Origin: Betaproteobacteria bacterium
GTDB taxonomy: Bacteria; Pseudomonadota; Gammaproteobacteria; Burkholderiales; Burkholderiaceae_A
Length of the DNA: 53,562 nt
Reading direction: 5' to 3'
Assembly: GCA_018969705.1 (NCBI GenBank)
Contig: JAGWXV010000002.1
Location: 1 to 53,562, forward strand
The translations under genes and the position numbers were made by a program. Under the pieces are notes generated by a model. That model was not told where the DNA came from, searched no databases, and saw only the letters and a program-made list of their open reading frames with translations. Positions 1-53,562 of this stretch are shown piece by piece. How positions within the stretch are numbered: position 1 is the stretch's first letter; each line of letters starts with the position of its first letter.

Positions 1-8
1 GATTTTAA

Positions 9-85
9 GGAGTGGTAGTTCAGTTGGTTAGAATACCGGCCTGTCACGCCGGGGGTCGCGGGTTCGAGCCCCGTCCACTCCGCCA
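9..85 (+). tRNA. tRNA-Asp (anticodon GTC)
   Basis: The 77 bases fold as a cloverleaf. The acceptor arm pairs GGAGTGG (9-15) with CCACTCC (75-81), followed by discriminator G and an encoded CCA at 83-85. The T arm carries the canonical GGTTCGAGCC. The anticodon loop reads CTGTCAC between paired CCGGC and GCCGG, giving anticodon GTC for aspartate. The transcript probably begins left of the window. Confidence 0.97.
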
Positions 86-90
86 TCTTT

Positions 91-111
91 CCCGGCGCTG
101 GGTATGCCGGG
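91..111 (+). other. stem-loop just after tRNA-Asp
   Basis: CCCGGC (91-96) pairs with GCCGGG (106-111) around a 9-base loop, 5 bases after the tRNA CCA. No clear T run follows (only a later TTGTTTAC), so this is at best a weak terminator or a 3' processing structure. It sits between the tRNA and the ppiD-like gene. Confidence 0.35.
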
Positions 112-140
112 CCCGCGTTGTTTACTCTTGAGTCCCCGCC

Positions 141-1628
141 ATGTTTGAATCGGTCCGTCGGCACCAGAGAATCTTTCTTGGTCTGATTCTTGTTCTGATC
201 ATTCCCTCATTCGTTGTGGTCGGCGCCTGGGATCTCATCGCGCCCGGCTCGGATGCAGGCACGGTCGCCACGGTGGGCCGACAGAAGATTCAGAAGTTTG
301 AATGGGAGCGCTCCCACCAGCAGCGGATCGATCAGATCCGCGCCCAGTTGGGCGGCCGTATCGACCCGAACCTATTGGACACACAGGCCTCACGGCTCTC
401 CACGCTGGAAGATCTGGTCACCCAGCAAGTCCTGCTTCACGCTGCGGAGTCCCTGCGGGTCCGGATCTCCGATGAGCAGATGCGAAGAACCATTGCCGCG
501 ATTCCAGCGGTGCAGAAAGACGGTCGGTTTGATATGGGCCTGTATCAGCAGGCGTTAAAGGCCCAGGGCTTGACTGCCGAAGGCTTTGAGCATCGCGTGC
601 GCGCTGACCTTGCCCTGGAATTGGTGCCCGCTGCGATTGGCCGCTCAACGATGGTGCCGCGGTCGGTAGCCCGGCGCCTGACTCAGTCTGGCTTAGAGAC
701 GCGTGTTGTACGTGTGAAAAAGTTTCCGATTTCCGAGGCCCTCGCAGGCATTCAGATTTCAGATGCAGAACTTCAAGCCTTTTATCGGGCCAATGCCAAA
801 AATTTTCAGACTCCAGAAGAAGTAGATATCGCTTTGGTTGGCTTTTCAAAGCCAGCTTCCGCCGATCAGGTCGAGCAATTTTCAAATCTAGTCTACGAGC
901 AGTCCGATAGCCTTGAGCCTGCGGCACGGAAATTTAATCTGCCCATTCAGACAGTTAAGTCGGTTCGTCGTCAGGGCCCTGATGAGCCAAGACCCGCTGA
1001 ACTCCAGCGGATTGTCGGTAATCCAAAAATGTTGCACGCGCTGTTTTCAGCAGACGTGTTGGTGAATAAACGTAATACCGAAGCGGTCGAGATCGCACCT
1101 GGCGTTTCGGCCAGTGCGCGGGTCATCGCCCACCGGCCTGCCGCCCCAATCCCGCTGGATCGTGTCCGTGGGCAGATTGAGCGTCAGTTGAAGGAGCAAA
1201 AAGCGGCAGAGCGTGTCACAGGCCTTGCCCAGAGCGCAGCCAAAGAGCTCACACCAGGCAATACCTTACCGGGCCTGGCCGCCGCCAAGACTCTGAGCCG
1301 CGCAGATAGCCAAAAGCCTGCCGGCGTTGCTGATCTTCCTGCAGAAGCGATTACAGCAGTCTTTGCTGCCGACGTGAAATCCTTGCCTGCCGCAATCAGT
1401 GTGCCGGCATCGGCGAAAACTTCTGCGGCCTGGCTCGTTGTCATTGAGTCCGCTGCAGTTCCGGCAATCGATAGCCCAGCCGTGAAAGAGGCGGTTGCCC
1501 GCGAATTACAGCGGCTTGAGATGGCCTCCACGCAGGACGCGCTGGAGCGCTGGATTAGCTTTCACCGCCAGGCGATCGGCGTGAAAACCTTCCCCGAAAA
1601 ACTCGCGAAGACCGATAGCCGCCAGTAA
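141..1628 (+). CDS. ppiD: PpiD-type periplasmic folding chaperone lacking its parvulin domain
   Basis: This is a 495-residue inner-membrane-anchored protein of the PpiD/SurA_N family, whose members help newly exported outer-membrane proteins fold. A short basic N-terminus precedes one membrane segment (about residues 11-31). The SurA-like N-terminal chaperone region follows (about 40-185). Family members normally run 620-650 residues with a parvulin prolyl-isomerase domain in the middle. Here the text goes from a FYRANAKNF/TPEEV segment (about 214-228) straight to EQFSNLVYEQSDSL (about 245-258). As I recall the family, that segment normally lies after the parvulin domain. No parvulin signature (xRHIL, GGDLG, FGWH) is present. 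The conserved C-terminal part (KRNTEAVEIAPG) is intact. The frame is open, so this is a domain loss and not a pseudogene. It converges on mnmH with a 12-base gap. Confidence 0.88.
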   Translation: MFESVRRHQRIFLGLILVLIIPSFVVVGAWDLIAPGSDAGTVATVGRQKIQKFEWERSHQQRIDQIRAQLGGRIDPNLLDTQASRLSTLEDLVTQQVLLHAAESLRVRISDEQMRRTIAAIPAVQKDGRFDMGLYQQALKAQGLTAEGFEHRVRADLALELVPAAIGRSTMVPRSVARRLTQSGLETRVVRVKKFPISEALAGIQISDAELQAFYRANAKNFQTPEEVDIALVGFSKPASADQVEQFSNLVYEQSDSLEPAARKFNLPIQTVKSVRRQGPDEPRPAELQRIVGNPKMLHALFSADVLVNKRNTEAVEIAPGVSASARVIAHRPAAPIPLDRVRGQIERQLKEQKAAERVTGLAQSAAKELTPGNTLPGLAAAKTLSRADSQKPAGVADLPAEAITAVFAADVKSLPAAISVPASAKTSAAWLVVIESAAVPAIDSPAVKEAVARELQRLEMASTQDALERWISFHRQAIGVKTFPEKLAKTDSRQ

Positions 1629-1640
1629 GAATCGGTGGCG

Positions 1641-2666
1641 TCAAGCCACTGCAGACTGCAGCGTTTGATGCATCGGATGGCCAGCGTGTTTTTTAGCTTG
1701 GGCGTAACCCGAATAATTTTTGCGCATCGACCGATGGTAGGTCGGGTCATAGTGGTGGATAAGCAGTGAGGTCACAAGCTCGGACCAGCTGCGGCGGCGT
1801 ATGCTGTCTTTCCATTGCGCGAGTCGATCAAGCCCCACCAGGGGGCCAAGCCGCTCTAACTGCGCCATCAGCACATCAGGCTGATCAAAGAAATGGGCAT
1901 AGTCTTCCAAGAGATACGCGACACGATCTTCTAGATTGGGACACAGCTCGATACATTCCGAGGCCCGCATTTGTGAGATGAGTGCGGCAGGCACCTGCAG
2001 GACTCCAATTTTTTTACTCTCGGATTCAACAAGCACCGGTTCGTTTGCGTTGAACTGCCGCAGCTGATCCCAGATCGCGGTCTCAAAGGCCTTCTGTGTG
2101 GGCTGCGCACCTGTTGGCTCGGAGCCCAGCAGAGAGCCACGATGGTGGGCCAACGCCTCAAGATCGAGGACCTGGCGGCCATCGCGCTGCGCCTGACGCA
2201 GAAATAGGCTCTTTCCTGATCCGGTGACGCCGCAAATGATCTGATAGCGCAGGCGATGCGCCTGAAGTGTTAGATCCTCGACAACATAGCGCCGAAACGC
2301 GGTGTAGCCGCCCGTTAAAAGGGCTGGCTTCCAGCCAATGCGCTCCAGGACCGTCGCCATTGCCTGACTTCGATTGCCCCCGCGCCAGCAGTAGATGAGC
2401 GGCCGCCACTGCCGTGGCTTATCCAAGAGGGCCGTCTCAAGTGCAATGGCGATATTGCGCGCCACCCGCGCAGCACCGAGCTTTTTGGCTGCGAAAGAAG
2501 ATTCCGCATAAAGCTTTCCGATCTCGGCCCGCTCCTGATTGGAGAGCACCGGAAGGTTGGTGGCGCCCGGTAGTCGGTCGGCCGCCCATTCGTCGGGACT
2601 GCGTACATCAATCACTGCATCGAAACGATCAAAGTCGCGAATCGCTTCGTGGATTGTGATGTGCAT
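1641..2666 (-). CDS. mnmH: tRNA 2-selenouridine synthase (MnmH/SelU)
   Basis: MnmH replaces sulfur of 2-thiouridine at the tRNA wobble position with selenium, through a geranylated intermediate. The 341 residues show an N-terminal rhodanese domain with catalytic Cys93 in YCWRGGNRSQ, then a P-loop GVTGSGKS (about 146-153) belonging to the ATPase-like domain. This is the usual two-domain layout and length. It is the last gene of a minus-strand run dapD-arsC-like-dapE-prmB-yfcG-mnmH, 20 bases after the GST gene. The selenium donor synthase gene selD is not in this window, so selenation cannot be confirmed; geranylation alone is possible. Confidence 0.93.
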   Translation of the reverse strand: MHITIHEAIRDFDRFDAVIDVRSPDEWAADRLPGATNLPVLSNQERAEIGKLYAESSFAAKKLGAARVARNIAIALETALLDKPRQWRPLIYCWRGGNRSQAMATVLERIGWKPALLTGGYTAFRRYVVEDLTLQAHRLRYQIICGVTGSGKSLFLRQAQRDGRQVLDLEALAHHRGSLLGSEPTGAQPTQKAFETAIWDQLRQFNANEPVLVESESKKIGVLQVPAALISQMRASECIELCPNLEDRVAYLLEDYAHFFDQPDVLMAQLERLGPLVGLDRLAQWKDSIRRRSWSELVTSLLIHHYDPTYHRSMRKNYSGYAQAKKHAGHPMHQTLQSAVA

Positions 2667-2686
2667 GTTGCCCTGAATTTCCGATG

Positions 2687-3319
2687 TTATTTTCGAAGGT
2701 CTGCTAAGACGGCACAGCCGCGAATGACTGCTGGCCGACTGCCGATCGATTCAAACCAGCGGCGTACATTGGGGTAGGCCGCAATATCGACGCCTTGCCG
2801 CTCATAGGAGGCGATCCATGGCCAGGCGGCAATATCTGCGATTGAGTATTCATCGCAGCCAAGATACTCGCATTGCGCAAGCCGTCGGTCCATCACACCG
2901 TAAAGCCGCTGGGCCTCTTGGGTATAGCGTTGAATTGCGTAATCAATCTTCTGCGGCGCGTAGATCCGGAAGTGGTGGGCCTGGCCAAGCATGGGCCCAA
3001 GGCCTCCCATCTGAAACATGAGCCATTGCAAAATATCGTAGCGGTCGGTTTCCGTGGTGCCCAGCAGCGTGTTTGTTTTTCCAGCAAGATAAATCAGGAT
3101 GGCCCCGGATTCGAATAGCGAATAAGGCTTTCCCTTTGGCCCTTTGCTATCCACAATGGCTGGGATTTTGTTATTCGGGCTGATCTTTAAGAAGTCGGGA
3201 GCAAACTGAGCGTTGGCCGAGATATTGATCGGCAGGGCCTTATATTTCAGGCCAGTCTCTTCCAGCATGATCTGGACTTTTTTTCCGTTTGGCGTCGGCC
3301 AGGTGTACAGAGTAATCAT
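2687..3319 (-). CDS. yfcG: YfcG-type glutathione transferase (disulfide-bond oxidoreductase)
   Basis: This is a 210-residue protein of the Nu-class GST/YfcG/YghU group. YfcG is a cytosolic disulfide-bond reductase that uses glutathione and has little classical transferase activity. The thioredoxin-fold N-terminus reads TPNGKK, with Thr9 and Asn11 at the positions that contact glutathione in E. coli YfcG. The SPNNKIPAIVD and SLFESGAILIYLA segments are typical of the group, as is GGLGPMLGQ..HF in the helical domain. Its start overlaps the prmB stop by 4 bases (ATGA type), so the two are probably translationally coupled. The assignment to YfcG rather than another GST rests on the Asn11 motif and full-length similarity recalled from the family. 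Confidence 0.88.
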   Translation of the reverse strand: MITLYTWPTPNGKKVQIMLEETGLKYKALPINISANAQFAPDFLKISPNNKIPAIVDSKGPKGKPYSLFESGAILIYLAGKTNTLLGTTETDRYDILQWLMFQMGGLGPMLGQAHHFRIYAPQKIDYAIQRYTQEAQRLYGVMDRRLAQCEYLGCDEYSIADIAAWPWIASYERQGVDIAAYPNVRRWFESIGSRPAVIRGCAVLADLRK

Positions 3320-4227
3320 TGGGGCGGGCTCCAGGGGTGTTGAATGAGCTGTTCTTTGCGAATCACGAACACATTATCAAACTGTTCCTGGGTGCGGATC
3401 CATTGGGCCTTCAGGCCTGAAAATTCTTTGCGCAGCAGGGCCTCAGTGCTGCGGCGTTCGTGGCCGATCTCGACGATCAGCAGGCCCCCCGGCGCCAGGA
3501 AGCGGGCCGCCTGACTCAGTAGCCGGCGAACAATCGCCATGCCCCGATCTTCGGCAATCAGGGCCATCGTGGGTTCTGCTTTAAATTCTTTTGGCAGGCG
3601 TGGCCCTTTTGTCGCCGGCACATAGGGCGGGTTTGCGATGATGAGGTCATAGGGACCATAGCGGTCGGGGCCGAGTGCCGAGAAGACATCAGACTGCACG
3701 AGCCGAATGCGATCGGCCATCGCGTAACGATTCACATTGGCGTGCGCAACCGCTAATGCATCAGCTGATAGATCGGCAGCATCGATTTTTGCCTCCGGAT
3801 AGATGTCGGCGGCAATAATCGCCAGACACCCTGATCCGGTACACATATCCAGAATCTGCGATGGGGCCTTTGGTGTTGGTGAGAGCTGCGCCAGGCGGTG
3901 GACCAGTAACTCGGCAATAAACGACCGGGGAATGATGACCCGTGGATCAACAGTAAACCCATAGCCTTTTAGCCAAGCCATTCCGGTGATGTAAGCAGTT
4001 GGCACACGGTCTCGAATCCTTCGGTGAAGGGCTGACTCTACCTGTGTGATCTGGGCTGCCGATAGCGGCTGTGCAGAGATATCTTCTGGACTGTCGACGG
4101 GATAATTTAAGACTGCCAGGATCAGCCATCGCGCCTCGTCCCATGCATTGAGTGTGCCCTGGCCGAATTCAATCTTGGCCCGATGCATCTGCTGCGCACC
4201 GATCTCAATCAGTTCGCCAAGCGTCAT
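3316..4227 (-). CDS. prmB: ribosomal protein L3 N5-glutamine methyltransferase PrmB
   Basis: PrmB methylates the side-chain amide of a glutamine in ribosomal protein L3 (uL3) using S-adenosylmethionine. The 303 residues carry the AdoMet motif LDMCTGSGCLAI (about 126-137) and the N/Q-methyltransferase signature NPPYVP (199-204). An HemK-like N-terminal helical domain precedes them. The paralogue PrmC (release-factor methyltransferase) shares these motifs. The RVIIPRSFIAELLVH segment and overall length favour PrmB. It lies 17 bases after dapE and overlaps yfcG by 4 bases. Confidence 0.9.
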   Translation of the reverse strand: MTLGELIEIGAQQMHRAKIEFGQGTLNAWDEARWLILAVLNYPVDSPEDISAQPLSAAQITQVESALHRRIRDRVPTAYITGMAWLKGYGFTVDPRVIIPRSFIAELLVHRLAQLSPTPKAPSQILDMCTGSGCLAIIAADIYPEAKIDAADLSADALAVAHANVNRYAMADRIRLVQSDVFSALGPDRYGPYDLIIANPPYVPATKGPRLPKEFKAEPTMALIAEDRGMAIVRRLLSQAARFLAPGGLLIVEIGHERRSTEALLRKEFSGLKAQWIRTQEQFDNVFVIRKEQLIQHPWSPPQ

Positions 4228-4244
4228 GATGGAGGCAGGCCCGA

Positions 4245-5387
4245 TCAGGCCGCCTGCAGCAGACCTCGAATCGCCTGGTGGTAGACCTCAGTAAGCGGCT
4301 CGAGATCCTTGACTGCAATGCGCTCATTGATCTGATGAATAGTCGCGTTTGGCGGGCCAAATTCAATTACCTCGCGGCAGTGCTTGGCGATAAAACGTCC
4401 ATCTGAGGTTCCGCCAGTGGTCGAGAGTTCAGGCGTAATGCCGATCACCTGCCGAATGGCCTGACTGACGGTATCGCAGAGTCGGCCGGCAGCGGTCAGG
4501 TAAGGGTCACCGCCCAGGGTCCATTTGAGTTCGAATTTCAGTCCGTATTTAGACAGCACGGACTCCAGTCGACTGCGGAGGTCTTCTGGGGAACTCACGC
4601 TTCCAAAACGGAAATTAAACTGGGCCCGCAACACACCCGGAACGACATTGCTGGCGCCGGTGCCTGCGTTAAGGTTAGACACCTGCCAAGTGGTGGGGGG
4701 GAAGTATTGATTGCCATCATCCCATCGAATCGCTGCTAACTCTGCGAGCGCGGGCGCGAACTCATGAATCGGATTGATAGCGAGATGGGGATATGCCACA
4801 TGGCCCTGCCGGCCATGAATCAATAAATCTCCCGAGAGCGTGCCGCGGCGGCCATTTTTGATCATGTCGCCCAGTGAATTCACCGAGGTGGGCTCGCCCA
4901 CAATGCAGTAATCGAGCAGCTCGCCGCGATGTGCCAGCTCGCGCACCACCTGCACAGTCCCATCGATGGCCGGGCCTTCCTCGTCGGAGGTGATGAGATA
5001 AGCAAGCCGGCCGCTAAAGCTGGGTGAGGCGCTGATAAAGCGCTCCGAGGCCACGACAAACGCCGCAAGCGAGGACTTCATATCCGATGCGCCCCGGCCG
5101 TAGAGCAAATCGTTATCGATGCTTGCTGAAAACGGGCCATGTTTCCATTGATCAAGCGGTCCCGGCGGAACGACATCGGTGTGGCCGGCCAACACCAGCG
5201 TAGGACCAGGCACACCGCCTTCGCGGACCGCCCAGAGGTTCGTGACTTCACCAAAACGTAGAAACTCTGTTGAAAAGCCAAGCGGGGAGAGACGATTCGC
5301 AATTAACTCACAGCAGCCGCTGTCGCGCGGCGTGACAGAGTCACGCTGAATGAGCTCCTGGGCGAGCGCGAGGGTGGGTGCATTCAT
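4245..5387 (-). CDS. dapE: succinyl-diaminopimelate desuccinylase DapE
   Basis: DapE hydrolyses N-succinyl-LL-2,6-diaminopimelate to LL-diaminopimelate and succinate in the lysine and peptidoglycan precursor pathway. It is a dinuclear zinc M20 peptidase-family enzyme. The metal ligands are visible: LAGHTDVVPPG (His69, Asp71), GRGASDMK (bridging Asp102) and SDEEGP (Glu136/Glu137). Length is 380 residues, normal for the family. It overlaps the upstream ArsC-like gene by 4 bases, and that gene directly follows dapD, so the three look like one operon. In this arrangement the succinylase variant of the pathway is used. Confidence 0.96.
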   Translation of the reverse strand: MNAPTLALAQELIQRDSVTPRDSGCCELIANRLSPLGFSTEFLRFGEVTNLWAVREGGVPGPTLVLAGHTDVVPPGPLDQWKHGPFSASIDNDLLYGRGASDMKSSLAAFVVASERFISASPSFSGRLAYLITSDEEGPAIDGTVQVVRELAHRGELLDYCIVGEPTSVNSLGDMIKNGRRGTLSGDLLIHGRQGHVAYPHLAINPIHEFAPALAELAAIRWDDGNQYFPPTTWQVSNLNAGTGASNVVPGVLRAQFNFRFGSVSSPEDLRSRLESVLSKYGLKFELKWTLGGDPYLTAAGRLCDTVSQAIRQVIGITPELSTTGGTSDGRFIAKHCREVIEFGPPNATIHQINERIAVKDLEPLTEVYHQAIRGLLQAA

Positions 5388-5779
5388 TTCGTGGCCTTGG
5401 GAAACAGACTTCGGTAGAGCGAATCAGAAAATCCAACCGACATTTTTTCTCCAACTTCAAGCACCGGCCGTTTGATCAAAAGTGGATGGGCCAGCATCAG
5501 CTCTGAGGCCGAGAGTTGATCGTTGATTTGGGCCCGTAGGCCAGGGTCGAGCTGTCGCCAGGTCATGCCACGACGATTTAAAAGCGCATCCCAGGGCAGG
5601 TGGGTCAGCCAGCGGTCAAGGGTGGCAGCATCCAGCCCTGTTTTTTTTAAGTCAATAAATTCAATGCCGCAGTCATGCTGTGTCAGCCAGGCGCGGGCCG
5701 CCCGAACCTGGTCGCAGTTGGTGATGCCGTAGAGCCGCACCTGCGGCTGGCGTTCGGCATGCGCGGCAGGGTTGATCAT
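5384..5779 (-). CDS. ArsC/Spx-family protein (YffB-like)
   Basis: This is a 131-residue member of the ArsC/Spx thioredoxin-fold family, closest in my reading to E. coli YffB, whose role is unsettled. The active-site loop is GITNCDQVRAARAWL with a single cysteine (Cys22). The family usually reads NCDT at this spot. Further family landmarks are LLNRRGMTWRQLD and LIKRPVLEVGEKMSVGFSD. There is no CXXC pair and no evidence for true arsenate reductase activity. It sits between dapD (adjacent, 0-base gap) and dapE (4-base overlap), the same dap neighbourhood seen in other betaproteobacteria and gammaproteobacteria, so a redox or regulatory link to DAP synthesis is possible but unproven. Confidence 0.85.
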   Translation of the reverse strand: MINPAAHAERQPQVRLYGITNCDQVRAARAWLTQHDCGIEFIDLKKTGLDAATLDRWLTHLPWDALLNRRGMTWRQLDPGLRAQINDQLSASELMLAHPLLIKRPVLEVGEKMSVGFSDSLYRSLFPKATK

Positions 5780-6622
5780 TTAGTCGCCACGTAGCAATTC
5801 ATTGATACCCGTTTTGGCACGGGTCTGTGCGTCAACGCGTTTAACGATGACGGCACAGGCCAGCGAATAGCGGCCATCAGCAGAGGGCAGGCTGCCCGGC
5901 ACAACGACTGCGCCCGAGGGCACCCGGCCGTAGGTGATCTCGCCGGTTTCTCGATCAAAGATCTTAGTGGACTGGCCAATGAAGACGCCCATCGAGAGGA
6001 CCGCATGATCTTCAACAATTACGCCCTCGACAACTTCTGAGCGTGCGCCAATAAAACAGTTATCGCCGATGATTGTGGGATTCGCCTGCACGGGCTCTAA
6101 GACCCCGCCAATGCCAACGCCGCCTGAAAGATGCACGTTCTTGCCGATCTGTGCGCAGGATCCGACGGTGGCCCAGGTATCCACCATGGTGCCTTCATCC
6201 ACATAGGCGCCAATGTTCACGTAAGAGGGCATCAGCACCACGTTCTTGCCAATGAAGGCGCCGCGGCGGGCTGCCGCCGGCGGCACGACCCGAAAGCCTC
6301 CTGCTTTGAAGTCTGCTTCGGAATAGCTCGTGAACTTCGGGGCGACCTTATCGTAAAAGCGCAACCCACCACAATCCAGCGGCGCGTTATCACGTAGCCT
6401 GAAGCTAAGCAGCACTGCCTTTTTGATCCATTGGTGGGTGATCCATTCGCCATTAAGTTTCTCGGCCACTCGCAGCTTGCCGCGGTCGAGTTGTTCAATC
6501 ACTTCTTCGACTGCAGCCCGAAGTTCGGCGGGTGCATTGGTGGGCGAGAAGGCCGCACGGTTTTCCCATGCGCCATCAATGACGGAAAAGAGCTTTTGAT
6601 GTTCTTGTTGAGCGGAGGTCAT
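5780..6622 (-). CDS. dapD: tetrahydrodipicolinate N-succinyltransferase DapD
   Basis: DapD transfers succinyl from succinyl-CoA to tetrahydrodipicolinate, the committing step of the succinylase branch of lysine/DAP synthesis. The 280 residues (typical is 270-280) have a helical N-terminal domain followed by a left-handed beta-helix of hexapeptide repeats (about 115-235; e.g. [21 protein letters not shown] in part, then [16 protein letters not shown]). The [18 protein letters not shown] block is characteristic. The gene is first of the dapD-arsC-like-dapE run and starts 38 bases downstream of queF. Confidence 0.97.
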
Positions 6623-6660
6623 ATTGGATTGTTCTTAGCGAGAGATCGTTTCAAGAGGGC

Positions 6661-7077
6661 TTAGCGCGTCGGCAACTGTGGCTCGAAGGCTTGCAGCGGC
6701 ACTGGAGCCTGGGGCTTCCAGCCCTTAGCGCGGTGTTCGGCGACCACTGTGGTGAAGATACCGCCACGGACATACCAGCGGGCCGTCAGCCGCATAAAGC
6801 GGGGCGCGACGGCCTTCACCATATCGGTGAGAATCTTGTTGGTGACCGCCTCATGAAAGGCTCCCTGATCACGGTAGGACCACATGTAGAGCTTTAGCGC
6901 CTTGAGCTCGAGATTCTTTTTCTCTGCGATGTAATCGACGGTGAAGTGCGCAAAGTCGGGCTGGCCGGTGAGCGGACAGAGGCAGGTGAATTCGGGGATC
7001 TCAATATGGACCAGGTAGTCCCGGCCCGGCTCGGGATTGGGGAAGGTCTGGAGGGCTTTGCTGGGGCTGCTGGCCAT
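6661..7077 (-). CDS. queF: NADPH-dependent preQ0 reductase QueF (short type)
   Basis: QueF reduces the nitrile of 7-cyano-7-deazaguanine to preQ1 for queuosine synthesis; it is a tunnelling-fold enzyme. The 138-residue length marks the unimodular (B. subtilis-like) form, not the fused bimodular form of E. coli. The nucleophile lies in [14 protein letters not shown] (probably Cys34, with general acid Asp41). The substrate-binding FHE (about 74-76) sits in GAFHEAVTN. The QueF motif [14 protein letters not shown] is present. It is divergent from smc across 152 bases that contain its probable promoter and a leader hairpin. Confidence 0.95.
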
Positions 7078-7155
7078 GGGGTTTTAAATCCAGATGAAGA
7101 GGTAATTTAGGTGTTTTATCAACGAAATTAGATGAATTTAGGGCTATTTTTAGGC

Positions 7156-7187
7156 AAAAACCCAGGGTTCTGCTGGGTGATATTATA
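7156..7187 (-). promoter_or_regulatory. queF promoter -10 and leader hairpin followed by T run
   Basis: On the minus strand a perfect TATAAT occupies 7187-7182. I cannot find a good -35 at normal spacing. Just downstream the transcript would form CCCAG (7177-7173) paired with CTGGG (7165-7161) around a 7-base loop, followed by five T (7160-7156). That is terminator-like and about 80 bases before the queF start. The plus strand of the same AT tract (TATTAT at 7181-7186) could serve smc, so the divergent promoters may overlap. Confidence 0.4.
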
Positions 7188-7229
7188 GCCGCTGCCCTGC
7201 CTCCAGCCTTATTTCACCGTGGGTTTATC

Positions 7230-10200
7230 GTGCGACTGTCCTATCTGAAGCTTTCTGGTTTTAAGTCCTTCGTCGACCCCACCACACTCCACTTTCCCAG
7301 TGTTTTGGTCGGCATCGTTGGCCCAAATGGCTGCGGAAAATCCAATGTGATTGATGCAGTGCGTTGGGTGCTCGGGGAGTCGCGTGCCAGTGAGCTTCGT
7401 GGCGAGTCCATGCAGGATGTGATTTTCTCGGGCTCGGGCAGCCGCAAAGCCTCGGGCCGGGCCAGCGTCGAGCTTGTCTTTGAAAACACTGAGGGCCGGA
7501 TTACCGGCCCATGGGGCCAGTATTCGGAAATCGCAGTGAAGCGAATCTTGACCCGAGATGGCCAGTCCACTTACTGGATTAACAATCAGGCCGTCCGTCG
7601 GCGAGATGTCTATGACTTATTTTTGGGCACCGGCCTCGGGCCGCGGGCCTACGCCATCATCGGCCAGGGAATGATCTCCAGGGTGATTGAGTCGCGGCCT
7701 GAAGAGCTGCGCGTGTTTTTGGAAGAGGCGGCGGGTGTTTCGAAATATCGCGAACGGCGAAAGGAAACCGAAGGCCGCCTGTCGGATGCCCGTGAGAATC
7801 TTGCTCGGATCGAAGATATTCGGCTTGAGCTGGATGCCCAGATCACTCGGCTCGAGCAGCAGGCAGAGCTTGCGCAGCGATATCGCGAACTCAGTGATCG
7901 CCGTGACGAAAAACAACGTTGGCTATGGTGGACACGGCGTGAAGAGTTTGTGCAGAGCCTGGAGAAGCTCTCAGCGCGAAGGCGAGAGGCAGAATTGCAA
8001 ATCGATGCTCAGACAGCTGAGCTGCGCGCCATTGAGCGCAATCTTGAGCAAACGCGCTCTGATTATCATGCCGCCAGCGATGCGGTTCACGATGCGCAGC
8101 AGCGTCTCTATGAGGTCAACACCGAGATCACCCGCATTGAGGGCGAGCAGCGCCGCTTAAGAGAGCTGCGCGACCGCACCATTCTTGCAAAGGAAGCAGC
8201 CGCCCAGATCATCGAGGCCGAAACCGCTGCGCAAAAAGAGGGTGAATCCAAGCGCATCACGGATTCCGAGGCTGCCACAATGGCCGAGCTTGCGCTTGCA
8301 GAAAAGCGTGCAGAGGCCGAGCAGCTGCGCGCGACACTTGCGCCCCTAGAACAAGCATTGAACTCACGCAATGAGACACTTGCCGCGGCACAGGCCGATG
8401 CCGCCGTGGTGCAGACCGAGCTGCGGGCGTTGTCGGATCGGCAGGCCGATCTCTCCGGCCGTATCCGTCGGCTAGAGGCCCGAGTGCAAGAGCAGGATCG
8501 TGAACAGTCAGCACTGGAGCGTGTTGACCCGACTGCAAAAGGATTGATTTCTGGCCAGCGCCAGGAGGCCCTCGCGCAGTCACAGGCCGCAGCATCGCAG
8601 CTTGAGTCTGCGGAGCAGTCCGTAGTGGCTGCTGAGCGCAGCCGCGCGGCGGCCCAGGAAGAATTGCAAAAGGCCCGTGATCAGCAGGCCCATCTGCAGG
8701 CTCAGCTCGAGGCCTTGCGGGGACTGCAGTCTCAGCTTGAGTCGCAAGACCAGCTGCTGCCGTGGCTTAAAAAGCGCGGCCTGCAAGAGCGTCCGCGTCT
8801 TTGGTCAAGCATCCGTGTGCGCGAGGGCTGGCAGACCGCAGTCGAGTCTGCGCTTGGCGATCGGCTATCTGCGGTCGCACTCGATGGCTTGGAGGGTGTC
8901 GGGGAGCTCGCCGCCGATGCGCCGCCGGCACGGCTGACACTATTTTCAGGTGAGGCGACATCGGGCCAGACGATTCCTGCCGATAGCCTTGCGCAGCACA
9001 TCCAAGGCGATGGTCCGATACCAGCCGTCGTGCGTGAGTGGCTTGCCAGCTATCGATGCGCCGACGATTTTTCTTCAGCATTGCGTCAGGCGTCGGGCAG
9101 CAAGGACCGTTGGATCACGCGTCAGGGCCATATTGTCGAGCGTGGCCTGATTCGGTTTTATGCACAGGAAAATGAGCAGGCGGGGCTGCTCGCCCGCAGA
9201 AGCAAGATTGAACAGCTTGAATCGGCGACTAAAGCCCAGCAGCTGATGCTCGAAGAGGCCACTTCAGTAATGCAGCGTGCCGAGTCCGATCTCAACGCGC
9301 GGCGCGGTGAGTTGGCAGGCCTTCGAGAGCGCGCCCAGAGTGCCCAGGCCCGGGCCCACGAGTTAGCGCTTGCCGAAGTCAAGCTTGACGAAAAAATTCA
9401 ACGGCTCGGCACGCAGGATGCTGCATTACTGGCTGCTATCGCGCAGTCGCGGCAAGAGCTTGCCGATCTCAGCGCACAGCGAACGCACTGTGAACAGTCG
9501 ACGGAAGAGGCGGAGAGCCGCTTAGTTGCGCAGACTGCTGAACTGGATCGGCAAAAGAGCCTGCAGGAGTCGCAGGCCCACGAGGTGGATCAGGCCCGTC
9601 TGCAGCTGTCGCAGGCCGAGCAGTCTGTGCAGGAGGCATTGCTTGCGCAGCGGCTTGCGCAAGAGCAGCGCAGGGTCTTCGAAGAGCGCATGCGCGAATC
9701 CATTGATCGGCTTGAGCAGGCCCGTCATCGCCTCGCTGAGGCGGATCGAGAGCTCGGCGAGCTTCAGCAGGCGCTCGATTCCAGTGATTTACAGCCCCTG
9801 CTGGAAAGCCGGGTTGCGCGTGAAGCTGAGGTGGCCGAGATTCGTGAGCGTGCCGATCAGCTGGGCCAAAAACTGCGCGCACTGGAGGAGCAGCGGTTGC
9901 TGATTGAGCGCAGCCTTGAGCCCTTGCGTGCCGCATTGGCCCAGGCGGATGCCGACAGCTCAGGTGCGCGCGTTGGCATTGAGCAGATTGATCAGCAGCT
10001 GGCGGATCAAGGCCTGGCCGTCAGCGAAATTTCCCAGCAGCTTGCCGCTGCATTTCCCGAGGGCCGCTGGCCCAAGCCGTCGAGTCTGCATAGCGAAGTA
10101 CAGCGGCTTACCAAGGAAATCGAGGCCATGGGTGCTGTCAATCTCGCAGCGCTTTCTGAGCTTGAGCAGTCACGGGAGCGCAAAACCTTCTTGGATTCTC

Positions 10201-10748
10201 AGGCAGCCGATTTGCTGTCGGCAGTCGAGACCCTGGAGGATGCGATTCGCAAGATCGATCGTGAGACCCGGTCGCTGCTGCAGGAGACATTCGATACCGT
10301 AAATCAGAATTTTGGCCAGCTCTTTCCGCGCTTATTCGGCGGCGGCGAGGCCAAGCTCGCGATGACTGGCGAGGAGATTCTTGATTGCGGCGTGCAGGTG
10401 ATGGCCCAGCCACCCGGTAAGCGCAATACCTCAATTCATCTGCTCTCCGGTGGCGAGAAGGCCCTGACGGCCATTGCACTGGTCTTTGCGCTTTTTCAGC
10501 TGAATCCCGCACCGTTTTGCTTGCTGGATGAGGTCGATGCGCCGCTGGACGATCCCAATACCGAGCGGTTCTGTAATCTCGTGCGTCATATGTCGGCTTC
10601 AACGCAGTTTGTCTTTATTACGCACAACAAGATCGCGATGGAGATGGCCCAGCATCTGATGGGCGTTACGATGCAGGAGCAAGGCGTATCACGCATCGTG
10701 GCGGTTGATCTGGATGCAGCGAATGCGATGGCCCAAGAGGCCGCATGA
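7230..10748 (+). CDS. smc: chromosome segregation ATPase SMC
   Basis: SMC forms the ring-shaped condensin core that compacts and segregates the chromosome with ScpA and ScpB. The 1172 residues show the head N-lobe with Walker A GPNGCGKSN (31-39), and a long coiled coil rich in Ala, Glu, Gln and Arg. A hinge follows near 520-640 (ALGDRLSAVALDG), then the returning coiled coil. The C-lobe has the ABC signature LLSGGEKAL and Walker B CLLDEVDAPLDDPN. Translation starts at GTG 7230; the N-terminus MRLSYLKLSGFKSF is the family's conserved opening. It overlaps the zipA-like gene by 4 bases, giving smc-zipA-ligA, an order I know from Burkholderiales. Confidence 0.98.
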   Translation: MRLSYLKLSGFKSFVDPTTLHFPSVLVGIVGPNGCGKSNVIDAVRWVLGESRASELRGESMQDVIFSGSGSRKASGRASVELVFENTEGRITGPWGQYSEIAVKRILTRDGQSTYWINNQAVRRRDVYDLFLGTGLGPRAYAIIGQGMISRVIESRPEELRVFLEEAAGVSKYRERRKETEGRLSDARENLARIEDIRLELDAQITRLEQQAELAQRYRELSDRRDEKQRWLWWTRREEFVQSLEKLSARRREAELQIDAQTAELRAIERNLEQTRSDYHAASDAVHDAQQRLYEVNTEITRIEGEQRRLRELRDRTILAKEAAAQIIEAETAAQKEGESKRITDSEAATMAELALAEKRAEAEQLRATLAPLEQALNSRNETLAAAQADAAVVQTELRALSDRQADLSGRIRRLEARVQEQDREQSALERVDPTAKGLISGQRQEALAQSQAAASQLESAEQSVVAAERSRAAAQEELQKARDQQAHLQAQLEALRGLQSQLESQDQLLPWLKKRGLQERPRLWSSIRVREGWQTAVESALGDRLSAVALDGLEGVGELAADAPPARLTLFSGEATSGQTIPADSLAQHIQGDGPIPAVVREWLASYRCADDFSSALRQASGSKDRWITRQGHIVERGLIRFYAQENEQAGLLARRSKIEQLESATKAQQLMLEEATSVMQRAESDLNARRGELAGLRERAQSAQARAHELALAEVKLDEKIQRLGTQDAALLAAIAQSRQELADLSAQRTHCEQSTEEAESRLVAQTAELDRQKSLQESQAHEVDQARLQLSQAEQSVQEALLAQRLAQEQRRVFEERMRESIDRLEQARHRLAEADRELGELQQALDSSDLQPLLESRVAREAEVAEIRERADQLGQKLRALEEQRLLIERSLEPLRAALAQADADSSGARVGIEQIDQQLADQGLAVSEISQQLAAAFPEGRWPKPSSLHSEVQRLTKEIEAMGAVNLAALSELEQSRERKTFLDSQAADLLSAVETLEDAIRKIDRETRSLLQETFDTVNQNFGQLFPRLFGGGEAKLAMTGEEILDCGVQVMAQPPGKRNTSIHLLSGGEKALTAIALVFALFQLNPAPFCLLDEVDAPLDDPNTERFCNLVRHMSASTQFVFITHNKIAMEMAQHLMGVTMQEQGVSRIVAVDLDAANAMAQEAA

Positions 10749-11686
10749 CCGAACTGCAGTGGACGGTTGTGGCGGGCGCTACGATCGTGCTGCTGGGGGT
10801 GTTGGTGGCCAATTTCCGGGATTGGTCCCGGGCAAAAAAACGCATCACACATTCCGCAGCGGCCATTGAAGAGCCGCTGCTGATATCGCCGCCGGTAGAG
10901 CGGATCATCGAAGGCGTACTGCCTTCCGAAATTTCTGAAGCGATTGCGATTCTGGAGTGGCAGCTGCCTGCCTCAGTGGCAAAGCTCCAGCAGGAACTGC
11001 GCGGCTGGCGCCATGTCGGATCAAAGCCGCTTGCGTTTGGCTGGGTGAGCCGGCCGGGCGAGCTGGCCCAGGCCCAGCCCCAGACCCCAGAGGTCTTTGC
11101 GCTTCAGGTTGGCCTCTTGTTGGCTACCCGTAGCGGGCCGCTGCACGCGATGGAGTATTCCGAGTGGCAGGAGCAACTCGGCCGAATCGCAGGCACATCG
11201 GGCGCGCGATTGACTGTGCCTTCCATGTCGGATGTGTTGAGTCAGGCGCGCCAACTCGATCAGCGTTGCGCAGAGGTCGACGCCCAGCTGACCCTCGCCG
11301 TTACTTCTGCCGAGATCCTTTCAGCCGCAAGGATTGCATCGGCGGCGAGCGCGGCAGGTCTGGAATCCCGCGGAGAGTCTCGATTCGCAAAGGGATCTCT
11401 GTATCAGCAGCGATTCTCTGTGTTCCCCAGCGAGTCGGGCGCGAGCCTGATTCTGATGCTCGATGTGCCGCGTACCGCAGCGCCCGCCGAAGCCTTTCGC
11501 GAAATGATTGCCACCGCAGAAGTATTAGCCTCGGTACTGGACGCTGAAGTCACTGACGAGGCGGGCCATCGGCTCTCGGCGCAGAATATTGAAGGCATTG
11601 CCGCCCAGGTCGCTGACAAAGAGCAGCGTCTCTTGGCAATCGGCATCACGCCCGGCACGCCCATGGCGCAGCGGCTATTTTTTTAG
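10745..11686 (+). CDS. zipA: ZipA-like cell division protein
   Basis: This is a 313-residue membrane-anchored division protein of the ZipA family, which tethers FtsZ to the inner membrane. There is an N-terminal membrane segment (about residues 6-24) followed by a basic patch (SRAKKR). A linker without the long Pro/Gln-rich stretch of E. coli ZipA comes next. The C-terminal ZipA FtsZ-binding fold spans about 215-313 (KGSLYQQRFSVFP, LILMLDVPR, HRLSAQNIEGIA). Identification leans on this C-terminal pattern and on its place between smc and ligA; sequence divergence in the middle is large. Start overlaps the smc stop (ATGA). Confidence 0.8.
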   Translation: MTELQWTVVAGATIVLLGVLVANFRDWSRAKKRITHSAAAIEEPLLISPPVERIIEGVLPSEISEAIAILEWQLPASVAKLQQELRGWRHVGSKPLAFGWVSRPGELAQAQPQTPEVFALQVGLLLATRSGPLHAMEYSEWQEQLGRIAGTSGARLTVPSMSDVLSQARQLDQRCAEVDAQLTLAVTSAEILSAARIASAASAAGLESRGESRFAKGSLYQQRFSVFPSESGASLILMLDVPRTAAPAEAFREMIATAEVLASVLDAEVTDEAGHRLSAQNIEGIAAQVADKEQRLLAIGITPGTPMAQRLFF

Positions 11687-14667
<2,981 letters not shown>

Positions 14668-14688
<21 letters not shown>

Positions 14689-17292
14689 TAAATCGGCCTC
14701 CAGGGCGATTTGTTTTTTCTCTTCGCGAATTGATTCGCCCTGAATTAGAAATACATCCTCGGCCCGCTCTCCGTGGGTCATGATGCGGGCGGTCTGAAGC
14801 CGAATCCGATGATTTGCAAGGGTCTTGGCGATTGCATATAGCAGGCCAGTCCGATCGGCCGCCGTCACATTGAGCACGTGATACTGGCCCCGCGAGTCGG
14901 GCTGCAGATCAATTCTCGGCGGAATCGGGAAGTAACGGGACTGGCGTGACTGCCGTCCCTGGTTGGCTGCCGGCAGCGGCCCACGTTCGGCCAGTACTCG
15001 GGCCAGCCCGGCTTCAATGATGGTGAGCATCTCGCGATGAAAGCCTTCTTGGTTTTGCGGCTCCACCACGAAGGTATCCATCGCATAGCCATCGGAGGTG
15101 GTATGAATTTTCGCGTCCAGAATGCTGATGTTTTGGCCGTCAAAGTAGGCGCAAATCCGGGCAAATAGATCAGCCTCATCAGGCTGATAGACCACCACCT
15201 GTAAGCCGACTTCATCGGGGGCGCGCCGCGCAATCACGGTCGGCGCCGATGATGGGGCCCGCTGTGACAACAGCCGCGCGTGCCATTCAACCTCGCTGGC
15301 CTCATGGCGTAAAAAGTATTGCAACTCCAGGGTCTTCCAGAAGGCCTGTGCGGGCGCGACCTCTTTTCCGTGTAGCCGCAGCAGACGCTCGGCCTCCGCG
15401 GTCTTGGCCAGGTAGGCATCACGCGGAGGCTGCATTTCAGTGCGCCGGCGTCCGTCCACAGATTCCATCGCGGCAAGTGTTCGCCGATAGAGTTCTTCGA
15501 GAAGCCGGGCCTTCCAGTTGCTCCAGGCCTTGGGGCTGGTGCCGCGAATATCCGCCACCGTGAGCAGGTAAAGCGCGGTGAGCCTGCGGGGCGTGCGGAC
15601 AATGGCGTGAAACTGTTCAATGGTTTGTGGATCGGCAAGATCTTGCTTTTGTGCCACCTGCGACATGGTCAGGTGGTGCTCCACCAAGAACACCAGAAGT
15701 GCTGTGGTCTCCGCATCGATCGCATAGTCCCGGGCGAAACGTCGTACCTCGAGCCGGCCCAATGCGGAATGGTCTCCGCCGCGGCCTTTGGCGATATCGT
15801 GAAACAAGGCCGCGATATACAAAATCCATGGCCACTGAAATTCCGCCATCAGCCGGCTGCAGAGCGGGAACTCATGGGCATGCTCGTCCATGGTGAGCCG
15901 ACGCAGATTACGAATGACCTGCAGAATGTGTTGATCCACCGTGTAGACATGAAAAAGATCATGCTGCATCTGGCCGACGATCTTTCGAAAGACGGGCAGC
16001 ATGCGGCCTAGGATTCCGAGGTTATTCATGAGCCTGAGCCCATGCACAATGCCGCGCGGCTGCTGAAACAGGCTGAGAAACAGCTGGCGATGGCGGGGAT
16101 CTTTACGAAACTCGGCATCGATTCGGTCGCGATGATTCCATAGCGCCCGCATCGTGCGGGCTGACATGCCACGTAATTGTGGATACTGCTGCACCCTTAA
16201 GAAGGCCCGCAGCATCGCGCTGGGTTCGGCATCAAAGCGCTGCTCATCACGGACTTCCAGCAGGCCGTAGATTTCGTCGAACTCATCATCGATGCGCCGA
16301 GGCTGCTGGCCGTCTGGCAGCTGCGCAGAAGGAAAGAGCCGTGGCTCGAAGTTGGCCAGTAGCATCGAGCTGATTTGAAAGATTGCTTTGGCAGCGCGGT
16401 AGTAGCGCTGCATCAACATTTCGCTGGCACGACGCCCACCACGTGCCGAGAGTCCAAGACGCTTAGCGACCTCGGTCTGCAGATCAAAGACCAGACGGTC
16501 CTCGCGACGGCCGGCTGCGAGATGCAGATGGCCGCGAATCAACTGCAGCAGCCGTTGGGCACGTTGAACTTCAGCGGCCTCGCGGTCGGTGATCAGACCA
16601 TCTCGGGCCAGATCCTCCCAGCGATGTCCGAGCCCAAAGGCCTGGGTGATCCATCGCAGAATCTGCAGATCGCGTAGACCGCCAGGGCTTTCTTTGCAGT
16701 TGGGCTCAAGGCTATACGGCGAATCATTGTGTCGGCCGTGGCGCTGCTGCATCTCCAGAAGTTTTCCCTGCGCGAATTCTTTGACATTGATCTGCTCAAA
16801 CCAAGCCTGTCTGAGCGCAGCAAACGGTGGTTTTGGTCCGGCGATCCAGCGTGACTCCAGCAGTGCGGTGGCAATCGTGAGATCGTCTTGCGCGTGCTGC
16901 ATGCATTCAGAGAGCGAGCGAATGCTGTGTCCGGCATCCAGGCCAATATCCCAAAAGCCACTCACCAACGCTTCAGCCTGCGGAGCGATTGCCGCTTCGC
17001 GATAGCCCTCCGGCATTAGGATCAGCAGATCAACGTCCGAAAACGGTGCGAGCATGCCGCGGCCATATCCACCCACTGCAATAAGGCTTGCCTGAGGAAT
17101 TGCAAAATCGCGCCACAGCGCGCGCAAAACACCATCGACATCAAGACTGAAGCGTCGCATTGCTGCGGCAGGGTTGGCCTGTGGTGTCCAGAGGCTGGCA
17201 TTACGCTCGCGTGCTTGCCGCAGGGACTGCTTTAGCGCATCAAGAATTTCAGCGCGCGATTGAGGGCCCTTAGCTTGGCCGACGTCGCTCAC
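14668..17292 (-). CDS. glnD: bifunctional uridylyltransferase/uridylyl-removing enzyme GlnD
   Basis: GlnD senses glutamine and uridylylates or deuridylylates PII proteins (GlnB/GlnK), setting nitrogen regulation. The 874 residues contain the nucleotidyltransferase motif [16 protein letters not shown] (about 74-91). An HD hydrolase domain with [15 protein letters not shown] and two C-terminal ACT domains (the second starting near [18 protein letters not shown]) complete the standard layout. The start lies inside the end of map (23-base overlap), so the two are probably cotranscribed as map-glnD. The 3' end overlaps galU tail to tail by 21 bases. Confidence 0.97.
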
Positions 17293-18073
17293 GGTCGGGG
17301 CTACCTTCTGAGATGGTCAGGACTTCAAATCCTGTCTCGGTGACCAGCACAGTGTGTTCCCACTGGGCCGAAAGACTGTGGTCCTTAGTCACAATCGTCC
17401 ATCCGTCGGCCAGCTCACGGATCTCAGGCCGGCCCGCATTAATCATAGGCTCGATGGTGAAGGTCATGCCGGCTTTGAGTTCCAGGCCGGTGCCTGCCTT
17501 GCCATAGTGCAGGACCTGCGGCTCTTCGTGAAAGCCCCGGCCGATGCCGTGGCCGCAAAACTCACGGACAACAGAGTAGCCGGCCGATTCGGCGAGTTTT
17601 TGTATCGCAGCGCCAATATCGCCCAGCCGCTTGCCTGGCGCGACCTGCGCAATGCCCGCCCACATGGCCTGGTGGGTAAGCTCGCAGAGCCTTTTGGCAG
17701 CGATGGAGGCTTCACCGACAAAAAACATACGGCTGGTGTCCCCATGAAAACCATCCTTAATCACGGTGATGTCGATGTTCACGATGTCCGAGGACTTCAG
17801 GACCCGGTCGCCAGGAACGCCGTGGCAGACCTGGTGGTTAATCGAGGTGCAGATTGATTTCGGGTAGGGCTTATAGCCTGGGGGGCAGTAGTTCAGGGGG
17901 GCGGGAATCGTGCCCTGCACATTGACCATGTAGTCGTGGCAGAGCCGGTCGAGCTCCCCGGTGGTGACCCCCGGCCTGACATGGGGGCCGATGAAGTCCA
18001 GGACTTCGGACGCAAGACGGCCCGCGACCCGCATGGCGTCGATTTCGGGGCCAGATTTGAGCTGGATGGGCAT
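17270..18073 (-). CDS. map: methionine aminopeptidase type I
   Basis: Map removes the initiator methionine from nascent proteins; it is a dinuclear metal enzyme of the M24 family. The 267 residues carry INHQVCHGVPGD, the metal-ligand region VNIDITVIKDGFHGDTSRMF (two Asp), and EFCGHGIGRGFHEEP with a metal His; FTIEPMIN supplies the Glu ligand. The gene is head to head with rpsB, the classic bacterial arrangement. The rpsB promoter candidate overlaps the first codons of map. Confidence 0.97.
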   Translation of the reverse strand: MPIQLKSGPEIDAMRVAGRLASEVLDFIGPHVRPGVTTGELDRLCHDYMVNVQGTIPAPLNYCPPGYKPYPKSICTSINHQVCHGVPGDRVLKSSDIVNIDITVIKDGFHGDTSRMFFVGEASIAAKRLCELTHQAMWAGIAQVAPGKRLGDIGAAIQKLAESAGYSVVREFCGHGIGRGFHEEPQVLHYGKAGTGLELKAGMTFTIEPMINAGRPEIRELADGWTIVTKDHSLSAQWEHTVLVTETGFEVLTISEGSPDRERRRPS

Positions 18074-18086
18074 AAGGGGTTAGAAT
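18057..18086 (+). promoter_or_regulatory. candidate sigma-70 promoter for rpsB-tsf
   Basis: TTGAGC (18057-18062) and TAGAAT (18081-18086) are separated by 18 bases, a 4/6 and 5/6 match to the -35 and -10 consensus. Transcription would begin near 18093 and leave a leader of about 185 bases before the rpsB start. The -35 lies within the opposite-strand map start region. Confidence 0.5.
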
Positions 18087-18134
18087 CGCAGGTTGCCGGA
18101 AGCCATTGATTAACAAGGTGTTTTTCGGCGCCGT

Positions 18135-18158
18135 GGGCACCTATTGTGCCTGATTTTT
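18135..18158 (+). other. hairpin with T run in rpsB leader
   Basis: GGGCAC (18135-18140) and GTGCCT (18146-18151) form a 5-6 bp stem with a 5-base loop, then TGATTTTT. It resembles a weak intrinsic terminator inside the rpsB leader and could act as an attenuator, or simply be one helix of the leader. Confidence 0.35.
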
Positions 18159-18166
18159 AAACCAAA

Positions 18167-18248
18167 GCACTCGAAGCAGGGGTGTCTGAGCGGTAAACAA
18201 GGGGGCGGCCAGTGGCCTTCCCGAACTGCAGCAGACTCTTTCGAGTGC
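18167..18248 (+). promoter_or_regulatory. folded rpsB leader, probable autoregulatory element
   Basis: The basal helix is 9 perfect pairs: GCACTCGAA (18167-18175) with TTCGAGTGC (18240-18248). Inside it GTCTG (18184-18188) pairs with CAGAC (18232-18236). An apical hairpin pairs GGCC (18207-18210) with GGCC (18214-18217) around AGT, with GGG (18201-18203) facing CCC (18220-18222). The structure ends 16 bases before the AAGGAG ribosome site. Leaders that bind S2 and repress rpsB-tsf are known in gammaproteobacteria; the same role here is inference. Confidence 0.5.
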
Positions 18249-18277
18249 CGAGCCCAACCCTTGCAAGGAGAAATCGT

Positions 18278-19027
18278 ATGTCAGTCAGTATGCGTGAAAT
18301 GCTTGAGGCCGGTGTGCATTTCGGCCACCAGACTCGCTTTTGGAATCCGCGTATGGCCCCTTATATTTTTGGCCATCGCAACAAGATTCACATCATTAAT
18401 CTCGAGCACACCGTCAGCCATCTTGGCGACGCCTTGAAGTTCATCAAGCAGCTCGCGCAGCGCCGCGGCACGGTGCTCTTTGTCGGCACCAAGCGCCAGT
18501 CGCGCGAAATCATCGCCGAAGAAGCGAGCCGCGCCGGCCAGCCCTATGTCGATCAGCGCTGGCTGGGCGGGATGCTCACCAACTTCAAGACCGTGAAGAC
18601 CTCGATTAAACGGCTTAAAGATATGGAAACCATGACGGCTGAGGGCGGCTTAGAGCGCATGAGCAAAAAAGAAGCCCTCTCGTTTGGCCGTGAGATGGAT
18701 AAATTAAACAAAACACTGGGTGGCATTAAGGACATGGCGGGCCTGCCGGACGCCTTGTTTGTCGTCGATGTGGGCTATCACAAGATTGCCGTGCAGGAAG
18801 CCAATAAGCTAGGCATTCCCGTGGTGGCAGTGGTTGATACGAACCATTCCCCCGAGGGCGTGGACTACGTCATTCCAGGCAATGACGATGCCAGCCGTGC
18901 AGTGCGGCTGTATACCCGTGCTGTGGCGGATGCAATTCTTGATGGTCGGGCCAATGCTGTGGCGGATGTGGTCGCGGCGATCCGTGATGAAAAGGATGAA
19001 TTTGTTGAGGTGAAAGACGCCTCCTAG
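18278..19027 (+). CDS. rpsB: 30S ribosomal protein S2
   Basis: S2 (uS2) is a late-binding small-subunit protein needed for S1 docking. The 249 residues open [24 protein letters not shown] in the family's way (quoted in part) and contain [12 protein letters not shown] and RWLGGMLTN. The frame is open further upstream, but ATG 18278 has a strong AAGGAG (18265-18270) at 7 bases and matches the conserved N-terminus. It is followed by a terminator-like hairpin and then tsf. Confidence 0.98.
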
Positions 19028-19080
19028 GCGGTCTGCATGGCGTGAAGACTGGCCCCCACGAACCGGGCCGATGCATGCGA

Positions 19081-19112
19081 AGGGGCCGGTCAGTTTGAGC
19101 GGCCCTTTTTTT
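19081..19112 (+). terminator. rpsB-tsf intergenic terminator/attenuator
   Basis: GGGCCG (19083-19088) pairs with CGGCCC (19100-19105) around an 11-base loop, directly followed by seven T (19106-19112). This meets the form of an intrinsic terminator. It lies 29 bases before the tsf start, so it probably lowers tsf relative to rpsB, as the partial attenuator between these genes does in E. coli. Confidence 0.7.
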
Positions 19113-19141
19113 GAAACATGAGTTTGAATCAGGAGAACACA

Positions 19142-20032
19142 ATGGCGGAAATTACCGCGGGAATGGTGAAGGAGCTTCGTGAGAAAACCGACGCTCCGAT
19201 GATGGAATGCAAAAAGGCTCTGTCAGAAGCCGATGGCGATATGGCAAAGGCTGAAGAAATTCTGCGCGTGAAACTTGGCAGCAAGGCCAGCAAGGCCGCC
19301 TCGCGGGTCACGGCAGAGGGCATCGTGTCGATTCACGTCGAGGGCGGTCATGCGGCCATGGTCGAGGTCAATTGCGAGACTGATTTCGTTGCCAAGAACG
19401 ACGACTTTCTGGCGTTTTCCGGCGATGTGGCCAGGCTGGTATGTGCCGGTGGCGCTGCCGATGTCGCCAGCTTAAGCACGGCATCACTGCCCGGCGGCAC
19501 TGTGGACTCCGTGCGTACGGCCCTGGTGGGCAAGATTGGCGAGAACATCAGTGTGCGGCGTTTTCTTCGGCTGGCCGCAAAGGGCAAACTCTTCTCCTAC
19601 ATTCATGGTGGGGCGAAGATCGGTGTTCTGGTGGATCTGGTCGGTGGCGATGAACAACTCGGCCGTGATTTGGCCATGCATATTGCCGCCTCTAAGCCCA
19701 AGTCCCTCGATGCTTCCGGCGTAGATGCCGCGCTCATTGAGACCGAGCGCCGGATCGCCACCGAGAAGGCTGCTGAATCCGGTAAGCCCGCAGAGATCGT
19801 AGCCAAGATGGTCGAAGGCACGGTGCAGAAATTCTTAAAAGAGGTCACCTTGCTGGGTCAGGTGTTTGTGAAGGCCGAAGACGGCAAGCAAACCATTGAG
19901 CAGCTCTTAAAGAGCAAAGGCGCCTCCATTGCCTCGTTCACGCTTTACATCGTTGGCGAGGGACTCGAGAAGCGCACCGATGATTTTGCGGCTGAAGTCG
20001 CTGCCCAGGTCGCCGCCGCCCGCGCTGCCTGA
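19142..20032 (+). CDS. tsf: elongation factor Ts
   Basis: EF-Ts exchanges GDP for GTP on EF-Tu. The 296 residues start [16 protein letters not shown] and contain the signature [18 protein letters not shown] and the core [16 protein letters not shown] 19142 is chosen over an in-frame ATG at 19118 because AGGAG precedes it at a proper distance and family N-termini align there. It ends one base before pyrH begins. Confidence 0.98.
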
Positions 20033-20033
20033 T

Positions 20034-20744
20034 ATGGCATCACCCAAGCGCATCCTGCTGAAGCTCTCGGGCGAGGCCCTGATGGGCGAGGATCCCTATG
20101 GCATCAATCGCCAGACGATCGATTCCATCGTTAAGGAGATTGCCCAAGTTATCGCTTTGGGCGTCGAGGTGGCGGTGGTCATCGGCGGCGGAAATATTTT
20201 TCGCGGCGTCGCCCTCGGAGCATCGGGCATGGATCGCGCAACGGCCGACTATATGGGCATGATCGCCACGGTGATGAATGCCCTGGCCTTGCAGGATGCA
20301 ATGCGTCGTGCAGGACTGGTGGCGCGTGTTCAGTCGGCACTCAGAATCGATCAGGTGGTCGAGCCCTATATCCGGCCCAAGGCAATCCGTTATCTTGAAG
20401 AGGGAAAGATTGTGGTGTTTGCGGCGGGCACGGGAAACCCATTTTTCACAACCGACACCGCGGCAGCGTTGCGCGGTGCTGAGGTCGGCGCAGAGATTGT
20501 GCTGAAGGCCACCAAGGTCGATGGGGTCTATACCAGCGACCCAGCCAAGGACCCCCAGGCCAAGCGCTACGACGCCGTCACCTTCGATGAGGCAATCTCG
20601 CGTAATCTCAAGGTCATGGATGCGACCGCATTTGCGCTATGCCGGGATCAGAAGCTACCAATTCGTGTCTTTAGCATCTTTAAGCCTGGCGCACTTGCCC
20701 GAATCGTTCGGGGCGAGGCCGAGGGCACCCTGGTCCACGTTTAG
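20034..20744 (+). CDS. pyrH: UMP kinase
   Basis: PyrH phosphorylates UMP to UDP; it is a hexameric amino-acid-kinase-fold enzyme regulated by GTP and UTP. The 236 residues begin [14 protein letters not shown], with the glycine-rich [11 protein letters not shown], then [16 protein letters not shown] and [16 protein letters not shown]. The open frame runs upstream into tsf, but ATG 20034 (MASPKR) is the natural start, a single base after the tsf stop. Confidence 0.97.
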
Positions 20745-20785
20745 CCGGGACGCGAAGCCCGGATTATTGGCAACGGAAAAACATT

Positions 20786-21349
20786 ATGAAAACACCCCAG
20801 GAAGTCCGAACCAGCGCCGATCAGAAAATGGGCAAAACGATCGAAAACCTTAAGCTCAATCTCTCCAAGGTCCGGACGGGCCGCGCCCATGTGGGCCTGA
20901 TGGATCATATTCAGGTGGACTACTACGGCAATCCCTCGCCCCTAAATCAGGTGGCCAATGTCACCCTGATCGATAGCCGCACGATTGGCGTTCAGCCTTG
21001 GGAGAAAAAGATGGTCGCAGTGGTTGAAAAAGCGATTCGGGAGTCGGATCTGGGCCTTAATCCAGCGACTTCAGGGGATCTGATCCGGGTGCCGATGCCC
21101 GCCCTCACCGAGGAGCGCCGACGTGAGCTGACCAAGGTCATCAAGCACGAGGGCGAGGAGACCAAGATTGCCGTTCGCAACATCCGCCGTGATGCCAATG
21201 AGGCCCTTAAAAAACTGGTCAAAGACAAGCTCATCTCGGAAGATGAAGAGCGTCGGGCCCAGGAAGACACACAAAAACTAACTGATAAATATATTGCCGA
21301 GATTGATAAACTCCTGGCTCAGAAGGAGTCAGAGATCATGACGGTCTGA
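20786..21349 (+). CDS. frr: ribosome recycling factor
   Basis: RRF splits post-termination ribosomes together with EF-G. The 187 residues are near the usual 185 and form a three-helix bundle plus a small beta domain. Landmarks are [23 protein letters not shown] (in part), PWEKKMV and the C-terminal [14 protein letters not shown]. It is 41 bases after pyrH in the conserved rpsB-tsf-pyrH-frr order. Confidence 0.97.
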
Positions 21350-21388
21350 CACGCCGTAACCTAAGCCGAGACGAGACCCACGATTCCG

Positions 21389-22174
21389 ATGGCCGACGAA
21401 CAGCCCCAAAGCTCAACCCTAGTGGTGCCAGAGATCCACCCGGTGCCGCAGCACATTGCGGTCATCATGGATGGCAATGGCCGCTGGGCCAACGCCCGCC
21501 ACCTGCCAAGAATGGTGGGCCATGAGCGGGGTGTGGCGGCGCTGCGCCAGGTGGTTGAAGCCTGCATCCGCCGAGGCGTTCGCTATCTCAGCGTATTTGC
21601 TTTTAGCTCGGAAAACTGGCGCCGGCCCGAAGAGGAAGTATCGTTTCTGATGGGCCTATTCATCAAAGCGTTAGAGCGCGAAGTCCGGGAGCTAAAAGAC
21701 AATGGAGTGCGGCTGCGCGTGATTGGCGATCTGAGTGCTTTCACTGCAAAGCTGCGTGCCGCCATCACGCGGGCTGAAGCGGCCACCGAGATGAATGATC
21801 GCTTTCATCTTACGGTTGCTGCTAACTACGGCGGCCGTTGGGACATTCTGCAGGCAACCCGCAAAATGCTGGATCAGCATCCTCAGCTCGCTCAGCCCGA
21901 CACACCGATCTCTGAAGAGTATCTGGCCCCGCATCTGGCCATGAACTACGCGCCTGAGCCCGATCTTTTTATTCGCACCGGCGGCGAGGAGCGCATCAGC
22001 AATTTTCTACTCTGGCAGCTTGCGTACACTGAGTTTTATTTCACTGATTGCTATTGGCCCGAGTTCGATGAGGCCCAGCTCGATCTGGCGATCGAGTCTT
22101 ATCAAAAGCGCGAACGTCGATTTGGCAGAACCTCTGCCCAGGTCGCCCAAGCATGCTCCGCACCCGCGTCCTAA
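21389..22174 (+). CDS. uppS: undecaprenyl diphosphate synthase (cis-prenyltransferase)
   Basis: UppS extends farnesyl diphosphate with eight isopentenyl units to make the C55 carrier lipid for peptidoglycan and O-antigen. The 261 residues have [11 protein letters not shown] with the catalytic Asp, [12 protein letters not shown] and the C-terminal [19 protein letters not shown]. It overlaps cdsA by 22 bases. Confidence 0.97.
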
Positions 22175-23037
22175 CCGCGGTTCTTGCCTTAATCGTTTTA
22201 ATCGGCGCTGCGCTCTGGGCGCCCGCGTTTGGCTTTGATGTGCTCTTGCTGGCCATCATGATGGTGGCGCTTTATGAGTGGCTGGGCTTATTGGGCATTT
22301 TGCCGCGGCGGGCAGCCGCGATTGCGGCCGCATTGGGGCTTGTGGGTGTGGCAAGCCTGGTTTATTTTCCGTCGATTGTGCTTGCAGCAGAAGGCCAGGG
22401 TGCAGCGCTTCTGCCCCTGTATCTGCTGGCAACTCTTGCCTGGGTGGTGGTGGCGCCAATCGCTTTGTCGCGGGGCCGCAGCATTGGCAGTCCATCAGGT
22501 CTTGGCCCGGCAGCGGCCTTTGTGCTTTGTTTTGCGACTTGGCTTGCGTTGCTGCAGGCCGATGGCATCGGAAAGGTTTTTCTGCTCTCGGTGCTGCTAT
22601 TGGTCTGGGTGGCCGATACGGCTGCGTATTTTGCTGGACGGGCCTTTGGCCGAAGAAAACTTGCGCCCGCGATCAGTCCCGGCAAAACCTGGGAGGGTGT
22701 TTTTGGTGCTCTCGCAGGCAATCTGCTTTTAGCTGCAATGGCGATCGCGCTGGCCGAACACCAGTCGGGCGGGTTTGGGCCGACCATCTTTAGCCTGATT
22801 AATGATCAGGTCGGCGGAGGTTTTTTATTTCTATTTGTAATTCTGATTACGCTGGTCAGCGTCGTGGGCGATCTGTATGAGTCTTTATTGAAACGGCTGC
22901 GCGGTGTGAAGGACTCCAGCGGTCTTTTGCCGGGCCATGGCGGCGTGCTGGATCGGATTGATGCGCTGATGGCAGTCTTTCCGGTGACAATGGCTATGGT
23001 GAGTCTGCTGGAGTTGTGGCGTCGTGGCTCCGCATAA
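22153..23037 (+). CDS. cdsA: phosphatidate cytidylyltransferase
   Basis: CdsA makes CDP-diacylglycerol, the precursor of all membrane phospholipids. The 294 residues are mostly hydrophobic, with about eight membrane segments. The family signature near the C-terminus is complete: [20 protein letters not shown] in part, then [11 protein letters not shown]. The start lies inside the end of uppS, suggesting translational coupling. Confidence 0.96.
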
Positions 23038-23068
23038 CTAAAGCGCTAGGAAAGCAAAAGGACAACGC

Positions 23069-24265
23069 GTGCAGGGGGTAGCGGTTTTCGGATCAACAGG
23101 ATCGATTGGCCAGAGCACTCTGGACCTGATCGGCCTGCATCCTGAGCGTTTTCGGGCTGAAGTGCTGACTGCGCATCGGCAGGTCGAGCCCATGCTTCGG
23201 GATTGCGAAAGGTTCAAGCCCCGCTGGGTTGTCATGACTGATCCGGATGCCGCGCAGACGCTTCAGTCGCGCTTGAGTGAGACCTCCTGGGGCGCGAATA
23301 TCAATGTGCTGGCCGGTCCTCAGGGCCTGGTTGCTGCGGCGGTAGTGCCCGAGGTCGACATGATGGTTGCCGGCATTGTCGGGGCGGCAGGGTTGGCCTC
23401 GGTGTTGGCGGCGGCACGCGCTGGCAAGAGAATTCTTCTGGCCAACAAAGAGGCCTTGGTCATGGCCGGGCCGTTGATGGTGCAGGCCGCGCGTCTTGGT
23501 GGAGCGACTGTCGTACCGGTCGACAGTGAGCACAACGCGATTTTTCAGTGCCTGGGCGAGAACTATCGCTGTTTTCAGCCGCCGGCCGGGGTGCGCCGAC
23601 TGCTGCTGACTGCCTCGGGTGGCCCATTTCGATCCTGGGAGAAGGCCCGAATGTTTTCGGCATCCGTAAGCGAAGCGATTGCGCATCCGAACTGGTCGAT
23701 GGGCCGGAAAATTTCAGTCGATTCGGCCACGATGATGAATAAGGGCCTTGAGCTCATCGAGGCCCATTGGCTGTTCTCTTTACCGGAGTCAGCGATCGAG
23801 GTTGTTGTACATCCCCAAAGCGTGGTGCATTCGATGGTGGAGTTCGATGACGGCTCAACCCTTGCACAGCTGGGATCTCCTGATATGCGCACCCCAATTG
23901 CTTGCGCGATGAGCTGGCCTTCTCGGATCCATGCACCCGTCAAGCCCCTTGATTGGCGGTCCGCCCAGCGGCTTGAATTTGAGCCGCCCGATACGGAGCG
24001 TTTTCCGTCATTGGCGCTCGCGCGCGCATCTCTGCGAACTGGCGGTGCCGCCCCAGCGGTTTTAAATGCTGCTAATGAGATCGCAGTCGAGGCTTTTTTA
24101 AGTGAGCGGATTCGGTTTGGTGAGATATTCGGCACCGTTGAAAGCACGCTCGCGCAACTCAGCCATCGGGCCGCAAATACACCTACAAGCGTCGATGAGC
24201 TGCTTGAGATCGATCGGCAGGCCCGCGAAATCGCACAGGCACGCGTTGCCAAAATCGCGGGATAA
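23069..24265 (+). CDS. dxr: 1-deoxy-D-xylulose 5-phosphate reductoisomerase
   Basis: Dxr (IspC) converts DXP to MEP with NADPH, the second step of the MEP isoprenoid pathway. The 398 residues begin with the NADPH loop VFGSTGSIGQSTLDLI, then LLANKEALVMAG, the metal-binding PVDSEHNAIFQ and PNWSMGRKISVDSATMMNKG (in part). Start is GTG 23069. It supplies precursors for the neighbouring uppS product, consistent with the operon. Confidence 0.97.
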   Translation: MQGVAVFGSTGSIGQSTLDLIGLHPERFRAEVLTAHRQVEPMLRDCERFKPRWVVMTDPDAAQTLQSRLSETSWGANINVLAGPQGLVAAAVVPEVDMMVAGIVGAAGLASVLAAARAGKRILLANKEALVMAGPLMVQAARLGGATVVPVDSEHNAIFQCLGENYRCFQPPAGVRRLLLTASGGPFRSWEKARMFSASVSEAIAHPNWSMGRKISVDSATMMNKGLELIEAHWLFSLPESAIEVVVHPQSVVHSMVEFDDGSTLAQLGSPDMRTPIACAMSWPSRIHAPVKPLDWRSAQRLEFEPPDTERFPSLALARASLRTGGAAPAVLNAANEIAVEAFLSERIRFGEIFGTVESTLAQLSHRAANTPTSVDELLEIDRQAREIAQARVAKIAG

Positions 24266-24279
24266 TTCACCGAACTGCC

Positions 24280-25590
24280 ATGATGACCATTCTATTTTTT
24301 CTACTCGCCATCGCCATCCTTGTTTTTGTGCATGAGATGGGCCATTACCTCGCCGCCCGGCAATGCGGCGTTGCAGTTGAGCGATTCTCAATTGGATTCG
24401 GCCGGGCCCTTCTGAAGTGGCATTCCAAGCGCTCCAACACCGAATGGGTGGTTGCCGCGATTCCGCTGGGCGGTTACGTAAAAATGGACGAGCCAAACTT
24501 TGAGGCTAAGCCGCTGGCGGCCCGCGCATGGATCGTTTTTGCCGGCCCGCTCGCCAATCTGATTTTTGCTGCGCTGGCCTATGCCGTTTTATTTCATTCG
24601 GGCCGCGAGGAGCCGATCGCAGTGTTGGCGCAGCCCAAGGCCCAGTCGGTCGCCGCCTTGGCGGGGCTGCGCGAAGGCGATCGGGTCATTGGAATCGGCA
24701 GTAACCAGATTGCGAGCTTTAACGACATGCGCTGGCGGGTAGCTCAGGCCCTTGTCGGCGAGGGCGCGGCCTCAATCAGCGTGAAGGTTGAGCGCGCAGG
24801 CGGGGAAGTGATCTCGGTAGTTTTGCCGCTGTCGGCGGCCCAAGGCGGCGAGGCTGCAGAGGCGAATGACCCTTCGGCAACGGTAGCGGCACTTGGCCTT
24901 GCGCCATTAAGCAAATCGGTGCGCGTGATCCGCGTGCAGGAGGGTAGCGTTGCGCAGGCGGCCGGACTACGCGATGGGGACCGTATTCTGCGTGTTGGCC
25001 AAGAGGAAGTCCGTCAGCCGGATGTCGTAATTACTCGGATCAAAGAGTCCCAAGGAAAACCCATCGAGCTTGCGGTCTCTGATGGCAGCCAGATTGAGCG
25101 GGTCGTAATCACCGCCCGCGCCGGCCAGGACGGCATCTTCCGTATTGGCGCTGTTGTTGGTGCTGAGGTCGAAACGACCCATGTCGCCGATGAGCCCCTT
25201 CAGGCCCTGGCCAAGGGGGTAACCCGGACCTGGGAGATGAGCCTACTCACAGTCCGGGCCCTGGGCAGAATGCTCTCAGGCGAGCTGTCATGGCGACAAA
25301 TCAGCGGCCCGGTCACGATCGCCGATGCTGCCGGCCAGTCCGCTGGCAATGGTTTGAAGGCCTTTATCGGCTTTCTTGCGCTCATCAGCATTAGCATCGC
25401 GGTGCTGAATCTTTTGCCCATTCCCATGCTTGATGGGGGACACCTTATGTATTATCTGTGGGAGCTGGTCCGGGGGCGGCCCCTGTCGGCTGAGATTCAA
25501 GAGACCGGCCGCCGAATCGGTGTTGCACTGATCATGGCTCTAACCGCTGTGGCCTTGTTTAACGACTTCGCCCGGCTCGCAGGATGGTAG
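24280..25590 (+). CDS. rseP: site-2 intramembrane zinc protease RseP
   Basis: RseP cuts anti-sigma factor RseA within the membrane and clears signal peptides. The 436 residues have the zinc motif HEMGH (His18, Glu19, His22) in the first membrane helix. Two periplasmic PDZ domains span about 115-300, and the C-terminal MLDGGHLMYY motif supplies the third ligand Asp. At least four membrane segments are visible. A second ATG is one codon in. Adjacent bamA and skp fit an envelope-stress theme. Confidence 0.95.
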   Translation: MMTILFFLLAIAILVFVHEMGHYLAARQCGVAVERFSIGFGRALLKWHSKRSNTEWVVAAIPLGGYVKMDEPNFEAKPLAARAWIVFAGPLANLIFAALAYAVLFHSGREEPIAVLAQPKAQSVAALAGLREGDRVIGIGSNQIASFNDMRWRVAQALVGEGAASISVKVERAGGEVISVVLPLSAAQGGEAAEANDPSATVAALGLAPLSKSVRVIRVQEGSVAQAAGLRDGDRILRVGQEEVRQPDVVITRIKESQGKPIELAVSDGSQIERVVITARAGQDGIFRIGAVVGAEVETTHVADEPLQALAKGVTRTWEMSLLTVRALGRMLSGELSWRQISGPVTIADAAGQSAGNGLKAFIGFLALISISIAVLNLLPIPMLDGGHLMYYLWELVRGRPLSAEIQETGRRIGVALIMALTAVALFNDFARLAGW

Positions 25591-25607
25591 AAAGAGAACA
25601 AATCTTC

Positions 25608-27968
25608 ATGCGCAATCGTGTTATCCCGAAACCCCTGGCTTGTCGTCTGCTCGTATGGTCCTGGGTTGGTCTGGTTAGCTTAATCGGCATAGCCCCATTC
25701 AACCCAGTCCAGGCCCAGTCTTCCCGGCCAGCGGCAACTGCCAGCGGCCCAGCCCTTGGGGTCGCCATTCGCGATATCCGGGTAGAAGGCCTTCAGCGCA
25801 TTGAGCCGGGCACGGTATTTTCGTACCTGCCAATTCAGATTGGTGATCGGGTCACCGAGCAGGGGACCGCGGAGGCGGTTCGAACACTGTTTGCCACTGG
25901 ATTTTTTAAGGATGTCCGAATCGAGCTTGAGGGTGACGTTCTGGTGATCAGTGTCGAGGAGCGGCCTGCAATCGGTGTTGTTGAAATTACAGGATCCAAG
26001 GAATTCGAAAAAGAGAAACTTCTGAAAGCGCTACGAGATTTGGGGCTTGCTGAGTCACGCATTTTTGACCGGGCATTACTGGATCGGACCGAGCAGGAGC
26101 TGAAACGTCAATATCTTGGCCGAGGTAAGTACAACACTCGAATCCTCTCGACGGTAACACCGCTTGAGCGCAACCGTGTTGCTGTGCAGATCGCGGTAGT
26201 GGAGGGCGATGACGCGCGCATTCGACAGATTCGCATTGTGGGCGCAAAGGCTTTTAAGGAGTCTGCTCTGCTCGAGGAGTTCAAACTTTCCACTCCGAGC
26301 TGGATGTCTTGGTACACCAAGGCAGATCAGTACTCCCGCGAAAAACTCACCGGTGATCTTGAGTCTCTTCGGTCCTTCTATCTGAATCGCGGTTATCTCG
26401 AATTTAGTGTCGATTCCACGCAAGTCTCACTGTCCCCGGATCGCAAAGATGTTTTTATCACCGTTATGATTGACGAGGGAGAAAAGTTCACAGTGAAGGA
26501 CGTTCGTCTCACCGGCGACCTGTTGGGTCGTAATGCCGAGTTTTCGAAGCTAATTAGTATTAAACCGGGCGAAGTCTTCTCGAATCAGCGACTTCAAACA
26601 CTGAGCAAGGCGGTGACGGATCGGTTGGGTCAACTCGGCTATGCGTTCGCGAGTGTCACGCCACTACCTGAGATTGACCGCGTCAACCGTACCGTTAGTT
26701 TTGTGTTGCAGGTTGATGCTGGCCGACGGGTGTACGTCCGCAATATCAATATTAGTGGAAATAATCGAACGAGAGATGAGGTCGTGCGTCGAGAAATGCG
26801 ACAGGTTGAGGCCTCGTGGTTTGATAGCGATCGGATTCGTTTGTCGCGGAATCGAATTGATAGACTTGGCTACTTTAAGGAAGTTGATATTGAGACTACG
26901 CCAGTAATCGGCACTGCAGATCAGGTCGATGTCAACGTAAGAATCGAAGAGCGCCCTTTGGGAATGGTTTCTTTTGGTATCGGTGTATCTAGCACAGAAA
27001 AGTTCATTATTCAGGGGTCTCTGACACAGCAAAATTTTATGGGTACCGGTACAAATCTTGGTATTCAAGTGAACAGCAGCCAACTTCAGCGTACATTTTC
27101 AATTACTCACGTGGATCCATACTGGACAGATGACGGTGTGAGCCGATCAGTTGATGTTTATACCCGTCGATTTAATCCTAGTGTTTTGCTTTCAGGAAAT
27201 AATTACTCTGTAGATACGCAGGGCGTGGGATTGAGATTTGGAGTTCCCTACACTGAGTTCGATCGTATCTTTCTCGGCGCCTCTTTCGAACAGAACAGAT
27301 ATGATGTTCAAGGAACTGCACCAGAAGCGCTCGCTCGAGATTTGCGCGAATTCGGTCAGAGCCCAGCCGCTTATCTTGTAAATATGGGCTGGTCGCGCGA
27401 CTCTCGTAACAGCGCACTTGCGCCAACAGAAGGACAGTTACGTTTCGTAAGCGTGGATTATGCGACTCCGCTCGGCGATGTTGAGTATATTCGCGCAACT
27501 CTCGGGAATCAGGTGTTTATCCCAATGGGTAGTCGGATGACCTATGCCGGCAATGTTGAGTTAGGAAGTGGATTTGGTATCAACGGAAAACGATATCCTA
27601 ATTTTAAAAATTTTTACGTTGGCGGAATAGGATCAGTTAGGGGTTTTCAGGGAGCGGGTATCGGAGTTGGGCAGGATGGAAGGTCCTTGGGCGGTAACCT
27701 GCGGTTTGTGCTAAACAACGAACTATTATTTCCTCTCCCGGGCATGCAGCAGGATCGCACTATGCGTCTTTTCGCTTTTTTAGATGCCGGTAGCATCTGG
27801 GCCCAGGGTGCGAGCCCGGGGTTCGACGATATCAGAGTGGCCGCTGGTTTTGGTCTCTCGTGGCTGTCACCCGTTGGCCCCTTGAAGCTCAGCGTCGGCA
27901 AGGCAGTCAAGAAGCAAGAGTTTGATCGAACACAGTACCTGCAATTTAATATCGGGACGGGTTTTTGA
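25608..27968 (+). CDS. bamA: outer-membrane assembly factor BamA
   Basis: BamA is the core of the BAM complex that inserts beta-barrels into the outer membrane. Its 786 residues comprise a signal peptide (cut near VQA-QSS), five POTRA domains (about 45-420) and a 16-strand barrel with VRGF in the loop-6 motif, ending in Phe (FNIGTGF). The frame is open to 25584 inside rseP. I choose ATG 25608 because it gives a proper basic signal-peptide start and is preceded by an AAAGAGAA purine run. The barrel part is notably AT-richer than its neighbours. Confidence 0.95.
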   Translation: MRNRVIPKPLACRLLVWSWVGLVSLIGIAPFNPVQAQSSRPAATASGPALGVAIRDIRVEGLQRIEPGTVFSYLPIQIGDRVTEQGTAEAVRTLFATGFFKDVRIELEGDVLVISVEERPAIGVVEITGSKEFEKEKLLKALRDLGLAESRIFDRALLDRTEQELKRQYLGRGKYNTRILSTVTPLERNRVAVQIAVVEGDDARIRQIRIVGAKAFKESALLEEFKLSTPSWMSWYTKADQYSREKLTGDLESLRSFYLNRGYLEFSVDSTQVSLSPDRKDVFITVMIDEGEKFTVKDVRLTGDLLGRNAEFSKLISIKPGEVFSNQRLQTLSKAVTDRLGQLGYAFASVTPLPEIDRVNRTVSFVLQVDAGRRVYVRNINISGNNRTRDEVVRREMRQVEASWFDSDRIRLSRNRIDRLGYFKEVDIETTPVIGTADQVDVNVRIEERPLGMVSFGIGVSSTEKFIIQGSLTQQNFMGTGTNLGIQVNSSQLQRTFSITHVDPYWTDDGVSRSVDVYTRRFNPSVLLSGNNYSVDTQGVGLRFGVPYTEFDRIFLGASFEQNRYDVQGTAPEALARDLREFGQSPAAYLVNMGWSRDSRNSALAPTEGQLRFVSVDYATPLGDVEYIRATLGNQVFIPMGSRMTYAGNVELGSGFGINGKRYPNFKNFYVGGIGSVRGFQGAGIGVGQDGRSLGGNLRFVLNNELLFPLPGMQQDRTMRLFAFLDAGSIWAQGASPGFDDIRVAAGFGLSWLSPVGPLKLSVGKAVKKQEFDRTQYLQFNIGTGF

Positions 27969-28077
27969 GATGCGGGTGAGAAATCAAAAACTCCGACCGA
28001 AAGCAATTGGAATGCTTGCTTATATTTATTTCGTTCAGAAACTGTCGATCGTTGTTCGATTTCAAGCGGGGGGGCGC

Positions 28078-28584
28078 ATGCTTTTCCTCTCCCTCTTTGC
28101 GGCCGGTCTCCTGGGTTTTATGCAGCCAAGTCAGCTACTCGCCCAGGAGCTGAAAGTTGGATTTGTCAATACCGAGCGGATTCTGCGTGATTCGGCCCCG
28201 GCCAAAGCCTCCCAGCAAAAGCTCGAGCAGGAGTTTTCAAAGCGGGAAAAGCAGATTCAAGATGCCGCCAACAAACTCAAAGAGATGTCCACCAAACTCG
28301 AGCGCGATGCCACAGTAATGCCCGAGTCCGAGCGGGTGAAACGCCAGCGAGAAGCCGCTGAACTGGAGCGTGATGTACAGCGTCGGCAGCGTGAGTTCCG
28401 CGAAGACCTAAATCAGCGGCGTAACGAAGAGCTTGCCGCCGTGGTCGAGCGTGCTAACCGCGCGATCCGGCAGATCGCTGAAGCCGAGAAATTTGACATC
28501 ATCTTTCAAGAGGCCGTCTACGCCTCGACGCGAATCGACATTACCGATAAGGTGATTCGGGCGCTCAACGCCCCCGTGCGCTAG
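28078..28584 (+). CDS. skp: periplasmic chaperone Skp/OmpH
   Basis: Skp is a trimeric periplasmic holdase that carries unfolded outer-membrane proteins to BAM. From ATG 28078 the product has 168 residues, the usual length. A hydrophobic signal sequence ends LLAQ, then KVGFVNTERILRDS and a long charged coiled coil (about 40-130), with a C-terminal EKFDIIFQEAVYAS. An in-frame ATG at 27970, right after the bamA stop, would add 36 residues of poor signal-peptide character. Neither start has a classical AGGAGG; a GGGGGGG run precedes 28078. The start is therefore uncertain but the gene is not. Confidence 0.9.
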   Translation: MLFLSLFAAGLLGFMQPSQLLAQELKVGFVNTERILRDSAPAKASQQKLEQEFSKREKQIQDAANKLKEMSTKLERDATVMPESERVKRQREAAELERDVQRRQREFREDLNQRRNEELAAVVERANRAIRQIAEAEKFDIIFQEAVYASTRIDITDKVIRALNAPVR

Positions 28585-28601
28585 GCCCCGACTGGCAGCA
28601 T

Positions 28602-29678
28602 ATGGACGCCAGTCACCAAGACCCCATCTCCGCAGGCGAGTTGGCCGAGCGCTTCGCGGCCTCGGTCGTCGGAGATCCCAGTGTCCGCATTGCACGCTTT
28701 GCAAGCCTTGCTTGCGCCCGCCCTGGCGAGGCGAGCTTTCTTTCGCATTCACGTTATCGAGAACAGTTGGTCAGCACTCAGGCCTCGGTTGTGGTGGTGA
28801 CTGATGCAGTTGCTCTGCAGTCACTGGGCCTTTCCTGCACCTTTATTCAAGCCGAAGATCCCTATCTGTTTTTTGCCAAGGCCGCCAGCTGGCTGATCCA
28901 GCGGGACCGTATTGTGGCGGTGCCCAAGACCACCGTGCATGCGTCTGCCGTGGTGGATCCATCCGCTGTCCTCGGCCAGCGTGTCAGAGTCGGCCCTGGC
29001 GTTGTGCTGGCTGCAGGTGTGCGGATTGGTGATGATTCGGATATTGGTGCCGGCTGTATCGTGGGTGATGGATCGCAGATTGGTGCCGGCTCGCAGTTAC
29101 ATGCCCGGGTGACAATCGGTCCAGGCTGTCAGATCGGTAGTCGGGCAGTGATTCACAGTGGTGCCGTGATCGGCAGTGATGGATTCGGTTTTGCGCTTCA
29201 GCCCGATCGTTCGTGGCTAAAAATTCCCCAGGTGGGTGGTGTAGTGATCGGTGATGATGTTGAAATTGGCGCCAACACCACTGTTGACCGCGGCACATTG
29301 GATGCCACTGTGATTGAGGATGGAGTAAAGCTCGATAACCAGATTCAGGTTGCCCATAACGTTGTGATCGGCCGACACACGGCAGTCGCTGGCTGCGTGG
29401 GGATTGCGGGAAGTGCCCGAATTGGCGCCTATTGCCAGATCGGCGGCGCTGCAGGAATTCTGGGCCATCTTGAGATTGCAGAGGCCACCACCATCGGCCC
29501 GATGAGCCTGGTGATGTCGAGCATTACAGAATCAGGGAAGTATGTCGGTGTGTATCCTTTACAGCAACAGGCAGACTGGGAGAAGAGCGCGGCGGTGGTC
29601 CGCCGGCTTCCTGAGCTGCGTCGCCAACTTCAACAGGGACTGCGGGATCAGCCGCAGCACGGTAAGAAAGAAGGTTAG
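28602..29678 (+). CDS. lpxD: UDP-3-O-acylglucosamine N-acyltransferase LpxD
   Basis: LpxD adds the second (N-linked) 3-hydroxyacyl chain in lipid A synthesis. The 358 residues have an N-terminal uridine-binding domain (about 1-100), then a left-handed beta-helix of hexapeptide repeats (about 105-320). The catalytic His lies in [17 protein letters not shown] and NTTVDRGTL are LpxD landmarks that separate it from LpxA. A short helical C-terminus follows. It is followed 4 bases later by fabZ. Confidence 0.96.
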
Positions 29679-29682
29679 AGCT

Positions 29683-30129
29683 ATGGATATTCGAGAGATC
29701 CTGGATACGCTACCGCATCGTTACCCTTTTTTATTGGTCGATAAGGTCAACGAATTGGTGGCTGGTGAGCGCATCGTTGCCCAGAAAAATGTTTCGATCA
29801 ATGAAGAATTCTTTAACGGGCATTTTCCTCACTTTCCGGTAATGCCAGGCGTACTGATTGTCGAGGCCTTGGCTCAGGCTGCCGGCATCTTGTCATTTAA
29901 GACAATGGGCACGACATCAAGCCAAGACTCCGTTTATTTTTTTGTCGGTATTGATAACTGCAGATTTAAGCGGCCCGTGGTGCCTGGCGATATTCTGACG
30001 CTGCATGTCAGCATTGAGCGGCAATCCCGTCTGCTATGGAAGTACCGGGGAACCGCCATGGTTGGTAATGAGCTGGCCGCCGAGGCTGATCTGATGTGCG
30101 CCTTGCGTGACTTGCCGTCAAAGGCCTAA
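29683..30129 (+). CDS. fabZ: 3-hydroxyacyl-ACP dehydratase FabZ
   Basis: FabZ dehydrates 3-hydroxyacyl-ACP in fatty-acid elongation and competes with LpxA for 3-hydroxyacyl-ACP. The 148-residue hotdog-fold protein has [13 protein letters not shown] and the active-site motif [19 protein letters not shown] with catalytic His and Glu. ATG 29683 matches family N-termini ([13 protein letters not shown]). Longer readings into lpxD have no family similarity. Confidence 0.97.
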
Positions 30130-30142
30130 GTTATCAGTGACC

Positions 30143-30934
30143 ATGATTCATCCCAGCGCACTGATTGATCCGAAGGCAGAGATTGATGCCAGCGTTGAGG
30201 TCGGCCCATTCGCGGTGATCGGGCCCGATGTGCAGATGGGGCCAAACTGCGTGGTGCATGCATTTGCCCAGGTCACGGGCCGCACGCGGCTGGGCAGAGC
30301 CAATACGATTCACTCGCACTGTGTGATTGGTGGGCCGCCTCAGGATAAGAAATATCAAGGCGAGCCAACCGCTCTGGAGATCGGCGATAGCAATACTTTT
30401 CGTGAGTGCTGCACAGTGAATACTGGCACGGTGCAAGATGCCGGCGTAACGCGAATTGGCAATAACAATTGGATCATGGCTTATGTGCACATTGCCCATG
30501 ATTGCCAGATCGGCTCTCACACCATCATGGCCAATGCCACGCAGCTGGCTGGCCATGTCACTGTCGGTGACTGGGCGATTTTAGGAGGCCTTACAGGGGT
30601 CCATCAATTTGTCAGGATTGGTGTCCATGCAATGACCGGAGCGGGTACGACACTGCTGCAGGATCTGCCGCCTTATGTCATTGCAACAGGTAATCCAGCC
30701 GCGGCCCACGGCATCAATGCCGAAGGACTAAAGCGCCGTGGAATGTCTGCCGCTCAAATCGCACTGCTACGGCGGGCGTACAAGCTGGTGTACAAGTCTG
30801 GCCTCACGCTCGCGGAGAGCCTCGCCCAATTGCAGGACGCCGATTCGATCGGCGCCGCAGATACACAGGATCAGGCTGTGCTTGGCCCATTGATGGATTT
30901 CCTTGCCGCCTCGGGACGTGGCATTGTGCGCTAG
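30143..30934 (+). CDS. lpxA: UDP-GlcNAc 3-O-acyltransferase LpxA
   Basis: LpxA starts lipid A synthesis by acylating UDP-N-acetylglucosamine. The 263 residues begin MIHPSALIDPKAEI and form a beta-helix of hexapeptide repeats. The catalytic His is in the VHIAHDCQIG block. A C-terminal helical domain starts at GLKRRGMSAAQI. A GTG at 30137, two codons upstream, is an alternative start. It completes the lpxD-fabZ-lpxA-lpxB order common to Proteobacteria. Confidence 0.97.
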   Translation: MIHPSALIDPKAEIDASVEVGPFAVIGPDVQMGPNCVVHAFAQVTGRTRLGRANTIHSHCVIGGPPQDKKYQGEPTALEIGDSNTFRECCTVNTGTVQDAGVTRIGNNNWIMAYVHIAHDCQIGSHTIMANATQLAGHVTVGDWAILGGLTGVHQFVRIGVHAMTGAGTTLLQDLPPYVIATGNPAAAHGINAEGLKRRGMSAAQIALLRRAYKLVYKSGLTLAESLAQLQDADSIGAADTQDQAVLGPLMDFLAASGRGIVR

Positions 30935-30970
30935 GGCAGCCGCACTCGGCTGTGCTTTAAAGGCGCTTTG

Positions 30971-32125
30971 ATGAGACTGGTCACGGTTACCGGCGAGGCT
31001 TCGGGCGATCTGATCGCAGCAGAGGCGTTGCGAAGGCTCTGCACAATTATTCCTCAGATGGAGCTTGGTGGCATCGGGGGCGATCGCCTTGCGGCGTTGG
31101 GCATGGAGTGCTGGTTTCGCAGTGATGATTTGGCCGTTCGCGGCTATGCAGAGGCGGTCTCAAAGCTTGTTCATATTCTTGCCGTTCGTTATTGGCTTTT
31201 GAAGTACACCACGAAATGGGCGCCGCGGGCCTACCTGGGTGTCGATGCGCCGGACTTTAATCTCGATGTTGAGGCGCGTATCCGGCAGCAGGGCATTCGG
31301 ACTGTTCATTTAATCAGCCCCTCAATTTGGGCCTGGCGGCCTGAGCGGATTTCTAAGATCAAGCAGGCGGTCGATCACATGCTGTGCATCTTTCCCTTTG
31401 AGCCTCAGGTCTATGCGGGCACCGGCGTGCAGGCAAGCTATGTAGGCCATCCGATTGCAGACATGATTCCGCTGGAGCCGGATGCACAGGCCGCCCGCAA
31501 GGCCCTGTCGATCTCTGGCCATCGTGCGGTGGTTGCGGTATTGCCGGGCTCGCGTATGGGAGAGCTAAAGCACAATGGCCCCGAATTTTTTCGTGCTGCT
31601 GCAGCCTTGGCCCGAGATTGCGAGGTCGTAATTCCTGCGGCCTCGGCAGTAATCGCTCAGCAGATCGAGCGGCATCCGGAGTTTCGTCTTGCCCAGCAGC
31701 AGGGGGTACGGCTCTTGCCGCAGCAGGGCCTTGATCCCATCTCGCATCAGGCGCTAGCTGCCTGCGATGTCGCGCTTGTTGCAAGCGGCACGGCAACGCT
31801 AGAAGCGGCGCTTTTTAAGCGGCCCATGGTGATTGCCTATCGCGTGCCGGCATTGACTTACTGGATGATGCGGCGTCGGGCATTAATTCAAGATATAGGA
31901 CTGCCGAACATTCTTCTGGGCAGCCGCGCTGTGCCTGAGTTGATCCAGCAGCAAGCGCAGGCGCCTGCGCTTGCTGCAGCAGTAAGGCGATGGCTGGATG
32001 ATGCCGCTTCGATCTCTCGTGTTCGGGAGCAATTCGCCGGCCTTCATCAAGACCTGCGGCTTGGCGCTGCGCAGCGCATTGCAGACATTCTTGACTCGGA
32101 GCTCGCGGGTGCAGGCCGGCGTTGA
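30971..32125 (+). CDS. lpxB: lipid A disaccharide synthase LpxB
   Basis: LpxB (GT19) joins lipid X and UDP-2,3-diacylglucosamine into the beta-1,6 disaccharide of lipid A at the inner membrane. The 384 residues contain TGEASGD at the N-terminus, the [12 protein letters not shown] block, VLPGSRMGE and [13 protein letters not shown] near the sugar-nucleotide site. The TTG just before ATG 30971 is ignored. The last 17 bases overlap rnhB. Confidence 0.96.
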
Positions 32126-32747
32126 CGAGGCGGGCCGCGGCCCGCTGGCAGGCCCCGTCTGTGCGGCTGCCGTTATTTTGGGTGATGCTGGTATTGATGG
32201 TCTTGCCGATTCAAAACTCCTCTCAGCCAGGCGCAGGCAGGCCCTTGCGGCAGAGATTCAGGCCAAGAGTCGGGCCTGGGGAGTAGGCTGGGCCAGTGTT
32301 GCCGAGATTGATGAGCTCAACATATTGCGGGCAACTTTTATGGCGATGGCCCGGGCGATGCAGCAGTGTTTGGCCCAGCTTGAAAAATCGCGCTCGATCG
32401 GCACAGGCGCACCCGCGATCCCAGACAGCTTACTCTCTATGGTGCTCGTAGACGGCAATCGATCACCGGCGGATTATCCGGGTCCATGGCAGTGGCCGTA
32501 CACCACGAAGACCATCGTCAAGGGCGATCAGACCGTTGCCTGTATATCAGCGGCCTCAATTCTTGCAAAGACCGCCCGCGATCAAGAGATGTGCCGACTG
32601 GATACCCAGTATCCGCACTATGGGTTTGCCCGCCACGCTGGCTATGGCACCAAGGCCCATCTTCAGGCACTGGCGCAGCATGGCCCCTGCGCGGCCCACC
32701 GCAAGAGTTTCGCTCCAGTTAAGCAGCTCTCACTCGGATTGACCTGA
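32109..32747 (+). CDS. rnhB: ribonuclease HII
   Basis: RNase HII removes ribonucleotides misincorporated in DNA and RNA in hybrids. The 212 residues start just before [15 protein letters not shown], with the DEDD metal residues visible: the D-E pair of VDEAGRG, the Asp of LVDGNR and the Asp of KTARDQEM. I choose GTG 32109 because GGAG (32098-32101) sits 7 bases upstream and it places the catalytic motif at the family position; a TTG at 32091 is possible. The start is inside lpxB, as in many betaproteobacteria and gammaproteobacteria. Confidence 0.93.
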
Positions 32748-32748
32748 T

Positions 32749-33588
32749 ATGCCGAAGCTTGAATCGCAGGTGAAAGAAATTGGTTCCCGGCAAAATCCGG
32801 GCTTTAAGCTGCTCAAAGCAATCATCAGCTCCTCACGAGCGCGGCGCAGTCATCAGGCGGCCTGGCTTGAGGGCGATCGGCTCTGCGCTGCATTTCTGGA
32901 TTCCGGCCTCACGCAGGCCCCGGTGCTGGTGATGCAGACATCGCTGTCGCTTGAGCAAATTGATCAAGGGCTGCGTCGACGCTGCCAAGAGGTCTGGCGC
33001 CTATCGCCCGCCCTATATAAAGAGATCACTCAGATCGAAAGCCCATCCGGCTGGGGACTGCTAATCCCAAGGGCCAGCGCGCCTTCCCTTTCGAACGGCG
33101 GCGATATTGTGATTCTGGATCGCATTCAAGATCCAGGAAATGTTGGCAGCATCTTGCGTTCCTCTGCAGCCGCAGGTGTTCAGGCGGTATGGTGCCTCTC
33201 GGGAACCGCAGACCCCTGGTCGCCCAAGGTCCTACGGTCTGCGATGGGCGCCCACTTTAGCTTACAGATTCAAGATGAGATGCCTAACGAGGCGGTACTC
33301 ACGGCCGCCCACAGTGCTGGCTTGCCGCTTTTGGCAACGCGACTTGGTGCGAGATCGGAATCGCTTTTTGCCGCTGCAGTTTCTCTTGCGCAGCCGGTGG
33401 CCTGGATCTTTGGCCAGGAGGGCTCCGGGGTTTGCGCCGAGCTTTCGCAGCAGGCCCGTGCGATTCAAATTCCGCAGCATGCGGATGTTGAATCGCTTAA
33501 CGTAGCCGCTGCCGCCGCGGTTTGTTTGTTTGAATCACGCCGCCAGAAAGCCACCGCCGGACGCACGCTCGGCCGAGTAACCGCTTAG
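32749..33588 (+). CDS. SpoU/TrmH-family RNA 2'-O-methyltransferase
   Basis: This is a 279-residue SPOUT methyltransferase that probably methylates a ribose 2'-OH in rRNA or tRNA. The three family motifs are present: [21 protein letters not shown] in part (motif 1), [10 protein letters not shown] (motif 2) and [19 protein letters not shown] (motif 3). An N-terminal substrate-binding domain precedes them. It begins 1 base after rnhB. The exact target (for example RlmB-like or TsnR-like) cannot be read from sequence alone. Confidence 0.9.
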
Positions 33589-34439
33589 CGGCCGAGATTC
33601 AGGCTAGTGAGAATCGTTGTCGCGATTTCTTCAATGGATTTCGTTGTCGTCGAAAGCCAAGTGATGGATTCACGGCGCATCAAGGACTCGGCACTGGCGA
33701 CCTCCATGCGGCAGTTCTCCAGTGCAGCATACTTCGAGCCAGGCCGCCGCTCATTACGAATCTGCGATAGGCGGTCGGGATCGATGGTCAATCCAAAAAG
33801 CTTGGGCTTATACGGCACGATGGTGGAGGGCAGGGCATCGCGCTCAAAGTCCTCGGGAATCAGCGGACAGTTGGCAACTTTTAGTCCATGCTGCATCGCT
33901 AAGTAAAGGCTGGTTGGTGTCTTACCGCTACGAGATACACCAATCAGAATGACATCGGCCTCTTCGAGATTTCGGACCGACTGGCCATCATCGTGGGCCA
34001 GAGAAAAATTGATGGCTTCAATACGATTTTTGTAGGCCTCGGTATCGTTGGCATGATGAAAACGGCCAATGGTATGGCTTGATTTGACCCCAAGCTCACG
34101 TTCAAGCGGCTCCACAAAAGTCTTGAACATGTCCAGATGCAGGGCCCGTACTTGTTGAATCCGTGCCAGGATCTCGGTGTTGACTAGGGTCGAGAATACG
34201 ATGGGCCGTTTGCCGTCTTCCTGGGCCTGCTGCTCAATGACATGGACGGCCTCAATGGCCTTTTCAACTGAATCGATAAAGGGAATTCTGCGCAGTCGAA
34301 AACGCAGGCTGTCAAATTGCGCAAGGATCGAGGAGCCAAATGTCTCGGCAGTAATCCCCGTGCCATCTGATATAAAAAAGACGGTCCTGCCGGCGGGCCT
34401 GACGGCTTCACTAGGGGCGGGTGGCGGTTCGGTGGCCAT
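33585..34439 (-). CDS. ppsR: PEP synthase regulatory kinase/pyrophosphorylase PpsR
   Basis: PpsR is the bifunctional ADP-dependent kinase and Pi-dependent phosphorylase that switches phosphoenolpyruvate synthase off and on through a threonine near the catalytic histidine. The 284 residues carry [17 protein letters not shown] near the N-terminus, the P-loop-like [15 protein letters not shown] and [12 protein letters not shown] 34439 (MATEPPP) is preferred over an upstream start at 34553, which would run inside ppsA on the other strand. It is divergent from its target ppsA and overlaps the tail of the methyltransferase gene by 4 bases. Confidence 0.94.
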
Positions 34440-34502
34440 CTTCTCGATTCGGTAAAATCTTGGAAAAACCTCACTCGCCTCATTATCGTCAAGGTGCACT
34501 GA

Positions 34503-36941
34503 ATGAACAAACCGGGATCCCTTAGCCCAATATCTGATCCACGTCTTGCCCACCGCTGGGTTGTTCCTTTACAGGAACTGCGCATGACAGACGTTGATAC
34601 TGTGGGGGGCAAGAATTCATCCCTTGGTGAAATGATTTCGCAGCTTTCCGCAGCCGGGGTTCGGGTGCCGGGCGGCTTTGCGACAACTGCGGCGGCCTTT
34701 CGTTCGTTTCTTGATCACGGCGGACTCAGACAGCGTATCAATGATCGGCTCTCAAGCTTAAATGTCGATGATGTGCGTGCCTTGGCCGCATGCGGGGCGG
34801 AGATTCGCCGCTGGGTAATTGAAACACCCCTGCCAGCAGACCTGGAGTCTGAAATTCGGGCCCACTACCAGGCCCTTGTGCAAGGCAATCCCAATCTGTC
34901 GGTGGCGGTGCGTTCCTCTGCCACCGCCGAAGATCTTCCGGATGCCTCCTTTGCCGGCCAGCAGGAGACATTTTTAAATGTGCTCGGAATCGAGGATGTA
35001 CTTGACAAGATTCGTCATGTGTTCGCCTCTTTATATAACGATCGGGCGATCAGTTATCGGGTGCATAAGGGCTTTGCCCATGCCGATGTTGCGCTTTCTG
35101 CGGGCATTCAGCAGATGGTTCGATCAGATCTCGGTGCAGCAGGTGTGATGTTCACGATGGATACCGAGTCAGGCTTTAATGATGTGGTGTTTATCACCAG
35201 TTCTTATGGCCTGGGCGAAACCGTCGTGCAGGGTGCGGTAAATCCGGATGAGTTCTATGTTCATAAGCCAATGCTGAAGGCTGGAAAGTTTCCAGTCATC
35301 CGCCGGCAGCTGGGCAGCAAGCTCATTAAGATGGTCTTTGCCAGCGATGCGCAGCGCAAAGAAAATGGCAAAGCGGTGGTCACGATCGATGTGGCAGACG
35401 AGCAGCGCCATCGTTATTCGCTCAGCCACGAGCAAACCGTTGAACTTGCGTGTTATGCGCTCATTATCGAGTCCCATTATCAGCGGCCGATGGATATCGA
35501 GTGGGGCCTTGATGGCCAGGACGGCCGGCTTTATATCTTGCAGGCCCGGCCTGAGACCGTGAAGTCCCAGCAAAAGGCAGGCGAGGCCCAGCAGCGCTAC
35601 ACGCTGAAAGCCACCGGCCGGGTGTTGGCCCAAGGCCGAGCGATTGGCCAAAAGATCGGGGCGGGTACAGTGCGGGTGATTGAAGACGCAAGCGAAATGG
35701 AGCGCGTCCAGCCAGGCGATGTGCTGGTGACCGATATGACAGACCCCAATTGGGAGCCGGTCATGAAACGAGCAGCCGCGATTGTGACAAACCGTGGTGG
35801 CAGGACCTGCCATGCGGCCATCATTGCGCGAGAGCTGGGCATTCCGGCGGTTGTGGGCTGCGGCGATGCGACCGATCATGTTCAGGATGGCCAGACAGTG
35901 ACAGTCTCCTGCGCAGAAGGGGATACTGGCAGCATCTATGAGGGGCTACTAGAGACGGAGGTGTCCACGGTACATATCGGCACACTGCCCAAGCTGCCCG
36001 TCAAGATCATGATGAATGTCGGCAATCCGCAGCTAGCCTTTGAGTTTCAGTCAACACCCAACGAAGGGGTGGGACTTGCGCGGCTCGAATTCATTATCAA
36101 TAACAATATTGGCGTTCATCCAAAAGCGATTCTGGACTATCCCAAGGTGGATGGTGAACTTAGAAATGCCGTTGAGAAGGTTTCTCGCGGCCATGCCTCG
36201 CCACGAGATTTTTTTGTCGATAAGCTTGCCGAGGGCGTCGCAACCATTGCAGCTGCGTTTTGGCCCAAGCCCGTTATCGTGCGGCTGTCGGACTTCAAGT
36301 CCAATGAATACCGAAAACTAATCGGCGGCTCGCGCTACGAGCCCGAAGAAGAAAACCCCATGCTGGGCTTTCGCGGGGCATCCCGCTATCTGGCGAAGGA
36401 TTTTGAAGATTGCTTCGAGATGGAATGTATTGCCCTACACCGTGTGCGTGAGCAAATGGGGCTGACCAATGTTGAGCTCATGGTGCCTTTTGTTCGAACT
36501 GTAAAAGAGGCTGAGGGCGTCGAGCTGCTTCTTGCGAAATATGGCCTAAAACGCGGCAGCGGCGCTGACGCAAACGGCAGGGGTGGACTGCGGCTAATCA
36601 TGATGTGCGAGCTGCCCTCCAATGCATTGCTTGCCGATGATTTCCTGCGCCACTTTGATGGCTTCTCTATTGGTTCAAATGACCTCACCCAGCTTACACT
36701 GGGCCTAGACCGCGACTCTGGCTTGGTTGCCAACGCATTTGATGAGCGTGATCCCGCGGTACGGGCGATGCTGAAGATGGCAATTGATGCCTGTAATCGG
36801 GCCGGAAAATATGTCGGCATCTGTGGACAGGGCCCGTCGGACCATCCAGACCTAGCCAAGTGGCTCATGGATATTGGAATTCAATCGATGTCGTTAAATC
36901 CCGATACCGTTGTCGACACCTGGCAGTCGTTAGGGAAATAG
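34503..36941 (+). CDS. ppsA: phosphoenolpyruvate synthase
   Basis: PpsA converts pyruvate and ATP to phosphoenolpyruvate, AMP and phosphate, needed for gluconeogenesis from C3 compounds. The 812 residues show the ATP-grasp-type N-terminal domain ([31 protein letters not shown]). The swivelling phosphohistidine domain has [19 protein letters not shown]. The C-terminal PEP/pyruvate TIM barrel ([19 protein letters not shown]) follows. The neighbour ppsR, 63 bases away and divergent, encodes its regulator. Confidence 0.97.
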
Positions 36942-36987
36942 GACCGAGGCCTAAGAAGCTATTTGCCGGCAGCGGGCCGGTGCTGTC

Positions 36988-37443
36988 TTAGCTGCGTTTT
37001 ACCGAGTCGCGAACCAGCCGCTGCTTTTCGCGCTGCCATTCACGGTCTTTCTCGCTGGCCCGCTTGTCATGCTGCTTTTTGCCTTTCGCAAGCCCGATCT
37101 CGATCTTGATTCGGCCCCGCTGGTAGTGCAGATCAATCGGAATTAAGGCGTAGCCAGCCCGCTCGACTTTGCCGATCAGCTTTCGAATCTCCTCGGCCTT
37201 CAGTAAAAGCTTGCGGGTCCGCACTGGATCCGGCTGCACATGGCTAGAGGCGGTCGGCAGGGGGGAGATATGGCAGCCCAGCAGGTAGAGCGCCTCCTGG
37301 CGGATGATCACATAGGACTCCTTCAGATTTGCCCTGCCGGCACGGATCGCTTTGACCTCCCAGCCCTCCAGCACTAGACCCGCCTCATAGCGCTCCTCTA
37401 TGAAGTAGTCGTGGAATGCCTTTTTGTTCTGAATGATCGACAT
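36988..37443 (-). CDS. smpB: SsrA-binding protein SmpB
   Basis: SmpB binds tmRNA and places it in stalled ribosomes for trans-translation. The 151 residues include [38 protein letters not shown] (in part), the [13 protein letters not shown] core and a basic C-terminal tail ([19 protein letters not shown] in part). It is divergent from ratA with 11 bases between starts. No tmRNA gene is visible in the window. Confidence 0.97.
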
Positions 37444-37454
37444 AAAATAGGCCT

Positions 37455-37885
37455 ATGCCTGGAGTCACAAAAACCGTTCTGGTGCCCTTCTCGGCACAGC
37501 AGATGTACGACCTCGTTGTTAACTGCGAAGACTACCCCGCTTTTCTGCCTTGGTGTGCGGGAGGGCGCATTCTAGAGCAAAACGGCAACGAACTGTCTGC
37601 GGAACTGCAGATTGATTTCAAGGGCATCAAGCAGTCATTTAGTACCCGCAATCGAAATGTTCCAGGGAAAAGTATTGAAATGGAACTGCTCAGCGGACCT
37701 TTCAAATCACTGCGTGGACACTGGCGATTCGCGGCCTTAGCCGAAGATGCGTGCCGAGTCGAATTCGAGCTGGAATATCACTTTGCCAGTAGCTTGCTTG
37801 AGAAGATTATTGGCCCGGTGTTCTCGCACATCACGGCGACTTTTGTCGATGCCTTTGTGCAGCGGGCAGAGGCCAAATACGCCAG

Positions 37886-37889
<4 letters not shown>
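37455..37889 (+). CDS. ratA: RatA/Coq10-family START-domain protein
   Basis: This 144-residue single START-like domain protein belongs to the family containing E. coli RatA, reported to bind 50S subunits, and eukaryotic Coq10, a ubiquinone-binding protein. Landmarks are YDLVVNCEDYPAFLPWC near the N-terminus and GPFKSLRGHWRF. A lipid or quinone carrier role is as likely as the toxin role. It is divergent from smpB and overlaps the rnfH-like gene by 4 bases, the usual smpB/ratA/rnfH cluster. Confidence 0.9.
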
Positions 37890-39720
<1,831 letters not shown>

Positions 39721-39722
<2 letters not shown>

Positions 39723-39738
39723 CCGCAGCGCTGCGGTC
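39721..39738 (+). other. perfect 18-base palindrome after guaB
   Basis: GACCGCAGC followed directly by GCTGCGGTC forms a perfect palindrome beginning in the guaB stop codon. No T run follows, so it is not an obvious terminator. It may be a transcript-stabilising hairpin between guaB and guaA or a protein-binding site. Confidence 0.45.
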
Positions 39739-39766
39739 TGCAAGCGATAGACGGCCTTTATTTATC

Positions 39767-41407
39767 ATGCATTCCCGAATTCTGATTCTCGATTTTGGCT
39801 CTCAGGTGACGCAGTTAATTGCTCGGCGTATTCGTGAGGCTGGGGTTTTCTGCGAAATTCATCCCAGCGACGTCAGCGATACATTTATCGAGGACTACGG
39901 CCGCGTAGATGGTGTGGATAGCCTGCGCGGCATTGTGCTGTCGGGAAGCCATCTTTCCGTCACGGAGGCTGGAACACTCAAGGCGCCTGCAGCAGTATTT
40001 AAGCGTGGGGTGCCAGTGCTGGGCATTTGTTACGGCATGCAGACCATGGCTGCACAGTTAGGCGGCCAAGTAGAGGCCAGCAGCCTCCGTGAGTTTGGCT
40101 ACGCACAGGTCCGAGCACGTGGCCATACTGCACTTTTACGCGATATCGAAGATCACCGAACCGCCGAGGGCTATGGCCTTCTCGATGTCTGGATGAGCCA
40201 TGGCGATAAGGTGAGTGCGCTTCCCGATGGCTTTAAGCTGATGGCATCTACAGAATCATGTCCGATTGCCGGCATGGCCGATGAGACGCGGCGCTTTTAT
40301 GGCGTGCAGTTTCACCCCGAAGTTACCCATACCAAAAAAGGTGCAGAGATTCTGCGCCGCTTTGTTTTGGAAATTTGCGCCGCCTCTGCTGACTGGAATA
40401 TGCCCGATTATGTCCAGGAGGCCGTCAATACGATTCGTAGCCAGGTGGGAAGCGAGCAGGTCATTCTCGGGCTTTCCGGGGGCGTGGATTCCTCAGTTGC
40501 GGCGGCCTTAATTCACAAGGCAATTGGTGAGCAGCTCACTTGTGTTTTTGTGGATCATGGCCTGCTTCGGCTCAACGAGACCCAGCAGGTGATGCAGACC
40601 TTCGCAAAGCACATGGGCGTAAAGGTGATTCATGTCAATGCGCGTGAACGCTTTTTAACGGCCCTATCGGGGGTGGCCGACCCAGAAGAAAAACGAAAAA
40701 TCATTGGCCGAGAATTTGTTCATATCTTTCAGGAAGAATCCACCAAGCTCTCCAATGCCCGCTGGCTTGCCCAGGGCACGATCTACCCCGATGTGATTGA
40801 GTCGGCTGGCGCAAAGACAAAAAAGGCAACAACAATCAAATCGCACCACAACGTCGGCGGACTGCCCGACACCCTGCATCTCAAATTGCTGGAGCCACTG
40901 CGGGAGCTCTTCAAAGACGAGGTCCGCCGTCTTGGCCTTGCGCTCGGGTTGCCCCCAGAAATGGTGGATCGGCATCCCTTTCCGGGCCCTGGACTTGGCG
41001 TGCGGATTCTGGGGGAAATTCATCCTAATTATGTTGATTTGCTGCAGCGTGCCGATGATTTATTTATCCGGGCTTTGCGTGACTCAACGGCAAGCCCAGC
41101 CGATGCTCAGGCGGGCTTGTGCGGCGCTGCCGATGTTGGAAAATCTTGGTATGCCTTAACCAGTCAGGCCTTTGCGGTTTTTCTGCCGGTGAAGTCTGTG
41201 GGCGTGATGGGTGATGGCCGCACCTACGAATGGGTGGTCGCGCTCAGGGCGGTTGTCACCAGTGATTTCATGACTGCCCATTGGGCCCATTTGCCGCATG
41301 CGCTTTTGGCGGGTGTATCGAATCGCATCATTAATGAGGTGCGCGGCATTAATCGTGTCGTGTATGACATATCGGGTAAACCACCGTCCACAATCGAGTG
41401 GGAGTAG
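39767..41407 (+). CDS. guaA: GMP synthase (glutamine-hydrolysing)
   Basis: GuaA aminates XMP to GMP using glutamine and ATP. The 546 residues have an N-terminal class I amidotransferase domain with nucleophile Cys in [11 protein letters not shown] and the His-Glu pair in FHPEVTHT. The ATP pyrophosphatase P-loop is [12 protein letters not shown], and the C-terminal dimerisation domain ends in the typical PPSTIEWE. It follows guaB, so the two GMP-branch steps are co-located. Confidence 0.98.
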
Positions 41408-41486
41408 TGATATTTACGGCTATTTCTCGCAGTGGTGATGCGAGTAAAATGGAGCAGTTCATTATCGGTGACCACGGAGGACCGGC

Positions 41487-42258
<772 letters not shown>

Positions 42259-42280
42259 GGCGAGATTGCGTATTGCTTTT

Positions 42281-42814
42281 ATGTCTTCTGACTATCACAT
42301 TCGTATTTCAACCCAGGCACAGACGCTCACGCTCATACGGCTTGCCCCCGAATCTCTGGAAGGCGGCCTGCGTTGGGCCCCGGACGCTGCGGGCATTGTC
42401 ATGATGCAGGCCCTGATCTCGAGCTCGAAAAATGGCACAGGCCAGCAGCAGGGCAGCTATCAGACCCCCCAGGGCCGACACCAGATTCGCGCAAAGATTG
42501 GTGGGGGCGCGGCCTGGAATACTGTCTTTGTCGGCCGACGCAAAACCGGCGAGATCTGGTGCCCAGAACTCGCTGGCCAGTTTCCGCAGCGCGACTGGAT
42601 CCTGACGCGAATCCTTTGGCTGTCGGGCCTTGAACCCGGAAAGAATCGTTTTGGCGAGGTCGACACCATGCGCCGCTACATCTATTTACACGGCAGTCCC
42701 GATACCGCGGTGATGGGAGAGCCGGGATCCATCGGCTGCATTCGAATGAAAAACAGCGACATTGTGTCGCTGTTTGACTGGGTGCCGGTCGGAACGACCG
42801 TTGATATCAGCTAG
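42281..42814 (+). CDS. L,D-transpeptidase (YkuD domain) without signal peptide
   Basis: This 177-residue YkuD-domain protein belongs to a family that cross-links or anchors on peptidoglycan via L,D bonds. The catalytic motif is complete: YIYLHGSP...GEPGSIGCIRMKNSDI, with His, Ser-x-Gly-Cys and Arg. RAKIGGGAAWNTVFVGRR and DWILTRILWLSG mark a betaproteobacterial subfamily I recall as also lacking an export signal. No signal peptide or membrane anchor is visible from ATG 42281 nor in the frame upstream, so location is unclear. Confidence 0.88.
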   Translation: MSSDYHIRISTQAQTLTLIRLAPESLEGGLRWAPDAAGIVMMQALISSSKNGTGQQQGSYQTPQGRHQIRAKIGGGAAWNTVFVGRRKTGEIWCPELAGQFPQRDWILTRILWLSGLEPGKNRFGEVDTMRRYIYLHGSPDTAVMGEPGSIGCIRMKNSDIVSLFDWVPVGTTVDIS

Positions 42815-42829
42815 TGCCGATCGATCCGC

Positions 42830-43606
42830 TTACTGGATCTTAGCCTTGGCCTTGAGCTGCTGCTGGAAGTCCTGAAGCTTTTTGCGCTTCATTGACTCGG
42901 AGAGTTGCTCCTTGACCTGATCGAACTCAGGCGGCTTGGCAGTGCGTGTGTCATCAAGACGAATCACATGCCAGCCAAACTGGGTCTGAACCGGGGTCTC
43001 GGTGAACTTGCCTTTTTCGAGTGCGGTCATTGCCTTTGAAAACGGCTCCACAAAGGATTGTTCGTTGGCCCAATCCAGATCGCCGCCCTTGGTGGCAGAT
43101 CCGGGGTCTTTTGACTGCTTGGCCAGCTCTTCAAATTTGGCGCCCTTTTTCAGCCGATCGATGATGGATTTCGCCTCATCTTCTTTCTCGACCAGGATGT
43201 GGCGGGCCCGGTACTCTTTGCCGCCATCACCTTTTACCAGCCGATCGTATTCGGCTTTGACTTCGGCATCGCTCACACCGCCTTTTGTAAGCTGATCCTG
43301 TACCAGCGCATTGATCAGTACCTGCTGGCGTACGTTATCGAGCTGAAATCGCACATCAGGCTTTGCTGATAAACCGCGACGCTCGGCCTCTTGGACCAGG
43401 ATCTCGCGATCGACCAGCTCCTGGCGGACCAGTGCCTGCAGCTGGGGGGTATCTTGTTGGCCCTGTTTGACCAGTTCGGCAACAAAGGCGTCTGCCCGGG
43501 CCCGCGGAATGGGCTTGCCATTCACGACCGCGATATTTTGCGCCGATGCGATGCCCGAGACACAGAGCATGGCAAATCCGATGGCGGTTTTTTGCAACGA
43601 TTTCAT
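42830..43606 (-). CDS. periplasmic parvulin-type peptidyl-prolyl isomerase
   Basis: This 258-residue exported protein is of the PpiC/SurA/PrsA type. A signal peptide ends SGIASA-QN. A SurA-like N-terminal helical segment runs to about residue 115. One parvulin domain follows (about 130-225: RARHILVEKEDEAKSII, GGDLDWANEQSFVEPF, QFGWHVIRLDD). The C-terminus is a basic helix. It overlaps bolA by 4 bases and ends the selO-msrB-yciB-bolA run. It is the only intact parvulin domain in the window, while the ppiD homologue lacks one. Confidence 0.94.
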   Translation of the reverse strand: MKSLQKTAIGFAMLCVSGIASAQNIAVVNGKPIPRARADAFVAELVKQGQQDTPQLQALVRQELVDREILVQEAERRGLSAKPDVRFQLDNVRQQVLINALVQDQLTKGGVSDAEVKAEYDRLVKGDGGKEYRARHILVEKEDEAKSIIDRLKKGAKFEELAKQSKDPGSATKGGDLDWANEQSFVEPFSKAMTALEKGKFTETPVQTQFGWHVIRLDDTRTAKPPEFDQVKEQLSESMKRKKLQDFQQQLKAKAKIQ

Positions 43607-43884
43607 GAAGACTCCGAAGGGTCGCGCGCGTCAATAGAAAGGGCGTGGATGCGCGCGGGGATCCAGTCGCTTAGGGGATCATACACAAGCCGGTGGCGGG
43701 CCAGCCTGCCCTTGCCGGCAAAGGCGCTCGATACAAGTGTGACGTGGAAATGGCCCCCGCCGGCCACTGCGCCAGCGTGGCCATGGTGCTTGGCGCTGTC
43801 GTCGCGGACCATGATGGAGTCGATCGGCAGGGCAGCACGCAGCCGGGCCTCGATTTCCTGGGCGCTTGGGGCGAGGTGGCTCAT
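43603..43884 (-). CDS. bolA: BolA family protein
   Basis: BolA proteins partner monothiol glutaredoxins in [2Fe-2S] handling and influence cell shape. The 93 residues (from ATG 43884, MSHLAPS) show EIEARLRAALP, KHHGHAGAVAGGGHFHVTLVS with the conserved His, and GKGRLARHRLVYDPL. An upstream in-frame ATG at 43944 would add 20 residues inside yciB and is less likely. It overlaps both neighbours by 4 bases (ATGA). Confidence 0.92.
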   Translation of the reverse strand: MSHLAPSAQEIEARLRAALPIDSIMVRDDSAKHHGHAGAVAGGGHFHVTLVSSAFAGKGRLARHRLVYDPLSDWIPARIHALSIDARDPSESS

Positions 43885-44444
43885 CGGGGCTCCTGGTCTT
43901 TTAAGACATCTGGCAGCTCGGCAGTCGCGAAGCGGTTCATCCAAAGCGCTTGGCCAATAATGAATACCACCATGAGTCCGATAGTGCCAAAGAGTTTGAA
44001 ATTCACCCAGGTATCGGTTGTGAAGGCATGGGCGACCCAGAGATTTAACCCACCGAGTGCCGCGAAAAATAGGCCCCAGGCGGCGTTCAGTTTGGCCCAG
44101 GCATGAATCGGCATGCTGATTTTCGATCCCATGAGCTTTTGCATGAGCAGGATGCGCTTAAAGAGTTGCGGACCAAGTAAGGCAGCGGCAAATAGGCCAT
44201 ACAGCAGGGTGGGCTTGAGTTTGATGAACCGCTCATCCTGAAGCCAGATGGTGGCCCCGCCAAACACCACAATCAGAATCAGGCTGACCCATTGCATGGC
44301 CTCGATTGCATGGCCTCGTAGTTTCAAAAGCCCCATCACCACCAAGGTCGCAATGATTGCAACGGCCGTTGCCCAATACAAATCGGAAAGCTTATAGACC
44401 ACAAAAAACAAAATGATCGGAAGCCAGTCGGCAAGGAGTCTCAT
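43881..44444 (-). CDS. yciB: inner-membrane septation protein YciB
   Basis: YciB (IspZ/septation protein A family) is a polytopic inner-membrane protein linked to cell-envelope synthesis and division. The 187 residues hold about five or six membrane segments. It starts [18 protein letters not shown] and has [12 protein letters not shown] and the [19 protein letters not shown] core (in part). It is part of a tightly overlapping msrB-yciB-bolA-parvulin group. Confidence 0.93.
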
Positions 44445-44821
44445 CGTGGTTCGAATTTTACCGAAGCAGAGTTGACACAGTAACGCAGGCCAGTCGGCGC
44501 AGGTCCGTCATCAAAGACATGGCCCAGGTGGGCATCACATTGGCTGCAGACGATCTCGGTTCGAATCATGAAGTGACTCGTATCTTTGACCTCTCGGATA
44601 CAGCCCTCTGACAAGGCCTGCCAGTAGCTTGGCCAGCCACAGCCCGCATCAAATTTTGATTCTGAGTCGAAAAGCGGCTGACCACAGCACACACAGCGGT
44701 AGGTGCCCTGCGCAAAGTGGTCCCAGTAGCGGCCGGTGAAAGGCGGCTCGGTGGCTTTGCGTCGCGTGACCTCGTACTCCATTGGCGTGAGTGTTTTTCG
44801 ATACTCGTCATCGGATTTCAT
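44441..44821 (-). CDS. msrB: peptide-methionine (R)-S-oxide reductase MsrB
   Basis: MsrB reduces the R form of methionine sulfoxide in proteins. The 126 residues have the two zinc CXXC pairs (CVCCGQPL in part, [12 protein letters not shown]). They also have [10 protein letters not shown] and the catalytic [11 protein letters not shown], in which Cys is the sulfenic-acid-forming residue. It is cytosolic, with no signal peptide. It follows selO by 32 bases and overlaps yciB by 4 bases. Confidence 0.96.
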
Positions 44822-44853
44822 GGATAACTCCTGGCATTACATGGGGTCTGAAA

Positions 44854-46425
44854 TTAGCTTGAACAGCTCACCGACAGGTATTGAGCCCAGTCGGGAGGCG
44901 GCGCTGCATAGCGCTCTGATTCGGGATGCTCCTCAAACGGGTTTTTCAGCAGGCGGGCAACCGACTGCAAAGGCCCAGTATCACCATGATCACGGACGGC
45001 ACTGATGACTTCTTCGGCAATCCAGTTGCGAAGCACGTATTTTGGATTCACGGCCCGCATCTGCTCTTGGCGTACTTCTGCGGAAATACCTTGAAGGCTT
45101 AAGCTTGCGCTAACCGCCTGCTGATAGCGATCGAGCCAGGGCCTGCAGGCTGCACGATCCGGTGCAAGATCACTAAAGCCCTGCTCATCCTGATTCGATA
45201 GCGCACGAAATGCGAGTGTGTGATCCATTCCCTGGGACTGCAGCAGAGAATAAAAATCATCCAAGAGCGGCCCCCACTGATCCTCTGGTAGTTGCTGCAG
45301 GCCCAATTTCATTTTCAGTAGGCCTTCCATCTCCTTGGCGTAATTGGATTTAAAGTGCTCAAGCACCGCATTTAGTGGGTCTACCGCATTCACCAAGGGA
45401 TACAGGGCATTTGCGAGCCGGCTAAGATTCCACAGCGAGACCTGCGGCTGAGACTGAAAACTGTAGCGGCCGTGATGGTCGGAGTGGTTGCAAATATGGC
45501 CAGTGTTAAATCCATCCATAAAGCCAAAGGGGCCGTAATCTAAGGTCAGGCCAAGAACGGAGCAGTTATCGGTGTTCATGACGCCGTGCATAAAGCCCAC
45601 GCCCATCCATTGGGCAGTCATCTTGGCGCTGCGTTGGGCAACCTCGGTCAATACAGCAAGCGCCAGTTCAGAGGCGGGCATTGGGGTGCGATTCCCCGAA
45701 TCCCCGCAGCCTAAAAGTGCAGCACTATGGCGGGCAAGTTGTTCAAGCTGGTCTGTACGCTGTCGGGAGGAGAAGTATTCAAAGTGGCCAAACCGCAGAA
45801 AACTTGGCGCCACTCTGCAGACCACTGCGGCGGTCTCGACTGTCTCGCGCAGCACTGGCGAGGCAGCCGCCACCAGCGACAGCGCTCGGGTAGTTGGAAT
45901 GCCCAAGGCATGCATGGCCTCTGAACACAGATACTCACGAATAGAGGAGCGCAGCACCGCGCGGCCATCAGCAAATCGCGCATACGGGGTCTGGCCTGCG
46001 CCTTTCAGCTGCAACTCCCAGCCACGAAGTGCGCCAAGGTTTAACGCGCGGCCATCGCCGAGTCGGGGAACAAAGACCCCAAATTGGTGTCCTGCATAGA
46101 CACTTGCATAGGGCTGAAGATGCCTGCCCACCGCATTGCCTGAAAGCACGGCAAGCCATTCCGGGCTTTGCATAATTGCTTGTGCATCCAGACCCAGCAG
46201 TGCTGCTGCATGATCAGAAACCGCAAGGAAACGGCACTCCTGAAGTGGCGATGGGTCGCAGGGCCGGATAAAGGGCTCCTCGGGGTCGGCGGCAAGGCCT
46301 GCAAATCCAGACGACCAGTCGGCTGGCAGGCCGAGCTCAATCCTTGGCGCGGTGCCGGGCTCGGGGTGCGGTGTTAATGGGGCGAGCGCGGGCAGGCTTG
46401 GCCGCAGGCTGTCGGGCGCATTCAT
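44854..46425 (-). CDS. selO: protein adenylyltransferase SelO (YdiU)
   Basis: SelO is a pseudokinase-fold enzyme that transfers AMP to proteins and responds to oxidative stress. The 523 residues include YAGHQFGVFVPRLGDGRA, ELQLKGAGQTPYARFADGRAVLRSSI (in part), MGVGFMHGVMNTDNCSVLGLTLDYGPFGFMD (in part) and a C-terminus ending SVSCSS, where Cys replaces the selenocysteine of animal homologues. It heads a run with msrB, fitting a redox theme. It is divergent from the thioesterase gene (35-base gap). Confidence 0.95.
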   Translation of the reverse strand: MNAPDSLRPSLPALAPLTPHPEPGTAPRIELGLPADWSSGFAGLAADPEEPFIRPCDPSPLQECRFLAVSDHAAALLGLDAQAIMQSPEWLAVLSGNAVGRHLQPYASVYAGHQFGVFVPRLGDGRALNLGALRGWELQLKGAGQTPYARFADGRAVLRSSIREYLCSEAMHALGIPTTRALSLVAAASPVLRETVETAAVVCRVAPSFLRFGHFEYFSSRQRTDQLEQLARHSAALLGCGDSGNRTPMPASELALAVLTEVAQRSAKMTAQWMGVGFMHGVMNTDNCSVLGLTLDYGPFGFMDGFNTGHICNHSDHHGRYSFQSQPQVSLWNLSRLANALYPLVNAVDPLNAVLEHFKSNYAKEMEGLLKMKLGLQQLPEDQWGPLLDDFYSLLQSQGMDHTLAFRALSNQDEQGFSDLAPDRAACRPWLDRYQQAVSASLSLQGISAEVRQEQMRAVNPKYVLRNWIAEEVISAVRDHGDTGPLQSVARLLKNPFEEHPESERYAAPPPDWAQYLSVSCSS

Positions 46426-46460
46426 GTCCGTGAAGTGTAAGTCTTGCTATCGTTGGCGTC

Positions 46461-46880
46461 ATGCAATCCCCCAGCGCCTCCGGTTTTACGCCATTTGTCG
46501 ATCATCTCGGCGTCGAGCCGGTGCGGGCGGAGTCAGGCCACGTCGAAATTAAGCTGGCGCTGAAGGCTGAGCATCTCAATGGACTCGGTGTGGCCCATGG
46601 TGGCGTGGTGATGACGCTTTTGGATGTTGTCATGGCGGTTGCGGCCCGATCTTCAGACCCCGATCAGATGGGCATGGTGACTGTCGGCATGAACACGAGT
46701 TTTATGCGCCCTGCCAAGGGGGAATTGCATGCGTTTGGCTGGTGCGATCACTTCTCAACGACCATGGCCTTTTGCCACGGCGAATTGCGGGATCAGCATG
46801 GCCGCCTGCTGGCCAGTGCGACAGGCACGTTTAAACGTATGCGAAGTTTTAATCGTAAGCGCGGTAGCGCAGCCGATTAA
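46461..46880 (+). CDS. PaaI-family hotdog thioesterase
   Basis: This 139-residue single hotdog-domain protein probably hydrolyses an acyl-CoA. The LNGLGVAHGGVVMTLLDVVMA block holds the conserved His-Gly-Gly and Asp of PaaI/YbgC-like thioesterases. VTVGMNTSFMRPAKG and LLASATGTFKR complete the pattern. Substrate is unknown. It is the only plus-strand gene between two minus-strand groups, convergent with the TANGO2-like gene across 22 bases. Confidence 0.88.
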   Translation: MQSPSASGFTPFVDHLGVEPVRAESGHVEIKLALKAEHLNGLGVAHGGVVMTLLDVVMAVAARSSDPDQMGMVTVGMNTSFMRPAKGELHAFGWCDHFSTTMAFCHGELRDQHGRLLASATGTFKRMRSFNRKRGSAAD

Positions 46881-46902
46881 GCTCCCGACTTGCGATCAGC
46901 GT

Positions 46903-47655
46903 TTATCGCATGAACTCGAAGTGTTCATGCAGGGTGGTCAGCGCTGATGCGGCAGTGGACCAGGTGATCTCTCGGACTGCTGCCTTGTGTGGATCTAGCT
47001 GAATCAATGTAGACGATCGCGTGTGGTAGTCCTCGCCCGCAATCAGTGCCGCAGACAGGCGCTTTTCCCAGTCAAAAGAAACGCCGGTTTCCGGCAGCTC
47101 ATCATCACTTGCGAGTGTCTGCGAATGCATGACTGCATCAATGGCCGCTGCATCCTCGGTTGCCAGTGCCGACTGAAGTCGCCGAGCCTTTGGCCAGGGC
47201 GTATTGAGCTCGGCATTGGACAGCACATGGCTGCCCGCCTGCAGCGGCAGAAGTGTGCGGCTTCGTCCGCCAAGCCAGAGCACTTGGATTGAATCCGCGT
47301 GAATCTGGCCAAGTATTAAGTTGTAAGGCGATGCTCCGGGGACCGCAGTCAGCATCTGCTCTGCATAAGCCTCGGGATTGCAATCCGATAAAAGAAACGC
47401 TTTCACCATCAGCCCACGAGAGCCAAAGGGCACGCTGGCCACTCGAAGGGCCGGATCTCGAACATTGGTGACAGCCGCAAAGCGGCCGCTACGCGTGATA
47501 CCTAGCCAGGTGCCGCCTGCCTGAAGGTCTTTTCCTGCGAGTAAGCCTTCTTGCCACCAATGTAGCGGCGCAGTCGGGCGGGCCGCGAATTCATCACGAT
47601 TCGCAGAAATTAATAGTCTTGGGCCATCGCCAAGATGAATGCCAATGAGGCACAC
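46903..47655 (-). CDS. TANGO2/NRDE family protein
   Basis: This 250-residue protein starts MCLIGIHLG, with Cys2 in the position of an N-terminal-nucleophile residue. It carries the eponymous ISANRDEFAARPTAPLHWW motif, then GGTWLGITRSGRFAAVTNVRDP. The family is known as NRDE in bacteria and TANGO2 in animals; haem trafficking has been proposed, but the biochemical activity is unsettled. It follows ygfZ by 22 bases on the same strand. Confidence 0.9.
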   Translation of the reverse strand: MCLIGIHLGDGPRLLISANRDEFAARPTAPLHWWQEGLLAGKDLQAGGTWLGITRSGRFAAVTNVRDPALRVASVPFGSRGLMVKAFLLSDCNPEAYAEQMLTAVPGASPYNLILGQIHADSIQVLWLGGRSRTLLPLQAGSHVLSNAELNTPWPKARRLQSALATEDAAAIDAVMHSQTLASDDELPETGVSFDWEKRLSAALIAGEDYHTRSSTLIQLDPHKAAVREITWSTAASALTTLHEHFEFMR

Positions 47656-47677
47656 GGATAAGTCGATGTCTTAAACT

Positions 47678-48730
47678 TTAGGCGGCTACCGCAAGGCTAT
47701 AGGGCAGTCTGCCTGCCTGCAGGCCTGGGCCATCAAGACTGCCGAGCGTGAGTGCGCCGCCCTCCCAGGCCTCGATGGTGAGTTCAATTAATAAAGCGGC
47801 CTGGGACTGTGCGTTGCCTTGGGCGTTAAACGTTGGGGCTGCAGCAACAACGCGGCCGCAAGGCTCTGCCGGATTCCCTTTGGACCATACATCCTGGCCG
47901 GGCAAATCGGACACTGGAACTGAGAGCTGCTGAATTTCGGCCGCTGCAATATCAGCACGATAAGTGCGACGCTTCAGTTTTCCGAGGTACTGGCTTCGGG
48001 CAACCACTTCCTGGCCGGGGTAGCAGCCCTTTGTGAAGCTAACGCCATCGATTAATTCGAAGTTCACCATCTGCGGCACAAAAGTATCTTGCGTTTTCTC
48101 CCAGACCCATGTCTTGCCGGATTCAATCTCTGAAAAAATCCAGGCCGACTCAGGCAATTCCTGTGCAGTTGAACATCCGGCGATTAATCGATTGATCGAA
48201 TCTACTGGGCCGACAAGCCAGCCGCGCTGGCCAAGCACTGGACATGTTGTATCCATCAAAAGCCAGCAGGCATTCGTGCTGTCCTCTTGGGCAGTCCCAT
48301 CGGGTGTTGCTGCGATCGAGTAGGCCCTGCCTTCAAATTCAGACGGTGCAGCATTTGCGAGCTTTCCTGCGGTCTCGCCCCACAGACCGATGACGCTATA
48401 CGATGCCTCTGCCGAAGAAAACGACACCTTTGAGCGCAGCACAAACATTTTTAGTCGTTTGATAATTCGCTCAAGGCTTTCTGCCGGGATCAGGTGGGCC
48501 CAAGATGCTTCGCCCGAGCGCCATTGCAGCATTGTGGTGAGCAGTCGGCCCTTTGGGGAGCAAAAGCCAGTGCGCTGATGTCGGCCGGCATTCACCGACT
48601 CAATATCGTTGGTGAGCTGGCCTTGTAAAAAAGCACGGGCATCTGGGCCGGCGACTGTGAAGCCCGTAAAACTCGTCAGACGGGCCCAGCGTTTGGTGTT
48701 GAGCAGCGAGGGAAGGGGATGAGTGTCCAT
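47678..48730 (-). CDS. ygfZ: folate-binding Fe-S maintenance protein YgfZ
   Basis: YgfZ is a GcvT-like tetrahydrofolate-binding protein that supports synthesis or repair of iron-sulfur enzymes such as MiaB. The 350 residues (from ATG 48730, MDTHPLPS) include FLQGQLTNDIESV, FCSPKGRLLTTM and the signature SFTKGCYPGQEVVAR with the functional Cys. A start 24 bases upstream would enter the divergent mltG gene and is unlikely. Starts of ygfZ and mltG are only 17 bases apart, so their promoters must lie within coding sequence or be shared. Confidence 0.93.
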   Translation of the reverse strand: MDTHPLPSLLNTKRWARLTSFTGFTVAGPDARAFLQGQLTNDIESVNAGRHQRTGFCSPKGRLLTTMLQWRSGEASWAHLIPAESLERIIKRLKMFVLRSKVSFSSAEASYSVIGLWGETAGKLANAAPSEFEGRAYSIAATPDGTAQEDSTNACWLLMDTTCPVLGQRGWLVGPVDSINRLIAGCSTAQELPESAWIFSEIESGKTWVWEKTQDTFVPQMVNFELIDGVSFTKGCYPGQEVVARSQYLGKLKRRTYRADIAAAEIQQLSVPVSDLPGQDVWSKGNPAEPCGRVVAAAPTFNAQGNAQSQAALLIELTIEAWEGGALTLGSLDGPGLQAGRLPYSLAVAA

Positions 48731-48747
48731 CGTCTTAATATAGCGGT

Positions 48748-49830
48748 ATGCCAAGGCCTAAGTCGAAATCTTCCGATAAGACCCGATCGGGCAGCGGGCT
48801 GTTAAGGCTGCTGCGGGCGCTCGCGGTCAGCGGTGCGCTGGCGATTCTTGCGGCGGCATCAGGAGTCGGTTGGTTTTTCTATCAAGCAGAGCAGCCAGTC
48901 TATGCAGCAGATAAGCCGCTGGATCTGGTGATCAATTACGGCACCCCCGCGCGGGGGATTGTGGCGCTGCTGCAGGCGAATCGCATAGAGATTAACGAGA
49001 CTCTATTTCTCGGCTACGCGGCCTTTCGCGGGGTCGAGCGCCAGTTGATGGCTGGCGTCTATCAGATTGAGCCAGGCATTAGCCAGCGAAAACTGGTGGA
49101 GCGGCTTTCTCGTCAGGATGCGGGCAGCACCGAATTCCGGATCTTGGAGGGCTGGACTGTCGAGCAAACGCTGGAGGCCTTACGCCGGCAGCCTGAGATT
49201 CGGCTGGATTTGCAGGCCCAAGCAGATCGGCCTGAGGCGATTGCCGGAAGTCTGATGCTTGAGGCGCGCCATCCGGAGGGCTGGCTTTATCCTGATTTGT
49301 ACGTGGTGCCCAAGGGCTCATCTGCGCTGGAGCTGCTGCGGCGATCGGTAGCCATACAGCGGCAAGTGATTGCGCGAGAGTGGGAAAAACGGGCGCAGGA
49401 TCTGCCGTATCGCTCGCCGTATGAGGCCCTCATTGTTGCTTCGATCGTTGAAAAGGAGACCCAGTATTTGGGCGATCGCGAGAAGGTGGCCGCAGTCTTT
49501 ACCAATCGCATGCGGCTGGGCATGCCACTTCAGGCCGATCCAACCGTGATTTATGGGCTTGGAAAAGAGTTTGCCGGTGACATCACCCGTAAGCATCTAA
49601 AAAAAGACACGCCGTATAACACTTATACCCGCAAGACCCTGCCCCCGACACCGATCTCGAACCCAGGGCCGCGGGCGATTCGGGCGGCCATGAATCCCGC
49701 CAACATTAGGGCGCTGTATTTTGTGGCCCGAGGTGACGGAAGCTCTGAGTTTTCGGAAACGCTAAAGGAGCACAACCAGGCCGTCGATCAATTCATCCGT
49801 CGTGTAGCGGTGGCGAAGGGTTCGAAGTGA
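48748..49830 (+). CDS. mltG: endolytic murein transglycosylase MltG
   Basis: MltG cleaves nascent glycan strands and sets their length at the inner membrane. The 360 residues have a short basic tail and one membrane helix (about 20-45). A LysM-like region and the YceG/MltG catalytic domain follow, with ASIVEKETQYLGDREKVAAVF (in part) containing the catalytic Glu. MPLQADPTVIYGLG and TPISNPGPRAIRAAMNP complete the domain. It overlaps tmk by 4 bases in the common mltG-tmk-holB-tatD order. Confidence 0.96.
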   Translation: MPRPKSKSSDKTRSGSGLLRLLRALAVSGALAILAAASGVGWFFYQAEQPVYAADKPLDLVINYGTPARGIVALLQANRIEINETLFLGYAAFRGVERQLMAGVYQIEPGISQRKLVERLSRQDAGSTEFRILEGWTVEQTLEALRRQPEIRLDLQAQADRPEAIAGSLMLEARHPEGWLYPDLYVVPKGSSALELLRRSVAIQRQVIAREWEKRAQDLPYRSPYEALIVASIVEKETQYLGDREKVAAVFTNRMRLGMPLQADPTVIYGLGKEFAGDITRKHLKKDTPYNTYTRKTLPPTPISNPGPRAIRAAMNPANIRALYFVARGDGSSEFSETLKEHNQAVDQFIRRVAVAKGSK

Positions 49831-50459
49831 GTCAGACCCCCAAACAGCGCGGCAAGTTCATTGTCCTGGAGGGAATCGACGGGGCGGGAAAGAGCACCCA
49901 CATTGATTTCATTGCATCCACCATTCGGTCAGCCCATAGGGTTGAGGTGCTCATCACCCGAGAGCCGGGCGGCACTCCCCTGGCCGAGAAGATTCGCGAG
50001 CTTTTGCTGCATGAGCCCATGGATGTCCAGACCGAGGTCCTGCTGGTAGCAGCTGGCCGCCGGGACCACATTCAGCGCTCAATTGGTCCAGCCCTTGAGC
50101 GGGGCGACTGGGTGCTCTGTGACCGATTTATTGATTCGACCCGGGCTTATCAGGGCGGAGGTGGGGGAGTGGACCTGGGCTGGATTGATGCCGTTAACGA
50201 GGCCGCCTGCAATGGCGTCTTACCCGATCGGGTAATCCTGTTTGATTTACCCGCCCATGTTGCTGCACAACGGCGGGGCGGCAGGGGCGGACAGGAGGAT
50301 CGTTTTGAGGCCCAGGACGTTGCTTATTTCGAGCGTGTAAGGAGCGTCTACCTTACCCAGATGCGGCCGGGCGGCCAGGAAAAAACAGTTATTCTTAACG
50401 CAGAACTTGATGTTTCACGAATTCAAAAGGAACTGCATAAAATAATTATAAATCTATGA
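49827..50459 (+). CDS. tmk: thymidylate kinase
   Basis: Tmk phosphorylates dTMP to dTDP. The 210 residues have the P-loop LEGIDGAGKSTHID, the DR motif VLCDRFIDSTRAYQGGG and a LID segment RRGGRGGQEDRFEAQ whose Arg residues fit the E. coli-like type II enzyme. Start is GTG 49827 within the mltG stop (GTGA), indicating coupling. It overlaps holB by 4 bases. Confidence 0.96.
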   Translation: MSQTPKQRGKFIVLEGIDGAGKSTHIDFIASTIRSAHRVEVLITREPGGTPLAEKIRELLLHEPMDVQTEVLLVAAGRRDHIQRSIGPALERGDWVLCDRFIDSTRAYQGGGGGVDLGWIDAVNEAACNGVLPDRVILFDLPAHVAAQRRGGRGGQEDRFEAQDVAYFERVRSVYLTQMRPGGQEKTVILNAELDVSRIQKELHKIIINL

Positions 50460-51421
50460 TTAACAATGAGATTTTAATTTTTAAATCCTGGTGGAACCTG
50501 GCCTCTCCGACACTCGCCCGTCGGCCGTCCGCCCTCATGCTGGTGGGCCCAAGCGGGATCGGAAAGACAAGCTTTAGCCGGGAAATTGCAGCGGCAATGC
50601 TTTGCGAAACCCCCCTTCAGGAAGATCACTCAGCCTGTGGTGCCTGCCAGTCTTGCCTCTGGATGGCCGCTGCGCAGCATCCTGATTTACGTTGGGTCCG
50701 GCCCGATGCCCTGGCAGCTGAAGAGGGGGATTTTCAAGAGTCCGCAGACGAGTCGGCCCCTGTCGAGACGGTGGAGCCTGGGGCGGGGGAGAAGAAGAAA
50801 TCCCAAGAGATTCGGATTGAACAAATTCGGGGCCTTGCCGGCTTTACCAACGTTGGAGCCCACCGGGCGGGGCTGAGGCTAGTTCTAATTAATCCTGCCA
50901 ACCGACTGAACTACGCTGCAGCAAATGCACTTCTAAAAACCCTTGAAGAGCCCACCGAAAACCTCATGTTCATCTTGGTGGCGGATGGCCTGAGAGGAAT
51001 ACCGCCAACCATCCTGTCCCGTTGCAGGCGGCTGAATCTACCGATTTCTGACTCAGAATTGTCGCGCCTGCAGCTCGCGAAAAGCACGGTGGCTGACTGG
51101 CTGCTTCCCGCCTTGACCGCAGAGCCGATCGACCCGCTGCGCTGGGCAGAGCGTGCCGGAAAATCTCCGCCCGCCGATGTGCTGGATCTTCTTCAGCGCT
51201 GGATGAATGATGTCGCGCGGGTAAGATTTGGCGCACCCCCGAGACACTTCTCCAGTCATCAGACGGCCCTACAGACCCATGCAGAGCGACTGCGATCCCC
51301 GCAGCGCTTTAGTCTTGCCATGGCCGAATTGCAGCGACAGCGCGCAGTCGCAGACCACCCCCTAAATCCAAAGCTCTTTTTTGAAACGATCTTTGATCGA
51401 TTTCAGCGGGCTTATGTTTAA
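50456..51421 (+). CDS. holB: DNA polymerase III delta-prime subunit
   Basis: HolB is the delta-prime subunit of the clamp loader. The 321 residues have an AAA+ Walker A-like MLVGPSGIGKTSFS and a four-cysteine zinc element (CETPLQEDHSACGACQSC). NAANALLKTLEEPTENL-like text (YAAANALLKTLEEP) and the SRC motif ILSRCRRLNLP follow. An acidic insert near residues 85-115 (ESADESAPVETVEPG) lies between the zinc element and the core. ATG 50456 overlaps the tmk stop. Confidence 0.94.
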   Translation: MINNEILIFKSWWNLASPTLARRPSALMLVGPSGIGKTSFSREIAAAMLCETPLQEDHSACGACQSCLWMAAAQHPDLRWVRPDALAAEEGDFQESADESAPVETVEPGAGEKKKSQEIRIEQIRGLAGFTNVGAHRAGLRLVLINPANRLNYAAANALLKTLEEPTENLMFILVADGLRGIPPTILSRCRRLNLPISDSELSRLQLAKSTVADWLLPALTAEPIDPLRWAERAGKSPPADVLDLLQRWMNDVARVRFGAPPRHFSSHQTALQTHAERLRSPQRFSLAMAELQRQRAVADHPLNPKLFFETIFDRFQRAYV

Positions 51422-51430
51422 GGTGAGGCG

Positions 51431-52228
51431 ATGACCTTTGTCGATTCCCACTGCCACCTTAACTATCCCGGTCTAAACGAGGATACGGCGGGTGTTCTCT
51501 CACGAATGCAGGCTGCGGGCGTGAGGCAAGCCCTGAATATCTGCACCACCCTAGAAGAGGCGGATCAAGTCTTGGCACTGGCCAATGCCCATCCGTTTCT
51601 ACTTGCATCGGTTGGGGTCCACCCCGATAACCTTGGGGTTGAGGAGCCGACCGTAGAGGACCTTGTAAGCAGGGCAGGGAACCAAAAGGTGGTGGCAATC
51701 GGTGAGACCGGCCTTGATTACTATCGGCGGGAAGGGGATGGCAAGACCGATGATTTTGGTTGGCAACAGTCGCGATTTCGGACCCACATCCGTGCAGCAC
51801 GAGCACTCAGCAAACCCATTATCGTCCACACTCGTGAGGCCTCGAACGACACCTTAGCGATCATGAAAGAAGAGGGCGCATCCGCAGTTGGCGGTGTGAT
51901 GCATTGCTTCACTGAAACGGTGGATGTTGCAAAGGCCGCCATTGAGATGGGATTTTTAATTTCTTTATCGGGGATCGTTACCTTCAAGAATGCAAAGCAG
52001 GTCCAGCAGGTTGCGGTGGAAATTCCTCTCGAGCACCTGATGATCGAGACCGATGCCCCGTTTCTTGCGCCCACGCCCCATCGTGGCAAAGTTAATGAGC
52101 CTGCGTATGTGGTTTACGTTGCCCAGAAGATTGCTGAGTTAAAAGGAATTCCTGTCGAAGAAGTAGCCCGCGTGACCTCACAGAATTTTTCTCGTTTTAG
52201 TTCGGGCGCCCTCGTCTCCCGCGGCTAA
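51431..52228 (+). CDS. tatD: TatD-family metal-dependent hydrolase
   Basis: This 265-residue TIM-barrel metalloenzyme of the TatD/YcfH group probably acts as a DNase or on modified nucleotides/D-aminoacyl compounds. Metal ligands are visible: VDSHCHLNY, IGETGLDYYR (Glu), IVHTREAS (His), VMHCFTE (His) and IETDAPFLAP (Asp). It is 9 bases after holB, the same order as E. coli holB-ycfH. It could be called ycfH instead; the family name is the safe statement. Confidence 0.93.
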   Translation: MTFVDSHCHLNYPGLNEDTAGVLSRMQAAGVRQALNICTTLEEADQVLALANAHPFLLASVGVHPDNLGVEEPTVEDLVSRAGNQKVVAIGETGLDYYRREGDGKTDDFGWQQSRFRTHIRAARALSKPIIVHTREASNDTLAIMKEEGASAVGGVMHCFTETVDVAKAAIEMGFLISLSGIVTFKNAKQVQQVAVEIPLEHLMIETDAPFLAPTPHRGKVNEPAYVVYVAQKIAELKGIPVEEVARVTSQNFSRFSSGALVSRG

Positions 52229-52239
52229 GCCCAGCAGAA

Positions 52240-53115
52240 ATGCAACATCTCTTTTGCACCATCCTTCCCCACGGTGCTCGGTTGATCGCAGCAGCAGTCC
52301 TTGGGTTGCTGCTGTCGATGCCCGCCTGGCCTCGGGATGTGTTGCAGAACTTTGTTCTTGCCGCCAAGGCCAACGACGTAAGTTTTCTTAATCGGCTCCC
52401 CGAGATGGGACTTGACCCACAGAGCCGCGACAGCCTGCGCAATAACCTTGTGATGCTGGCGTTAAGGGAGGGGGGAGAGGACTTAGCGCTCGCCCTCATG
52501 GCTCAGCCGGCCTGGCAGGACAAAGCGGTTGTGGAGCACCAGAATCAGCTGGCTGAGACCCCGCTGATGATTGCGGCCATCAAGGGCCTTGAGCGGGCCG
52601 CCAGGCGGCTTATTGAGCTGGGCGCTGAGGTAAACCGGCCGGGCTGGACAGCGCTGCATTACGCGGCGACTTCGGGCAGCGTTCCGGTAATTAAGCTCTT
52701 GGGTGAGCACAGCGCCTATGTGGATGCGGTTAGCCCTAACAACACGACCCCGCTGATGATGGCCGCCCGGTTCAATCGAAGGCCGGCTGCGGCCGAGCTG
52801 ATTGTGCTGGGTGCAGACCCAACGATCACCAATCAGTCTGGTCTAAACGCCCGCGACTACGCCAAGGAGCAAAACAACAACGACCTCGCGTTTTGGCTTG
52901 AACTAGAAGAAATCTCATTCACAAACAGATACTTAAGGAGCTTACCTAAAGTAACGCCGGACTCAACTTTAAATGATGTTGTGAATCAGGTTGGCGGTGA
53001 GTTCGTCACGGTTCAGCCCAGCCAGCCCGAAACTCAACCCGATGGGATTGCTACTGACCGGCTCCCGCAGGTCGGGCCTGCACAAGGAGTCGAGGTACTT
53101 CCCGGGATTCGCTAG
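52240..53115 (+). CDS. exported ankyrin-repeat protein
   Basis: This 291-residue protein has a hydrophobic N-terminal segment (about residues 14-30, LIAAAVLGLLLSMPAW) that looks like a signal peptide. Four to five ankyrin repeats follow (about 65-220), with clear consensus text such as ETPLMIAAIKGLERAARRLI, GWTALHYAATSGSVPVIKLL and TTPLMMAARFNRR. The C-terminal 70 residues are low in recognisable motifs. Ankyrin proteins bind partners; the ligand cannot be predicted. It is 11 bases after tatD. The dif-like site starts 9 bases past its stop codon. Confidence 0.85.
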   Translation: MQHLFCTILPHGARLIAAAVLGLLLSMPAWPRDVLQNFVLAAKANDVSFLNRLPEMGLDPQSRDSLRNNLVMLALREGGEDLALALMAQPAWQDKAVVEHQNQLAETPLMIAAIKGLERAARRLIELGAEVNRPGWTALHYAATSGSVPVIKLLGEHSAYVDAVSPNNTTPLMMAARFNRRPAAAELIVLGADPTITNQSGLNARDYAKEQNNNDLAFWLELEEISFTNRYLRSLPKVTPDSTLNDVVNQVGGEFVTVQPSQPETQPDGIATDRLPQVGPAQGVEVLPGIR

Positions 53116-53123
53116 TTTTTTAT

Positions 53124-53151
53124 TTGTCGCATAATGTGTATTATGTAAATA
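53124..53151 (+). other. dif: probable dif site (XerC/XerD recombination site)
   Basis: The 28 bases read as a XerC arm TTGTCGCATAA (53124-53134), a 6-base centre TGTGTA (53135-53140) and a XerD arm TTATGTAAATA (53141-53151). Against the E. coli dif as I remember it (arms GGTGCGCATAA and TTATGTTAAAT, centre TGTATA), 20 of 28 positions match without gaps. The inner core matches almost fully: CGCATAATGTxTATTATGT. It contains the inverted repeat CATAAT/ATTATG with a 4-base spacer. The location is intergenic and AT-rich, as expected. An integrated mobile element that uses XerCD is the alternative source of such a site. Confidence 0.8.
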
Positions 53152-53224
53152 GTAAGAAGTATCCAACGTCAATCCAATCCATAGCCCCCCCAAAAAAACT
53201 GGCCATCCCCTCCCCTTGGGCCTC

Positions 53225-53239
53225 TGGCACAAAACGTGC
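53225..53239 (+). promoter_or_regulatory. candidate sigma-54 (RpoN) promoter
   Basis: TGGCAC (53225-53230) is a full match to the -24 box. Five bases later GTGC (53236-53239) matches the -12 box TTGC at 3 of 4, with GG and GC exactly 12 apart. It points toward the truncated gene at 53434, leaving a leader of about 185 bases. No enhancer site was identified. Confidence 0.35.
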
Positions 53240-53281
53240 TGCGTATTTATCGACGACATGGTCTTAGGAACGTTCAGAAAA

Positions 53282-53347
53282 CCGCCGAAAGCTTGGTGAC
53301 ACGCCTCTTTTCAGTGTCTACCATAGCCAGTAGGGGTTTTTCGGCGG
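53282..53347. repeat. inverted repeat with nested hairpin
   Basis: CCGCCGAAA (53282-53290) and TTTCGGCGG (53339-53347) are perfect 9-base arms. Between them GGTGACAC (53295-53302) can pair with GTGTC-T-ACC (53314-53322) with one bulged T. On the minus strand the outer stem is followed by TTTT, terminator-like; on the plus strand it is not. It may be a structured leader of the downstream gene or a minus-strand terminator. Confidence 0.45.
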
Positions 53348-53433
53348 CTCTAAATGACCGCGATTGAGAACCGCTAAGGAGATAAACCGGCGATTTTTGC
53401 CGCCCGGAATTGAATTGAGTCAGATAAAAAGCG

Positions 53434-53562
53434 ATGGCCGAAACCGAAACCCCCCCTGCGATTGATCCGGCTGCCAATAAGCCCGATAACGGCTTAGCGG
53501 AGCCGGTAAGCCCCATCGAGGGCATGGATGCTGCCTATCGGGCCAAGGTCGAGCAGCAAAAG
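53434..53562 (+). CDS. unidentified protein, N-terminal fragment cut by the window end
   Basis: An open frame begins at ATG 53434 and runs 43 codons to the window edge: MAETETPPAIDPAANKPDNG and onward, with an acidic, proline-rich and probably disordered start, then AYRAKVEQQK. I do not recognise the family. There is no signal peptide. The ribosome site is weak (GAGTCAGAT). Codon use resembles the neighbours, so it is likely a real gene whose body lies to the right. Confidence 0.55.
   Translation, partial: MAETETPPAIDPAANKPDNGLAEPVSPIEGMDAAYRAKVEQQK

Follow-up and report, generated by a model that had tools for sequence, protein, structure and literature searches.

Chromosomal dif sites of gamma- and betaproteobacteria, as described in the main texts of Carnoy & Roten 2009 (PMC2731167) and Kono et al. 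2011 (PMC3025954), are 28 bases long and consist of two 11-base arms around a 6-base centre. The site analysed here lies at positions 53124-53151 of a betaproteobacterial contig of 53,562 bases (C206), which was analysed in its entirety and is called the window below. It resembles the chromosomal sites in its length, its 11-6-11 layout and its near-identical inner arms, as well as in its location at a GC-skew switch and in the presence of Xer and FtsK-gamma genes. Next to E. coli dif, the centre reads TGTGTA rather than TGTATA and the outer arms carry changes; all of this is ordinary variation. Acinetobacter pdif sites, dif modules and dif-integrating elements presumably share this type of recombination site; unlike them, the site here occurs in one copy, with no second site at the far end of the variable stretch on its right in congeners G004 and G006. 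What distinguishes it from other chromosomal dif sites is the tatD neighbourhood, a lineage feature. The 28-mer is almost certainly the chromosomal dif of this betaproteobacterium, and as such it is a standard betaproteobacterial site, ordinary and not novel.

Read directly from the window, the site is TTGTCGCATAA-TGTGTA-TTATGTAAATA, with conserved inner arms that are inverted repeats. We assigned the arms to XerC and XerD by comparison with E. coli dif:

53124..53134, plus strand: dif XerC-binding arm, TTGTCGCATAA (window sequence)
53135..53140, plus strand: dif central hexamer, TGTGTA (same hexamer in the five congeners with a dif match)
53141..53151, plus strand: dif XerD-binding arm, TTATGTAAATA (window sequence; profile score of the 22-base core)

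The arms are named after the 11-6-11 scheme in the main text of Carnoy & Roten 2009 (PMC2731167). The preliminary description of this DNA had given the sequence, core and coordinates of the site exactly. It had also called the position intergenic, and the site indeed lies between an ankyrin-repeat ORF, whose stop is at 53115, and a partial fliM that starts at 53434, overlapped by an unsupported antisense ORF of 96 codons (52969-53259).

A 17-base core with up to 3 mismatches allowed matched the window once, with 0 mismatches; by chance 0.04 matches are expected per shuffled window, and 4 of 100 shuffles contained one. With a 22-base pattern (≤3 mismatches) the site was the single match in its own assembly, where the reversed-pattern control gave 0. 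This assembly comprises 1.45 Mb in 214 contigs and is 79% complete, and copy number was read from the assembled part. A profile of 36 distinct dif sites of relatives (37 distinct sites minus the site's own sequence) scored 41.1 bits at the 22-base core and 1.9 bits at the runner-up in the window. Over 400 kb of congener G001, the same profile gave 41.1 bits at the orthologous site and 7.8 bits at the runner-up. The 22-base core is identical in G001, G003, G005 and G006 and carries one change in G004; the flanks differ.

The dif pattern (≤2 mismatches) was matched in 66 of 99 relatives, or in 67 of 100 genomes with our own included. Exactly one match was found in 65 of the 66. The other genome, G042, has two, both near contig starts and one of them on the tatD contig. 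These counts agree with the earlier expectation of one site per chromosome, and the 79% complete own assembly holds no better dif match elsewhere. The remaining 33 relatives had no match to this first pattern. They include congener G002 (78% complete), where dif was absent beside the thiolase too and the tatD contig stops short of the expected dif position. A relaxed pattern (≤1 mismatch) was matched in 22 of the 33. Since its reversed control gave up to 10 matches per strand, many of the 22 matches arise by chance, and we therefore counted relaxed matches only beside tatD. In six of the 33 (G008, G027, G053, G055, G070 and G099), such a motif follows tatD on the same strand at a distance of 68 to 754 bases; in the other cases it was elsewhere or on a different contig, or tatD had no match in the genome (4 of 33).

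The preliminary description had placed a probable replication terminus, and with it an expected change of GC-skew sign, at this point. Because the contig ends 411 bases after dif, the window shows the left side only, and the skew test was moved to G001, whose chromosome is in one contig (2,049,113 bases; dif at 1,099,598). Skew was calculated in forty 20-kb stretches covering about 780 kb; one right-hand stretch overlaps two others by half each, and the stretch ending 400 bases past dif was counted as left. It was positive in 20 of 20 stretches left of dif and negative in 20 of 20 on the right, two of which, far from dif, were near zero (-0.006 and -0.005). In the continuous 400 kb around dif, cumulative skew peaks at a distance of 2,105 bases from the identical 22-base core. 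The octamer GGGNAGGG, which we take to be KOPS by comparison with E. coli, converges on the same point: the 200 kb to the left carry 25 copies on the plus strand and 3 on the minus strand, and the 200 kb to the right carry 0 and 29. Far from dif this polarity is weaker, and it is reversed in 4 of the 20 stretches sampled.

Left of dif, the window itself has a positive skew (0.055) and five plus-strand octamers to one minus-strand octamer; on the right the counts are 0 and 1. An octamer search of the window located them as follows:

51672..51736, plus strand: two KOPS-type octamers GGGNAGGG, at 51672 and 51729, pointing at dif
17862, 33828 and 48710, plus strand: further KOPS-type octamers
49637, minus strand: KOPS-type octamer of opposite sense
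53208..53215, minus strand: KOPS-type octamer right of dif, also pointing at dif

The skew and octamer data fit the proposal that the whole window, left of dif, is one replichore arm. Both flanks could be read in 12 other relatives (7 to 40 kb a side), and the left skew exceeded the right in all 12. The sign changed across dif in seven of these (4 of 9 with 20 kb a side, 3 of 3 with 7 to 40 kb) and stayed the same in five, GC skew over short flanks being noisy. The term terminus is right in the sense of a skew switch and a dimer-resolution site. In the main text of Kono et al. 2011 (PMC3025954), replication is argued to end near dif but not at dif.

Xer-family recombinase genes and FtsK-gamma were found in the genus. 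All seven genus genomes have matches to the XerC model, and six (G001-G006) have a second strong recombinase, which was not found in the 79% complete own assembly (G000). The XerC model exceeds its cut-off in two of the seven and also matches 14 of 14 control genomes, archaea included, so these matches indicate the Xer family and not the XerC type. The window's own genome encodes a recombinase that appears XerC-like, as it fits the XerC model (316.7 bits, below the curated cut-off of 335.15) better than the XerD model (243.3 bits). FtsK-gamma is over its cut-off in seven of seven genus genomes and in 8 of 14 control genomes. If the system works as it does in E. coli, FtsK at the septum would act on sister chromosomes that recombination has joined into a dimer, translocating along the polar KOPS octamers until it reached dif. 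There its gamma domain would activate XerD, and strand exchange by XerC/XerD between the two copies of dif would resolve the dimer. By the same homology, XerC/XerD are predicted to bind and recombine the 28-mer, and replication forks to converge there. The sequence, its single assembly copy, its polarity and the skew and KOPS switch in G001 are established, as are the XerC-like recombinase and FtsK-gamma.

Left of dif lies the end of a housekeeping gene cluster, as had been described earlier, with an ankyrin-repeat gene between tatD and dif. In order toward dif, the genes are:

48748..49830, plus strand: putative mltG/yceG-like gene (ORF; 63% identical orthologue beside dif in G001)
49827..50459, plus strand: tmk, thymidylate kinase (Pfam Thymidylate_kin, E 5e-47)
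50456..51421, plus strand: holB, DNA polymerase III delta' subunit (Pfam DNA_pol3_delta2, E 7.4e-34)
51431..52228, plus strand: tatD/ycfH-type metal-dependent nuclease gene (Pfam TatD_DNase, E 1.5e-82; NCBIfam TIGR00010 over cut-off)
52240..53115, plus strand: ankyrin-repeat protein gene, with its stop 8 bases before dif (Pfam Ank_2, E 1.3e-30)

Orthologues of the ankyrin gene are found left of dif in G001 and G003-G006. Within ≤3 kb of dif, no ankyrin gene was found at 14 dif loci of the family's other genera, and at 13 of these 14 loci tatD lies within about 210 bases of dif. In G011, tatD is on a different contig from dif.

The association of tatD with dif extends beyond the family. We searched the 66 dif-bearing relatives, which belong to 35 families, with the window's TatD. 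It was found in 65, on the same contig as dif in 50 and within 10 kb of dif in 39, from 18 of the 35 families; among the 47 genomes from other families than the window's, 21 had it within 10 kb. From genome sizes alone, ignoring shared ancestry, about 0.5 such cases are expected by chance. In all 39 linked genomes tatD reads toward dif: it lies on the left, on the same strand, in 35 and on the right, on the opposite strand, in G054, G035, G036 and G044. In G013 and G015 the matches to tatD and dif overlap, with a gap of about -4. In dif orientation, skew falls from left to right in all three of these four for which both sides were read; in the fourth only the right flank was read, and its skew is negative. 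With skew still decreasing across dif, the polarity of dif goes with the replichores, and it is tatD that changed sides. The four genomes look as if dif alone had been re-oriented.

Searching from the other end gave a similar result. Among 80 named TatD loci, some of which end early at contig ends, a dif-type site (≤3 mismatches) was found in 21, always downstream of tatD on the same strand. The distance from the end of the TatD match is 52 to 6,545 bases, except in one locus where the site overlaps that end; the early contig ends are among the other 59. Two of the 21 (L033 and L035) are contigs of G023 and G015, so the locus and genome sets overlap. The linkage is a modest, long-lived regularity that we did not find in print, and it is the fresh point about an otherwise ordinary dif. 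Searches of open-licence papers gave none that pairs dif with tatD, with holB or with thymidylate kinase, and neither tatD nor holB is mentioned in the main text of PMC2731167 or of PMC3025954.

We consider it likely that the dif is real and that its linkage to tatD reflects shared ancestry, with terminus-symmetric inversions leaving the nearest genes beside dif without selection. The four genomes with tatD on the right and unchanged dif polarity are what an inversion breakpoint beside dif predicts. Linkage has also been lost in 11 other same-contig genomes, where tatD lies 28 kb to 1.2 Mb away. With contigs treated as linear, tatD still points toward dif in these 11, so mere leading-strand bias may account for the orientation. 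Against plain ancestry stands a control ORF of 523 residues at 44854-46425, which we take to be SelO/YdiU-like and which the window carries 6.7 kb to the left of dif. Of the 18 family members that have this ORF, 11 have it no more than 15 kb from dif; of 28 genomes from other families, none does (it is on the dif contig in 7 and on another contig in 21). The right-hand neighbours of dif are also less widely kept, a comparison that favours the left side, as the set was partly chosen by tatD.

The alternative that selection holds dif at the end of the tmk-holB-tatD cluster in Betaproteobacteria appears unlikely, and ancestry is the more likely source of the linkage. Consistent with selection, tmk, holB and tatD are replication-related genes on the leading strand, and tatD stays next to dif after a change of replichore.

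The right side of dif is variable. Variable sequence around dif is taken as differing genetic environments in the main text of Carnoy & Roten 2009 (PMC2731167). The first gene on the right is exbD in G001 (Pfam), a thiolase gene in G003 and G005, and fliM in the window's genome (G000), G004 and G006. In the window, the right side contains:

53225..53240, plus strand: sigma54-type promoter sequence TGGCAC-N6-TGCT, preceding fliM copy 2 (pattern match)
53434..53562, plus strand: 5' end of fliM copy 2, cut by the contig end (fliM matches in G004)

The name thiolase is a presumed one. The gene reads toward dif in G003 and G005, and likewise in G007, L033 and L035. In G001 (G001:C1:1099598-1128232) it lies about 27 kb further right than in G003 and G005. 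This displacement indicates that DNA was inserted next to dif there, or was moved to that place.

The fliM start in the window is identical at 128 of 129 bases to a fliM piece on contig C37 of G004, and at 131 of 136 bases to the dif-side piece on C96 of the same genome. A full-length FliM from G005 matches Pfam FliM (E 1.3e-53). In the genus (window 53434-53562; L154), about the first 43 residues of FliM are presumably unlike the usual CheY-binding N-terminus. We take TGGCAC-N6-TGCT to be the sigma54 consensus. It matched the window once, against 0.18 expected, and 14 of 100 shuffles contained a match; a spacer of 5 gave no match in the window. As the spacer was set to 6 after seeing the sequence, this rarity is weak evidence. 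Recurrence is better evidence, since the motif is also found upstream of fliM copy 2 in G004 and G006; it was not found in the roughly 330-400 bases to the right of dif in each of G001, G003 and G005. The observations on the dif-side fliM of the window, G004 and G006 come from the window (53225-53562) and from loci L202, L203, L204 and L205.

Contigs C70 of G004 and C74 of G006 have the 3' end of a fliM at the contig end; next come a cyclic-nucleotide-binding gene (Pfam cNMP_binding, E 2e-19 and 3.2e-19) and the thiolase gene, in that order. Judging from synteny, by which the contigs were joined, a pair of fliM copy 2 and the cyclic-nucleotide-binding gene probably lies between dif and the thiolase in both genomes. 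In the own assembly no fliM piece was found besides the start beside dif, and the thiolase gene there is truncated where its contig stops. G004 has another fliM start on C37, with a different upstream gene that we take to be fliL-like, and another fliM end on C60, with a fliN-like match beyond. This second start and second end indicate two fliM copies. The G004 contigs break within the repeated part of the copies, and the fliM repeat probably also broke the window's contig. The dif-side FliM of G004 and G006 has a longer C-terminal tail. The shared part agrees within each genome, reading VNSIQHP in both G004 copies and VSDIQHP in both G006 copies. This agreement hints at gene conversion between the copies, although one short stretch from draft assemblies is slender evidence.

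Right-hand genes that differ between congeners could also result from integration at dif, and the site could then belong to a mobile element or to a plasmid relying on the Xer of its host, or be a pdif, instead of marking the chromosomal terminus. We regard this as very improbable, given the housekeeping genes on the left, tatD linkage in 18 families, the skew and KOPS switch at the G001 site and the single copy in 65 of 66 dif-bearing relatives. A mobile-element reading of the right side, such as an IMEX-like element bounded by two dif-type sites, was considered and rejected. The 3 kb around the fliM-cNMP-thiolase junction in G004 and G006 contain no second dif-like site (best 8 mismatches), and the stretch consists of the fliM end, the cNMP gene and the same thiolase that is next to dif in G003 and G005. 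The inverted repeats of the inner arms, 8 bases after a stop codon, could suggest an AT-rich palindrome arising by chance, or a repeat behind the ankyrin gene that resembles a terminator. Either reading is scarcely credible against the 0.04 matches expected for a far looser pattern, the conservation of the 22-base core among congeners with different flanks, and the motif directly after tatD in family members that have no ankyrin gene at the locus.

The dif fixes the terminus in a fragmentary betaproteobacterial genome and makes the window the last part of one replichore. Linkage to tatD is a practical marker, as it led to a dif-like motif past tatD in the six pattern-negative relatives. If selection did maintain it, the linkage would mark the terminus in draft genomes and would suggest a role for transcription into dif, or for the TatD nuclease, in termination or dimer resolution. 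Terminus regions are usually seen as much rearranged, and given this view the kept linkage of tatD and dif poses a testable question.
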